Translations under genes and position numbers: made by a program
NCBI GenBank assembly: GCA_945897885.1
Contig: CAMDGU010000025.1
Span: 1 to 40,795, forward strand
DNA: 40,795 bases
Direction of reading: 5' to 3'
Origin: Chitinophaga pinensis
GTDB taxonomy: Bacteria > Bacteroidota > Bacteroidia > NS11-12g > UBA9320
Shown: positions 1 to 40,795 of the stretch, piece after piece
Layout of the letters: each line of letters opens with the position of its first letter
Position numbering within the stretch: position 1 is the first letter of the stretch
Notes under the pieces: generated by a model
What the model was told of the DNA's origin: nothing
The model's input: the letters and a program-made list of their open reading frames with translations, nothing else
Databases searched by the model: none

Positions 1-138
1 GAAAAACTTTTTACACTACCAACAGGTGTAAAATTAACAGAAATAACCTTTCAGATTGTGAGGCCTAACCTAATAAACAGCGACGACTCCGTAGATGAAA
101 TTTTAAAGTATACCTATAAAGACGGCAATTGCGATTAA
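1..138 (+). CDS. C-terminal end of an unidentified protein (partial)
   Basis: Frame 1 is open from the first base of the window to a TAA at 136-138 and encodes the last 45 residues of a protein whose start lies outside. The fragment ends in ...KYTYKDGNCD and shows no motif I recognise. A strong hairpin follows 28 bases after the stop, which fits the end of a real transcription unit. No function can be given. Confidence 0.6.
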   Translation, partial: EKLFTLPTGVKLTEITFQIVRPNLINSDDSVDEILKYTYKDGNCD

Positions 139-166
139 GCAACTTCTACTAACTATAATTTACTAT

Positions 167-200
167 AAAAAAACCTGAGACATCTGTTTCAGGTTTTTTT
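167..200. terminator. Bidirectional intrinsic terminator
   Basis: A perfect 12-bp stem is formed by AAAAAAACCTGA (167-178) and TCAGGTTTTTTT (189-200) around a 10-base loop. The A run on one side and the T run on the other let it work in both directions. It lies between the plus-strand gene ending at 138 and the minus-strand gene ending at 209. Confidence 0.85.
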
Positions 201-208
201 TGAGCTTT

Positions 209-1882
209 TTAGTTTGTTAGTATCATTTTCTGATTATAAACAGTTCCACCGTTTTTCACTTTCACCAAGTAGATGCCGGATGCAGCTTCTAAATCTACCA
301 AATTCACTTTTCCAACCTGTTCCACTTTTTTCACCAGTTTCCCCATCACATCAAACACTTCGATGGTAACATCCTTTTCGGGATTCTCCAGTTCGATGGT
401 AAAGCTTCCGTTATTGGGATTAGGGAAAATTTTAAAGCTTTTGTTTACTGTCAACATACTTATGCCTACTGGTTTTGGAACAAAATTTCGACGAGCTATG
501 TAAAAACTAGCTGGCTTATCAGTATTTTGGCAAACAATACTGTCAAATGTCAAGGAACCAAGTCTGTTATCGCCAATTAATAATAGTTTACCATCTTCAG
601 TTATACTTAAATCAGTTCCAATGTTATTGCCGGTATTACCACATTGTTCAAAAACTAATGCCCCTCCGTTACTATCTATTTCAAGAATAAATGTATTTTC
701 ACCTGAATTTGAGGCAATTGTTTTACTTTCATAGAAGCCTCCGCCGGCTATACTTCCTGTAATTATAAAATGATTATCACTTTTGGTTATAATTTTGGCT
801 GGTCCGTCATTTCCATACCCTCCTCCTCGCTTTAGCCATCTAACTTTTCCATTTTTATCCAATTTAGCCACAAAAATATCAGTCCCTCCAATTTCTTCAA
901 GCTCAAAATTATCAAACAAAAGCCTATTATTAAAAGAGATAGGATAATACATACCCACAATATATAAATTTCCTAAAGAATCAGCTGTTACTGAACGAGA
1001 ATACATGCTCCCAAAGTCCTTTAAAAAAGCCCCATTAACCCAATTCACATTTCCATCCAAATCCATTTTTAAAATATATCCAATATCTGACCCACCGTAA
1101 GGATTTTTTAGTACTAAGCTATCATAATTAAATTTCCAATTGGAACCACCACAGAGATATAAGAACTTACCATTCCCATATAGTTCTCCCTCATCTCCTC
1201 TATAACTGCCAAAATTTTTAAGCCAAATTATTTTGCCTGTGGCTGAATACTTTGCTGCAAATACATCTTGTCCACCATGACTCTTTGCGCTTAACCCATC
1301 AAACCAGGCTGTCCTTAATGTGTCATTGCTTTCAACGTTGGCAAACATTCCTCCAACGTAAATATTATCAAAATCATCAGTGTATATTCCTCCTAATCTG
1401 GAATAAGAATAATCTTGAAATTTACTTCCCCCTGATTTTGACCATATTGGATTTCCATATTTATCCATCTTAGTTAAGAAAAAATCAGATGAACCTATTG
1501 ACCTTAAAGTATCTTTTCCTATTATAATTGTCTTCGAGAAATATCCACTTAGCAGAATATCACCAGATTTATCTAATGTTATTCCAGTAACCATTTCTTC
1601 CCCATCACTTCCATACGATTTAGCCCAAAGCACTGAAAAATTGCTATCTAATTTGGTAATAAAAATATCTAAGTTGCCCTTACTTGTTAATTCTAGCCCA
1701 TCCAATTCAAGAGAATTATCCTTTATTTCACCCACAATATAGATATTACCATCCACATCAGAAGCATGCCTATAAATGCTATATGGAAAGGTATAATTAA
1801 ATTTTTTAGCTTTTTCCCATTGTTGGGAGTAGGAGTCTATAAAAAGTAGAAAAAAAAATAGAGTAAATAGAAACCGAAACAT
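209..1882 (-). CDS. Secreted beta-propeller-like protein with T9SS type A sorting domain
   Basis: This 557-residue protein starts with a typical signal peptide (MFRFLFTLFFFLLFIDSYSQ). The body is made of repeats of about 50-60 residues with the pattern 'D..GN.Y..G.......F.....S....G..D.F..K.D..G...W.K..G', which resemble SBBP/YCF48-like beta-propeller blades. The last ~75 residues (FKIFPNPNNGSFTIEL ... GIYLVKVKNGGTVYNQKMI) are a classic type A C-terminal sorting domain, so the protein should pass the outer membrane through the type IX secretion system and be released or anchored at the surface. No catalytic domain is visible, and the substrate or role is unknown. It is a single gene with a terminator after it and about 155 bases of AT-rich DNA upstream. 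Confidence 0.9.
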   Translation of the reverse strand: MFRFLFTLFFFLLFIDSYSQQWEKAKKFNYTFPYSIYRHASDVDGNIYIVGEIKDNSLELDGLELTSKGNLDIFITKLDSNFSVLWAKSYGSDGEEMVTGITLDKSGDILLSGYFSKTIIIGKDTLRSIGSSDFFLTKMDKYGNPIWSKSGGSKFQDYSYSRLGGIYTDDFDNIYVGGMFANVESNDTLRTAWFDGLSAKSHGGQDVFAAKYSATGKIIWLKNFGSYRGDEGELYGNGKFLYLCGGSNWKFNYDSLVLKNPYGGSDIGYILKMDLDGNVNWVNGAFLKDFGSMYSRSVTADSLGNLYIVGMYYPISFNNRLLFDNFELEEIGGTDIFVAKLDKNGKVRWLKRGGGYGNDGPAKIITKSDNHFIITGSIAGGGFYESKTIASNSGENTFILEIDSNGGALVFEQCGNTGNNIGTDLSITEDGKLLLIGDNRLGSLTFDSIVCQNTDKPASFYIARRNFVPKPVGISMLTVNKSFKIFPNPNNGSFTIELENPEKDVTIEVFDVMGKLVKKVEQVGKVNLVDLEAASGIYLVKVKNGGTVYNQKMILTN

Positions 1883-2038
1883 TTTTACTCAGATAAGGAA
1901 TTATGATGAATACATATCATTTTTATAATTTAATATCTTAAGATATACATTTATACTTAGCATCAAACAAATATTAGCCAAGTTTTGTCAGAAAACAAAC
2001 AATTAGATTTTGGTTATTAAAAAAAAATATCAAATCTC

Positions 2039-2440
2039 TTAAATAATCATAACTCCTTGCTTGCCGGTAAACGGAACAGGAACAAAGAATTCAGGTGAAA
2101 TGCTGCCCGGCACAAACTCGTACTTGCGTTCGTATATTTTTTTACCAATATAAAAGCTTACCCAAAACCGATTGCTTAGATGAAATATTTCTTCCATTAT
2201 AATTTCGAACGAAATGGCACATCGCGGTTTAACAGATTCCATATAATGCCTGAATGTAGCGGTGCTAATAGATTGGCTATCTTCATTTACCCCAAAACCG
2301 CTTGAATTAATAATAACATTTTCCAGTCGGTGGTCGCTTAAATTTATGAAATATACTTTCCAGTCGTTTACCGCCTCCGATTCTTTAACAACCGCAATTC
2401 CTATATCTTTTACTTCTTCTGATATGATATCTTTTAGCAT
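2039..2440 (-). CDS. Small conserved hypothetical protein (Bacteroidota)
   Basis: This 133-residue protein has no signal peptide or membrane segment, so it should be cytoplasmic. It starts MLKDIISEEVKDIGIAVVKE and reads like a compact alpha/beta fold; from memory, similar short proteins with the same start occur in other Bacteroidota, but I cannot name a function. The start is supported by a TAnnTTTG element (TAAATTTG on the minus strand, 2446-2453) ending only 5 bases before the ATG, which implies a very short or absent leader. It is divergent from the rhomboid gene, with 185 bases between them. Confidence 0.7.
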   Translation of the reverse strand: MLKDIISEEVKDIGIAVVKESEAVNDWKVYFINLSDHRLENVIINSSGFGVNEDSQSISTATFRHYMESVKPRCAISFEIIMEEIFHLSNRFWVSFYIGKKIYERKYEFVPGSISPEFFVPVPFTGKQGVMII

Positions 2441-2445
2441 TGCTG

Positions 2446-2453
2446 CAAATTTA
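2446..2453 (-). promoter_or_regulatory. Bacteroidota -7 element (TAAATTTG) for the gene at 2039-2440
   Basis: On the minus strand this reads TAAATTTG followed by CAGCA and the ATG at 2440. It matches the known Bacteroidota -7 consensus TAnnTTTG exactly. With a start site about 6 bases downstream the mRNA would be nearly leaderless. Confidence 0.55.
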
Positions 2454-2625
2454 TAGAAATTTGAAAGTGGATAGTGGAAATTTGCGGATTGTATCTTTTT
2501 ATTTAGGATTAGAAATTTTGAATCTTTCGTTATTCATACAAATTTCAATTTTCAAATTTCCAGTATGGCTTACTATTTGTCCAAACCCAATATCGTGTAT
2601 TCATTATTTTTATTACTTTCGGAAA

Positions 2626-3288
2626 ATGATTAGGTTATTACTATCGGCATTGGATAGCGCTCTATATCCCTTAATACTGGTGATGACCATGTGGGTAGCC
2701 TATTTTTTTAATATCAATTACCACTGGCATTTGGAGGAGTTTGGGCTACAACCACAAACCTTGCAAGGCTTAAGAGGAATTCTTTTAATGCCATTTTTGC
2801 ATGAGAATTTTGAACATTTGTTTAGCAATTCCATTCCGCTATTGGTAGCAGGCAGTTTTTTATTTTATTACTTTAAAAATTGGACGTGGCTTATTACAGG
2901 CGTTGTATGGCTAATGGGAGGCCTTATTTTATGGTTTATTGGTGAACCCAACAGTATACATATAGGAGCAAGTGGTTTGGTATACGGGTTAGTATTTTTT
3001 CTTTTGGTATCGGGCATTATAAGGGGGCATAGAAACTTGGCAGCCGTGGCTTTACTTATGGTGTTTTTATATGGCAGTTTGGTGTGGGGGCTTTTTCCCG
3101 ATTATGTCAGGCTGATGAAGGAAAATATTTCGTGGGAAGGACACCTTGGTGGAGCAATAAGTGGCATGGTAATGGCGTTTGTGTTAATTAACAAAGGGCC
3201 TCAAAAGCCTGAGGAAGACATAGCCAAAGATGATGACGATATAGATGACCAATACCCTTACTGGCTAGATGACGATAGCAACCAATAA
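2626..3288 (+). CDS. Rhomboid family intramembrane serine protease (apparently shortened at the C-terminus)
   Basis: Rhomboid proteases cut membrane proteins inside the bilayer. The ATG at 2626 is chosen because the upstream 62 codons (open from 2440) look like untranslated intergenic DNA; the protein is then 220 residues. Visible features are about six membrane helices, the H-x-N-x-x-H segment (HENFEHLFSN, ~59-68), the catalytic serine in HIGASG (S116) and the catalytic histidine in WEGHLGG (H173). The acidic tail ...DDDDIDDQYPYWLDDDSNQ ends at a TAA (3286-3288), but the same frame stays open for 33 more codons of similar charged sequence, up to a TAA at 3388-3390 that overlaps the start of the next gene by 8 bases. 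This suggests a nonsense change of a CAA codon, readthrough, or a sequencing error. Loss of the tail should not remove the catalytic core. Confidence 0.88.
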   Translation: MIRLLLSALDSALYPLILVMTMWVAYFFNINYHWHLEEFGLQPQTLQGLRGILLMPFLHENFEHLFSNSIPLLVAGSFLFYYFKNWTWLITGVVWLMGGLILWFIGEPNSIHIGASGLVYGLVFFLLVSGIIRGHRNLAAVALLMVFLYGSLVWGLFPDYVRLMKENISWEGHLGGAISGMVMAFVLINKGPQKPEEDIAKDDDDIDDQYPYWLDDDSNQ

Positions 3289-3390
3289 CCAAAAGAAGAC
3301 GAAAAAGAAGAACCTGAAACCAATGCAGAACCAGCTATAAAATTTAGATATGTTCCAAAAAATGCCAATCCCTGGGAAAAAGATGATTAA
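3289..3390 (+). other. In-frame continuation of the rhomboid reading frame after a TAA
   Basis: After the TAA at 3286-3288 the frame continues for 33 sense codons rich in K, E, P and D, and ends ...IKFRYVPKNANPWEKDD. The final TAA (3388-3390) overlaps the ATG of the following gene in the arrangement ATGATTAA, which is typical of translational coupling. The segment therefore looks like the original C-terminus of the rhomboid protein, now separated from it by one stop codon. Confidence 0.6.
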
Positions 3391-4348
3391 ATTTAGTTTT
3401 TGGTTAATAGCTATTTATGGGTTGTTTCAACCAATAATGGGTTTTGCATGGGGATTTAAAGCACATAAGCAAATAAACAATTCGGCTGTTTTTACTTTGC
3501 CACCCGAACTATTTAAGTTTTACAAACTGCATGTAGATGAAATTACAGAAAAAGCCGTAAGTGCTGATAAGCGACGTTATGCCGTTGCTGATGAAGCTTG
3601 CAAACATTATCTGGATGCCGATCATTACGAACTATCGATTCCTTTAGACACCATCCCACACCAATGGAAAGATGCTTTGGCCAAATATTCAAAAGATACA
3701 CTTACAGCATACGGCATTGTGCCCTGGCATTTGCAACTAATGAAGTACCAATTAACAAAAGCCTTTGAAGAAAAAAATTTATACTTAATAATAAAACTGA
3801 GTGCCGATTTAGGCCACTATGCTGCCGATTTGCATGTACCATTGCACGCTACCCAAAATTACAATGGCCAATTATCTGGTCAAGAAGGCATTCATAACCT
3901 ATGGGAATCGCGGGTGTATGAATTATTTAGCAGCAATTATGATTTTTTAACCGGTCGTGCTTCTTATATTTCAAACATTAACGAAACCATTTGGCTACGT
4001 TTTTCACAAAGTTTTGCTGCACTAGACAGTGTTCTTTTGTTTGAAAAACTAGCCACAGAAAAATACCCTAACAAATATGTACTGCAAACCAACGGTACCC
4101 AAAATACAAAACTGTACAATGAAACCTTTTGCGCTTATTATCATGAATTGCTAAATGGTATGGTAGAGCGCAGAGCCAGAGCATCAATAGATTTAATAGG
4201 CTCGCTTTGGTATACAGCTTGGGTAGATGCAGGCCAGCCCGATTTAAGTAATCTTAAGGAAGAACCTAAAAAAGAGGATGCTGAAGAGCAAACCTTTTTG
4301 CAACGACTCATGCAAAAAGGACAAATAATTGGAAGAAAGGAAGAGTAA
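3383..4348 (+). CDS. Zinc-dependent phospholipase C / S1-P1 nuclease-like secreted protein
   Basis: This 321-residue protein starts at the ATG at 3383; earlier in-frame ATGs (3350, 3362) lie inside the rhomboid tail. A signal peptide ends near FA|WGFKAHKQIN, leaving a tryptophan as mature N-terminus. In this fold the N-terminal Trp and nearby His ligate zinc, followed by further His and Asp ligands seen here as H28, EACKHY (~72-76), PWHLQL (H116), DLGHYAADLHVPLH (H145, D149, H155) and GIHNLWE (H171, E175). Family knowledge suggests hydrolysis of phosphodiesters (phospholipid or nucleic acid) outside the cytoplasm; the exact substrate is not determinable. The C-terminus is charged (KEEPKKEDAEEQTFLQRL). 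It follows the rhomboid gene directly and is probably co-transcribed with it. Confidence 0.82.
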   Translation: MIKFSFWLIAIYGLFQPIMGFAWGFKAHKQINNSAVFTLPPELFKFYKLHVDEITEKAVSADKRRYAVADEACKHYLDADHYELSIPLDTIPHQWKDALAKYSKDTLTAYGIVPWHLQLMKYQLTKAFEEKNLYLIIKLSADLGHYAADLHVPLHATQNYNGQLSGQEGIHNLWESRVYELFSSNYDFLTGRASYISNINETIWLRFSQSFAALDSVLLFEKLATEKYPNKYVLQTNGTQNTKLYNETFCAYYHELLNGMVERRARASIDLIGSLWYTAWVDAGQPDLSNLKEEPKKEDAEEQTFLQRLMQKGQIIGRKEE

Positions 4349-4442
4349 AACAAATGAGAAAATGATTTTTTTTAAAGCATTTTATTCTTACCTCAACTTT
4401 TGGAGTTCATAGTTCAACATTCGCAGTTCAACAATAATTATG

Positions 4443-4450
4443 TAGGTTTG
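4443..4450 (+). promoter_or_regulatory. Bacteroidota -7 element (TAGGTTTG) upstream of the PBP1A gene
   Basis: TAGGTTTG matches TAnnTTTG and lies 19 bases before the ATG at 4470. The 120-base gap before it also holds two direct copies of AGTTCAACA (4411-4419 and 4425-4433). The element suggests the penicillin-binding protein has its own promoter, separate from the rhomboid pair. Confidence 0.5.
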
Positions 4451-4469
4451 CACGTCCAAATAATCTTAT

Positions 4470-6740
4470 ATGTTTAAGGCATTAAAAAAAGCAATATCCA
4501 ACCCCAATAACTATCAGGCCATTACCAAAAAACTTTGGCGTTATTTTTTTATAGGACTCATTGGAGTAGTTGTCTTTTTACTCATGGTAAAAGTGGGTTT
4601 GTTTGGCAAAATGCCGGATATAGATGAACTGGAAAATCCAAAAACAAGTTTGGCCTCAGAGGTATACAGTGCCGATAAGGTGCTCATGGGTAAATACTAT
4701 TATGAAAACCGTGCCAATTGCGAGTTTAAAGAATTACCAAAAAATCTGATTAATGCCTTGGTAGCCACCGAAGATATTCGTTTTTACAAACATTCAGGAA
4801 TTGATATAAAAGCCCTAACCCGAGCCTTAGTTTTTTTAGGAAAGGATGGAGGAGCTAGCACCATATCGCAGCAGTTGGCCAAAAATTTATTTCATAGCCG
4901 CAGCACATTTTTGCCTGCACGTATGCTTCAAAAGCTTAAAGAAATGATTATTGCCGTGGAATTAGAAAAGCGCTATACCAAAGACGAAATTGTAATGCTT
5001 TACTTTAACACCGTTCCGTTTGGTGGTAATTCATTTGGTATAAAATCGGCAGCTAAAACTTTCTTTAGCAAAGAACCCAAAAAACTAGCCGTTGAAGAAT
5101 CGGCCATGCTGGTAGGAATGCTTAAAGGAAGTACGCTTTACAATCCGGTTCGAAATCCGGAAAGAGCTGTAAAACGAAGAAATGTGGTATTAACCCAAAT
5201 GCACAAATACGATTTTTTAACCGATGGTGAATTTGAAATAGCAAAGGAAACGCCTCTTACTCTTAAAATATCGGTCCAAAACCAAAACGAAGGAATAGCA
5301 CCCTATTTTAGAGATTACGTCAGAGAATATTTATCAGAATGGTGCAAAGCCAGAAATTTAAACATTTATAGAGATGGACTTAAAATTTACACCACCATTG
5401 ACAGCAAAATGCAGCGTCACGCTGAAAATGCGGTAGAAAAACAAATGGCCACTTTACAAAAAGAATTTTTTAACGAATGGAAAGGCCAAAACCCATGGAG
5501 GCAAGAAAAAGAAGGCTGGAAAGAAGACACCAATTACCTATGGAAGAATATTAAGAAAACTGACAAATACATTTCACTTAAAGAAAGATTTGGTAAAGAG
5601 AGAGATTCCATCATGTCTCATCTTAGAAAAAAAGGACCAATGACAATTTTTACATGGCGTGGCGATAGAGACACGATGATGAGCACTATAGATTCGTTAA
5701 AGTATTATAAATCACTTTTACATACCGGTTTTATGAGTATGGACCCGCATACCGGCGAAATTAAAGCATGGGTGGGTGGCAATAATTTTAAAAACTTTCA
5801 ATACGACCACGTAAATAAAGATGCCAATCGTCAGGTTGGTTCCACTTTTAAGCCGTTTGTATATGCATTGGCTATTGACAATGACCTTTCGCCATGTTAT
5901 GTAGCACCGACTGGGCCGGTTACATTTAAAATGCCCGAAGGTGGCTATTGGACACCCAAAAACTCCATGCGAATAAAGTCGACTCACCTTAATTTATATC
6001 AGGCTCTAAAACTTTCTGTAAATACAGTGACTGCCCATTTAATGCAAAAATTGGGAACCAATTCTCCTTACTCGGTGCGTAAACTGATTGGTAAAATGGG
6101 AATTGACTCTACCAAAATTCGCCCCTACCCTTCTATTTGCTTGGGTTCCATGGATCTTTCGGTGTTTGAAATGGTTGGAGCATACTCCACCTTTGCCAAT
6201 GCCGGCGAATTTGTTGAACCTATTTTTATAACCCGAATTGAAGATAAGTATGGTAATGTATTGGAAGAATTTACTCCAAAACGTGTAGAAGCCATGCGTA
6301 AACAAACGGCCTATGCCCTTTGCAAAATGATGGAACTTACCACCCAACCGGGAGGAACAGCTTCAAGAATGCGAACCACCTACGGAATTCCTTATGATAT
6401 ACCGATAGCCGGAAAAACAGGAACGACCCAAAACAACTCTGATGGTTGGTTTATAGGTGTAACGCCTGATTTGGTAAGTGGTGCATGGGTTGGTTGCGAA
6501 GACCGTCAGGTGCATTTTAGAAGTACAGCCCTTGGACAAGGTGGCCATATGGCTATGCCTATTTTTGCTCATTACATGCGCGAAATTTATAACGACCGTT
6601 CCATTGTTATTACAAAATCTGACTTTAAAAAGCCGGATATTGAAATGACCATTGAATTGAATTGCGAAAACTACCAGGAGAATTATAACGATGCTCCGCC
6701 AGATGAAGAACCCGACCCTATTGAGGGAGTAGATTTTTAA
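4470..6740 (+). CDS. Class A penicillin-binding protein 1A (transglycosylase/transpeptidase)
   Basis: This 756-residue bifunctional enzyme polymerises glycan strands from lipid II and cross-links the peptides in the periplasm. A short cytoplasmic N-terminus and one membrane helix (~23-45) are followed by a GT51 transglycosylase domain (~60-250) with catalytic Glu in ATEDIRFYKHSGID (E101), GASTISQQLAKNLF and the RKRYTKDEI-like segment. The transpeptidase domain (~420-700) has the SxxK serine in RQVGSTFKPF (S458, K461), SVN (516-518) and KTGTT (649-653). Between the two is a ~100-residue lysine-rich insert (~325-420) typical of Bacteroidota homologues. All catalytic motifs are intact. The gene is convergent with lptD. 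Confidence 0.95.
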   Translation: MFKALKKAISNPNNYQAITKKLWRYFFIGLIGVVVFLLMVKVGLFGKMPDIDELENPKTSLASEVYSADKVLMGKYYYENRANCEFKELPKNLINALVATEDIRFYKHSGIDIKALTRALVFLGKDGGASTISQQLAKNLFHSRSTFLPARMLQKLKEMIIAVELEKRYTKDEIVMLYFNTVPFGGNSFGIKSAAKTFFSKEPKKLAVEESAMLVGMLKGSTLYNPVRNPERAVKRRNVVLTQMHKYDFLTDGEFEIAKETPLTLKISVQNQNEGIAPYFRDYVREYLSEWCKARNLNIYRDGLKIYTTIDSKMQRHAENAVEKQMATLQKEFFNEWKGQNPWRQEKEGWKEDTNYLWKNIKKTDKYISLKERFGKERDSIMSHLRKKGPMTIFTWRGDRDTMMSTIDSLKYYKSLLHTGFMSMDPHTGEIKAWVGGNNFKNFQYDHVNKDANRQVGSTFKPFVYALAIDNDLSPCYVAPTGPVTFKMPEGGYWTPKNSMRIKSTHLNLYQALKLSVNTVTAHLMQKLGTNSPYSVRKLIGKMGIDSTKIRPYPSICLGSMDLSVFEMVGAYSTFANAGEFVEPIFITRIEDKYGNVLEEFTPKRVEAMRKQTAYALCKMMELTTQPGGTASRMRTTYGIPYDIPIAGKTGTTQNNSDGWFIGVTPDLVSGAWVGCEDRQVHFRSTALGQGGHMAMPIFAHYMREIYNDRSIVITKSDFKKPDIEMTIELNCENYQENYNDAPPDEEPDPIEGVDF

Positions 6741-6856
6741 AAAGGTTTAGTTTTGAAGCTACCTAATTATTCCAACATCAAAAAATTATTCAGCTCAATT
6801 ATTATAGTAAATGTTTTTTCGATTTGAGGGCTTTGCCGTCTATAACTTCCATTCAC

Positions 6857-6907
6857 TTTTTTTCTTAAAAAAAGAAGGTCAGGATGTTAGGGGCTAATAG
6901 CCCCTAA
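6857..6907. terminator. Convergent terminator region between PBP1A and lptD
   Basis: Two hairpins sit in the 208-base gap between convergent genes. The first is CTTTTTTT-CTT-AAAAAAAG (6857-6875). The second has a perfect 9-bp stem, TTAGGGGCT (6887-6895) pairing with AGCCCCTAA (6899-6907) around a 3-base loop. Neither has a long U tract directly after the GC-rich stem, so the termination role is inferred from position. Confidence 0.5.
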
Positions 6908-6948
6908 TGCAAGTAAACACTTTTTAAGAATTCCTTTTTGAAATTCGA

Positions 6949-9516
6949 CTAATTATCAAACCAGAAGTTTCTTCGGTTTAGTTTCAAATCCTGAAGGGTG
7001 CTTGATTTTACACGAATGGTAAAATCAAAACTCCGGCGAAAACCAGTTGGTATCCATCCAAAGCTAAATTCCCAGCAATGTAAATCGCGATGAAGATCAA
7101 TTTTAGTAACTGCTAATTCTTTGGTTTTAAAATCATACCCCGAACCTACAGCTACTTTCCAGTTCTCACTTAATTTTAAATCCCCATTAAATGTAATACT
7201 TTGAGTTATTTGATTAGCCTTGTGTGGGTTTGGTTTGCTGTAATAAAAATTATAATTTAATGCCAATGACCACGGAATATTGAAATCGACATAAAACTGC
7301 GGATAATTATTAATCATAGCCAACTCCTGCTGTGAGGCATTATTTGAAGTTTTGGGTTTACGAGCCTGAGGATTAAGGTTTGTTCCCATACTCAGGCCAA
7401 AATTGGTTAGTCTGCCCAAACTTTGTTTATCCATAATAATAAGCTCATTGGTTCGGCGAGTGGTGTATTTGTATGGGTCAATGGTCCAGTTATAATTTAT
7501 GCCAACTTTACCTTTAAACAACGACGAACGTCCGTTAAACCCAAGATTGCTCCACTTAAAACTATCCGCCAAAAAATTATGACTGGCAGAAATATTCAGC
7601 ATCTCAATTAGCTTTATTTTTTTTGAAACAATACCTGTATCGGTTTGTTTTCTCACCTTAAGTTCGATGTTATTATTAACGTTAAATCCAATAGAACCCT
7701 CTTTACCACCTGAAGGATGGCCTAACCCTGTGTTACTAAATATAGAATACTGTTGGATGTTTCCGGCTGTATCTGTTTGAACCTGGCGATACCCATTTTT
7801 ATACGTTTGCATATTGGGTCTGAAACCAAAATTGATGCTAGGGTTAACTACATGCCGGATGGCTTGCAACTTGCCTTTTTTAAATTGGGCCAAACCAAAA
7901 AGTGTGGTATTTATCCCAATCCCACCTTGAATAGACGATGCTCTGTCAAAACCCAAGGTCTGCTTGGTAAGTAATGTATCTCTGCTGGCATCCCATATTC
8001 TTTCAATTGATTTTAAGTACCAGTATTCCGTATACGAAACCGTTGGATTCATTTGAAAATATTTTAAAAATTTGATGGAAGCAGATAATGGGATAGAATG
8101 GGTCATTCCGTTATTTAAACTATCAAAAATATTTATGTTTTCAGGATTCTTTTCAAAACCAATGGCAGGGCCAAGGTTCTTTTGCTTCATCAACACACTG
8201 TTTCTAATATCTCCGTTATACGAAAGTCCCAGGGATTTTAAGGCTTTACTTCGGGTATTCATATTTTGAAACGGCGTAATACGGGGCACGTTGATGTTCA
8301 ATTCAGGCAGGGTTAAATCCACCTCTTCACGACCTAAATTTTGAGTGATACGGCTACCTGCACTAAGGTTTAAATTATTATTTAAAAATGAGGTACGGTA
8401 GTTTACCGTAGACTGAACAGTGGATTGTATAATGCTTTGCTGTTGAAAAGAGTTGTTTCGATTATAATTACCCGACATGTAATTAACATTGGCATTAAAC
8501 GATTTACCTGGTCTGGCTTTGGGGTCCATGGTATAGTTCCATTTTAAAACATAATCATTGGAAATACTTATCCCGGTTTCTTCTTCACCGAATCGGTTAT
8601 GAACATAATCAAACCCTAAATTTCCTCTAAATTTATAACGCTTGGCATAGTTTGAATTTATATGAAAACCATAACTTCCTCTAAAATAAAAATCACCGGT
8701 TAAAGCCAAATCAAAAAACTTGTTCAGAGGGAGATAGTATCCCAAATTTCGCAGAAAAAATCCACGGTCTTGAGTTTCGCCATAGGTTGGAAAAATCACA
8801 CCCTTTGCTTGTCCTTTTTGCAATGGAAAAAATCCAAAAGGTATAACCAATGGTGTATTAATCTCTGCTAATAACAAGTTTGCGGGGCCGGTAACAACTT
8901 GCTTTCCGGGAATAATTTTAAACTTTTTTGCCAAAATATAAAAGTGCGGATGAACCGAATCATTGCACGTAGTATATCGTGCATTTTTTATGTAGGTATT
9001 ATTATCAGGGTCTTTATAGGTTTTTTCTCCAAACACATAGCCCTCCCCTTGGGTGGTTCGGGCATTAAATACCAATGCCTTTTTAGTATCAAAGTTATAC
9101 TTCATACTATCGCTTGTAAACTGGTCTTTGGTATCCATAAAATGCGGACGATGAACTAGTATTCCCTCCGAATTTTTATAGGCCTTTGCAAAAACATCTT
9201 TCGAATTAAAGTCAACCATAATAAACCCTGCATCCAAATTTATTTCTTCATAATGAACTTTTGCGTTGCCGTAGAGGTAAACCTTTTTGCCCGGTAAATC
9301 CAAAACCATAGAATCGTCAGCACTATATTCAATTGGCACTTCAATTCCCGATTTCGCCTTTATATTAAGCGTATCTGCTTTGATTGTATCGGTTTGTGCT
9401 TTTAGACCAAACTGCATACAAACAAAGACAATTAACCATACAAAATGGAAAAAAGATGTATCAAATAATTTTTTATGAGTACTTTTCGTTATAATATTGT
9501 GCTTGAGTTTAGGCAC
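6949..9516 (-). CDS. lptD: Outer-membrane LPS assembly protein LptD (OstA-like), Bacteroidota type
   Basis: LptD forms the outer-membrane pore that inserts lipopolysaccharide at the cell surface. From a GTG at 9516 the product is 855 residues: a signal peptide (ending ...MQFGLKAQ|TDTIK), an OstA-like periplasmic N-domain ('LPGKKVYLYGNAKVHYEEINLDAG', about residues 60-250) and a long beta-barrel with many aromatic-ended strands, finishing in ...LNRRNFWFDN. The frame is open back to an ATG at 9705, but that extension overlaps the divergent amidase gene and looks non-coding. A TAATTTTG promoter element on the minus strand at 9531-9538 lies inside the extension, 15 bases before the GTG, which supports the shorter start. 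Its neighbours are also envelope genes. The LptD assignment is firm at family level; lineage function is by homology. Confidence 0.85.
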   Translation of the reverse strand: MPKLKHNIITKSTHKKLFDTSFFHFVWLIVFVCMQFGLKAQTDTIKADTLNIKAKSGIEVPIEYSADDSMVLDLPGKKVYLYGNAKVHYEEINLDAGFIMVDFNSKDVFAKAYKNSEGILVHRPHFMDTKDQFTSDSMKYNFDTKKALVFNARTTQGEGYVFGEKTYKDPDNNTYIKNARYTTCNDSVHPHFYILAKKFKIIPGKQVVTGPANLLLAEINTPLVIPFGFFPLQKGQAKGVIFPTYGETQDRGFFLRNLGYYLPLNKFFDLALTGDFYFRGSYGFHINSNYAKRYKFRGNLGFDYVHNRFGEEETGISISNDYVLKWNYTMDPKARPGKSFNANVNYMSGNYNRNNSFQQQSIIQSTVQSTVNYRTSFLNNNLNLSAGSRITQNLGREEVDLTLPELNINVPRITPFQNMNTRSKALKSLGLSYNGDIRNSVLMKQKNLGPAIGFEKNPENINIFDSLNNGMTHSIPLSASIKFLKYFQMNPTVSYTEYWYLKSIERIWDASRDTLLTKQTLGFDRASSIQGGIGINTTLFGLAQFKKGKLQAIRHVVNPSINFGFRPNMQTYKNGYRQVQTDTAGNIQQYSIFSNTGLGHPSGGKEGSIGFNVNNNIELKVRKQTDTGIVSKKIKLIEMLNISASHNFLADSFKWSNLGFNGRSSLFKGKVGINYNWTIDPYKYTTRRTNELIIMDKQSLGRLTNFGLSMGTNLNPQARKPKTSNNASQQELAMINNYPQFYVDFNIPWSLALNYNFYYSKPNPHKANQITQSITFNGDLKLSENWKVAVGSGYDFKTKELAVTKIDLHRDLHCWEFSFGWIPTGFRRSFDFTIRVKSSTLQDLKLNRRNFWFDN

Positions 9517-9530
9517 TGATAAACAGCCCT

Positions 9531-9538
9531 CAAAATTA
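9531..9538 (-). promoter_or_regulatory. Bacteroidota -7 element (TAATTTTG) for lptD
   Basis: On the minus strand this reads TAATTTTG, an exact match to TAnnTTTG, 15 bases upstream of the GTG at 9516. It argues that translation of lptD does not begin at the far upstream ATG at 9705. Confidence 0.5.
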
Positions 9539-9577
9539 CAACAAGAAACGGGAGGTTTAAAATTAGTTATTGACCAA

Positions 9578-10498
9578 ATGAAAGTAATAAAGCTAAGAGA
9601 TTGGCATGAGGAACAACTAAAAGCAAAAAAACGCTTCTTAACTGAAATTCTTGTTTCAGGCCGGGTGCTTATTATCTCTTTTTCTTTAATAGCCTTATTT
9701 AGCATTCAGGCGGTTTTTAACAAAAATCGTGCCTCCGGTGCCAAAGATTCTAACAATTCAGAATTAAACGCTTTTTTGGCCGGCGAAAAAAAAATTAAGA
9801 CTATTATTATAGATGCAGGTCATGGCGGAAAAGATCCTGGTTGCGTGGGTTCAGGAAATTCTTTTGAAAAAAATATTGCATTAGATATTGCCTTAAAACT
9901 CGGAAAACTAATTGAAGATAGTGTACCTATGGTTAAGGTAATTTATACACGCAAAAGTGATAAATTTATTGAATTATTTCAAAGAGCTGCAGTGGCTAAT
10001 AATAGCAATGCTGATATTTTTATGTCCATTCATTGCAATTATAATCCTACCAATACGATACATGGTTTTGAATCTTACATTATGGGAACTCATAAAACAG
10101 CTGCCAATCTTCAGGTATCAAAACGAGAAAACGAGTCCATTTTATTAGAAAAAGATTACAACACAAATATAGAATACGAAGGTTTTGACCCAAATTCACC
10201 TGAATCAGATATTATTTTTTCACTTTATCAAAATGCGTTTATGGATCAAAGTGCTCGACTGGCAAGTAAAGTTCATGAAGCAGTAAAAAGCCATAAAGTA
10301 TTGCATGCCAAGGAAGTTAAGCAAGCTGGTTTTCTGGTGTTATGGAAAACAGCCATGCCCAGTATTTTAATTGAAACCGGTTTTTTGAGCAATGCAGAAG
10401 ATTTAAAACTCCTCAATTCAGAAGAAGGCCGAAAAAATTTATCATATAGTTTGATGGTTGGGTTTAGAAATTACTGTAATTGGTATTCAAATCAGTAA
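9578..10498 (+). CDS. N-acetylmuramoyl-L-alanine amidase (Amidase_3 family)
   Basis: This 306-residue zinc hydrolase cuts the bond between MurNAc and L-Ala in peptidoglycan, as AmiA/B/C do during cell separation. The ATG at 9578 is chosen over a TTG at 9497 that would overlap lptD. It has a charged N-terminus and a single membrane helix (~29-48). The catalytic domain starts at IIIDAGHGGKDPG (zinc His 82), continues with SFEKN (zinc Glu 97) and MSIHCN (zinc His 152), and ends with the catalytic Glu in ILIETGFLSN (E266). All ligands are present. A Bacteroidota-typical insert lies between ~170 and 230. It is divergent from lptD and followed 41 bases later by an MCE gene, which suggests a shared envelope role. 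Confidence 0.93.
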   Translation: MKVIKLRDWHEEQLKAKKRFLTEILVSGRVLIISFSLIALFSIQAVFNKNRASGAKDSNNSELNAFLAGEKKIKTIIIDAGHGGKDPGCVGSGNSFEKNIALDIALKLGKLIEDSVPMVKVIYTRKSDKFIELFQRAAVANNSNADIFMSIHCNYNPTNTIHGFESYIMGTHKTAANLQVSKRENESILLEKDYNTNIEYEGFDPNSPESDIIFSLYQNAFMDQSARLASKVHEAVKSHKVLHAKEVKQAGFLVLWKTAMPSILIETGFLSNAEDLKLLNSEEGRKNLSYSLMVGFRNYCNWYSNQ

Positions 10499-10503
10499 AT
10501 TTG
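10496..10503 (+). promoter_or_regulatory. Bacteroidota -7 element (TAAATTTG) before the MCE gene
   Basis: TAAATTTG matches TAnnTTTG and overlaps the stop codon of the amidase gene (TAA at 10496-10498). It lies 36 bases before the ATG at 10540, so the MCE gene may be expressed from its own promoter as well as by readthrough. Confidence 0.4.
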
Positions 10504-10539
10504 CGCCTCACAAATCCTTAATAGAACTTTCCTAAAACA

Positions 10540-11499
10540 ATGAAAATAAGTAACGAAACCAAAGTAGGTGCAATAGCGGCTATATCAATCACCATCCTTA
10601 TTTTAGGTTATAATTTTATGAAGGGTGAAAACCTTTTTACTTCCTACAACCGCTATTATGCCGCCTATGATGATGTGGACGGATTATTTAAATCAAATCC
10701 GGTAATGATTAATGGGTATAAAATTGGTCAGGTAAGTGATGTAAAGATGGACCCAAAAACTTTAAAACTTATGGTGGAAGTAAAAGTTCCTGATAATATT
10801 AAAGTTTCAAAAGACGCCACGATAAAAATTATCAATACCGATTTAATTGGCTCAAAAGGAATTCAAATTATCATGGGTAAATCCACTGAAATTGCTAAGA
10901 CCGGTGATATTTTAAGTTCTGATAAAGACCAAGGAATGGCTAAAACAGTCAGTAAACTAATAGCCCCTCTATCTGAAAAAATTAATACCCTACTTACTGA
11001 AATTAACAATCAAATTGGTGGTGACCAGATAAAAATCACACTTCAAAGTCTTAACAAAACCTTAAACACTGCCGATGTAGCTATTAAAGAATTGGAAACC
11101 ATGATTACTAGCAAAAATGGACAAATTGATGGCATATTGGGCAATGTTAATTCTGTAACCGCTGATTTAAAAACCTCTACCCCAAAAATAAACAGCATCC
11201 TAGCCAATATTGAAGAAACCTCTGCCGAGCTTAAAAAACTGGAACTGGAAGCTACTATAAAACAACTTAAAACAGTTTTGGCTGATTTGTCTACAACCAT
11301 TGGTAATATTAACAAAGGTCAAGGCTCCTTAGGTAAAATAGCTACCGATGATGAACTTTACAAAAAACTAAACGCAACTCTTGAAACCTTTAATAAACTA
11401 GCTGCTGATATTGAAAAATATCCAAGTCGCTATACAGGAATTACTAAGTCTCAGCGCAAACAAGCAGATAAAGAAAAGAAGAAAGCAGGGGAGAAGTAA
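10540..11499 (+). CDS. MCE family (MlaD-like) lipid transport protein
   Basis: MCE proteins are membrane-anchored hexamers that carry lipids between inner and outer membranes. This 319-residue protein has one N-terminal membrane helix (~9-26), an MCE domain (~36-115, 'YYAAYDDVDGLFKSNPVMINGYKIGQVSDVKM') and a long helical C-terminal region (~140-300) rich in T, K, N and L with repeats of the type 'LNKTLNTADVAIKELE', likely coiled coil. The ATP-binding and permease partners (MlaE/MlaF) are not in this window. The end of the gene faces the toxin gene with only 7 bases between them. Confidence 0.9.
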   Translation: MKISNETKVGAIAAISITILILGYNFMKGENLFTSYNRYYAAYDDVDGLFKSNPVMINGYKIGQVSDVKMDPKTLKLMVEVKVPDNIKVSKDATIKIINTDLIGSKGIQIIMGKSTEIAKTGDILSSDKDQGMAKTVSKLIAPLSEKINTLLTEINNQIGGDQIKITLQSLNKTLNTADVAIKELETMITSKNGQIDGILGNVNSVTADLKTSTPKINSILANIEETSAELKKLELEATIKQLKTVLADLSTTIGNINKGQGSLGKIATDDELYKKLNATLETFNKLAADIEKYPSRYTGITKSQRKQADKEKKKAGEK

Positions 11500-11506
11500 T
11501 TGAAAA

Positions 11507-11773
11507 TTAGGGGAAATAGGTATAAATATCCTTTCGGTTTAAAAATCGAAGTAAGGTAATAGTTTCTTCTTCCAATTTCAGTCCGAGCCTATAGTTCCCA
11601 ATTCTTATTCTATAGTAATTACCTTTACCTTTTAATTTTTTAAGGTTTTTAATTTCAATTAGCGATTTGCAATTTTCAAGGTCTTCGATTATCGTATTTA
11701 ATTGAATGGCAAGTTTTGTATCAGAGATATTTTCAACATCCTTTTCAAAAGATTTTTGAACTTCTATTCTCAT
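11507..11773 (-). CDS. RelE/ParE-superfamily toxin of a type II toxin-antitoxin pair
   Basis: This 88-residue protein has the RelE/ParE fold pattern: helical start with 'FEKDVENISD', then 'IKNLKKLKGKGNYYRIRIGNYRLGLKLEEETITLLRFLNRKDIYTYFP', including the typical basic residues in YRIRIGNYRLG and the closing strand ...RKDIYTYFP. Such toxins cleave mRNA on the ribosome or target gyrase; which applies here cannot be told. Its ATG overlaps the antitoxin stop by one base (TAATG), which indicates translational coupling. It appears intact. Confidence 0.85.
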   Translation of the reverse strand: MRIEVQKSFEKDVENISDTKLAIQLNTIIEDLENCKSLIEIKNLKKLKGKGNYYRIRIGNYRLGLKLEEETITLLRFLNRKDIYTYFP

Positions 11774-11982
11774 TAACCTCCGGCAATTTTTGACAAATGA
11801 GCCTTAACATTACTCAATTTTCCTTTGGGAGTTTTCTCTGCATCTTTAAGTAATGAACTAAATAGAAAATCCTCCATATCAGCTTTTGAAAACGTGGATG
11901 CTTCCTTCTGCATTTTTTTCAAAAGGTTTAGAAGGAAAGTAGTTTCACTTTTAGATTTTGATGGGACGAGGATATATTCCAT
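11773..11982 (-). CDS. Antitoxin of the RelE/ParE-type pair
   Basis: This 69-residue protein lies directly upstream of the toxin, as expected for a type II antitoxin. It begins with a strand-like MEYILVPSKSKSETTFLLNLLKKM, followed by helical, charged sequence. The C-terminal part (KGKLSNVKAHLSKIAGG) probably wraps the toxin. No classical HTH is obvious, so DNA binding would rely on a ribbon-helix-helix-like N-terminus, which is an inference. A TATTTTTG promoter element on the minus strand (12002-12009) lies 19 bases before the ATG. Confidence 0.75.
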   Translation of the reverse strand: MEYILVPSKSKSETTFLLNLLKKMQKEASTFSKADMEDFLFSSLLKDAEKTPKGKLSNVKAHLSKIAGG

Positions 11983-12001
11983 ATTAGCAAGTTTTGATAA
12001 A

Positions 12002-12009
12002 CAAAAATA
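12002..12009 (-). promoter_or_regulatory. Bacteroidota -7 element (TATTTTTG) for the toxin-antitoxin pair
   Basis: The minus strand reads TATTTTTG here, an exact TAnnTTTG match 19 bases from the antitoxin ATG at 11982. No clear operator palindrome is visible around it. Confidence 0.45.
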
Positions 12010-12146
12010 ATACTTTTTTTAGGAGTTTTTAATTACTAGTTTAAGCTTCTCTATGGGTTTAGAAATTTTTTAAAACACACTTGCTTTGTGCAATTAGTTT
12101 TATATTATTGCATCACAATTTGTATAAAAAAACATAGACCCTTAAA

Positions 12147-12665
12147 ATGAAAAAAATTATCTATCTATCTATCTATCTATCTATAGGCTTTCTATCTGCT
12201 GGTAGGGCGTTTGGCCAAGTTAAGGACTCGACTGGCAATTATTTAGTATTATATTCTGGAGAGGTACATATGGGAAAATCTTTGGAATATTTGCCGCCCT
12301 ATATAGTTTTAGATCAAGTAAAATATCTTGATCGCGATGTAGCAATTTGGAAGAATCATTTTGGAGTGTTTGCTAATACCCTTCATTTGAATAACACTAA
12401 AAAAGTAATGTTCATGAGGGCTGAAAAAGTGGGTAAAATAAATCTGTATATTCAAGTTGATCGTCTTGTTATTAATGGGCTGGTAAGTCATACTGAAACA
12501 TTATTTTATAATAAAGGATTTGAAAAATTGAAAGAGGCAAAGAAAAAAACTCTAAAAGAAGATTTAAAAGATAATCAAGGATCAATTAATGTATTAAATA
12601 AATTATTTGGCAACAGTGTTGAGTATATTAAAAAAGCAATAGATATCTACAATTCGGAACTTTAA
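12147..12665 (+). CDS. Secreted protein of unknown function with a tetranucleotide repeat in its signal peptide (paralog 1, in frame)
   Basis: This 172-residue protein begins MKKIIYLSIYLSIGFLSAGRAFGQ, a signal peptide whose core (IYLSIYLS) is encoded by tandem CTAT units. I do not recognise the mature domain; it contains LYSG..., 'GVFANTLHLNN' and 'GKINLYIQ', and is lysine-rich near the end ('EKLKEAKKKTLKEDLKDNQGSINVLNKLF'). The next gene encodes a clear paralog: LYSG, FANTLHL/YANTRHL, GKINLY and the 'FEKLK/IEKLK' segment align in order. Compared with that neighbour it ends early, just after SVEY..., and lacks the two C-terminal hydrophobic segments. In this sequence the frame is ON; one repeat unit less gives TAG directly after the tract, and one more gives TAG 18 codons after the start of the tract region. 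Confidence 0.8.
   Translation: MKKIIYLSIYLSIGFLSAGRAFGQVKDSTGNYLVLYSGEVHMGKSLEYLPPYIVLDQVKYLDRDVAIWKNHFGVFANTLHLNNTKKVMFMRAEKVGKINLYIQVDRLVINGLVSHTETLFYNKGFEKLKEAKKKTLKEDLKDNQGSINVLNKLFGNSVEYIKKAIDIYNSEL
12158..12184 (+). repeat. Tetranucleotide tandem repeat (CTAT, 6.75 units) inside a coding region
   Basis: Perfect period-4 sequence runs for 27 bases starting 11 bases after the ATG of the gene at 12147. Because 4 is not a multiple of 3, changes by one unit shift the frame. By hand translation, six full units are in frame, five give a TAG at the end of the tract, and seven lead to a TAG shortly after it. This is the structure of a contingency (phase-variable) locus. Confidence 0.9.
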
Positions 12666-12675
12666 AATTACCTAA

Positions 12676-13394
12676 ATGAAAAAATATATTTTAATCAATT
12701 ATCTAATTCTTTTATTTATCGGTAAGGCATTGGGCCAATCAACTGAAAAGATTTTTTTTGTTTAAAACTCTATTCAGGAAATGTTGTTAAATGTGATTCC
12801 TTTGTTAATTGCTTTAGTCCATTTGTCATAGCAGATGGAATAAAATACCATTTTGATAGTGTAGAATTTTACAAAACTAGTGTTAACTTTTATGCAAATA
12901 CTCGTCATTTAAGAAAAGGTAACGAATCATATTTCATGCCAGCAATACCATATGGAAAAATTAATTTATATAGCATTACAATAACCAGCAATCCCAGTAG
13001 TCAAGGGTATTATAACGGAACAGGTAACACAAAAAACTCAACCTATCTTTCTCAATCCCATGAATATTTACTGTACAATAATGGAATAGAAAAATTAAAA
13101 AGGGCAAGCTATCCAAATCTTAAAATAGATTTAGCAAATAACCCAAAAAGCATGAAAATACTTAGACAACATAAGGCTTTAAGTTGTGTTGAATACTCGA
13201 TTTATGCTTTGAGTGTAGTTGTATTTGCAACTGGTATCCAATTAATAGGGAATATGAATAACAATGATGATAATCTAGGTACAGCGTTGTGTGTTTGCAG
13301 TATTCCTGTTTATTATATTGGAAGGTTACTTATGCCTCCATTGAAAAATAAGAAAATTGAAAAAGCATTGTATATCTTTGGAATGGAAAATTAA
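12676..13394 (+). pseudogene. Secreted/membrane paralog 2, frameshifted at a T8 tract (putatively phase OFF)
   Basis: The gene starts 10 bases after paralog 1 with MKKYILINYLILLFIGKALGQ, a signal peptide. The frame runs into a TAA at 12763-12765 just after a run of eight T. The continuation is open in another frame to 13394. Adding one T joins the two parts into a 239-residue product, and the stretch from GQ to LYSG then has exactly the same length (16 residues) as in paralog 1. Later blocks align too (YANTRHL, GKINLY, IEKLKRA). The C-terminal third is extra and carries two hydrophobic helices (CVEYSIYALSVVVFATGIQLIG and LGTALCVCSIPVYYIGRLLM). An internal ATG at 12936 opens 152 residues but lacks a signal peptide. 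The rest of the frame is undamaged, so this is either a recent frameshift, a sequencing error or a switched-off phase-variable gene. Confidence 0.75.
12752..12759 (+). repeat. Homopolymeric T8 tract at the frameshift point of paralog 2
   Basis: Eight consecutive T lie about 75 bases after the ATG at 12676. Nine T would restore the full reading frame. Homopolymer runs of this length slip during replication and are also prone to sequencing error. Confidence 0.8.
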
Positions 13395-13423
13395 AAAATA
13401 TGCCAACTTCAATTCCTAATTCA

Positions 13424-14581
13424 TCACTCCACCCAACTTTTCCAATAGCCTTTATCCTCCATATCTAAGGCAGCCTGTGTAAGTTGTAACGGATAAAACG
13501 GATCAATCATTACTGCTAATTCTTTCGTTTCTTTAGCCCCTAAACTTTTTTCCACTGTTCCCGGATGTGGGCCATGCGGAATACCTTTGGGATGCAACGA
13601 AATCATTCCCCGTTCCACATGCTTGCGGCTCATAAAATCACCGTCTACATAATATAAAACCTCGTCGCTATCCACATTGCTATGGTTGTAAGGTGCAGGA
13701 ACCGACAAAGGATGGTAATCATAAAGCCTTGGAACGAAGGAGCAAATCACAAAATTATGGCCTTCAAAAGTTTGGTGAATGGGCGGTGGCATGTGCAATC
13801 TTCCAGTTATAGGTTCATAATTATGAATAGAAAAACCATAAGGATATACAAACCCATCCCAACCAATAGCATCAAATGGATGCGTGGCATAAGTGTAAGG
13901 ATAAATCATGTTTTGTTTTTTTATCATTACTTTAAAATCCCCTTGCTCATCATGGGTTTGCAAATTTTGAGGTAATTTTATATCCCGTTCACAAAATGGT
14001 GAATGTTCCAATAATTGCCCAAATTCATTGCGATAACGCTTTGGGGTAACAATGGGTGAAAACGATTCGGTTATAAATAATCGGTTATTGGGAGTATCAA
14101 AATGTATCTTATAAATTGTCCCGCGAGGAATAACCAAGTAATCGCCATACTCAAAGTTAATTTCACCATAAACCGTTAGCAATTTTCCACTGCCTTCATG
14201 CACAAAAATAACTTCGTCAGCATCGGCATTTTTTACAAAATAATCAGTGGTACTTTGGGTTGGAGCTGCCGATGACACCGTTAAATCCTGATTACCCATT
14301 AGCACAAAACGGCTTTTTAAATAGTCGGCTTCGGGCCTGGTTTTAAACGTAATAAAACTCCGGTTTTGCATGTTTTTCTTCAAAACATATTCAGGTTCTA
14401 CATTCCAGGCTTCACCAATATCCTTAACCAATGTAGGTGGATGACAATGGTAAACTAAGGAATATACACTCGAAAAACCGAGGGTACTTACAAGTTCTTC
14501 AGCATATAGGTTTCCATCAGCTTTGCGAAACTGTGTGTGGCGTTTTGGTGGAATATTTCCAAGTCGGTGGTAAAATGGCAT
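13424..14581 (-). CDS. hmgA: Homogentisate 1,2-dioxygenase
   Basis: The enzyme opens the ring of homogentisate to maleylacetoacetate in tyrosine/phenylalanine breakdown, using Fe(II). The 385-residue protein has the paired cupin layout: MPFYHRLGNIPPKRHTQFRK at the start, an N-terminal cupin ('DEVIFVHEGSGKLLTVYGEINFEYGDYLVIPRG'), and the metal site in the C-terminal half: PYNHSN (H300), the acidic residue in DSDE (~306-307) and GIPHGPHPG (H336). It is somewhat shorter than the ~440-residue eukaryotic enzyme, as is usual in Bacteroidota. Other catabolic genes of the pathway are not adjacent. A TAAATTTG element on the minus strand at 14626-14633 is a likely promoter. Confidence 0.9.
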   Translation of the reverse strand: MPFYHRLGNIPPKRHTQFRKADGNLYAEELVSTLGFSSVYSLVYHCHPPTLVKDIGEAWNVEPEYVLKKNMQNRSFITFKTRPEADYLKSRFVLMGNQDLTVSSAAPTQSTTDYFVKNADADEVIFVHEGSGKLLTVYGEINFEYGDYLVIPRGTIYKIHFDTPNNRLFITESFSPIVTPKRYRNEFGQLLEHSPFCERDIKLPQNLQTHDEQGDFKVMIKKQNMIYPYTYATHPFDAIGWDGFVYPYGFSIHNYEPITGRLHMPPPIHQTFEGHNFVICSFVPRLYDYHPLSVPAPYNHSNVDSDEVLYYVDGDFMSRKHVERGMISLHPKGIPHGPHPGTVEKSLGAKETKELAVMIDPFYPLQLTQAALDMEDKGYWKSWVE

Positions 14582-14625
14582 GGTTTAAAGTTTGGTGGTT
14601 TAAAAAAGTGTGTCTAATTTGCTTT

Positions 14626-14633
14626 CAAATTTA
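14626..14633 (-). promoter_or_regulatory. Bacteroidota -7 element (TAAATTTG) for hmgA
   Basis: On the minus strand this reads TAAATTTG, an exact TAnnTTTG match 44 bases before the ATG of the homogentisate dioxygenase gene. The same 61-base divergent gap must also serve the TPR gene on the other strand, where TAATTTG (14614-14620) is a near match. Confidence 0.5.
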
Positions 14634-14642
14634 AAATAAAAA

Positions 14643-15662
14643 ATGATTGGGCGATTAGTGAAAAGCTTAATAATATTGGCGGTGATACTTAGTGTGTTAC
14701 CTTCCTGCAATAAAAATAACAAGAATTATCAGATGGCTCACGACACCACCTTGAGTGCCGAAGTAAGAGCCTGGTCGCAAAAAATAATGGACGACCCCAA
14801 GCGTGATGACTACTATGCCGAACGAGCTATGGGATTAATCAGCAATGATAAAAATTACAAATTGGCCATTGCCGATTTGGAAAAAGCCATAAAAATGAAT
14901 CCTGAAAAAGGGATTTACCAAACCAAATTGGCCGATGCTTACTTTGGCGACAACCAAACTTACAAAGCCAAAGAAACCTATCTTAAAGCGGTGGCGGCTA
15001 ATCCAAACGATGCCGAAGTATTATTTAAAACCGGCCAGTTTTTTCTGTTTGTAAAAAAGTATGACGAGGCAAAACGGTATTTGAACGAAGCTTTAAAAAT
15101 AGATGAAAGCTATCCTAAAGTTTATTTTTTTATTGCTCAAGCCTTTAAAGAAACCCAAGATACCGTTAAGGCTATTGAATTTTATAAACGAGCCATACAA
15201 ATTGATGCCGGAGATTATGATTCCTATTTGCAATTAGGGCAAATTTTTACCCAACAAAAAAATGCGGAAGCCTTGAGATATTTGGATGCGGCCATTAATA
15301 CCAATGAAGGCATTGAAGAAGCCTGGTATGCTCGTGGTTATTTTTATCAATTGGGTGGAAACTACGCCAAGGCCTTATTTGATTATCAAAAAACAATTAC
15401 TATCAATCCGTTTCACACGCTGGCTTATTACAATGCCGGGTATATTTATTTTACCCAAAAAAATTGGCCGTTGGCTATTAAGCATTTTGAAATGTCGGCA
15501 AAGGCAAATGATGAATTTGAAAAACCTGTTTATATGATTGGTCTTAGTAAAGAGGCGGAAGGGAAAAATGAAGAAGCTTTAACTTTTTATAAACGTTGCC
15601 TGCAATTAAACCCTAACTTTGAACTGGCCAAAGAAGGTGTTAAGCGCCTAGAAAAGAGTTAA
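14643..15662 (+). CDS. TPR-repeat lipoprotein
   Basis: This 339-residue protein starts with a lipoprotein signal peptide (MIGRLVKSLIILAVILSVLPSC; lipobox LPSC). The rest is a chain of about eight tetratricopeptide repeats, recognisable by patterns such as 'Y.LAI.DLEKAIKMNPEKG', 'AEVLFKTGQFFLFVKKYDEAKRYLNEALKIDES' and 'ALTFYKRCLQLNPNFELA'. TPR domains act as protein-binding scaffolds, so this should be a membrane-anchored periplasmic adaptor; its partner is unknown. It is divergent from hmgA and is followed by a long inverted repeat. Confidence 0.88.
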   Translation: MIGRLVKSLIILAVILSVLPSCNKNNKNYQMAHDTTLSAEVRAWSQKIMDDPKRDDYYAERAMGLISNDKNYKLAIADLEKAIKMNPEKGIYQTKLADAYFGDNQTYKAKETYLKAVAANPNDAEVLFKTGQFFLFVKKYDEAKRYLNEALKIDESYPKVYFFIAQAFKETQDTVKAIEFYKRAIQIDAGDYDSYLQLGQIFTQQKNAEALRYLDAAINTNEGIEEAWYARGYFYQLGGNYAKALFDYQKTITINPFHTLAYYNAGYIYFTQKNWPLAIKHFEMSAKANDEFEKPVYMIGLSKEAEGKNEEALTFYKRCLQLNPNFELAKEGVKRLEKS

Positions 15663-15669
15663 CATTGCT

Positions 15670-15732
15670 GGTCGGTGTCTTCACCGAACAAAATGAAATA
15701 TTAAACCTTTTCGGTTCGTGAAGACACCAACC
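15670..15732. repeat. Long intergenic inverted repeat
   Basis: The left arm GGTCGGTGTCTTCACCGAAC (15670-15689) pairs with the right arm GTTCGTGAAGACACCAACC (15714-15732) with one G-T type change and a one-base gap; the loop is 24 bases and AT-rich. It starts 8 bases after the stop of the TPR gene and ends 27 bases before the CDGSH gene. It could act as a terminator or mRNA-stabilising hairpin, but the length and sequence conservation of the arms resemble a dispersed REP/MITE-like element. Confidence 0.7.
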
Positions 15733-15759
15733 TATAATTAACAATAAGAAAAATAACCC

Positions 15760-16008
15760 ATGCAAAACGAACCTATACTTTTTAAATCATTAAAATTAGA
15801 ACTTGAACCCGGAATTTACTACTGGTGCAGTTGTGCCGATAATTTTGAATTGGTAATTTGCGATAGCTCTCATAAAGATTGTGTTCCTTTACAATTTGAA
15901 ATAACAGAAAAAAGACTCCGTTCTTATTGCACTTGTAAGCAAACCAAAACGCCTCCTTTTTGCGACGGCACGCATAAAGAAATAAATGCTTTAAATTTTC
16001 CTGAATAA
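15760..16008 (+). CDS. CDGSH-type iron-sulfur domain protein
   Basis: This 82-residue protein carries two CDGSH-like motifs: a divergent first one, WCSC...VICDSSHKD (~22-39), and a canonical second one, YCTCKQTKTPPFCDGTHK (~57-74). Each C-x-C...C...H set can hold a [2Fe-2S] cluster with three Cys and one His ligand. Such small proteins are redox or iron-sulfur transfer factors in the cytoplasm; the partner here is unknown. It is a single gene, convergent with the pirin gene, 19 bases apart. Confidence 0.88.
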   Translation: MQNEPILFKSLKLELEPGIYYWCSCADNFELVICDSSHKDCVPLQFEITEKRLRSYCTCKQTKTPPFCDGTHKEINALNFPE

Positions 16009-16027
16009 AGTTAATTTTTTAAAGCTT

Positions 16028-16750
16028 TTACTCCAGATTCATCGGCACTTCCATTAATAAAACTTCGGTATCAGGACTTTCAGCTTTAAGGTGTAAAATA
16101 TCGGTATCCCAAATTCCTAAACCGTCGCGGGTATTTAATAATTGTCCATTAATGGTTAAATCGCCACTTATTAAAAAAGCATAAACCCCGTTTCCTTTAA
16201 GTTTAAGGGTATAGTTGGTAGCTACATCTTTATCAAATTTACCTAGATGAAACCAGGCATCTTGATGTATCCAAACACCTTCATCATCAGAGTTAGGTGA
16301 AAGTATTTGTTGCAATTTGTTGTGTCTGTCAGCCACATTTAGTAATTGTTGGTCATACCGTGGAGTCACATTTCCTTTATTGGGAAACAACCATATCTGT
16401 AATAAATTTAAAGTGGTATCTGCACTGCTATTAAACTCGCTGTGCTGAATACCCGTTCCTGCACTCATTACCTGTATTTCACCGGCATGTATTACGGCTG
16501 TATTTCCCATACTGTCACGATGCCTTAGTTCTCCTGCCAATGGAATAGTAATAATCTCCATGTTATCATGGGGATGAGTTCCAAAACCCATTCCGGCTTC
16601 TACTCTATCATCATTTAAAACCCGTAAAACACCAAAATGAACCCGTTCAGGATCATAATATCCTGCAAAACTAAACGTGTGACGGGCATCTAACCAACCA
16701 TGATTAGCATGGCCGCGGGTGTTGGCTTTGTGAAGGATGGATTTGGGCAT
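16028..16750 (-). CDS. Pirin family protein (YhaK-like, cytoplasmic)
   Basis: Pirins are bicupin proteins with one Fe(II)-type metal; some act as quercetin 2,3-dioxygenases. This 240-residue protein has the signature 'ARHTFSFAGYYDPERVHFGVLRVLNDD' and the metal ligands in GTHPHDNMEI (H59, H61) and GIQHSEFN (H103, E105). No export signal is seen. It is downstream of, and may be co-transcribed with, ribBA and the ABC-F gene. A second, exported-looking pirin lies at 20130-21263. The physiological substrate is unknown. Confidence 0.9.
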   Translation of the reverse strand: MPKSILHKANTRGHANHGWLDARHTFSFAGYYDPERVHFGVLRVLNDDRVEAGMGFGTHPHDNMEIITIPLAGELRHRDSMGNTAVIHAGEIQVMSAGTGIQHSEFNSSADTTLNLLQIWLFPNKGNVTPRYDQQLLNVADRHNKLQQILSPNSDDEGVWIHQDAWFHLGKFDKDVATNYTLKLKGNGVYAFLISGDLTINGQLLNTRDGLGIWDTDILHLKAESPDTEVLLMEVPMNLE

Positions 16751-16815
16751 GAAAAATTATTTATTGTAATAAATTTTGGGTTAACTTAATTTTATAAATC
16801 TTAATTTAATATTTC

Positions 16816-18723
16816 TCATTCCAGCCCCATCAACTCCTCAAAAGCCGTTTCATATTCCTGTTCTTTATCTACCAGTTCATGTTTAAGTTTGCCAAGGGTT
16901 TGTGAGATTGTTTTAAGCTCCATGGCATTGGTATATACGGATTCTTTGGTCATCTCGGCTTCGTTGTTGTCAATCTGCTTTTTAAGAGCTGCAATTTCAA
17001 TATCCAATCCGTCAATTTGCTTTTTTAAAGCTTTTACTAAGGTATCTCTGTGGGGTAAATTTTCAGCTTTGGGTTTCACATGAACAGTAACCGCTTCTTT
17101 AATTGCATTTGCCGAAGGTTTATTTTTAAGTCGTTGTTGGTTCCATGGCTCAAACTCGGCATATGTTCCCGGATATTCTTTAATCTGATTATCTTCAATC
17201 CACCAAATTTTGTTCGCTATTTGGCTCACGAAATGTCGATCATGGCTTACCACAATAAAACTCCCTGCATAGTTATTAAATACATCAATTAATATATCAA
17301 TACTCTGCATATCCAAGTGATTGGTAGGCTCATCCAAAACCAGAAAATTAGCCCCTGTAGTTACCATTTTCGCCAAAGAAACCCTCGCTTTTTCGCCACC
17401 ACTCAACACTTTAATTTTCTTAAAAACATCATCACCTTGAAATAAGAATCCCCCCAACAGTCCTCTTAAATCACCATCGGTTTTGTTGGTAGCAAAACTT
17501 GCCAATTCCTGCAAAATATCATTTTCCAGATTTAAACTTTCCAACTGATGCTGAGCATAAAACGACTGAATAAGATTATATCCCATTATTCTTTCTCCTT
17601 CATGATTTTCGGTTCCGGCAATTATTCGCAACAATGTACTCTTTCCCTTACCATTGGCGCCAATCAAAGCTATTCTATCGCCTCTATCAAGCAATGCACT
17701 TGCATTTTTTACTATTTCTATTGGTCCGTATGATTTGCTGATATTTTTTAATTCACATATTACTTTGCCAGGTGCTTTTAAAATATTGAATCTAACATTA
17801 ATTTTAGAATTATCTTGAACAACCGCTTCTACCAAATCCAATTTATCAAGCATTTTTACACGGCTTTGAACCAAGGTGGATTTGCTGGCTTTCGCCTTAA
17901 ATCGGGTTATAAATCTTTCCTGTTGGCGAATATAATCTTGTTGGTTTTCGTATTGACGAGTTTGCAAATCATCTCGTTCTACTTTTTGTTCCAAATACTC
18001 TTCAAAATTTCCGGTATATTGATATACCTTTTGATTAGCAATTTCAACAATTTTAGTAACCATTCTATTTAGGAAGTATCTATCGTGAGATACAATTATA
18101 ACCGTTCCTTCATAGCTTGTAAGATAGGTTTCTAACCATTCAATACTAGGTAAATCCAAGTGATTGGTAGGCTCATCCAGCATCAGTAATTGAGGCTTCA
18201 TCAAAAGCATTTTGGCCAGCATTACCCTCATTCTCCAACCTCCTGAAAACTCAGATAAGGGGCGTTTCAAATCCGATGTATTAAATCCTAAGCCTTCTAA
18301 AATTGCCTCTGTTTTGTATCGAATATCATACCCGTCGCTATGCAAAAATTCCTCTTGCATTTCACCTAATCTATGAAGGTTTTCTTCGGAATAATCAGTT
18401 TCTACAATTTTTAAAAGCTTTTCAATTTCACCTTCCAAAAACAATTGCCTTTCAAAAGCTTGCATAGCAACATTCACAATAGGTTCATCACTTGAGAAGG
18501 AGAGTAAATCCTGATTTAAAAATCCAATTGTTAAACTTTTAAGTTTGCTAATATCTCCTTCACGCAATTGATATTCGCCTGTCAAAACGCGCAACAAGGT
18601 ACTTTTACCTGTTCCGTTTTTCCCAACCAGACCTATTCGTTCCTTCGGTTTTATGTGCCAATCGGCATCTTTGTATAGGTATCGTCCCCCAAATTCAAAG
18701 GAGAAATTACTTAATGAAATCAT
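16816..18723 (-). CDS. ABC-F family ATPase (ribosome-associated)
   Basis: This 635-residue cytoplasmic protein has two ABC ATPase domains and no membrane segments. Domain 1 has Walker A GKNGTGKST, signature FSGGWRMR and Walker B LLMLDEPTNHLDLPS; domain 2 has GANGKGKST, LSGGEKAR and FLVLDEPTNHLDMQS. The linker between them (~240-310, 'QTRQYENQQDYIRQQERFI') is the P-site tRNA-interaction motif region, and a coiled-coil C-terminus (~560-635) follows. ABC-F proteins bind the ribosomal E site and relieve stalls or regulate translation; this one is of the Uup/YheS-like housekeeping type rather than a clear antibiotic-resistance factor. It begins 37 bases after ribBA. Confidence 0.92.
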   Translation of the reverse strand: MISLSNFSFEFGGRYLYKDADWHIKPKERIGLVGKNGTGKSTLLRVLTGEYQLREGDISKLKSLTIGFLNQDLLSFSSDEPIVNVAMQAFERQLFLEGEIEKLLKIVETDYSEENLHRLGEMQEEFLHSDGYDIRYKTEAILEGLGFNTSDLKRPLSEFSGGWRMRVMLAKMLLMKPQLLMLDEPTNHLDLPSIEWLETYLTSYEGTVIIVSHDRYFLNRMVTKIVEIANQKVYQYTGNFEEYLEQKVERDDLQTRQYENQQDYIRQQERFITRFKAKASKSTLVQSRVKMLDKLDLVEAVVQDNSKINVRFNILKAPGKVICELKNISKSYGPIEIVKNASALLDRGDRIALIGANGKGKSTLLRIIAGTENHEGERIMGYNLIQSFYAQHQLESLNLENDILQELASFATNKTDGDLRGLLGGFLFQGDDVFKKIKVLSGGEKARVSLAKMVTTGANFLVLDEPTNHLDMQSIDILIDVFNNYAGSFIVVSHDRHFVSQIANKIWWIEDNQIKEYPGTYAEFEPWNQQRLKNKPSANAIKEAVTVHVKPKAENLPHRDTLVKALKKQIDGLDIEIAALKKQIDNNEAEMTKESVYTNAMELKTISQTLGKLKHELVDKEQEYETAFEELMGLE

Positions 18724-18760
18724 TCTTTATTAAAAATTACTAAATTATTTATCGTTAGAC

Positions 18761-19963
18761 TTAAAGGTCATGCCCCATTTTATCGCGTTTGGTGTCCAAA
18801 TATTTTTTATTGTGCTTATTCGCCTTTATCTGGATTGGAACGTTTTCAACTATTTCTAATCCGTACCCAACCAAACCTGTTCTTTTTTGAGGATTATTAC
18901 TCATCAATCTCATTTTTTTGACCCCTAAATCGCGCAATATTTGTGCCCCAACCCCATAATCCCTTTGATCCATTTTAAAACCCAATTGCAAGTTGGCCTC
19001 TACCGTATCCAATCCTTGCTCCTGTAATTTGTAGGCTTTTAATTTATTAATCAATCCAATTCCTCTACCCTCCTGATTCATATATACTATTACTCCTTTC
19101 CCCTCCTTTTCTATCATATCCATGGAGGCACTTAATTGCGGACCACAATCGCAGCGGCAACTTCCAAATATATCACCGGTAATGCAAGACGAATGAACTC
19201 TGGTTAATACAGATTCACCAATATCCCATGTTCCCTTAACCAATGCAATATGCTCTTGGTCGGTATTAATTTGCTTATAAGCTACCAAATCAAAATCACC
19301 ATGTTCAGTAGGCAAATCCACACTAATAATTCGTTTTATAAGACTTTCTTGTTCAAGCCTGTATTTAATTAATTGCTCAATAGAAATAATTTTAAGATCA
19401 AACTTTTGTGCCACTTTAAATAAATCAGGAAGTCTTGCCATGGTGCCATCTTCGTTTAAAATTTCAACAATACAACCCACCGGAGGGAAGCCCGCCAAAC
19501 GAGCAAGGTCAATAGCTGCTTCTGTGTGTCCGGCTCTGCGAAGCACACCTTCCGAACGAGCTATCAATGGAAAAATATGACCGGGTCTTCCCAAATCATC
19601 TGGTTTTGTATCTGAATTTACCAGAGCCTGAACCGTTTTTGACCTATCATGAGCTGATATTCCTGTAGTGCAACCGTGACCCAATAAATCAACAGAAACA
19701 GTAAATGCTGTGCGAAGAACATCGGTATTATTGGTTACCATAAGTTCTAAACCCAAAGCTTTGCAACGTTCTTCGGATAGAGGCACACAAATTAAACCAC
19801 GGCCTTCGCGAGCCATAAAGTTGATCATTTCGGGAGTAACATTGCTTGCAGCTGTTAAAAAATCACCTTCATTTTCGCGATTTTCATCATCCACTACAAT
19901 TACTAATTTCCCGTTTTTTATATCCTCAATAGCGGATTCAATAGTATCTAATTTTGTTTTCAT
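18761..19963 (-). CDS. ribBA: Bifunctional 3,4-dihydroxy-2-butanone-4-phosphate synthase / GTP cyclohydrolase II
   Basis: The two domains make the two early precursors of riboflavin. Residues 1-200 are the RibB domain, with [10 protein letters not shown] (25-34), [13 protein letters not shown] and RPGHIFPL. Residues 205-400 are the RibA domain, with zinc cysteines in [17 protein letters not shown] (C260, C271, C273) and the [10 protein letters not shown] and [10 protein letters not shown] segments. All are intact. Upstream are a TATTTTTG promoter element on the minus strand (19997-20004) and a small hairpin AACCT-GATG-AGGTT (19968-19981) just before the ATG. I saw no FMN riboswitch in the ~165-base upstream gap. 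Confidence 0.95.
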
Positions 19964-19996
19964 TATTAACCTGATGAGGTTGCTTTTTTAGAGGTG

Positions 19997-20004
19997 CAAA
20001 AATA
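19997..20004 (-). promoter_or_regulatory. Bacteroidota -7 element (TATTTTTG) for ribBA
   Basis: The minus strand reads TATTTTTG then CACC, an exact TAnnTTTG match 33 bases from the ribBA ATG. The leader would contain the short AACCT/AGGTT hairpin at 19968-19981. Confidence 0.5.
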
Positions 20005-20114
20005 AGATTAATATAGGGTAAATCCGTTCGATAAAGTAAACATGAATACATCTTTTCACAATGCCCATTTTGACATCCAAAATTGAAAACATTCCTTTAT
20101 TGAAAGTGTTATAG

Positions 20115-20122
20115 TATTTTTG
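20115..20122 (+). promoter_or_regulatory. Bacteroidota -7 element (TATTTTTG) for the exported pirin
   Basis: TATTTTTG matches TAnnTTTG and ends 7 bases before the ATG at 20130, so the transcript would be nearly leaderless. Confidence 0.45.
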
Positions 20123-20129
20123 AAAAGAT

Positions 20130-21263
20130 ATGACCGAAAAATATCCAAGACGAAATTTTGTAACCAAATTATCATTGGGCATTACCTCATTAATAACCAT
20201 GCCATTAAATGGGGTTGTAAAAAGTTTAAAAAAAGAAATAGAACCTGAGCCAATGAAAGAACCAATAAAAAGCATTAAACCACTGGGTTTTCAATGGGAA
20301 ACTGCCGACCCATTTTTATTTTGTGTTCATCACGAAGATTATTTTCCAAAAGGAAATGAAGGAATGGGACCTGACAAATCGTATTTATCAGGCCGCCATA
20401 TGGGCGATGATTTTATCATTAAAGATGGTTTTAGAATGTATCATGGCAAAACGGTTCCTGGTTTTCCCGGCCATCCACACCGTGGGTTTGAAACAATAAC
20501 TGTGGTAAGAAAAGGCTTGGTAGATCATGCTGATTCATTAGGAGCTGCCGGTCGCTATGGTGATGGTGATGTGCAATGGATGACAGCAGGTAAAGGTGTT
20601 CAACATTCAGAAATGTTTCCTTTATTGAATCAAGACAAAGAAAATACCATGGAGTTGTTTCAGATTTGGCTAAACCTACCCAAAAAAAATAAAATGGTAG
20701 ATGCCCATTTTAAAATGCTTTGGAGCGAAAGTATTCCAAGATACACCAATGAAGAAAAAACTATTGATGTAGAAGTAATAGCCGGAAAACTAGGTGATAA
20801 AATTGCTCCAACTCCCCCACCCAATTCATGGGCAGCCGACCCGGCCAATGAGGTGGTTGTGTGGAATATTAAAATGAAACCGAATAGCAAATGGACGTTA
20901 CCAAAAGCTTCAGCAGGCATAAACAGAAATTTGTATTTTTATGAAGGAAATAGCTTGAAAGTGGCAAACCAAACCGTAACAAATTATTGTGCGGTAGAAG
21001 TGGAAGCTGATATGGACATAACCATTGAAACCCAAAGTGATAATGTGAGTATTTTATTATTACAAGGCAAACCAATCAGTGAACCGGTAATGCAATACGG
21101 TCCATTTGTGATGAACACTAAAGAGGAAATAAATCAAGCTTTTGAAGATTATCATAAAACCCAGTTTGGTGGATGGCCATGGCCAAAGTATGACCAAGTT
21201 CATGACAGAAGCAAAGGACGATTTGCTAAACATAGCGATGAAAGATTAGAGGAAAAAGGATAA
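20130..21263 (+). CDS. Pirin family protein with twin-arginine-like N-terminus
   Basis: This 377-residue protein has pirin metal ligands in GHPHRGFETI (H115, H117) and GVQHSEMF (H159, E161). The C-terminal cupin carries 'PFVMNTKEEINQAFEDYHKTQFGGWPW'. Compared with the 240-residue pirin at 16028 it has ~55 extra N-terminal residues: MTEKYPRRNFVTKLSLGITSLITMPLNGVV, with RR at 7-8 followed by a moderately hydrophobic stretch. This resembles a Tat signal (RRxFxxKL), which would place a folded, metal-loaded pirin outside the cytoplasm. That is an inference; pirins are usually cytoplasmic. The function of the cupin is otherwise unknown. Confidence 0.88.
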   Translation: MTEKYPRRNFVTKLSLGITSLITMPLNGVVKSLKKEIEPEPMKEPIKSIKPLGFQWETADPFLFCVHHEDYFPKGNEGMGPDKSYLSGRHMGDDFIIKDGFRMYHGKTVPGFPGHPHRGFETITVVRKGLVDHADSLGAAGRYGDGDVQWMTAGKGVQHSEMFPLLNQDKENTMELFQIWLNLPKKNKMVDAHFKMLWSESIPRYTNEEKTIDVEVIAGKLGDKIAPTPPPNSWAADPANEVVVWNIKMKPNSKWTLPKASAGINRNLYFYEGNSLKVANQTVTNYCAVEVEADMDITIETQSDNVSILLLQGKPISEPVMQYGPFVMNTKEEINQAFEDYHKTQFGGWPWPKYDQVHDRSKGRFAKHSDERLEEKG

Positions 21264-21295
21264 AAAAACATCTTAACTCTCTCCTCCTTTTTTCC

Positions 21296-21303
21296 TAACT
21301 TTG
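21296..21303 (+). promoter_or_regulatory. Bacteroidota -7 element (TAACTTTG) for the glycosyltransferase at 21315
   Basis: TAACTTTG matches TAnnTTTG and ends 11 bases before the ATG at 21315. Confidence 0.5.
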
Positions 21304-21314
21304 CCACTCAAATT

Positions 21315-22496
21315 ATGAAAATTTTGTTTGTGGCCAATCGGGTTCCTTACCCGCCTTTTAGAGGCGACAAACTAAAAATTTATAACCTTACCAAACGGCT
21401 TTCTGTGAACAATGAACTTTACCTAATCACCTTTGCCGAATCTAAAGAAGATTATAATTACGGTGAAGAGTTAGGAAAATTATTTAAGAAAGTTCATATC
21501 ATAAGTTTGCCCAAATGGCAATCGTATTTAAATTGTCTCCTAGCCATTTTCTCAAATATTCCTTTTCAGGTAGCTTATTTCAAAAGCAACAAAATGAACA
21601 ACCTTGTTCAGGATTTTTTAGGCAAAAATGAAATTGACATCATACACACCCAACATTTAAGAATGGCTCAGTTTACTTCTGAAATTAAAATGCCAAAAAT
21701 TTTGGATTTACCGGATGCTTTTTCATTGTATTGGAAACGACGGATCGAGAATCAGCAAAATTTCATTAAACGATTTTTTGAAAAAATAGAATTTAAAAGG
21801 CTTTATAAGTTTGAAGGGCAAATTGTTAAAAATTTCAATTTAGGATTGGTGTGTTCGCGTGAGGATTTGAATTATATGCAGAATGAACATGGTTCTTCAA
21901 ACATTGATTTACTTAGGAACGGTGTAGATTTAGATACCTTTAAATCGGAAGGTCATGATTATTCCAATAACTCAACGTTGCTTTTTACTGGCAATATGGA
22001 TTATGCCCCCAATGTTGATGCCGTTGGGTACTTTGTGAGAGAAATTTTCCCGACCATTTCATCCAAATTTTCTAACGTAAAATTTGTAATAGCAGGCCAA
22101 AGACCTGTAAAGCAAGTTTTAGAATTAAAAGCTAAAAATATTGAGATAACCGGATTTATCCCCGATCTAAAAATAATGTACCAAGAAGCTTCCATCGTAG
22201 TTTCCCCCTTGCGATTTGGAGCAGGAACTCAAAATAAAGTTTTGGAGGCAATGGCTATGGGAATACCTGTAGTAAGTGGAAATATAGGGTTTGAAGGTTT
22301 GGAAATTAAAAATGGTGAAGGGGTTTTTTTAGAAACTAATCCAATTGGATTTGCCAACAAGGTTATAGAACTATTGGAATCAGAATCGTTGCGCGAGCAA
22401 ACGGGAATAAAAGGTAATTTGGTGGCTAAACAAAAATTTAGCTGGGATATAATTTCATTGCAACTGGAACGTTATTGTAAGGCGTATGCCAAGTAA
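21315..22496 (+). CDS. GT4-family glycosyltransferase
   Basis: This 393-residue protein begins MKILFVANRVPYPPFRGDKLKIYNLTKRLS, the N-terminal pattern of sugar transferases of the TIGR03087 type. The C-terminal GT-B half has 'LLFTGNMDYAPNVDAVGYFVREIFP', 'FVIAGQRPVKQVLEL' and the donor-binding motif SPLRFGAGTQNKVLEAMAMGIPVV. It should transfer a nucleotide-activated sugar to a glycolipid or polysaccharide at the cytoplasmic face of the membrane. No polysaccharide cluster surrounds it, so the product is unknown. Confidence 0.9.
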   Translation: MKILFVANRVPYPPFRGDKLKIYNLTKRLSVNNELYLITFAESKEDYNYGEELGKLFKKVHIISLPKWQSYLNCLLAIFSNIPFQVAYFKSNKMNNLVQDFLGKNEIDIIHTQHLRMAQFTSEIKMPKILDLPDAFSLYWKRRIENQQNFIKRFFEKIEFKRLYKFEGQIVKNFNLGLVCSREDLNYMQNEHGSSNIDLLRNGVDLDTFKSEGHDYSNNSTLLFTGNMDYAPNVDAVGYFVREIFPTISSKFSNVKFVIAGQRPVKQVLELKAKNIEITGFIPDLKIMYQEASIVVSPLRFGAGTQNKVLEAMAMGIPVVSGNIGFEGLEIKNGEGVFLETNPIGFANKVIELLESESLREQTGIKGNLVAKQKFSWDIISLQLERYCKAYAK

Positions 22497-22530
22497 CTGC
22501 AATATTTAAGTAAATAGCCTAAATATAAAA

Positions 22531-22560
22531 TTGGATTATTGGGGGTTTTTGATATTTTTG
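22531..22560 (+). promoter_or_regulatory. Bacteroidota promoter (TTG -33 and TATTTTTG -7) for the gene at 22632
   Basis: TATTTTTG at 22553-22560 is an exact TAnnTTTG match, with TTG at 22531-22533 separated from it by 19 bases, which is the usual spacing for the -33 element. The leader would be about 65 bases. Confidence 0.5.
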
Positions 22561-22631
22561 TTTTGAAATAAAATTGGGTATTAAGAATCACCTTAGATTA
22601 AGATAGAAAAATAATTACCTGATAAAACGTA

Positions 22632-23879
22632 ATGAGCAGATTCGAACGAGAAAATATATCAAAGAAAGTGAAAGTAGTTTCACAAGTATTTGCAGTATTG
22701 GCAAGTTTCGGTATTCTTATTATTGGTCTTCAGTTATTTTCCAAAACTACCGGTTTTGATATTTTCAATATTAATTACTCTCTTTCAAAATTATTTTCTG
22801 AAGAGACAGAATCTAAAGTAATTCACAGAGAATCGATATCCGAATATTCAAAACCTTTTTTTGAACAAGATATAATTGATCCAGATAATTCGGAAGCCTT
22901 AATAAAAGCAGCCTCATTTCTTCAAAATCAGCCAACTCTTTTACCCATTAAACCTTCCCAATCTGGAGCTGGCAATGATGGTGATAGTGAAAATAAAAAG
23001 GAAAAACATTCAATTATTGAAATACCAAGTTTACTAAGTTCGGGCAATTTATTCCCAAATATTATTGAATCTTTTAAATCAAAGCAATTAAGCCAAAACG
23101 GTATTTTACCAACAGTTAAAGAAGCAAAATTTAGTAAATGGTCAGTTGGCATAAGCCTCTCTCCCGGGGTTTCTTATCGCCAGATTAAATATACTAATGT
23201 TGATGAAATTAGTACCCGACAGGTAGGGAATACCCAGTTTGGGTTTTATCAAACTAAAAAAGAAAGAAATAAACTTGACAAGGCTTTGATGAAATATTCC
23301 CTGGCTCTTGATTTTTTTTACCGTGTTAATTCTACGCTTAGCTTTCAGTCAGGTTTAATTTATTTTAATACCGGAGAATCTATAATGGTTAAGGAAAAAT
23401 CACTCGAAACCAATAACCCAACTCTTGTTGCAGATAACTCCTTTTTTGAAGGCTCTCCTGATTTTGAAGCACCTGATGGAACTGGAAATGAGGACAATGT
23501 GAGGTTTGCCAATAATTTTTCTTATTTTGAAATACCCTTAATAATTAATTATAAAATAAAATCAGTTAATGAACTAACTGACCTAGAGTTGCAGGCAGGT
23601 GCTTCACTTACAAAGCTGGATTTTGTAACCGCAATGGTTTATAATTTTGAAAATAATGGCTACTATTTAATATCGGGTTCTCATCCATCTATTTTCCAAA
23701 AATATGGTAGCAATGCCATTGCGGGAATTATCTACAGTAAATACATCACCAATACCATTCAGCTTTATGCTAATCCACAACTCAAAGTTGGATTGACCAA
23801 TATTTTTAATAAAGAATACCATATCAACGAGCATTACTACAATGCAGTTGTTCGATTAGGGATGAAAATTAATCTTTAA
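22632..23879 (+). CDS. Outer-membrane beta-barrel-like protein with an N-terminal membrane helix
   Basis: This 415-residue protein has a charged start (MSRFERENISKKVKVV) and a single hydrophobic helix (~15-37) without a clear cleavage site. A polar, probably disordered linker follows (~40-175, with 'QSGAGNDGDSENKKEKHS'). The last ~240 residues look like an 8-stranded PorT/OmpW-type outer-membrane barrel: SVGISLSPGVSYRQIKY, YSLALDFFYRVNSTLSFQSGLIYF, FSYFEIPLIINYKI, LQAGASLTK and the ending AVVRLGMKINL. If the helix is not cleaved, one polypeptide would reach from inner to outer membrane. No sigma or anti-sigma gene is next to it. Function unknown. Confidence 0.78.
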   Translation: MSRFERENISKKVKVVSQVFAVLASFGILIIGLQLFSKTTGFDIFNINYSLSKLFSEETESKVIHRESISEYSKPFFEQDIIDPDNSEALIKAASFLQNQPTLLPIKPSQSGAGNDGDSENKKEKHSIIEIPSLLSSGNLFPNIIESFKSKQLSQNGILPTVKEAKFSKWSVGISLSPGVSYRQIKYTNVDEISTRQVGNTQFGFYQTKKERNKLDKALMKYSLALDFFYRVNSTLSFQSGLIYFNTGESIMVKEKSLETNNPTLVADNSFFEGSPDFEAPDGTGNEDNVRFANNFSYFEIPLIINYKIKSVNELTDLELQAGASLTKLDFVTAMVYNFENNGYYLISGSHPSIFQKYGSNAIAGIIYSKYITNTIQLYANPQLKVGLTNIFNKEYHINEHYYNAVVRLGMKINL

Positions 23880-23938
23880 GCGTATTTTATCGCTTTACAG
23901 AAAACCTTAATTTCGTATTTTATACTTACAACTAAATA

Positions 23939-26884
23939 ATGAAAAAATTATTATTACTCATCGTTTGCATAGGTTCGTTTGCTTCCTTTGCTCAAGTTAG
24001 CCAAATTCGAGACCGCAGTTTGGTAGAATCCCACACATCACCTGATGGCTATTTTTACAAAACTTATAAAAATGATCCATTAAAAAGTCGTTGGTACACC
24101 CTCAAAAATGGATTAACGGTAATTCTATCTCCGAATAAAACTACCCCAAGAATCCAAACCCTGATAGCTACAAAAGCCGGGAGCAAGAGCGACCCTGCTG
24201 ACAATACAGGTTTGGCCCATTATTTAGAACATTTGCTTTTTAAAGGAACTGATAAATATGGTACCCTTGATTTTGCCAAGGAAAAAGTATACTTGGATCA
24301 AATAGATGCGTTATATGAAAAATATAATCATGAAAAAGATGAAGCCAAGCGCAAAGAAATTTATCGTGAAATAGATAAGGTTTCAGGTGAAGCCGCCAAA
24401 TATGCAATTGCAAATGAATATGACAAATTGGTTCAAAGTATTGGTGCCACAGGAACAAATGCCTTTACCAGTTTTGAACAAACGGTTTATGTCAATGATA
24501 TACCCAGCAATGAAGTAAGCAAATGGTTGAACATTGAAGCTGAAAGATTCAGAAATCCTGTACTACGTCTTTTTCATACAGAATTAGAAGCTGTATATGA
24601 AGAAAAAAACAGAACTCTTGATAACGATGGTCGCAAAATGTTCTATGCCCTTTATGAAAATCTATTCCGTGAACATAATTACGGCTTACAAACTACCATT
24701 GGTACTGTTGAACATTTGAAAAACCCTTCACTTGAAAAAATAAGAAACTATTACAAAACATATTATGTTCCAAATAATATGGCTATCATCATGTCAGGTG
24801 ATTTTGACCCTGATAAATTAATTTCAGAAATAGCCAACAAATTCAGTTACATGACACCAAAAGCTGTTCCTCAATACACCTTCAAACAAGAAGTGGCTAA
24901 TACCGCTCCTAAGGTGGTAGATGTATATGGCCCGGATGCTGAATATGTCTATATTGGATACCGTTTACCAGGAGCAGGAAGTCGTGAATCAGCATTGCTA
25001 ACACTTACCGATTTACTATTAAGCAATAGCAGTGCCGGATTAATTGACCTGAATTTAGTTAAATCTCAGAAAGTCCTTGGAGCTTCTTCAAGTCCTAACA
25101 TAATGCAAGATTATAGCGTTCACATGTTTACAGGTAAAGCTAAAGAAGGCCAATCATTAGAAGAAGTTCGTGATCTTTTGTTAGCTGAATTAGACAAAAT
25201 AAGAAAGGGGGACTTTGATTTTGAAATGGTAAAAAGTATTGTAGCTAACAATAAAGTATCTCAAATGCGCCAATTTGATGAAAACAGCGGCAGAGCCTAT
25301 ACACTATTAAATTATTATACGTTAGGTGTTGACTATTCTAGAGGTTTAACGGAAAATGATTTGATGCTAAGTTTTACAAAACAGGAAATTATTGATTTTG
25401 TAAACAGATTTTATACAAACGATTATGTTATTTGTAATAAACACAAAGGAAAAGACAGCACTATTCAAAAAATTGAGAAACCCCAAATAACCAAAGTTGA
25501 AGTAAACCGCGACGCTGCATCACCATTTGTTGAAACTATTTTAAAAACTGAATCTCAAAAACTTACACCAACCTATGTTGATTATAATAAAGATATTGAA
25601 AAAATTGCTTTAAAAAATGGGGTTAATGGTTACCTAGTGAAAAATGAAACTAACCAAATTTTTTCTCTTTACTATGTGTTAGATGCCGGTAAATACAATG
25701 ACCTTAAATTAGCATTTGCTGTAAATTATTTACCGTATTTAGGTACTTCAAAATACAGTGCAGACCAAATAGCTACCGAGTTTTATAAATTAGCTTGCGA
25801 TTTTGGTGTATCGGTAAACAATAAGCAATCGTATGTTTATTTAAGTGGCCTAACAGAAAATTTTGAAAAATCATTAGCCTTGTTTGAAGAATTATTAGCT
25901 GATGCCAAACCGGATGAAGCGGCCTTAAAAAACTTGGTTGGCCGTACATTAAAAAACAGAAAAGACAGCAAGCTAAACAAAAGCACTATTTTAAATTCGG
26001 CACTTCGCAATTATGCTATTTATGGTTTTGATAATCCCTTTAAATATATGTTAAGCGAAAATGAACTTAACAATTTACAAGCTGAAGAACTTTGTACCTA
26101 CATTCATAATTTAGTTAAATATCCTCATAAAGTATTTTATTATGGTCCCGAAGACAGCAAAGTGGTTAAAACTGTTTTAGATTTAAAACACAATAGCGTT
26201 ACTTCTAAATTGTCGTTGCCAAAAGCTAAGGAATTTACTAAACGCGATATTACCAGCAATGAAGTATATTTCACCAATTATGACATGGTACAAGCTGAAA
26301 TTTCATGGTACCGTCGTTTGGATAAAGTTGACCACAGCAAAGACGCGTTAATAACTCTATTTAATGAATATTTTGGTGGAGGAATGAGCAGTTTAGTTTT
26401 TCAAACCATCCGCGAAAGCAAAGCCTTGGCTTACAGCACGTATTCATACTATACCCAAGGAAATGAGCCAGGTGAATACGATGGGATAACTGCATATATT
26501 GGAGCTCAGGCTGATAAATTGCCGGAAGCAATACCTGCTATGAATGAATTATTAGACAAACTTCCACAATCGGATATTTTATTGACTAATTGCAAGGCGT
26601 CGATAAAAAGCCAATTGGAAAGTAACCGCACCGTTGGTTCCGATATTTTGTTTGCCTTTGACAATGCAGTGAAATGGGGCTATAAAGAAGACCCATCAAA
26701 AGCCATTTATCAAAACCTTGATAAAATTACTTATAAGGATTTGGAAACTTTTCATAATTCTTGTTACAGTAAAAAGCCTTATGCTTATTTCCTGATAGCT
26801 AATAAAGAAAAGGTAAAAATGAGTGACCTTGAAAAATTTGGAAAAGTAAAGGAACTAACCTTAGAGGAAATTTTCGGATACTAA
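23939..26884 (+). CDS. M16 family zinc metallopeptidase (insulinase-like, two-lobed)
   Basis: This 981-residue periplasmic protein has a signal peptide (MKKLLLLIVCIGSFASFAQ). The active lobe carries the inverted zinc motif HYLEH (H94, E97, H98) in GLAHYLEHLLFKG and the downstream Glu ligand in ELEAVYEEKN (~215-222). A second, inactive M16 lobe follows (~530-981; 'YFGGGMSSLVFQTIRESKALAYSTYSYY'). The enzyme should degrade peptides inside a closed chamber, as pitrilysin does. Its substrate is unknown. An intrinsic terminator follows. Confidence 0.93.
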   Translation: MKKLLLLIVCIGSFASFAQVSQIRDRSLVESHTSPDGYFYKTYKNDPLKSRWYTLKNGLTVILSPNKTTPRIQTLIATKAGSKSDPADNTGLAHYLEHLLFKGTDKYGTLDFAKEKVYLDQIDALYEKYNHEKDEAKRKEIYREIDKVSGEAAKYAIANEYDKLVQSIGATGTNAFTSFEQTVYVNDIPSNEVSKWLNIEAERFRNPVLRLFHTELEAVYEEKNRTLDNDGRKMFYALYENLFREHNYGLQTTIGTVEHLKNPSLEKIRNYYKTYYVPNNMAIIMSGDFDPDKLISEIANKFSYMTPKAVPQYTFKQEVANTAPKVVDVYGPDAEYVYIGYRLPGAGSRESALLTLTDLLLSNSSAGLIDLNLVKSQKVLGASSSPNIMQDYSVHMFTGKAKEGQSLEEVRDLLLAELDKIRKGDFDFEMVKSIVANNKVSQMRQFDENSGRAYTLLNYYTLGVDYSRGLTENDLMLSFTKQEIIDFVNRFYTNDYVICNKHKGKDSTIQKIEKPQITKVEVNRDAASPFVETILKTESQKLTPTYVDYNKDIEKIALKNGVNGYLVKNETNQIFSLYYVLDAGKYNDLKLAFAVNYLPYLGTSKYSADQIATEFYKLACDFGVSVNNKQSYVYLSGLTENFEKSLALFEELLADAKPDEAALKNLVGRTLKNRKDSKLNKSTILNSALRNYAIYGFDNPFKYMLSENELNNLQAEELCTYIHNLVKYPHKVFYYGPEDSKVVKTVLDLKHNSVTSKLSLPKAKEFTKRDITSNEVYFTNYDMVQAEISWYRRLDKVDHSKDALITLFNEYFGGGMSSLVFQTIRESKALAYSTYSYYTQGNEPGEYDGITAYIGAQADKLPEAIPAMNELLDKLPQSDILLTNCKASIKSQLESNRTVGSDILFAFDNAVKWGYKEDPSKAIYQNLDKITYKDLETFHNSCYSKKPYAYFLIANKEKVKMSDLEKFGKVKELTLEEIFGY

Positions 26885-26902
26885 AATTTTAAAGCTTTTA
26901 AC

Positions 26903-26939
26903 AAAAAAACTCAACTCCTGATAAGAGTTGAGTTTTTTT
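26903..26939 (+). terminator. Intrinsic terminator after the M16 peptidase gene
   Basis: A perfect 15-bp stem, AAAAAAACTCAACTC (26903-26917) and GAGTTGAGTTTTTTT (26925-26939), encloses a 7-base loop and ends in a T run. It starts 18 bases after the stop codon. Confidence 0.92.
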
Positions 26940-27053
26940 GTTAATAAAAATCCTAAATCGTAATGATTTGGACATTTTTTTTGAAGTTAAAAAACCAAAG
27001 GAGATTATAAACAAAACTGTTTAAAAGACTAAAAAAAGCTTATAAAAAGCTGC

Positions 27054-27074
27054 TAAATTTGAAACTTAAGTTTG
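27054..27074 (+). promoter_or_regulatory. Two Bacteroidota -7 elements (TAAATTTG, TAAGTTTG) before the GT39-like gene
   Basis: TAAATTTG at 27054-27061 and TAAGTTTG at 27067-27074 both match TAnnTTTG. The second overlaps a possible TTG start codon at 27072; if it is the active one, translation must start further in, for example at TTG 27108. Confidence 0.45.
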
Positions 27075-28493
27075 CAGCATTCCAATTCTCAAATACTTAC
27101 CAAATTATTGCCTCATTTAAAATCCATAAAATTTTGGCTGGGATTCTTTTTTGTAATCCGTTTGATTGGTATTACCAATGCACCACTAGAAAGGGGCCAC
27201 GATTGGCGGCAATGCCTTACCAATATGATAAGCCGCAATCTTTATGAAACCAGTCCAAATCCCATGTATCCTTTAGTAGATAATGGCGGCCGACACGAGG
27301 AAGGAATTATAGCATCGGAGTTTCCTGTGTTTAATTTCGCCGTATACTTAATTTCCATCCCATTTGGTTATGCTCATTGGTATGGCAGGCTTATTAACCT
27401 TATTCTTTCTACCATAGCAGCCTGGTATTTTTATAAGCTTTTAAAAACTTTCTTTTCAGAGTCCATAGCATTTAACGCCACGTTTTTACTAACTGTTTCT
27501 ATTTGGTTTGGTTTTAGCCGCAAAAGCATGCCCGATGTTTTTAGCATGTCGCTTATGCTTATTGCCATTTACCATGCATTTATGTTTTTTAAGCTAAAAA
27601 ACAGGTGGCACTTGGCGGTATATGGAATTTTGGCTGTATTAGCTGTATTGGCCAAACTGCCGGCCATATTTGCCTTTAGTATTTTGGCTTTGCCAATTCT
27701 TCATAACACCAATCGTTTTCTTCCAAAAATTTCAATGATTACGGTGTCATTGGCTGTCTGCTCGTTGGCCTATTGGTGGTATTTTGTTTGGGGCGATTAT
27801 TTATTTAAAACCTGGGGGTATCAATTATTTTTCCCTAGAACCCTTTCAGAAGGAATACAAGAATCTCGACCCTATTGGGATAAATCATTAGAACAGTTCT
27901 ATTTTTCGGCCTTTCAAAGTTTCATAGCTTTTGCAGTTTTTATATTTGGAGTTTTTATAAGTTTTAAAAATGGTTTAAAAATCCCACTTGGGGTTTTAGG
28001 AGTTACACTTCCTGTATTTATAGCATTTGCTCTAAAAACCGGTAATGTGTTTCCTTTGCACAGCTATTACATTATTCCGTTTGTTCCTGTGATGGCACTT
28101 ATTGCTGGTATTGGATTAACCTATCTTCCAAACAAAATTTATCCATGGCTTTTAGTCTTTATAGCCATCGAATCCATAGCCAACCAGCATCATGACTTTT
28201 TCATTAAAAGTTCTGAAATATTTAAACTTTCTTTAGAAGAAGAAATTAATACTTATGTTCCGTTAAAAGAAAAAATAGCTTTAGCTGGAAATACCGGACC
28301 ACAGTATATGTATTTTGCTCATCGCAAAGGTTGGGGATTATCTCAAGAACAAACCTTGGATACAAGCTATATGAATTTTTTAATTAATAGAAACTATAAC
28401 TATTTGGTAGTGGTAAAAAGAGAATTTTCAACGCTACCTGATTATCCTGTTATTTCTGAAACTAAAAACCTTTGGATTTATAAATTGAAATAA
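27072..28493 (+). CDS. GT39/ArnT-like integral membrane glycosyltransferase
   Basis: This protein of up to 473 residues has about ten membrane helices. The first extracytoplasmic loop (NAPLERGHDWRQCLTNMISRNL) holds the acidic and arginine residues typical of GT39-superfamily enzymes, which move a sugar from a lipid carrier on the periplasmic side. The start is uncertain: there is no ATG until about residue 51, inside the domain, so initiation at TTG (27072 or 27108) is likely. It stands alone, with convergent genes downstream. Confidence 0.82.
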   Translation: MQHSNSQILTKLLPHLKSIKFWLGFFFVIRLIGITNAPLERGHDWRQCLTNMISRNLYETSPNPMYPLVDNGGRHEEGIIASEFPVFNFAVYLISIPFGYAHWYGRLINLILSTIAAWYFYKLLKTFFSESIAFNATFLLTVSIWFGFSRKSMPDVFSMSLMLIAIYHAFMFFKLKNRWHLAVYGILAVLAVLAKLPAIFAFSILALPILHNTNRFLPKISMITVSLAVCSLAYWWYFVWGDYLFKTWGYQLFFPRTLSEGIQESRPYWDKSLEQFYFSAFQSFIAFAVFIFGVFISFKNGLKIPLGVLGVTLPVFIAFALKTGNVFPLHSYYIIPFVPVMALIAGIGLTYLPNKIYPWLLVFIAIESIANQHHDFFIKSSEIFKLSLEEEINTYVPLKEKIALAGNTGPQYMYFAHRKGWGLSQEQTLDTSYMNFLINRNYNYLVVVKREFSTLPDYPVISETKNLWIYKLK

Positions 28494-28516
28494 TAATTCA
28501 TATAATATTTATTTCC

Positions 28517-28576
28517 ATTGTTTGAAAAAACAATCAAAAGGAACTAGCAATTATTACCATTAGATAAACTAGTTTA
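28517..28576. terminator. Convergent gap with hairpins (GT39-like gene and cox operon)
   Basis: The 116-base gap between convergent genes has the hairpin ATTGTTT-GAAA-AAACAAT (28517-28534) and the perfect palindrome TAAACTAGTTTA (28565-28576). Both are AT-rich, without a strong U tract, so termination is inferred mostly from position. Confidence 0.35.
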
Positions 28577-28609
28577 ATAACCGTTTATAATAAAAAACCA
28601 ATTAATCTG

Positions 28610-29005
28610 CTATCTATTTACAATTGAATTAGGATTGTACTTTCTGTAAGGCGCTGCCACATACATGAACAATAGTCTTGAAAACCTAACCATTGGTATA
28701 TTAAGAATTAATATTAGAGGAACTATAACAGTAACATAAACCCAATATTCAGGGTCATTAAAAAAAACCATAAGGGTAAAAATTGTGACTATGGCTACTG
28801 CCACATTAAGGGCATATGAAAAATACATAGCTCCCCAAAAAAATCCAGGCTCAGTTTCGAACTTAATGCCGCATGCCGGGCAGTGCAAATGAACCGAACT
28901 AAATTTACCAAAATTATAAAATGGGTGTGTAAAAACTTTACCGGTGCGACATTTTGGGCAGCATCCCGTAATCAAAGAACCTATAAAACCTTTACGGGAT
29001 GTCAT
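28610..29005 (-). CDS. DUF983 family zinc-ribbon membrane protein
   Basis: This 131-residue protein has an N-terminal zinc ribbon (CCPKCRTGKVF and HCPACGIKFE, ~15-47) followed by two membrane helices (~58-80 and ~87-106). DUF983 proteins are often linked to cytochrome oxidase genes, as here, where it closes the minus-strand cox operon 6 bases after the CPMC gene. A role in oxidase assembly or metal handling is inferred from context only. Confidence 0.88.
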   Translation of the reverse strand: MTSRKGFIGSLITGCCPKCRTGKVFTHPFYNFGKFSSVHLHCPACGIKFETEPGFFWGAMYFSYALNVAVAIVTIFTLMVFFNDPEYWVYVTVIVPLILILNIPMVRFSRLLFMYVAAPYRKYNPNSIVNR

Positions 29006-29011
29006 ACTATT

Positions 29012-29251
29012 TTAAATAATTTGTTTCTTCTTACTATTCCTATACCACACAACTCCAACTATTCCTAATGCCAAATATGGCATACTCAAAAGATAAAGAA
29101 TTCCCTTATTTAAACCTCTCCCTTTCATATTATTTTTATCCTTCATGGCACTTTCTACAGCAGTTTTACACATTGGGCATTGGGCGTGTGCTGTCGGAAT
29201 AAAAACAAAAATTGTTATTAAAAAAAATAAAACTATTATGGCTTTACGCAT
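29012..29251 (-). CDS. Small CPMC-motif membrane protein linked to cytochrome oxidase
   Basis: This 79-residue protein starts at the ATG at 29251; the frame is open further upstream, but that part overlaps the methyltransferase gene. It has a signal peptide (MRKAIIVLFFLITIFVFIPTAHA), an immediate QCPMCKTAVE motif, a short polar loop and one membrane helix (~50-70; GILYLLSMPYLALGIVGVVWY). The two cysteines lie in the periplasm and could bind copper or act as a thiol pair. Its ATG overlaps the methyltransferase stop by 8 bases (ATGCGTAA). Similar small proteins accompany DUF420 and SCO in other Bacteroidota, from memory. Confidence 0.75.
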   Translation of the reverse strand: MRKAIIVLFFLITIFVFIPTAHAQCPMCKTAVESAMKDKNNMKGRGLNKGILYLLSMPYLALGIVGVVWYRNSKKKQII

Positions 29252-29990
29252 GATATGAATTTTTAGGTATAAATATAAAATTTTGCGTGAGATGCAAACT
29301 TGGAACAAAGGTAACAAGGTTTTGGTTACTCACTACCATTATGTCATAATTATTAGATTTAAAAAAATCAAAGCAATTATATCGATTTTGATTATCCCAA
29401 AGTTCACAATAAATAAAAGGTCTGTATCTGTTTATCAATTTTTCAGCACCTTTAAAAACAGGATACTCAAAATTTTCAACATCTATTTTTATTGCTGAGA
29501 TAGAATCTGGAAATTCATTCATCAGGGTGTCAAGAGTGAGCTGCTCTACTTGAAAAATAGTTCCTTCATTAAACTCTGTTATATCAGGAGAAATAACATG
29601 ACTTAATCCCTGCTTTTTAACACCATTCACTATAGGGACAACCATTCTTAAAGGTTCAGAATTATTACCCAAAGCCACCTCTTGGAGTTTTACATTTTCC
29701 AAATGATGATATTTAATTACTTTTCGCAAAGTTTTAGCATTCCAAGGAATGGGTTCAAAGGCAAACACATTACCCTTTCCTACTCTTTTACTGAGGTGAT
29801 AAGTCATTATTCCGATATTGGCACCCAAATCAAGAACATTGGAATTTTCTGGAATTAATTTCAAAAAATAGAAGAAATCCTTTTCACTCTCATCCCATTT
29901 CAGAGTTTTTATTTTGAACAAAGAAAAAACAAACAAATAATTTTTAAATCCAAGTATAAATTGAAGTAACCGTTGTATTAAAATTTTCAC
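29244..29990 (-). CDS. FkbM family SAM-dependent methyltransferase
   Basis: This 248-residue cytoplasmic protein has the SAM-binding motif NVLDLGANIGIMTYHLS (~51-68), then 'VFAFEPIPWNAKTLRKV' and the FkbM signature 'AIKIDVENFEYPVFKGAEKLI' (~165-186). FkbM enzymes O-methylate sugars or polyketides. It starts with GTG 2 bases after the DUF420 gene and overlaps the CPMC gene by 8 bases, so it is tightly embedded in the cox operon, where it has no obvious role. This suggests insertion of an unrelated gene. Confidence 0.88.
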   Translation of the reverse strand: MKILIQRLLQFILGFKNYLFVFSLFKIKTLKWDESEKDFFYFLKLIPENSNVLDLGANIGIMTYHLSKRVGKGNVFAFEPIPWNAKTLRKVIKYHHLENVKLQEVALGNNSEPLRMVVPIVNGVKKQGLSHVISPDITEFNEGTIFQVEQLTLDTLMNEFPDSISAIKIDVENFEYPVFKGAEKLINRYRPFIYCELWDNQNRYNCFDFFKSNNYDIMVVSNQNLVTFVPSLHLTQNFIFIPKNSYHA

Positions 29991-29992
29991 AA

Positions 29993-30538
29993 CTATATAG
30001 GAAAGTTATAATAAGGAGAAAGCAATAGATAAACTAGAACACCTGTAAAAGTTACATATACCCAAATTGGAAAGCTCCACTTAACTATTTTTTTATGTTT
30101 AACTCTATTGTCATTTAAGCCATAATAAAATGAAAGAAGAATTAATGGTAAAACCAGGGCAGCAAGAATAATATGAGTTACTAAAATGAAATAGTAAATA
30201 TTTTTCATTAATCCATCTCCGCCGTATTTTGTTTCAGGAACAAGATAATGATAAGTAACATATGAAATAAGAAATAATGCCGACAGGAAAAATGCCGTTA
30301 TATTAATCCTTTTATGAATATTGTACTGTTTCTGCTTTACAAAGTAGAATGAAATCAAAAGTAAAATAAAACAAGTTCCATTTATTATAGCATTTAATTT
30401 GGGCAAGAAATATGCGAATGTTGGAATGTTATCGGGAACGGGTATAATGCGCTTATTAAGTATAATTACTAAAACAAACACTAACACAGAAATTGATAAT
30501 ACAATTCTGAAAATCGATTTTTCGCTACTTTTTATCAC
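29993..30538 (-). CDS. DUF420 family membrane protein
   Basis: This 181-residue protein has about five membrane helices and conserved His residues in helices ('TYHYLVPETKYGGDG', 'YFILVTHIILAALVLPLILLSFYYGL', 'KHKKIVKWSFPIWVYVTFTGVLVYLLL'). DUF420 (YozB-like) proteins are found next to SCO and cytochrome oxidase genes and are thought to help oxidase assembly. The start is GTG, overlapping the SCO gene by 14 bases. Confidence 0.88.
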   Translation of the reverse strand: MIKSSEKSIFRIVLSISVLVFVLVIILNKRIIPVPDNIPTFAYFLPKLNAIINGTCFILLLISFYFVKQKQYNIHKRINITAFFLSALFLISYVTYHYLVPETKYGGDGLMKNIYYFILVTHIILAALVLPLILLSFYYGLNDNRVKHKKIVKWSFPIWVYVTFTGVLVYLLLSPYYNFPI

Positions 30539-31169
30539 TGTACTCTTTTAAAACAATTATTATATCATCTTGTAATCGCAAAATTTCTTTATAATCTTGA
30601 GAATCATAAATTCCACGAATATGCTTTTCCTTATCAACTAAAATAAGTTTATCGCTATGGATAAAATTAGAAGGTTTATCTCCTTCTGCTGTTACAGCTC
30701 TATAACTTTCTTCAGCTATTGTATAAATATCTTTCTTTCTCCCTGTTACAAAGTGCCATTTATCGCTATCAACTTGTAGTTTACTTGCATATTCGGCCAA
30801 AACAGGAACCGAATCATGTTCAGGATGAACCGAATGAGAAATAAACTTCAAAAGTGGTTCTTTTTTGAACTTATCATATACCATATGTAAATTACGATTC
30901 ATTCTTGGGCAGACATCTGGACAATTTGCAAAAAAGAAATTTGCTACGTAAACTTTACCTTCAAAATCTCTTTGAGTAACTGAATCACCATTTTGATCAA
31001 TAAATGAAAAATTAGGTATACGCCAAGGAGTTGTATCTCCAGTCATTTCAACACTACCCATAATAGGTAGTTTGTGGTATGATGTTTTACTATATTTCCA
31101 AAGTAAACCCCATGCTAAGGGGCCAAGAAGAATAATTCCGACAATTAAAATTTTAAGATAGCGCTTCAT
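30525..31169 (-). CDS. SCO1/SenC family copper chaperone for cytochrome oxidase
   Basis: This 214-residue protein has one N-terminal membrane anchor (~5-24) and a periplasmic thioredoxin-like domain. The copper ligands are CPDVCP (C83, C87) and the distal His in NFIHSDKLILVD (H171). It should deliver copper to the CuA site of CoxB. Its ATG at 31169 overlaps the stop of the subunit IV gene (TAATG); the longer frame upstream to 31250 lies inside that gene and is not used. Confidence 0.92.
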   Translation of the reverse strand: MKRYLKILIVGIILLGPLAWGLLWKYSKTSYHKLPIMGSVEMTGDTTPWRIPNFSFIDQNGDSVTQRDFEGKVYVANFFFANCPDVCPRMNRNLHMVYDKFKKEPLLKFISHSVHPEHDSVPVLAEYASKLQVDSDKWHFVTGRKKDIYTIAEESYRAVTAEGDKPSNFIHSDKLILVDKEKHIRGIYDSQDYKEILRLQDDIIIVLKEYSDKK

Positions 31170-31501
31170 TAAGAAGCTAACCAGAAATTGCCTTCGTATA
31201 GAAGCCCAGCTATCAAACCAAACACAAGTATTATTGGCACTAATATACAAGCTGCAAGATCTACCTTTTCATGCTTCATGTGCATAAATGAAGCCACAAT
31301 ATAATAAGCCTTAATTATCCCCAAAAGGATAAAAACTACATTGCGGAAACCTGTAAGCGGCATAGCAAAATATAGAACTATATCCACTACAGTTAAAATT
31401 CCTAATATTGTTAAAGTTCTCCAAATTTCCTTAGTACCTTGACTCTCAACATGCGGAACGTATGTTTCAGGAACGTATTCATTAGAATTATCGGTATGCA
31501 T
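31169..31501 (-). CDS. Cytochrome c oxidase subunit IV family protein
   Basis: This 110-residue protein has three membrane helices (~30-47, ~50-72, ~80-103) with 'MKHEKVDLAACILVP' between the last two, the usual pattern of bacterial COX4_pro/CaaD-like subunits. It is a small structural subunit of the oxidase. It lies 46 bases downstream of the second subunit III gene. Confidence 0.88.
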   Translation of the reverse strand: MHTDNSNEYVPETYVPHVESQGTKEIWRTLTILGILTVVDIVLYFAMPLTGFRNVVFILLGIIKAYYIVASFMHMKHEKVDLAACILVPIILVFGLIAGLLYEGNFWLAS

Positions 31502-31547
31502 ATTTAATTAATTGTTAATGTTAAAATTTATGAAAAAGATTAAATAG

Positions 31548-32306
31548 TTATATCAAATAAAAGAATGTGAAAACAAACACCCATACTAAATCTACAAAAT
31601 GCCAGTATAAACCAACTTTCTCGATCATTTCATAATGTCCTCGTTTTTCGTAAACTCCGTTTTTAGCACTAATGTATGCTATAACATTTAGCACCACTCC
31701 GCTAAAAACGTGAAACCCATGAAATCCTGTAACCATGAAAAACAATGCAGCAAAGTGAGCTGGTCCAAATGGATTATGAGATAAAGTTGCTCCTTCTGTA
31801 ATAAATTGAGTCCATTCCCAAGCCTGACAACCTAAAAACGCCAACCCTCCTAAAATTGTATAAAACATATAAACTCCAACTTTCTTCTTGTCCATCCTAT
31901 GACCCGCCTCTACTGCAAGTACCATTGTTACAGAACTAAAGATAAGTATAAAAGTCATTAAACTAACGAACATTAATGGTAAATGAATTCCATGTAAAAA
32001 AGGAAAATGATTGAATACCAAATCTGGAGATGGCCAGTGTTTTTCGCTAAAAGCACCTATATGCTGCATTTCGTCAACAAATTCATGACTTACATGAGAC
32101 ATAGGGGCTATCTTTTCTACCAATGGCTCGGGAGCAGGATAGCTAAATCTTACGGCTCCATATCCTACCAATAGGGATGAAAATGTAAAGGCATCAGATA
32201 GTAGAAAAATCCACATCATTAATTTGCCATAACTTACGTCGAATGGCGAACGTCCGCCTGACCATGTTCTTGTTGTTGAAACTGTAGCTGAAGAATCTGT
32301 TGACAT
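31548..32306 (-). CDS. Cytochrome c oxidase subunit III (second copy, longer)
   Basis: This 252-residue membrane protein starts at the ATG at 32306, 7 bases after the first subunit III gene. It has 'KLMMWIFLLSDAFTFSSLLVGYG', a loop of ~50 residues, 'EAGHRMDKKKVGVYMFYTILGGLAFLGCQAWEW' and 'GFHGFHVFSGVVLNVIAY', and ends in 'LYWHFVDLVWVFVFTFFYLI', the standard COX3 closing helix. Bacteroidota oxidase operons often carry two such genes. Confidence 0.92.
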   Translation of the reverse strand: MSTDSSATVSTTRTWSGGRSPFDVSYGKLMMWIFLLSDAFTFSSLLVGYGAVRFSYPAPEPLVEKIAPMSHVSHEFVDEMQHIGAFSEKHWPSPDLVFNHFPFLHGIHLPLMFVSLMTFILIFSSVTMVLAVEAGHRMDKKKVGVYMFYTILGGLAFLGCQAWEWTQFITEGATLSHNPFGPAHFAALFFMVTGFHGFHVFSGVVLNVIAYISAKNGVYEKRGHYEMIEKVGLYWHFVDLVWVFVFTFFYLI

Positions 32307-32313
32307 ATTATTT

Positions 32314-32907
32314 TCAGTGTGCAAAGTAAAAAAATAAATATAAATAAACCCAAAGTATACCAACAAAATGCCAATAAGTATTGCACATGTTGGTTGATAA
32401 TAATTTCTTTCTATGGATATTATATGTAAAAGCTCTAATTATTTGAATAAAAATAAACAAAACTCCCCCTAACGTATGAACCAAATGTAAACCGGTTAGA
32501 GCGTAAATAAAAGAAGCTGAAACTCTATCACCATGAACATCATCTGCAAAAAACAAATCCATTTGAGTCATGGCTTTCCATCCTAAAAATTGTAAATAAC
32601 AGAATCCAAGTGCCAATATAAATGTAACAATTAAGCCCATCTTAACTTGACTTATTTCATCATTCTTAGCTGATTTATAAGCCCACCACATTGTAAAACT
32701 ACTTGCAATAATGATGAATGTGCTATATAAAAACTGAATAGGTAGATCAAACTTGTACCAATTACCTTCTCCCATCCTAACAATATAAGCACTTGTTAGC
32801 CCTGCAAAAAGCATAACCATAGCAATTATTAAAAGCCATAGGGCAAACTTTTTAGGGTTTACACGCATAGTGTCAAATTCGTAATCAGATTCTTGCACTG
32901 CAATCAT
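32314..32907 (-). CDS. Cytochrome c oxidase subunit III (first copy, shorter)
   Basis: This 197-residue protein has five membrane helices, with 'KKFALWLLIIAMVMLFAGLTSAYIV', 'LTGLHLVHTLGGVLFIFIQIIR' and the closing 'YWHFVGILWVYLYLFFYF'. It is a COX3 family protein. Its start overlaps the cyoE stop by 4 bases (ATGA). Confidence 0.9.
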   Translation of the reverse strand: MIAVQESDYEFDTMRVNPKKFALWLLIIAMVMLFAGLTSAYIVRMGEGNWYKFDLPIQFLYSTFIIIASSFTMWWAYKSAKNDEISQVKMGLIVTFILALGFCYLQFLGWKAMTQMDLFFADDVHGDRVSASFIYALTGLHLVHTLGGVLFIFIQIIRAFTYNIHRKKLLSTNMCNTYWHFVGILWVYLYLFFYFAH

Positions 32908-33794
32908 AATTTATCAATAAAATAAGCTAATAAAACTATAGGGTTGTAAATAATTGAATAAAACATTAATCGCTTTGCATCCTTTGTTTCACATGTTCTG
33001 TAAAGTTTTAAAGCTTGCAATGAAAGTAATATACCACATACTATAGCTATAAAAAGAGAAATGCTTCCTGAGACTCCAATAACAAAAGGGACAGCTGAAA
33101 TTGGAACTAATGCTAAAGTATATAACACCGTTAACAATGCTGATTTTTTATTACGACCATCACGGGAAGGCAATAGATTGTATCCGGCACGCTTATAATC
33201 TTCATCTAATATCCAGGCAATAGCCCAAAAATGGGGAAACTGCCAAATAAATTGTAAAGCAAATAATGTGATTCCTCCCATATCAATGGTTCCTCTTGCC
33301 GCTACCCAACCTAATAATGGTGGAATTGCTCCTGGGAATGCACCGACGAAGACTGCAAAGGATGAATATCGCTTTAAAGGCGTATAAATAAAAGCATATG
33401 AAACCAATGATGCGAAACCTAAAATAGCACTTAATTGATTTAGGTATGTGCCTAATATGTAGATACCTGTTATTCCTAAGAGAGTACAAAAAATTGAAGC
33501 TTCAAAAATCGACATGCGATTTGTGGCCAATGGTCGTTCATTGGTACGAAGCATTTTACTGTCAAAATCCTTCTCAATAATTTGATTAATACCATTCGCC
33601 GAACCTACCACCAAGAAACCTCCTATGGTTAAAGCCAAAACAGCATGTAGTTCAAATCCTTGAAATGCAATGAGGTAACCTAATACCGCAGATAAAACTA
33701 CCGTAAAGGTTAATCGCATTTTAAGTAACTGGTTGTAATCAACCAATTTGGCTTTAATACTTAATGAATTTGGTGCAGATATTGACTTTATCAT
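32904..33794 (-). CDS. cyoE: Protoheme IX farnesyltransferase (haem O synthase)
   Basis: The enzyme adds a farnesyl group to haem B to make haem O, the precursor of haem A for the oxidase. The 296-residue UbiA-family protein has about eight or nine membrane helices and the two prenyl-diphosphate binding motifs: NQIIEKDFDSKMLRTNERPL (~69-88) and DEDYKRAGYNLLPSRDG (~196-212). It lies between coxA and the subunit III genes. The symbol ctaB is also used. Confidence 0.93.
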   Translation of the reverse strand: MIKSISAPNSLSIKAKLVDYNQLLKMRLTFTVVLSAVLGYLIAFQGFELHAVLALTIGGFLVVGSANGINQIIEKDFDSKMLRTNERPLATNRMSIFEASIFCTLLGITGIYILGTYLNQLSAILGFASLVSYAFIYTPLKRYSSFAVFVGAFPGAIPPLLGWVAARGTIDMGGITLFALQFIWQFPHFWAIAWILDEDYKRAGYNLLPSRDGRNKKSALLTVLYTLALVPISAVPFVIGVSGSISLFIAIVCGILLSLQALKLYRTCETKDAKRLMFYSIIYNPIVLLAYFIDKL

Positions 33795-33815
33795 TAATTT
33801 GGCTGGAAGCCTTAT

Positions 33816-35720
33816 TTAGGCATTACGTAAACCTAACCATCTTAAAAGTAAAGCAGAAAAATGAACAACTTCTGGAGAATTTGTTTTTTCTGGCGTAACC
33901 GGTGCTGTTTGGCTATGAGCGATAGACTCCTCATTCCCTTTATCAGGAACCGTTTGAAGAACAAAATCGTCCTCATAATCAGGATGGCTATAATCATATG
34001 GCCAACGGTAAACTGTAGGAATAGCTCCGGGCCAGTTACCATGAATTCTTTCTACAGGTGCTGTCCATTCCAAGGTATTTGCCTTCCATGGATTTTGTTC
34101 TGATTTTTTACCAAAGAAAATACTACTGAAAAAATTATAAAGGAATAACAACTGAGCAGCGGCTCCTAAAATAGCTGCCATAGTGATTAAAACATTTACA
34201 TCATCCCAAACTCCAAACTCTGGTAAAACTGAGAATTGATAGTAACGGCGAGGTACACCGGCCAATCCGATAAAGTGCATTGGAAAAAACACCATGTATG
34301 CTGAAATAAAGGTTAACCAAAAATGCATATAGCCAAGTGTTTTATTCATGGTACGTCCGTACAAACGAGGATACCAGTGGTAAATACCAGCCATCATACC
34401 AAATATAGCAGCACATCCCATTACTAGATGGAAATGGGCTACAACAAAATAAGTATCGTGTAATTGAATATCTATTGCAGCATTTCCAAGGAAAATACCT
34501 GTTAAACCGCCACTAATAAAGAAAGAAACTAATCCTATAGCAAACATCATACCCGGTGTAAACTGAATATTACCTCTCCATAATGTCGCCAAATAATTGA
34601 ATGTCTTGACAGCTGATGGAACAGCGATAATGAGCGTAAATACCATAAATACTAATCCTAACAAAGGATTCATGCCTGTAACAAACATATGATGTCCCCA
34701 TACAATGAATGAAAGGAAAGCTATACCAATAATAGAAATAACCATAGCTGTGTAACCAAAAATTGGTTTACGAGCATTTACTGCTATGATTTCTGAGGTA
34801 ATTCCCAATGCAGGTAAAATGATAATATATACCTCAGGGTGACCTAAGAACCAAAATAAATGTTGGAATAATATTGGACTTCCACCACTATTGGCTAAAG
34901 CACCTTCCCCATTTAAAAATATATCACTTAAATAAAAACTTGTTCCAAAACTTCTGTCAAAAATCAAAAGTAATGAACCTCCCAATAACACGGGGAATGA
35001 TAACAAACCAAGAATAGCTGTGAAAAAGAATGCCCAAATTGTAAGTGGCATTCTATTCATTGACATCCCCTTAGTTCTCATATTTAATACTGTAGTAATA
35101 TAGTTGATACCACCCAATAAGGCCGAACCAATAAATAATACCATAGCAACAAGCCAAAGGGTCATACCAGCTCCCGAACCAGGCATTGCTTTAGGCAATG
35201 CACTTAGAGGAGGATATATTGTCCAACCACCGGATGCTGGTCCTGATTCAATAAAAACACTTATAGTTAGGACAACAGATGATGCAAGAAAAAACCAATA
35301 TGAAAGCATATTCATAAAAGGTGAAGCCATATCTCTGGCTCCTACTTGCAATGGAATTAATAAATTACTAAAAGTTCCACTTAATCCGGCTGTCAATACA
35401 AAAAATACCATGATTGTTCCATGAATGGTAACTAATCCCATATAAAAAGATGCATCCAACTTACCTCCTGGTGCCCATTTGCTTCCTAACAAAGTTTCCA
35501 AAATAGGAAAACTAGAATCAGGCCACGCTAACTGTAACCTGAATAATATCGACATTATCATTCCCAAACATCCCATTATTATACCAGTAATAAGGAATTG
35601 CTTTGAAATCATCTTATGGTCTTGAGAGAAAACATACTTAGTAAAGAAATTTTCTTTGTGGTGATGACCGTGATCATCATGACCATGCGCATTTGCGTTG
35701 TGTGTTGCTGTTTGGCTCAT
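33816..35720 (-). CDS. coxA: Cytochrome c oxidase subunit I (haem-copper oxidase)
   Basis: This 634-residue membrane protein is the catalytic subunit that reduces O2 and pumps protons. Haem and copper ligands are visible: H100 (haem a), H294 with cross-linked Tyr in GHPEVY (Y298), GHHMF (H343, H344; CuB), and HFH (H429 haem a3, H431 haem a). The N-terminus is His-rich (HNANAHGHDDHGHHHKENF), as seen in other Bacteroidota, and a ~70-residue soluble tail follows the last helix. It starts 9 bases after coxB. Confidence 0.96.
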   Translation of the reverse strand: MSQTATHNANAHGHDDHGHHHKENFFTKYVFSQDHKMISKQFLITGIIMGCLGMIMSILFRLQLAWPDSSFPILETLLGSKWAPGGKLDASFYMGLVTIHGTIMVFFVLTAGLSGTFSNLLIPLQVGARDMASPFMNMLSYWFFLASSVVLTISVFIESGPASGGWTIYPPLSALPKAMPGSGAGMTLWLVAMVLFIGSALLGGINYITTVLNMRTKGMSMNRMPLTIWAFFFTAILGLLSFPVLLGGSLLLIFDRSFGTSFYLSDIFLNGEGALANSGGSPILFQHLFWFLGHPEVYIIILPALGITSEIIAVNARKPIFGYTAMVISIIGIAFLSFIVWGHHMFVTGMNPLLGLVFMVFTLIIAVPSAVKTFNYLATLWRGNIQFTPGMMFAIGLVSFFISGGLTGIFLGNAAIDIQLHDTYFVVAHFHLVMGCAAIFGMMAGIYHWYPRLYGRTMNKTLGYMHFWLTFISAYMVFFPMHFIGLAGVPRRYYQFSVLPEFGVWDDVNVLITMAAILGAAAQLLFLYNFFSSIFFGKKSEQNPWKANTLEWTAPVERIHGNWPGAIPTVYRWPYDYSHPDYEDDFVLQTVPDKGNEESIAHSQTAPVTPEKTNSPEVVHFSALLLRWLGLRNA

Positions 35721-35729
35721 GCTTAAATT

Positions 35730-37502
35730 TTAATTTATAACTAATGTTTTTTGAGTTGTATCTTTTTTAATTACTTCTTCAGCCGGTGCTTCAGCTTTTT
35801 TTGTAAATGCACCTTCTTGGCTACTTATCCATTTCTTATAGTCGGCTTCCGTATCTACTACAATTTTTAGTTTCATATTAAAATGCGCTGCTCCACAAAT
35901 TTTCGCACATATCAACCAATATTCGAAGTCTGGTTTTTTTAATTTCTCCTTTTTATCTTTAGTCGTTTCAATTGCTTTAAATACCACTTCGGTAGCGAGA
36001 CCTGGAACTACATTTATTTGAGTTCTGAACATGGGGATATATGCTGAATGTAAGACATCTCTTCCTCTAAACTTAAAGGTTACAGTTTTATTAACTGGTA
36101 TATGAATTTCATTGTTTACAATTATATCGTCTAAACCTGTGTTATCATAAAATGCTTTTGCGTTTTCAGTTTCCAATGAAACCTTTATTCGGTTTATTTG
36201 AATTGTGCGGTTTGAAATCGTTTTTTCAAGGTCTGATTTTGCTGTTCCGTTTTCTATTTCAGCTATCTTATCTAAATGAACTTTGCGTTCTTCACCAACC
36301 AAACCTCCCAGAGTAGTTTTAAGTTCTTCCAATTTTTCAGGCAACTCTTTTTTCAGTTTTTCAAGGTCTTTTATATCTTGTTCTAATACTGGGATAAGAT
36401 TTTCTGCTCTGTCTTTTATTGCAACTCCTAGTAAATTATCATTTGAAATTAAATTCCAATTAGATTTACCAAGTTTACCATCATCACCAGGATAGCGAGC
36501 TGTCCAACCAAATTGGTATCCAAAAACTTCAACATTAAATTTATCTCTTTCAGGATTGTTGGTAATTCCTCTCCAAGTTTTTAATCCACCAATTACCAAT
36601 ACAGTTAATACCACTGCAGGAATAAGTGTCCATAATGCTTCAATCTTATTATTATGAGAATAGAAAAAAGCCTTTTTTCCTTTACGGCCTCTATATTTGT
36701 ATGCAAACCAAAATAATAAAAACTCAGTAACAACAAATACAAACCCTGTAAAAAATAAGGTTATGTCAAACATTTGGTCAAGTTTCCTTCCATGCTCGGT
36801 TGCTGCTTCGGGCAAAACTAATTTACCATGTACATAAAATTCCCAAACACAAACAATGAAACCAACTATCATAAATATTAAGAAAATAATGGCATTAATG
36901 TCGTTCCATTTTATAACATCTTTTCCCCTGATTGTTGATACCTGATCAATGATTTTAACAATCATAAACAGGATTACTCCAACCAACAAAAATAGAAATA
37001 TTAACACCCAATTAACTTTGCTAACTACTTGCGGATCAACAGGAGCGGCCACAACATCAGTTGCTCCCCCTGCTACTGGAACTGCTACTCCACCTCCAGC
37101 ACTTGCATCTTCAATATACATTACTAATGCAGCTACTTCGTCATCCTTTAAATCTGTAAAAGCTGACATAACAGCCTTATTGTTTGCCTCAAAAACTGCA
37201 ATGGCATCTTTATCTCCGCTCTTTCTTAAAGCTTCATTGTTCCTAATCCATTTGGTTAACCAATCATAAGTCCTGCGCTTATGAACATCTTTTAATGCAG
37301 GGCCTACCAATTTGTTATTAATGGCATGACAACTTTGACATTTCCCTTCAAAGAGGGTTTTACCAGCGGCGATGGTTGCATCGTCTACCGCCTTACCTGA
37401 AACACTTTCTTTGATAGCAGCCGCATTTGCGGAGCCAAAAAGTAAAATTGCTGAGGAAATAAAGAGTAATTTTTTGAGTTTTCCGGATAATGTTTTATTC
37501 AT
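35730..37502 (-). CDS. coxB: Cytochrome c oxidase subunit II with N-terminal cytochrome c domain
   Basis: This 590-residue protein combines a signal peptide (~1-28), a class I cytochrome c domain (~40-133; CQSCH at 55-59, axial Met near M112), a glycine/alanine-rich linker, four membrane helices (~163-185, 203-222, 246-268, 288-306) and a CuA cupredoxin domain. The CuA ligands are H485 (DVLHSAYIP), C532, C536, H540 and M543 (CAKICGAAHFNM); Lys534 stands where mitochondrial enzymes have Glu. A helical, coiled-coil-like insert (~366-450) interrupts the cupredoxin domain. The cytochrome c fusion at the N-terminus differs from the usual C-terminal caa3 arrangement. It is the first gene of the cox operon, with a TATTTTTG element at 37550-37557. 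Confidence 0.93.
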   Translation of the reverse strand: MNKTLSGKLKKLLFISSAILLFGSANAAAIKESVSGKAVDDATIAAGKTLFEGKCQSCHAINNKLVGPALKDVHKRRTYDWLTKWIRNNEALRKSGDKDAIAVFEANNKAVMSAFTDLKDDEVAALVMYIEDASAGGGVAVPVAGGATDVVAAPVDPQVVSKVNWVLIFLFLLVGVILFMIVKIIDQVSTIRGKDVIKWNDINAIIFLIFMIVGFIVCVWEFYVHGKLVLPEAATEHGRKLDQMFDITLFFTGFVFVVTEFLLFWFAYKYRGRKGKKAFFYSHNNKIEALWTLIPAVVLTVLVIGGLKTWRGITNNPERDKFNVEVFGYQFGWTARYPGDDGKLGKSNWNLISNDNLLGVAIKDRAENLIPVLEQDIKDLEKLKKELPEKLEELKTTLGGLVGEERKVHLDKIAEIENGTAKSDLEKTISNRTIQINRIKVSLETENAKAFYDNTGLDDIIVNNEIHIPVNKTVTFKFRGRDVLHSAYIPMFRTQINVVPGLATEVVFKAIETTKDKKEKLKKPDFEYWLICAKICGAAHFNMKLKIVVDTEADYKKWISSQEGAFTKKAEAPAEEVIKKDTTQKTLVIN

Positions 37503-37549
37503 CCTTATGGTGTTTTTGATTATGATTGTTGCTACGTTTGATTAAGTCG

Positions 37550-37557
37550 CAAAAATA
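37550..37557 (-). promoter_or_regulatory. Bacteroidota -7 element (TATTTTTG) for the cox operon
   Basis: The minus strand reads TATTTTTG then CGAC, an exact TAnnTTTG match 47 bases before the coxB ATG. It is the best promoter candidate for the eleven-gene cox operon, whose later gene junctions are all under 50 bases or overlapping. Confidence 0.5.
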
Positions 37558-37607
37558 TTTCTATTTTACATTATTTGAGGTGTCGTTAATAAATAATTTT
37601 CTAGCTA

Positions 37608-37636
37608 TTTTTATTTAGAATGGTTTTAAATAAAAA
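37608..37636. terminator. AT-only hairpin after the GT4 gene (possible terminator)
   Basis: TTTTTATTTA (37608-37617) pairs perfectly with TAAATAAAAA (37627-37636) around a 9-base loop. It lies 16 bases past the end of the glycosyltransferase gene. The stem contains no G-C pair, so it would be weak. Confidence 0.3.
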
Positions 37637-37651
37637 CATAACGAAAATCAT

Positions 37652-38806
37652 CTAATTGCTATATAAATCCATGTATCGGCTTATGCTTTCTTTGGGATTA
37701 AATGGCTTAAGAGCTTCCAAAATATGACCTTGCAAGTGTTGGTAAGTCTTTAATTCTGTTAATTGCAAAAGTTTTGAAGCCAAATCAGACACATTTTTAG
37801 GGTCACAAAGCAATCCTCCTCCTCCAGCAACTTCTTCCAAAGAACTTCCCTTTGATGTAAGGACCGGTTTCCCACTCCTAAAACTTTCTATAATGGGGAT
37901 GCCAAATCCTTCATATAATGAAGGATAAACTGTAGCATAACTTGCATGGTACAGATGGAATAAATCTTGGTCATTTACAAATTCCAAATGCTTTATCCTA
38001 GTATTCAATTTGAATTTATTTATAAAACCGTCTATTGCTTCACTATCCTTGCCCGATTTCCCAACTAAGAGTAAATCGTGTTCTATTTTACCTGCTATTT
38101 CAATAAATGCCTCTACTAATTTTAATTGATTCTTTCTTCCTCCAATTGCACCAACATTCAAAAAGAAAGGCTTTGTTAATCCATATTTTTGTTTCACCTC
38201 TTCTATCTTTTCAACATTAGCAGGTTTATAAAATTGTTCTGATGAATCTAAATAAATCACATTAATCTTTTCAGCCGGAACCCCATAAAAATCAACTATA
38301 CTTCTTTTGGTATGCTCACTTATGGCTACTATTTTATCTGCTCGTTCACAAGCGCTTTTAAACTTTCTGTCATAAATAACTCTGTCCATCGGGTTATAAT
38401 ATTCAGGATGAATTTTGAATATTAAATCATGAATGGTAACCACAGTTTTTATTCCGGTGGCTTCAATGCCAATAGGTAATTCATTACTCAAGCCATGATA
38501 TACTTGTATCCCATCCTTTAATAAATCTTTCTTTATTCCTTTACTTCGCCAAAAACCTTTAAATAAATTAGGTGGTAAATGTGTCTTAATATTTTCTCCC
38601 GAAAAATCCTTTTGAACATCAGAAGCATTGGTAGTGTATAGATGATATTCATTTTCTGGAAACTGCCTTTCTAACCCACTAACCAACCATCGGCTATAAT
38701 TTCCTAGTCCTGACTTGTTAAGAAAAAGTCGTTTGGCATCAAAGCCAATGTTTAAAGTTTTATATTCTTTGTTCAATGTTCTATTATTTAAAAGAAATTT
38801 TCTCAA
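37652..38806 (-). CDS. GT4-family glycosyltransferase
   Basis: This protein of up to 384 residues has the GT-B fold: 'NIGFDAKRLFLNKSGLGNYSRWLV' at the N-terminus, 'TVVTIHDLIFKIHPEYYN', 'FFLNVGAIGGRKNQLKLVEAF' and the donor motif SLYEGFGIPIIESFRSGKPVL. It resembles mannosyltransferase/WbaZ-like enzymes. There is no ATG near the start; TTG at 38806 overlaps the lipoprotein stop (TTGA), and TTG at 38776 is an alternative. Acceptor and sugar are unknown. Confidence 0.88.
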   Translation of the reverse strand: MRKFLLNNRTLNKEYKTLNIGFDAKRLFLNKSGLGNYSRWLVSGLERQFPENEYHLYTTNASDVQKDFSGENIKTHLPPNLFKGFWRSKGIKKDLLKDGIQVYHGLSNELPIGIEATGIKTVVTIHDLIFKIHPEYYNPMDRVIYDRKFKSACERADKIVAISEHTKRSIVDFYGVPAEKINVIYLDSSEQFYKPANVEKIEEVKQKYGLTKPFFLNVGAIGGRKNQLKLVEAFIEIAGKIEHDLLLVGKSGKDSEAIDGFINKFKLNTRIKHLEFVNDQDLFHLYHASYATVYPSLYEGFGIPIIESFRSGKPVLTSKGSSLEEVAGGGGLLCDPKNVSDLASKLLQLTELKTYQHLQGHILEALKPFNPKESISRYMDLYSN

Positions 38807-39498
38807 AAGGGTTTAAATCCAACGGGTAAAAAAATTCTTACTGGAGCTTTTTTGCCATTTTGTTCTCCGGGATGCCAATCAGGCATTTTTCCTAACATTT
38901 TTAAAAATTCCAATTCCATTGGGGTTATTGTACCTTTAATATAACTCTTAGAAATACATTCATTCCGAATCTTGCCAAAAGTGTCGATGACAAAACTTGC
39001 CTTAACCTTATATTGCGGATCATTATCTAATGGTTCAGGGTATTTAAAATTCTCGATAATATATTTTATCAACTCAGCTTCTCCTGTTCTATATACGGGC
39101 ATTTTATTGACAATTTTATAAACTTTTTGTCCTTCAATGGTGTCAATAGTTGGCTCGCAATCCGAATCATTATAAGCTATAAGATATTTGTAATCAAGCC
39201 TAATTTCTTCAGATTCAAATTTTCTATATTTCACTTCGGTTGATTTATAAAATTCCTTTTCAACCATAATTTTCAAAAGTCTGATAGCAAATAAACTTCT
39301 CGGACTTAAAAAATAGAAATGGCCTATTAAATCTGATAGCGCAGTTTCGTATGTTTTGGACTTATTATAAACCTTCGCTCCTATTACTGGTTTTCCAGAT
39401 TGCTTGTCTGAAATAGTTCCACTAATAGGCCGAAGGCTGAGACAACTATTTAAAATTAGAAGAGTAAAAACGAAACATGTAATTTTCTGTATGTTCAT
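38803..39498 (-). CDS. Lipoprotein with carboxypeptidase-like regulatory domain and TonB-like C-terminus
   Basis: From the ATG at 39498 the product is 231 residues, with a lipoprotein signal peptide (MNIQKITCFVFTLLILNSC; lipobox LNSC). A CarboxypepD_reg-like beta-sandwich follows (ISGTISDKQSGKPVIGAKV). The C-terminal ~90 residues have the TonB C-terminal pattern: 'YKVKASFVIDTFGKIRNECISKSYIKG', 'FLKMLGKMPDWHPGEQNGKKAPVRIFLPVGF'. The frame is open to 39540, but that extension lies within an inverted-repeat element. Lipid anchoring of a TonB-like domain is uncommon compared with the usual N-terminal membrane helix. The role is unknown. Confidence 0.8.
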   Translation of the reverse strand: MNIQKITCFVFTLLILNSCLSLRPISGTISDKQSGKPVIGAKVYNKSKTYETALSDLIGHFYFLSPRSLFAIRLLKIMVEKEFYKSTEVKYRKFESEEIRLDYKYLIAYNDSDCEPTIDTIEGQKVYKIVNKMPVYRTGEAELIKYIIENFKYPEPLDNDPQYKVKASFVIDTFGKIRNECISKSYIKGTITPMELEFLKMLGKMPDWHPGEQNGKKAPVRIFLPVGFKPF

Positions 39499-39528
39499 TC
39501 CCAATTTTAAAATTTTTATTTCACTCCT

Positions 39529-39619
39529 TTTGAACCACATAAAACATAGTAGGACATTCGAAACAACCTAGAATAAACTATGTGAGATACTATGTTCCTA
39601 TGATTCTATGTGGTTCAAA
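39529..39619. repeat. Intergenic inverted repeat (TTTGAACCACATA arms)
   Basis: TTTGAACCACATA (39529-39541) is perfectly repeated in inverse as TATGTGGTTCAAA (39607-39619). Between them are several copies of the words CATAG/CTATG. The first arm reaches into the open frame upstream of the lipoprotein ATG, which is one reason to place that start at 39498. The sequence resembles dispersed intergenic repeats of Bacteroidota genomes. Confidence 0.6.
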
Positions 39620-39641
39620 TTATTTTTTTATCACAATCCTT

Positions 39642-40457
39642 TTACACTGCCACATTATGTTCACGCAATGCATCATTCAATGAAGTCTTTAAATCTGTAC
39701 TTGCTTTACGTTGGCCAATAATTAATGCACATGGAACACCATATTCACCGGCAGCAAATTGCTTCATTTGAGTTCCTGGAATAACCACACTTCGCTCAGG
39801 CACATACCCTCTGTATTCTTTAGGTTCATTACCGGTTACATCAATAATTTTTGTACTCAAAGTCAAAGTAACCCCCGCTCCTAACACAGCTTCTTTCCCA
39901 ACTCTTACACCCTCAACAACAATGCATCTTGAACCAATAAAACAACCATCTTCAATAATTACTGGTGCCGCCTGAACAGGTTCTAAAACCCCTCCAATGC
40001 CTACGCCTCCACTTAAGTGAACATGCTTTCCTATTTGAGCACAACTGCCTACAGTAGCCCATGTATCCACCATTGTTCCGCTATCCACGTAAGCTCCAAT
40101 ATTTACATAACTTGGCATTAGAATAACGCCCGAAGCTATATAGGCTCCATGTCTAGCCACAGCATGAGGAACCACGCGAATTCCTAACTCGGAATAATGA
40201 TTTTTTAAAGGCATTTTATCATGAAATTCCATTGGACCAGCATGTGTGGTTTCCATCTTTTGGATAGGAAAATATAAAATTACAGCCTTCTTTAACCAAT
40301 CGTTCACCTTCCAGCCATCTGAAGTTGGCTCGGCTACACGCAGTTTTCCTTTATCTAAAAGTTCTATTACTACTCGAATATCTGCCTGAACGGTTAACTC
40401 GTTTAATAACTCGCGGTTGTCCCAAGCTTGCTCAATAGATTTTTGCAAATGTTCCAT
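39642..40457 (-). CDS. dapD: 2,3,4,5-tetrahydropyridine-2,6-dicarboxylate N-succinyltransferase
   Basis: DapD transfers succinyl from succinyl-CoA in the diaminopimelate branch that feeds lysine and peptidoglycan. The 271-residue protein has a helical N-domain (~1-100) and a left-handed beta-helix of hexapeptide repeats (~105-230): 'ARHGAYIASGVILMPSYVNIGAYVDSGTMVDTWATVGSCAQIG' and 'VIIEDGCFIGSRCIVVEGVRVGKEAVLGAGV'. The C-terminal part ends ...DALREHNVAV. The ATG at 40457 is preferred over a TTG at 40472. The conserved DTWATVGSCAQIG and GVGIGGVLEP segments are intact. Confidence 0.95.
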   Translation of the reverse strand: MEHLQKSIEQAWDNRELLNELTVQADIRVVIELLDKGKLRVAEPTSDGWKVNDWLKKAVILYFPIQKMETTHAGPMEFHDKMPLKNHYSELGIRVVPHAVARHGAYIASGVILMPSYVNIGAYVDSGTMVDTWATVGSCAQIGKHVHLSGGVGIGGVLEPVQAAPVIIEDGCFIGSRCIVVEGVRVGKEAVLGAGVTLTLSTKIIDVTGNEPKEYRGYVPERSVVIPGTQMKQFAAGEYGVPCALIIGQRKASTDLKTSLNDALREHNVAV

Positions 40458-40628
40458 AAATATATGGTGCAAACTTCCAACAATTTGAGACTATAAACAA
40501 CAAAGAATGGTTAATTATTAATGGTTAATTGAGAATTATTAAAGTTGAACGGTAACCAAATAAAAAATCGTTTAAGGTGTGAAATTAGGATGGTATAAAA
40601 TGATCTTATCTTTCATAGAATTACCCTA
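40458..40628. other. Intergenic region without a recognisable gene
   Basis: This AT-rich stretch holds two direct copies of AATGGTTAATT (40506-40516 and 40520-40530), and nothing else that I can support. TATCTTTC at 40607-40614 is a near match to the -7 consensus in front of the small frame that follows. Confidence 0.4.
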
Positions 40629-40742
40629 ATGAAAACTTTAAAATCAAGTCTGGTTATTACCATATTCTTGGATTTGTATATGACCAATTGTAATGCACCC
40701 AATTGCAACAAACCTGAGAACTATGTAAGTATTTCAAGTTAA
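40629..40742 (+). CDS. Possible small secreted or truncated lipoprotein-like peptide
   Basis: A 37-residue frame starts MKTLKSSLVITIFLDLYMTNC and ends at TAA 40740-40742. The beginning looks like a signal peptide with a lipobox-like cysteine (C21), but only 16 residues follow. It may be a small peptide, the remains of a lipoprotein gene, or chance. The window ends 53 bases later, so its context is unknown. Confidence 0.3.
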   Translation: MKTLKSSLVITIFLDLYMTNCNAPNCNKPENYVSISS

Positions 40743-40795
40743 AGTGTAAAATTTTATTTTTAAAGTAATAGCAACTTTGAAGCATAATAATTCAA

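Follow-up and report, generated by a model that had tools for sequence, protein, structure and literature searches.

A pure CTAT repeat of 27 bp has been found to write the hydrophobic core (IYLSIYLS) of the signal peptide of an exported protein encoded in the window, by which we mean the whole 40,795-nt stretch of Bacteroidota DNA that was analysed. We consider this tract a candidate for an Opa-like slipped-strand ON/OFF switch of translation, currently ON, and put the probability of this reading at roughly one half. The repeat lies in the first of two tandem paralogues, copy 1 and copy 2, and the features on which the argument draws are the following.

12147..12665, plus strand: copy 1, a probably secreted protein of 172 aa with signal peptide MKKIIYLSIYLSIGFLSAGRAFGQ, a soluble domain and the C-terminal KAIDIYN, without membrane hairpin (ORF list, family alignments).
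12158..12184, plus strand: pure tetranucleotide tract, (TATC)6.75 or (CTAT)6.75 (TRF 100% match; frame test; genome uniqueness; codon simulation).
12676..12765, plus strand: 5′ part of copy 2, with signal peptide MKKYILINYLILLFIGKALGQ, its frame closing directly past T8 (three-frame translation).
12752..12759, plus strand: T8 homopolymer, site of the copy 2 frameshift (sequence; below poly-T cut-offs).
12750..13394, plus strand: main part of copy 2, open in the family frame through membrane hairpin and C-terminus, and shifted relative to its own signal peptide (E 3.3e-85, 1 stop; alignment).

Frame behaviour and rarity of the CTAT tract

TRF has delimited the tract to 27 bp of period 4 (6.75 copies, six full units, 0 mismatches), which begin 11 bases past the A of the ATG at 12147 and span codons 5-13 of the 172-codon ORF. 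Coordinates and unit number thus agree with the preliminary description, and recomputation of the frame has likewise borne out its account that six units leave the 172 residues intact and that five or seven lead to an early stop. Among four to nine units the frame has been found intact at six and nine only, six giving the complete 172-aa protein and nine the complete protein with one extra IYLS, whereas the variants with four, five, seven and eight units end after 11-20 residues (reading MKKIIYLSIYRLSICW, MKKIIYLSIYL, MKKIIYLSIYLSIYRLSICW and MKKIIYLSIYLSIYL, respectively, each followed by a stop). On the sense strand the CTAT repeat is stop-free in three of three frames, each of which reads as an I-Y-L-S cycle. 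Whatever its length, it can thus encode a hydrophobic core, and what follows is shifted in frame. Two properties looked for in contingency genes, an uninterrupted repeat of at least five tetranucleotide units and loss of the product when the unit number changes within the 5′ coding part, are therefore both present in this ORF, and the position of the repeat within a classical signal peptide is the one known from Opa-type genes.

In the mechanism we propose, replication slippage would remove or add one or two 4-bp units and thereby shift the frame inside the signal peptide, so that translation would terminate after 11-20 residues, and six (or three, or nine) units would keep the frame. Three units fewer or more would merely shorten or lengthen the hydrophobic core, as CTAT reads as IYLS whatever the frame. 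The assembled copy would represent the ON state; the slippage rate, the occurrence of OFF cells and a benefit of switching are what we infer for this locus.

The tract is an extreme outlier both against its own genome and against codon usage, which argues for the switch. Five consecutive CTAT units occur once in the entire 3.03-Mb genome, at this position, and in only one other genome among 58 relatives searched, where the tract lies outside any convincing gene. In a 376-kb sample of the same genome, used as the background for period-4 runs, no other such run above 14 bp and no further long tetranucleotide tract has been detected, and in the 243 ORFs of this sample that have 150 aa or more, the other runs within the initial 90 nt reach 10 bp at the most. 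The six units also pass the cut-off of five that has been applied to tetranucleotide tracts in phasome surveys, which again speaks for the switch; on the other side, 6.75 units are near the low end, and a single long tetranucleotide tract in the genome sample is fewer than would be usual in species that use this mode, where many are found.

The same numbers bear on the idea that the peptide IYLSIYLS itself has been selected and that its codons repeat by chance. A congener (G005) retains almost the same peptide with mixed codons, as this idea would have it, but the explanation is already disfavoured by simulation: when the peptide was re-coded by the codon usage of the window, a run of at least 27 bp arose in 1 of 10^6 trials, the exact codons have P about 1e-6, and two rare codons, ATC (10%) and CTA (9%), are each used twice in the tract. 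We regard it as very improbable. An artefact of assembly or binning, by which the unit number or the copy 2 frameshift would be wrong in a draft of 126 contigs, also appears improbable, as ordinary short reads exceed the 27 bp of the tract, six units leave the frame open, and the flanks of the locus are syntenic with those in G005 and in a further relative, G004.

The protein family and its locus in related genomes

The preliminary description did not recognise the family of the mature protein. Profile search and alignment have corrected this, as the protein belongs to a widespread but unnamed Bacteroidota family, and a profile built from the family copies has hits in 13 genomes out of 395 from Bacteroidota. 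In the aligned relatives an exported N-terminus is combined with a small conserved domain (L.NG..I.G.V) and a membrane hairpin, and the sequence closes with KAI..YN. The hairpin is present in 18 aligned relatives and missing in copy 1 of the window only, which retains the final KAIDIYN; since copy 1 is exported and has lost this C-terminal hairpin, its product is probably periplasmic or secreted. Searches of the family against Pfam have given no significant match (best E 0.029, below the cut-off of that Pfam family), and NCBIfam and PDB profile searches have returned neither a family name nor a solved relative detectable by sequence. An Opa beta-barrel has accordingly not been recovered in mature copy 1, given the absence of a Pfam or NCBIfam match and the build of its relatives from an exported domain and a membrane hairpin. 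Structure prediction for the two window copies reached a mean pLDDT of 47, too poor for a fold search, and a short match confined to the N-terminus (L009), obtained in a protein scan of the genome contigs, was not counted as a relative.

The pair sits between a gene at 10540-11499, which we take to be mlaD-like, and one at 13424-14581, presumably hmgA-like; a third family copy is located on contig C4 of the same genome. Copy 2 starts at 12676 as a tandem paralogue of copy 1, and past T8 its family frame is open to 13394. As a second switch T8 has been rejected, being below the published poly-T cut-offs for phase variation (at least 10 or at least 11) and common here, since 148 homopolymer runs of at least 8 occur in 376 kb of this genome. 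Upstream of copy 1, a RelE-like toxin gene (11507-11982, minus strand; TIGR02385 E 1.3e-4, below cut-off) and, upstream of it, a partner of 69 aa have been observed; among the loci compared, these two genes between mlaD and copy 1 are present in the window only and absent in G005 and G004.

The corresponding interval varies among the relatives. G005 has two family members there, 301 and 220 aa long. In G003, other ORFs and a single family gene come after mlaD, and in G004, the nearest genome by MlaD (93%), mlaD directly adjoins the hmgA-like gene. The 301-aa gene of G005 (L011 7550-8455) carries two tandem family domains behind one signal peptide. Orthologous family paralogues additionally show an ATT repeat about 10 nt 5′ of the start, (ATT)5 in the window genome (L010 6050-6065) and (ATT)7 in G005 (L007 1987-2007); this tract of species-variable length is below the cut-offs, and we note it without using it as evidence of switching.

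In G005, whose copy 1 begins with MKKIIYLFIYLSINFLSADRAFGQ, the tract region is equally long and departs from that of the window at 12165, 12169 and 12176 (C/T, C/T and T/C). Two of these substitutions are synonymous and one exchanges Ser for Phe, which gives the peptide IYLFIYLSI in mixed codons. Relatives that encode the IYLS residues with mixed codons had been named in the preliminary description as grounds to abandon the switch, and taken literally this is what the congener presents, at identical length. The slipped-strand interpretation hence stands in part: its anatomy, a pure non-triplet repeat at the 5′ end with truncating neighbours in unit number, is upheld and joined by similar tracts elsewhere, while the mixed codons of G005 count against it. 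As 24 of 27 positions still agree with the pure repeat, for which P = 0.0013 given the G005 peptide and codon usage, we read the G005 sequence as an old, decayed tract, the direction of change being unprovable from one orthologue. Read in this way the 24/27 agreement speaks for the switch, and the interruption by three substitutions, which leaves the tract unconserved, speaks against it, as do the empty locus in G004 and the combination of a copy 1 without hairpin and a frameshifted copy 2, which would fit decaying genes. An allele of copy 1 with a different number of units has not been encountered, which likewise speaks against the switch.

These observations lead to a close rival of the switch. 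A neutral microsatellite may have arisen in a signal peptide of a dispensable and decaying gene pair, either through slippage or through purifying substitutions, and CTAT would be tolerated there since every frame of it yields hydrophobic IYLS; the locus would perhaps be more mutable, and switching would be unselected. We hold this to be nearly as likely as the switch, given a gene pair that appears dispensable and in part broken, and a tract that lacks conservation. The locus empty in G004, the copy 2 frameshift at T8, the loss from copy 1 of a hairpin kept by 18 relatives, the interrupted G005 tract and the lack of more tetranucleotide tracts in the genome sample are all in line with neutrality, and a coding-strand CTAT repeat needs a permissive hydrophobic stretch, which alone would be enough to place such tracts in signal peptides. 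Against neutrality, the frame of copy 1 is still intact and its signal peptide and cleavage region are good, and the same arrangement is shared by four unrelated exported proteins, two of them out of frame.

CTAT tracts in other Bacteroidota

A search for five CTAT units in 395 Bacteroidia and 395 Bacteroidota genomes, two overlapping samples, has yielded 17 separate tracts of at least five units when the window is included. Thirteen of them are intergenic or outside convincing genes; the remaining four begin a long ORF on the CTAT strand, in all four cases within the signal peptide, and the four proteins are unrelated. The three outside the window belong to other Bacteroidia families and are of exported type.

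In G612, a tract of 39 bp (L084 1499-1537) lies in the signal peptide of a 1301-codon ORF (L121 1449-5351) with FG-GAP and UnbV_ASPIC domains and a T9SS type A sorting domain at its end. The frame of its ATG reads MSKSIYLSIYLSIYLSH and stops, and another frame reads IYLSIYLSIYLSITLIFNEVRAQ and continues for the 1301 codons, so that with its start codon out of frame the gene is likely an OFF allele. A tract of 27 bp in G105 (617-643 of the reverse complement of L085; gene on the minus strand of L122) belongs to a dockerin-type exported protein, in which the ATG frame gives MKTFFTKHLSIYLSIYQ before a stop and the other frame proceeds through IYLSIYLSVVCVDAWSQ to the dockerin-type domain. An in-frame start upstream of the G105 tract has been sought and not found, and the out-of-frame start is apparently what would be expected of an OFF allele. 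The third case, G746, shows a tract of 21 bp before a 515-aa exported-type protein whose start is ambiguous and would require two shifts. A search for orthologues of the G612 and G105 proteins that differ in unit number has returned none.

The occurrence of signal-peptide CTAT in unrelated exported proteins, two of them with the ATG out of frame, counts for the switch. From the ORF density of the sample (243 in 376 kb) we estimate by hand that ORF starts, taken as the first 60 nt on the right strand, make up about 2% of double-stranded sequence, and 4 of 17 exceeds this expectation with a probability of about 3e-4, or about 4e-3 without the window, again estimated by hand. Coding constraint may explain part of the excess, since only hydrophobic stretches tolerate CTAT.

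G192 (L124, C1:1834000-1848000) contains two near-identical, paralogous genes of lipoprotein-like type (MKNITLLSLILL...), and about 100 nt upstream of each lies a CTAT tract; the two tracts measure 38 and 44 bp, which indicates that CTAT tracts change length. G9 runs are present in the window genome and in all related genomes, the one inspected being intergenic, and they have not been used as evidence. Other repeats were observed at L027, where a tyrosine-kinase-like polysaccharide gene (8155-10620, minus strand) ends in a long C-terminal YGYGYG repeat and several hexamer and octamer tandem repeats lie in or near ORF starts (1990-8334).

Since CTAT is stop-free and yields IYLS in every frame, a functional signal peptide would recur at every third length, with the gene OFF at the lengths between. 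One may tentatively postulate, though we lean against it, a recurrent and undescribed class of contingency genes in Bacteroidota in which exported surface proteins have a signal-peptide core built from CTAT; the window gene would be ON and those of G612 and G105 OFF.

Relation to known phase-variation systems

Slippage in a signal peptide is as a kind already known from the opa genes of Neisseria, in which CTCTT coding repeats in the leader peptide are switched by slipped-strand mispairing (PMC3960869; PMC3899988). The window gene resembles them in the short non-triplet repeat within the signal-peptide core of an exported protein, where gain or loss of units shifts the frame. It differs in a unit of four instead of five bases, in its Bacteroidota host, in having one tract per genome and in being a candidate switch only, and its protein matches no Pfam family and no known beta-barrel adhesin. 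Haemophilus influenzae reportedly possesses tetranucleotide contingency genes (lic, mod and others), which De Bolle is said to have treated in 2000, and shares with the window a tetranucleotide tract at the 5′ coding end and a frame-dependent ON/OFF state. The tracts of H. influenzae usually comprise more units and are not known to make up a signal peptide, in contrast to the 6.75 units in the signal-peptide core found here.

A limited literature search has found no paper that links CTAT or IYLS tracts to phase variation, and none that brings together phase-variable genes, simple sequence repeats and Bacteroidota. In this phylum, DNA inversion is the main known route to phase variation, and in Bacteroides it concerns capsule and SusC/SusD genes. 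Passages of a 2025 review (PMC11868660) describe inversions for Bacteroides. Those systems belong to the same phylum and concern phase variation of surface structures, as is proposed for the window, but they use recombinase inversion where we propose slippage. If the proposal is true, control of exported proteins by repeat slippage in uncultured Bacteroidota would widen the expected range of contingency genes; if the tract is neutral, it would stand as a warning that signal peptides shelter microsatellites that encode hydrophobic residues.

Follow-up and report, generated by a model that had tools for sequence, protein, structure and literature searches.

A tetranucleotide tract marks a candidate phase-variable gene in a tandem pair of secreted Bacteroidota proteins

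Two neighbouring genes in the window (the whole stretch of DNA analysed here, 40,795 nucleotides in length) are best explained jointly as the outcome of a lineage-specific tandem duplication within an uncharacterised Bacteroidota protein family. On this reading, which we hold with about even confidence, the first copy (P1) is a good candidate for a phase-variable gene, a third copy elsewhere in the genome is a candidate for tuning through the length of its own tract, the second copy (P2) is probably a young null allele and a switch linking P1 to P2 is unsupported. The case for P1 is carried by a pure tetranucleotide tract in the core of its signal peptide. The features of the window on which the argument draws are as follows.

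10540..11499, + strand: conserved left flank, a MlaD-domain protein (Pfam PF02470), syntenic with genomes G004 and G006
11507..11982, - strand: gene for a ParE-like toxin, with a 69-aa partner; both share the variable spot but lie outside the paralogue pair
12147..12665, + strand: P1, a 172-aa secreted paralogue with a signal peptide, a beta domain and a short tail helix
12158..12184, + strand: (TATC)6.75 tract in the core of the P1 signal peptide, 27 nt and 100% pure
12676..13394, + strand: P2, the second paralogue, with a single frame break; signal peptide in the first frame, 211 codons in another
12752..12759, + strand: T8 homopolymer at the P2 frame break, of ordinary length for this genome
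13424..14581, - strand: conserved right flank, a homogentisate 1,2-dioxygenase-like protein (Pfam PF20510), syntenic

The tandem pair and its family

P2 starts at position 12676, 10 bases past P1 and on the same strand, and the two products are 35% identical across 136 aa (BLASTP, E 1e-16). An earlier sequence-only reading of the window had described two homologous secreted proteins in tandem, one ON and one OFF, with additional hydrophobic segments at the C-terminus of the second. All of this stands: the P1 frame is open in the window sequence, P2 is closed by an early stop, and P2 carries a C-terminal hydrophobic hairpin that is absent from P1. The same reading had placed the pair in no described family, and in agreement with this, searches of Pfam, NCBIfam, PHROGs and PDB sequences gave no profile match above cut-off for the family.

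The architecture of this unnamed family is a signal peptide followed by a beta-rich domain and a C-terminal helical hairpin. The hairpin is found in both of the corresponding genes of a sister species (G006) and in more distant relatives, and its lack in P1 is thus a derived deletion, the hairpin itself being ancestral. AlphaFold2 modelling of P1 gave a pLDDT of 82.6, with most blocks of the beta domain above 90, and a hairpin-bearing relative was modelled as a beta domain plus helical hairpin. Foldseek searches with P1 against the PDB, and with the hairpin-bearing relative against viral models, returned nothing with E <0.001. Structure alignment (VIA-align) gave P1 a best Z of 4.3, a middling score; similarity of the beta part to Sm/Hfq-like sheets reached a Z of 3-4 only, and what the hairpin matched were generic coiled helices.

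When up to 395 Bacteroidia genomes were searched with profiles, scattered relatives were identified, mostly as single genes, and comparable 5' tracts were not found in those outside the genus. The sequence-only reading had accepted that it would be refuted if homologues elsewhere proved to be single, tract-free genes of a known housekeeping family; the first half of this largely holds outside the genus and tells in part against that reading, whilst no known housekeeping family was matched. A subset-alignment scan of the genome collection found three loci only, and the family had no relative in viral contigs and no match in plasmids. In a tree of the family, the one grouping to be resolved was that of the third copy (on contig C4) with its sister-species orthologue (on contig C8); P1 falls weakly with the first part of G006 gene 1, and long branches lead to G130, G138 and G169.

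Synteny, which the sequence-only reading had proposed as a check for tandem copies elsewhere, shows the pair to be conserved in G006 (MAG CANIKO01), again between an MlaD-family gene and a homogentisate-dioxygenase-like gene. There, gene 1 (L015:5550-6455) is a single ORF in which a partial beta domain is joined to a complete second copy, a fusion that is probably the product of recombination between tandem copies. In G004 the spot is empty save for 23 nt, the flanks being 93% and 97% identical, and in G003 it holds one family gene and a DUF1016/YhcG-type gene (split in two ORFs) before the contig ends. Compared across these intervals (window 11500-13424; L056:4600-4640; L015:5467-7240; L017:2324-4526), the region bounded by these two flanking genes is prone to gene gain and loss.

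Heptamer-like repeats (GAATTAGG/CCTAATTC) are interspersed between genes in both species, at L066:15162-15187, L019:12211-12235, L015:5467-5490 and 7196-7227, and window 13411-13421. They flank the G006 pair, and the same motif makes up the 23 nt left at the spot in G004; such repeats may mediate deletion or form hairpins. Scans for sigma-70 promoters and terminators were uninformative.

Tracts in P1 and in the third copy

The P1 tract spans codons 4-13. In the 821 kb of the organism's own genome that was sampled (27% of 3.03 Mb, 620 genes) it is the sole tetranucleotide tract of at least 15 nt, and genome-wide (TATC)4 is present at P1 only. Simulation of 30 Mb under a third-order Markov model produced no period-4 tract longer than 19 nt, as against 27 nt in P1. 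The tract is far beyond chance and strongly non-random, and its geometry is what an ON/OFF contingency gene would have: gain or loss of one or two units ends the product at 11-20 aa, whereas a change of three units leaves the frame open. The simple-sequence tract noted in P1 by the sequence-only reading is thereby borne out, and it is placed where unit gain or loss would turn the gene off. Slippage of the kind that occurs in tetranucleotide tracts elsewhere would flip P1 between a full-length secreted protein and a stub of that size, and from its sequence phase variation of P1 is plausible. At 6.75 units, the tract is short next to many proven tetranucleotide switches. In G006 the corresponding region carries three substitutions that break its purity and is equally long, so that the two species show no difference in tract length.

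The third paralogue is an intact gene of 236 aa on contig C4, unlinked to P1 and P2. It is preceded by a 16-nt TAT tract (C4:86049-86064; L064:11049-11064) that ends 9 nt before the ATG, and its G006 orthologue on contig C8 by a 22-nt TAT tract (L019:5970-5991) at the same place, the two ending 9-10 nt before the start. The two tracts differ by exactly two triplet units within neighbouring sequence that can be aligned, and the 16-nt pattern occurs twice in the whole genome, the C4 site included. The C4 tract thus lies near a start codon, exceeds chance and varies in length between relatives. Changes of whole triplets ahead of an ATG shift no frame, and a tract in this position could instead tune expression; judged by its sequence, phase variation of the third copy is plausible. 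In Haemophilus influenzae, triplet tracts were not linked to phase variation (PMC2651432), which counts against a switch at the third copy.

Among the 620 sampled genes, only two have a period-3 or period-4 tract of at least 13 nt within -60 to +90 of the start, namely the C4 copy (period 3) and P1 (period 4). Both were put into the sample deliberately rather than blindly; given P1, the chance that the lone other tract-bearing gene would fall among the remaining family members is about 2 in 619. In G006 the C8 orthologue is likewise the only one of 311 genes with a period-3 or period-4 tract of at least 13 nt near its start. Microsatellites seem, then, to be attached to this protein family.

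The strongest alternative, which we nevertheless regard as rather unlikely, is that there is no switch at all. The genes would be fast-evolving, dispensable accessory genes in which microsatellites are incidental to relaxed selection, with P1 truncated, P2 a pseudogene and tract changes neutral. Much about the locus suits such an account, since the spot stands empty in G004 and its contents vary among G003, G006 and the window, P1 has lost its hairpin, gene 1 of G006 fuses one and a half copies and the tract is interrupted in that species. It fits less readily with two unlinked family genes holding the only such tracts among 620 genes, with the position of those tracts exactly at expression-relevant 5' ends, or with an open P1 whose beta domain is modelled so confidently.

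More doubtful again is the possibility that the family is spread over two loci with each copy set by its own microsatellite, P1 by a tetranucleotide ON/OFF tract, the third copy by a triplet length dial and possibly P2 by its T run. Were this true, an environmental bacterium would have combinatorial states of expression open to it.

The P2 frame break and the question of linkage

The first frame of P2, which reads MKKYILINYLILLFIGKALGQSTEKIFFV, meets a stop after 29 codons, just beyond the T8 run. Downstream of the break, a shift of one base gives 211 stop-free codons; over the same length the two remaining forward frames contain 19 and 27 stops. Every invariant column of the close-family alignment (A5) is kept in P2, which, together with the long open frame, indicates that the break is recent. 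G006 gene 2, the sister of P2, is intact and has no T run.

T8 had been read as a second slippage tract at the same relative place as that of P1, and neither part of this survives. Run lengths of this order are common in the genome, with 157 A/T runs of at least 8 in 421 kb and a homopolymer of at least 8 within -60 to +90 of the start in 64 of the 620 sampled genes (10%), and we rejected T8 as a second designed tract. It is no longer than genome expectation, excess length being the mark of a contingency locus, and falls below the mononucleotide threshold of 9 set for H. influenzae (PMC2651432). The run occupies codons 26-28, past the apparent cleavage site (GQ/S), whereas the P1 tract lies within the signal-peptide core. 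The genome also has a mutS gene, which would limit slippage at homopolymers. P2 is most simply read as a gene that has freshly shifted frame at an ordinary homopolymer, rescue by slippage being less likely, and it is probably a recently frameshifted copy that is now silent or a young pseudogene. As such it would not be an evolved counterpart switch, and nothing would couple it to P1.

We consider it improbable that P2 is actually made, whether because T8 is an assembly error or because RNA polymerase or ribosome slippage on the run partly restores the frame. The codons past the break form a fully open, conserved frame, there is documented precedent for slippage on A/T runs (PMC5009743; PMC4256274), and a genome assembled in 126 contigs leaves room for error. 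Against this, all 91 G006 orthologues checked are in one frame and none is frameshifted, making an assembly error at P2 less likely (possible but not favoured), and 93 of the A/T runs of at least 8 lie inside intact ORFs, so that genes in this genome do not as a rule depend on slippage at runs of this kind.

Some further observations were made in the genome sample. In-frame stops occur in two genes whose G006 orthologues are open, at L057:13583-14044 (codon 76 of 154) and L111:6932-7495 (codon 128 of 188), and these are possible pseudogenes. Runs of C9 and G9, rare at 35% GC, are present at L066:2994-3002, where the run encodes a glycine-rich tail, and at L073:2629-2637, where it is intergenic.

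The sequence-only reading had gone on to treat P1 and P2 as a single switching system, whose two tracts could exchange a soluble product for a membrane-bound one. The arrangement invites the idea, with tandem paralogues of opposite state (ON and OFF) separated by 10 bases and a hairpin in one only, but we judge it very unlikely that such a system has evolved: T8 is unremarkable, the tracts sit at different positions, the G006 pair lacks matching tracts (gene 2 has no T tract and that of gene 1 is interrupted) and independent slippage yields no coupling. The exchange of a soluble for a membrane-bound form fails with it as a conserved design, both G006 genes carrying the hairpin and its absence from P1 being a derived deletion.

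Comparison with known systems

Phase variation through simple sequence repeats is best known in host-adapted bacteria. In freshwater Bacteroidota, a family that draws the only notable 5' microsatellites in about 27% of the genome's genes would point to an unrecognised surface trait under frequent selection, perhaps as a target of phage or predators.

The closest likeness to P1 is found in the H. influenzae genes that phase-vary through tetranucleotide tracts within the ORF (PMC2651432). These also have an uninterrupted tract near the 5' end, where gain or loss of units puts the frame out and cuts the product short, and the P1 tract is above the three-unit threshold of that study. P1, a candidate, differs from them in belonging to an environmental member of the Bacteroidota, in encoding an unrelated secreted protein and in holding the one such tract found in 27% of the genome. 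The third copy can be compared with the vlhA genes of Mycoplasma gallisepticum (PMC6258824), likewise a multigene family of surface proteins with a variable triplet repeat upstream. There, the GAA repeats belong to the promoter regions of a large family, whereas the third copy is a single gene for an unrelated protein, with a tract that stops 9 nt short of its ATG.

P2 resembles Listeria inlA (PMC2831843), in which a poly(A) or poly(T) run near the start gives rise to frameshifts and a short product. Frameshifts in inlA recur among isolates, however, whilst that in P2 is a single observation in a genome where runs of equal length are abundant. Within the same phylum, the invertible promoters of Bacteroides (PMC4747536) also provide ON/OFF control of surface components, but they do so through DNA inversion rather than the slippage proposed for P1.
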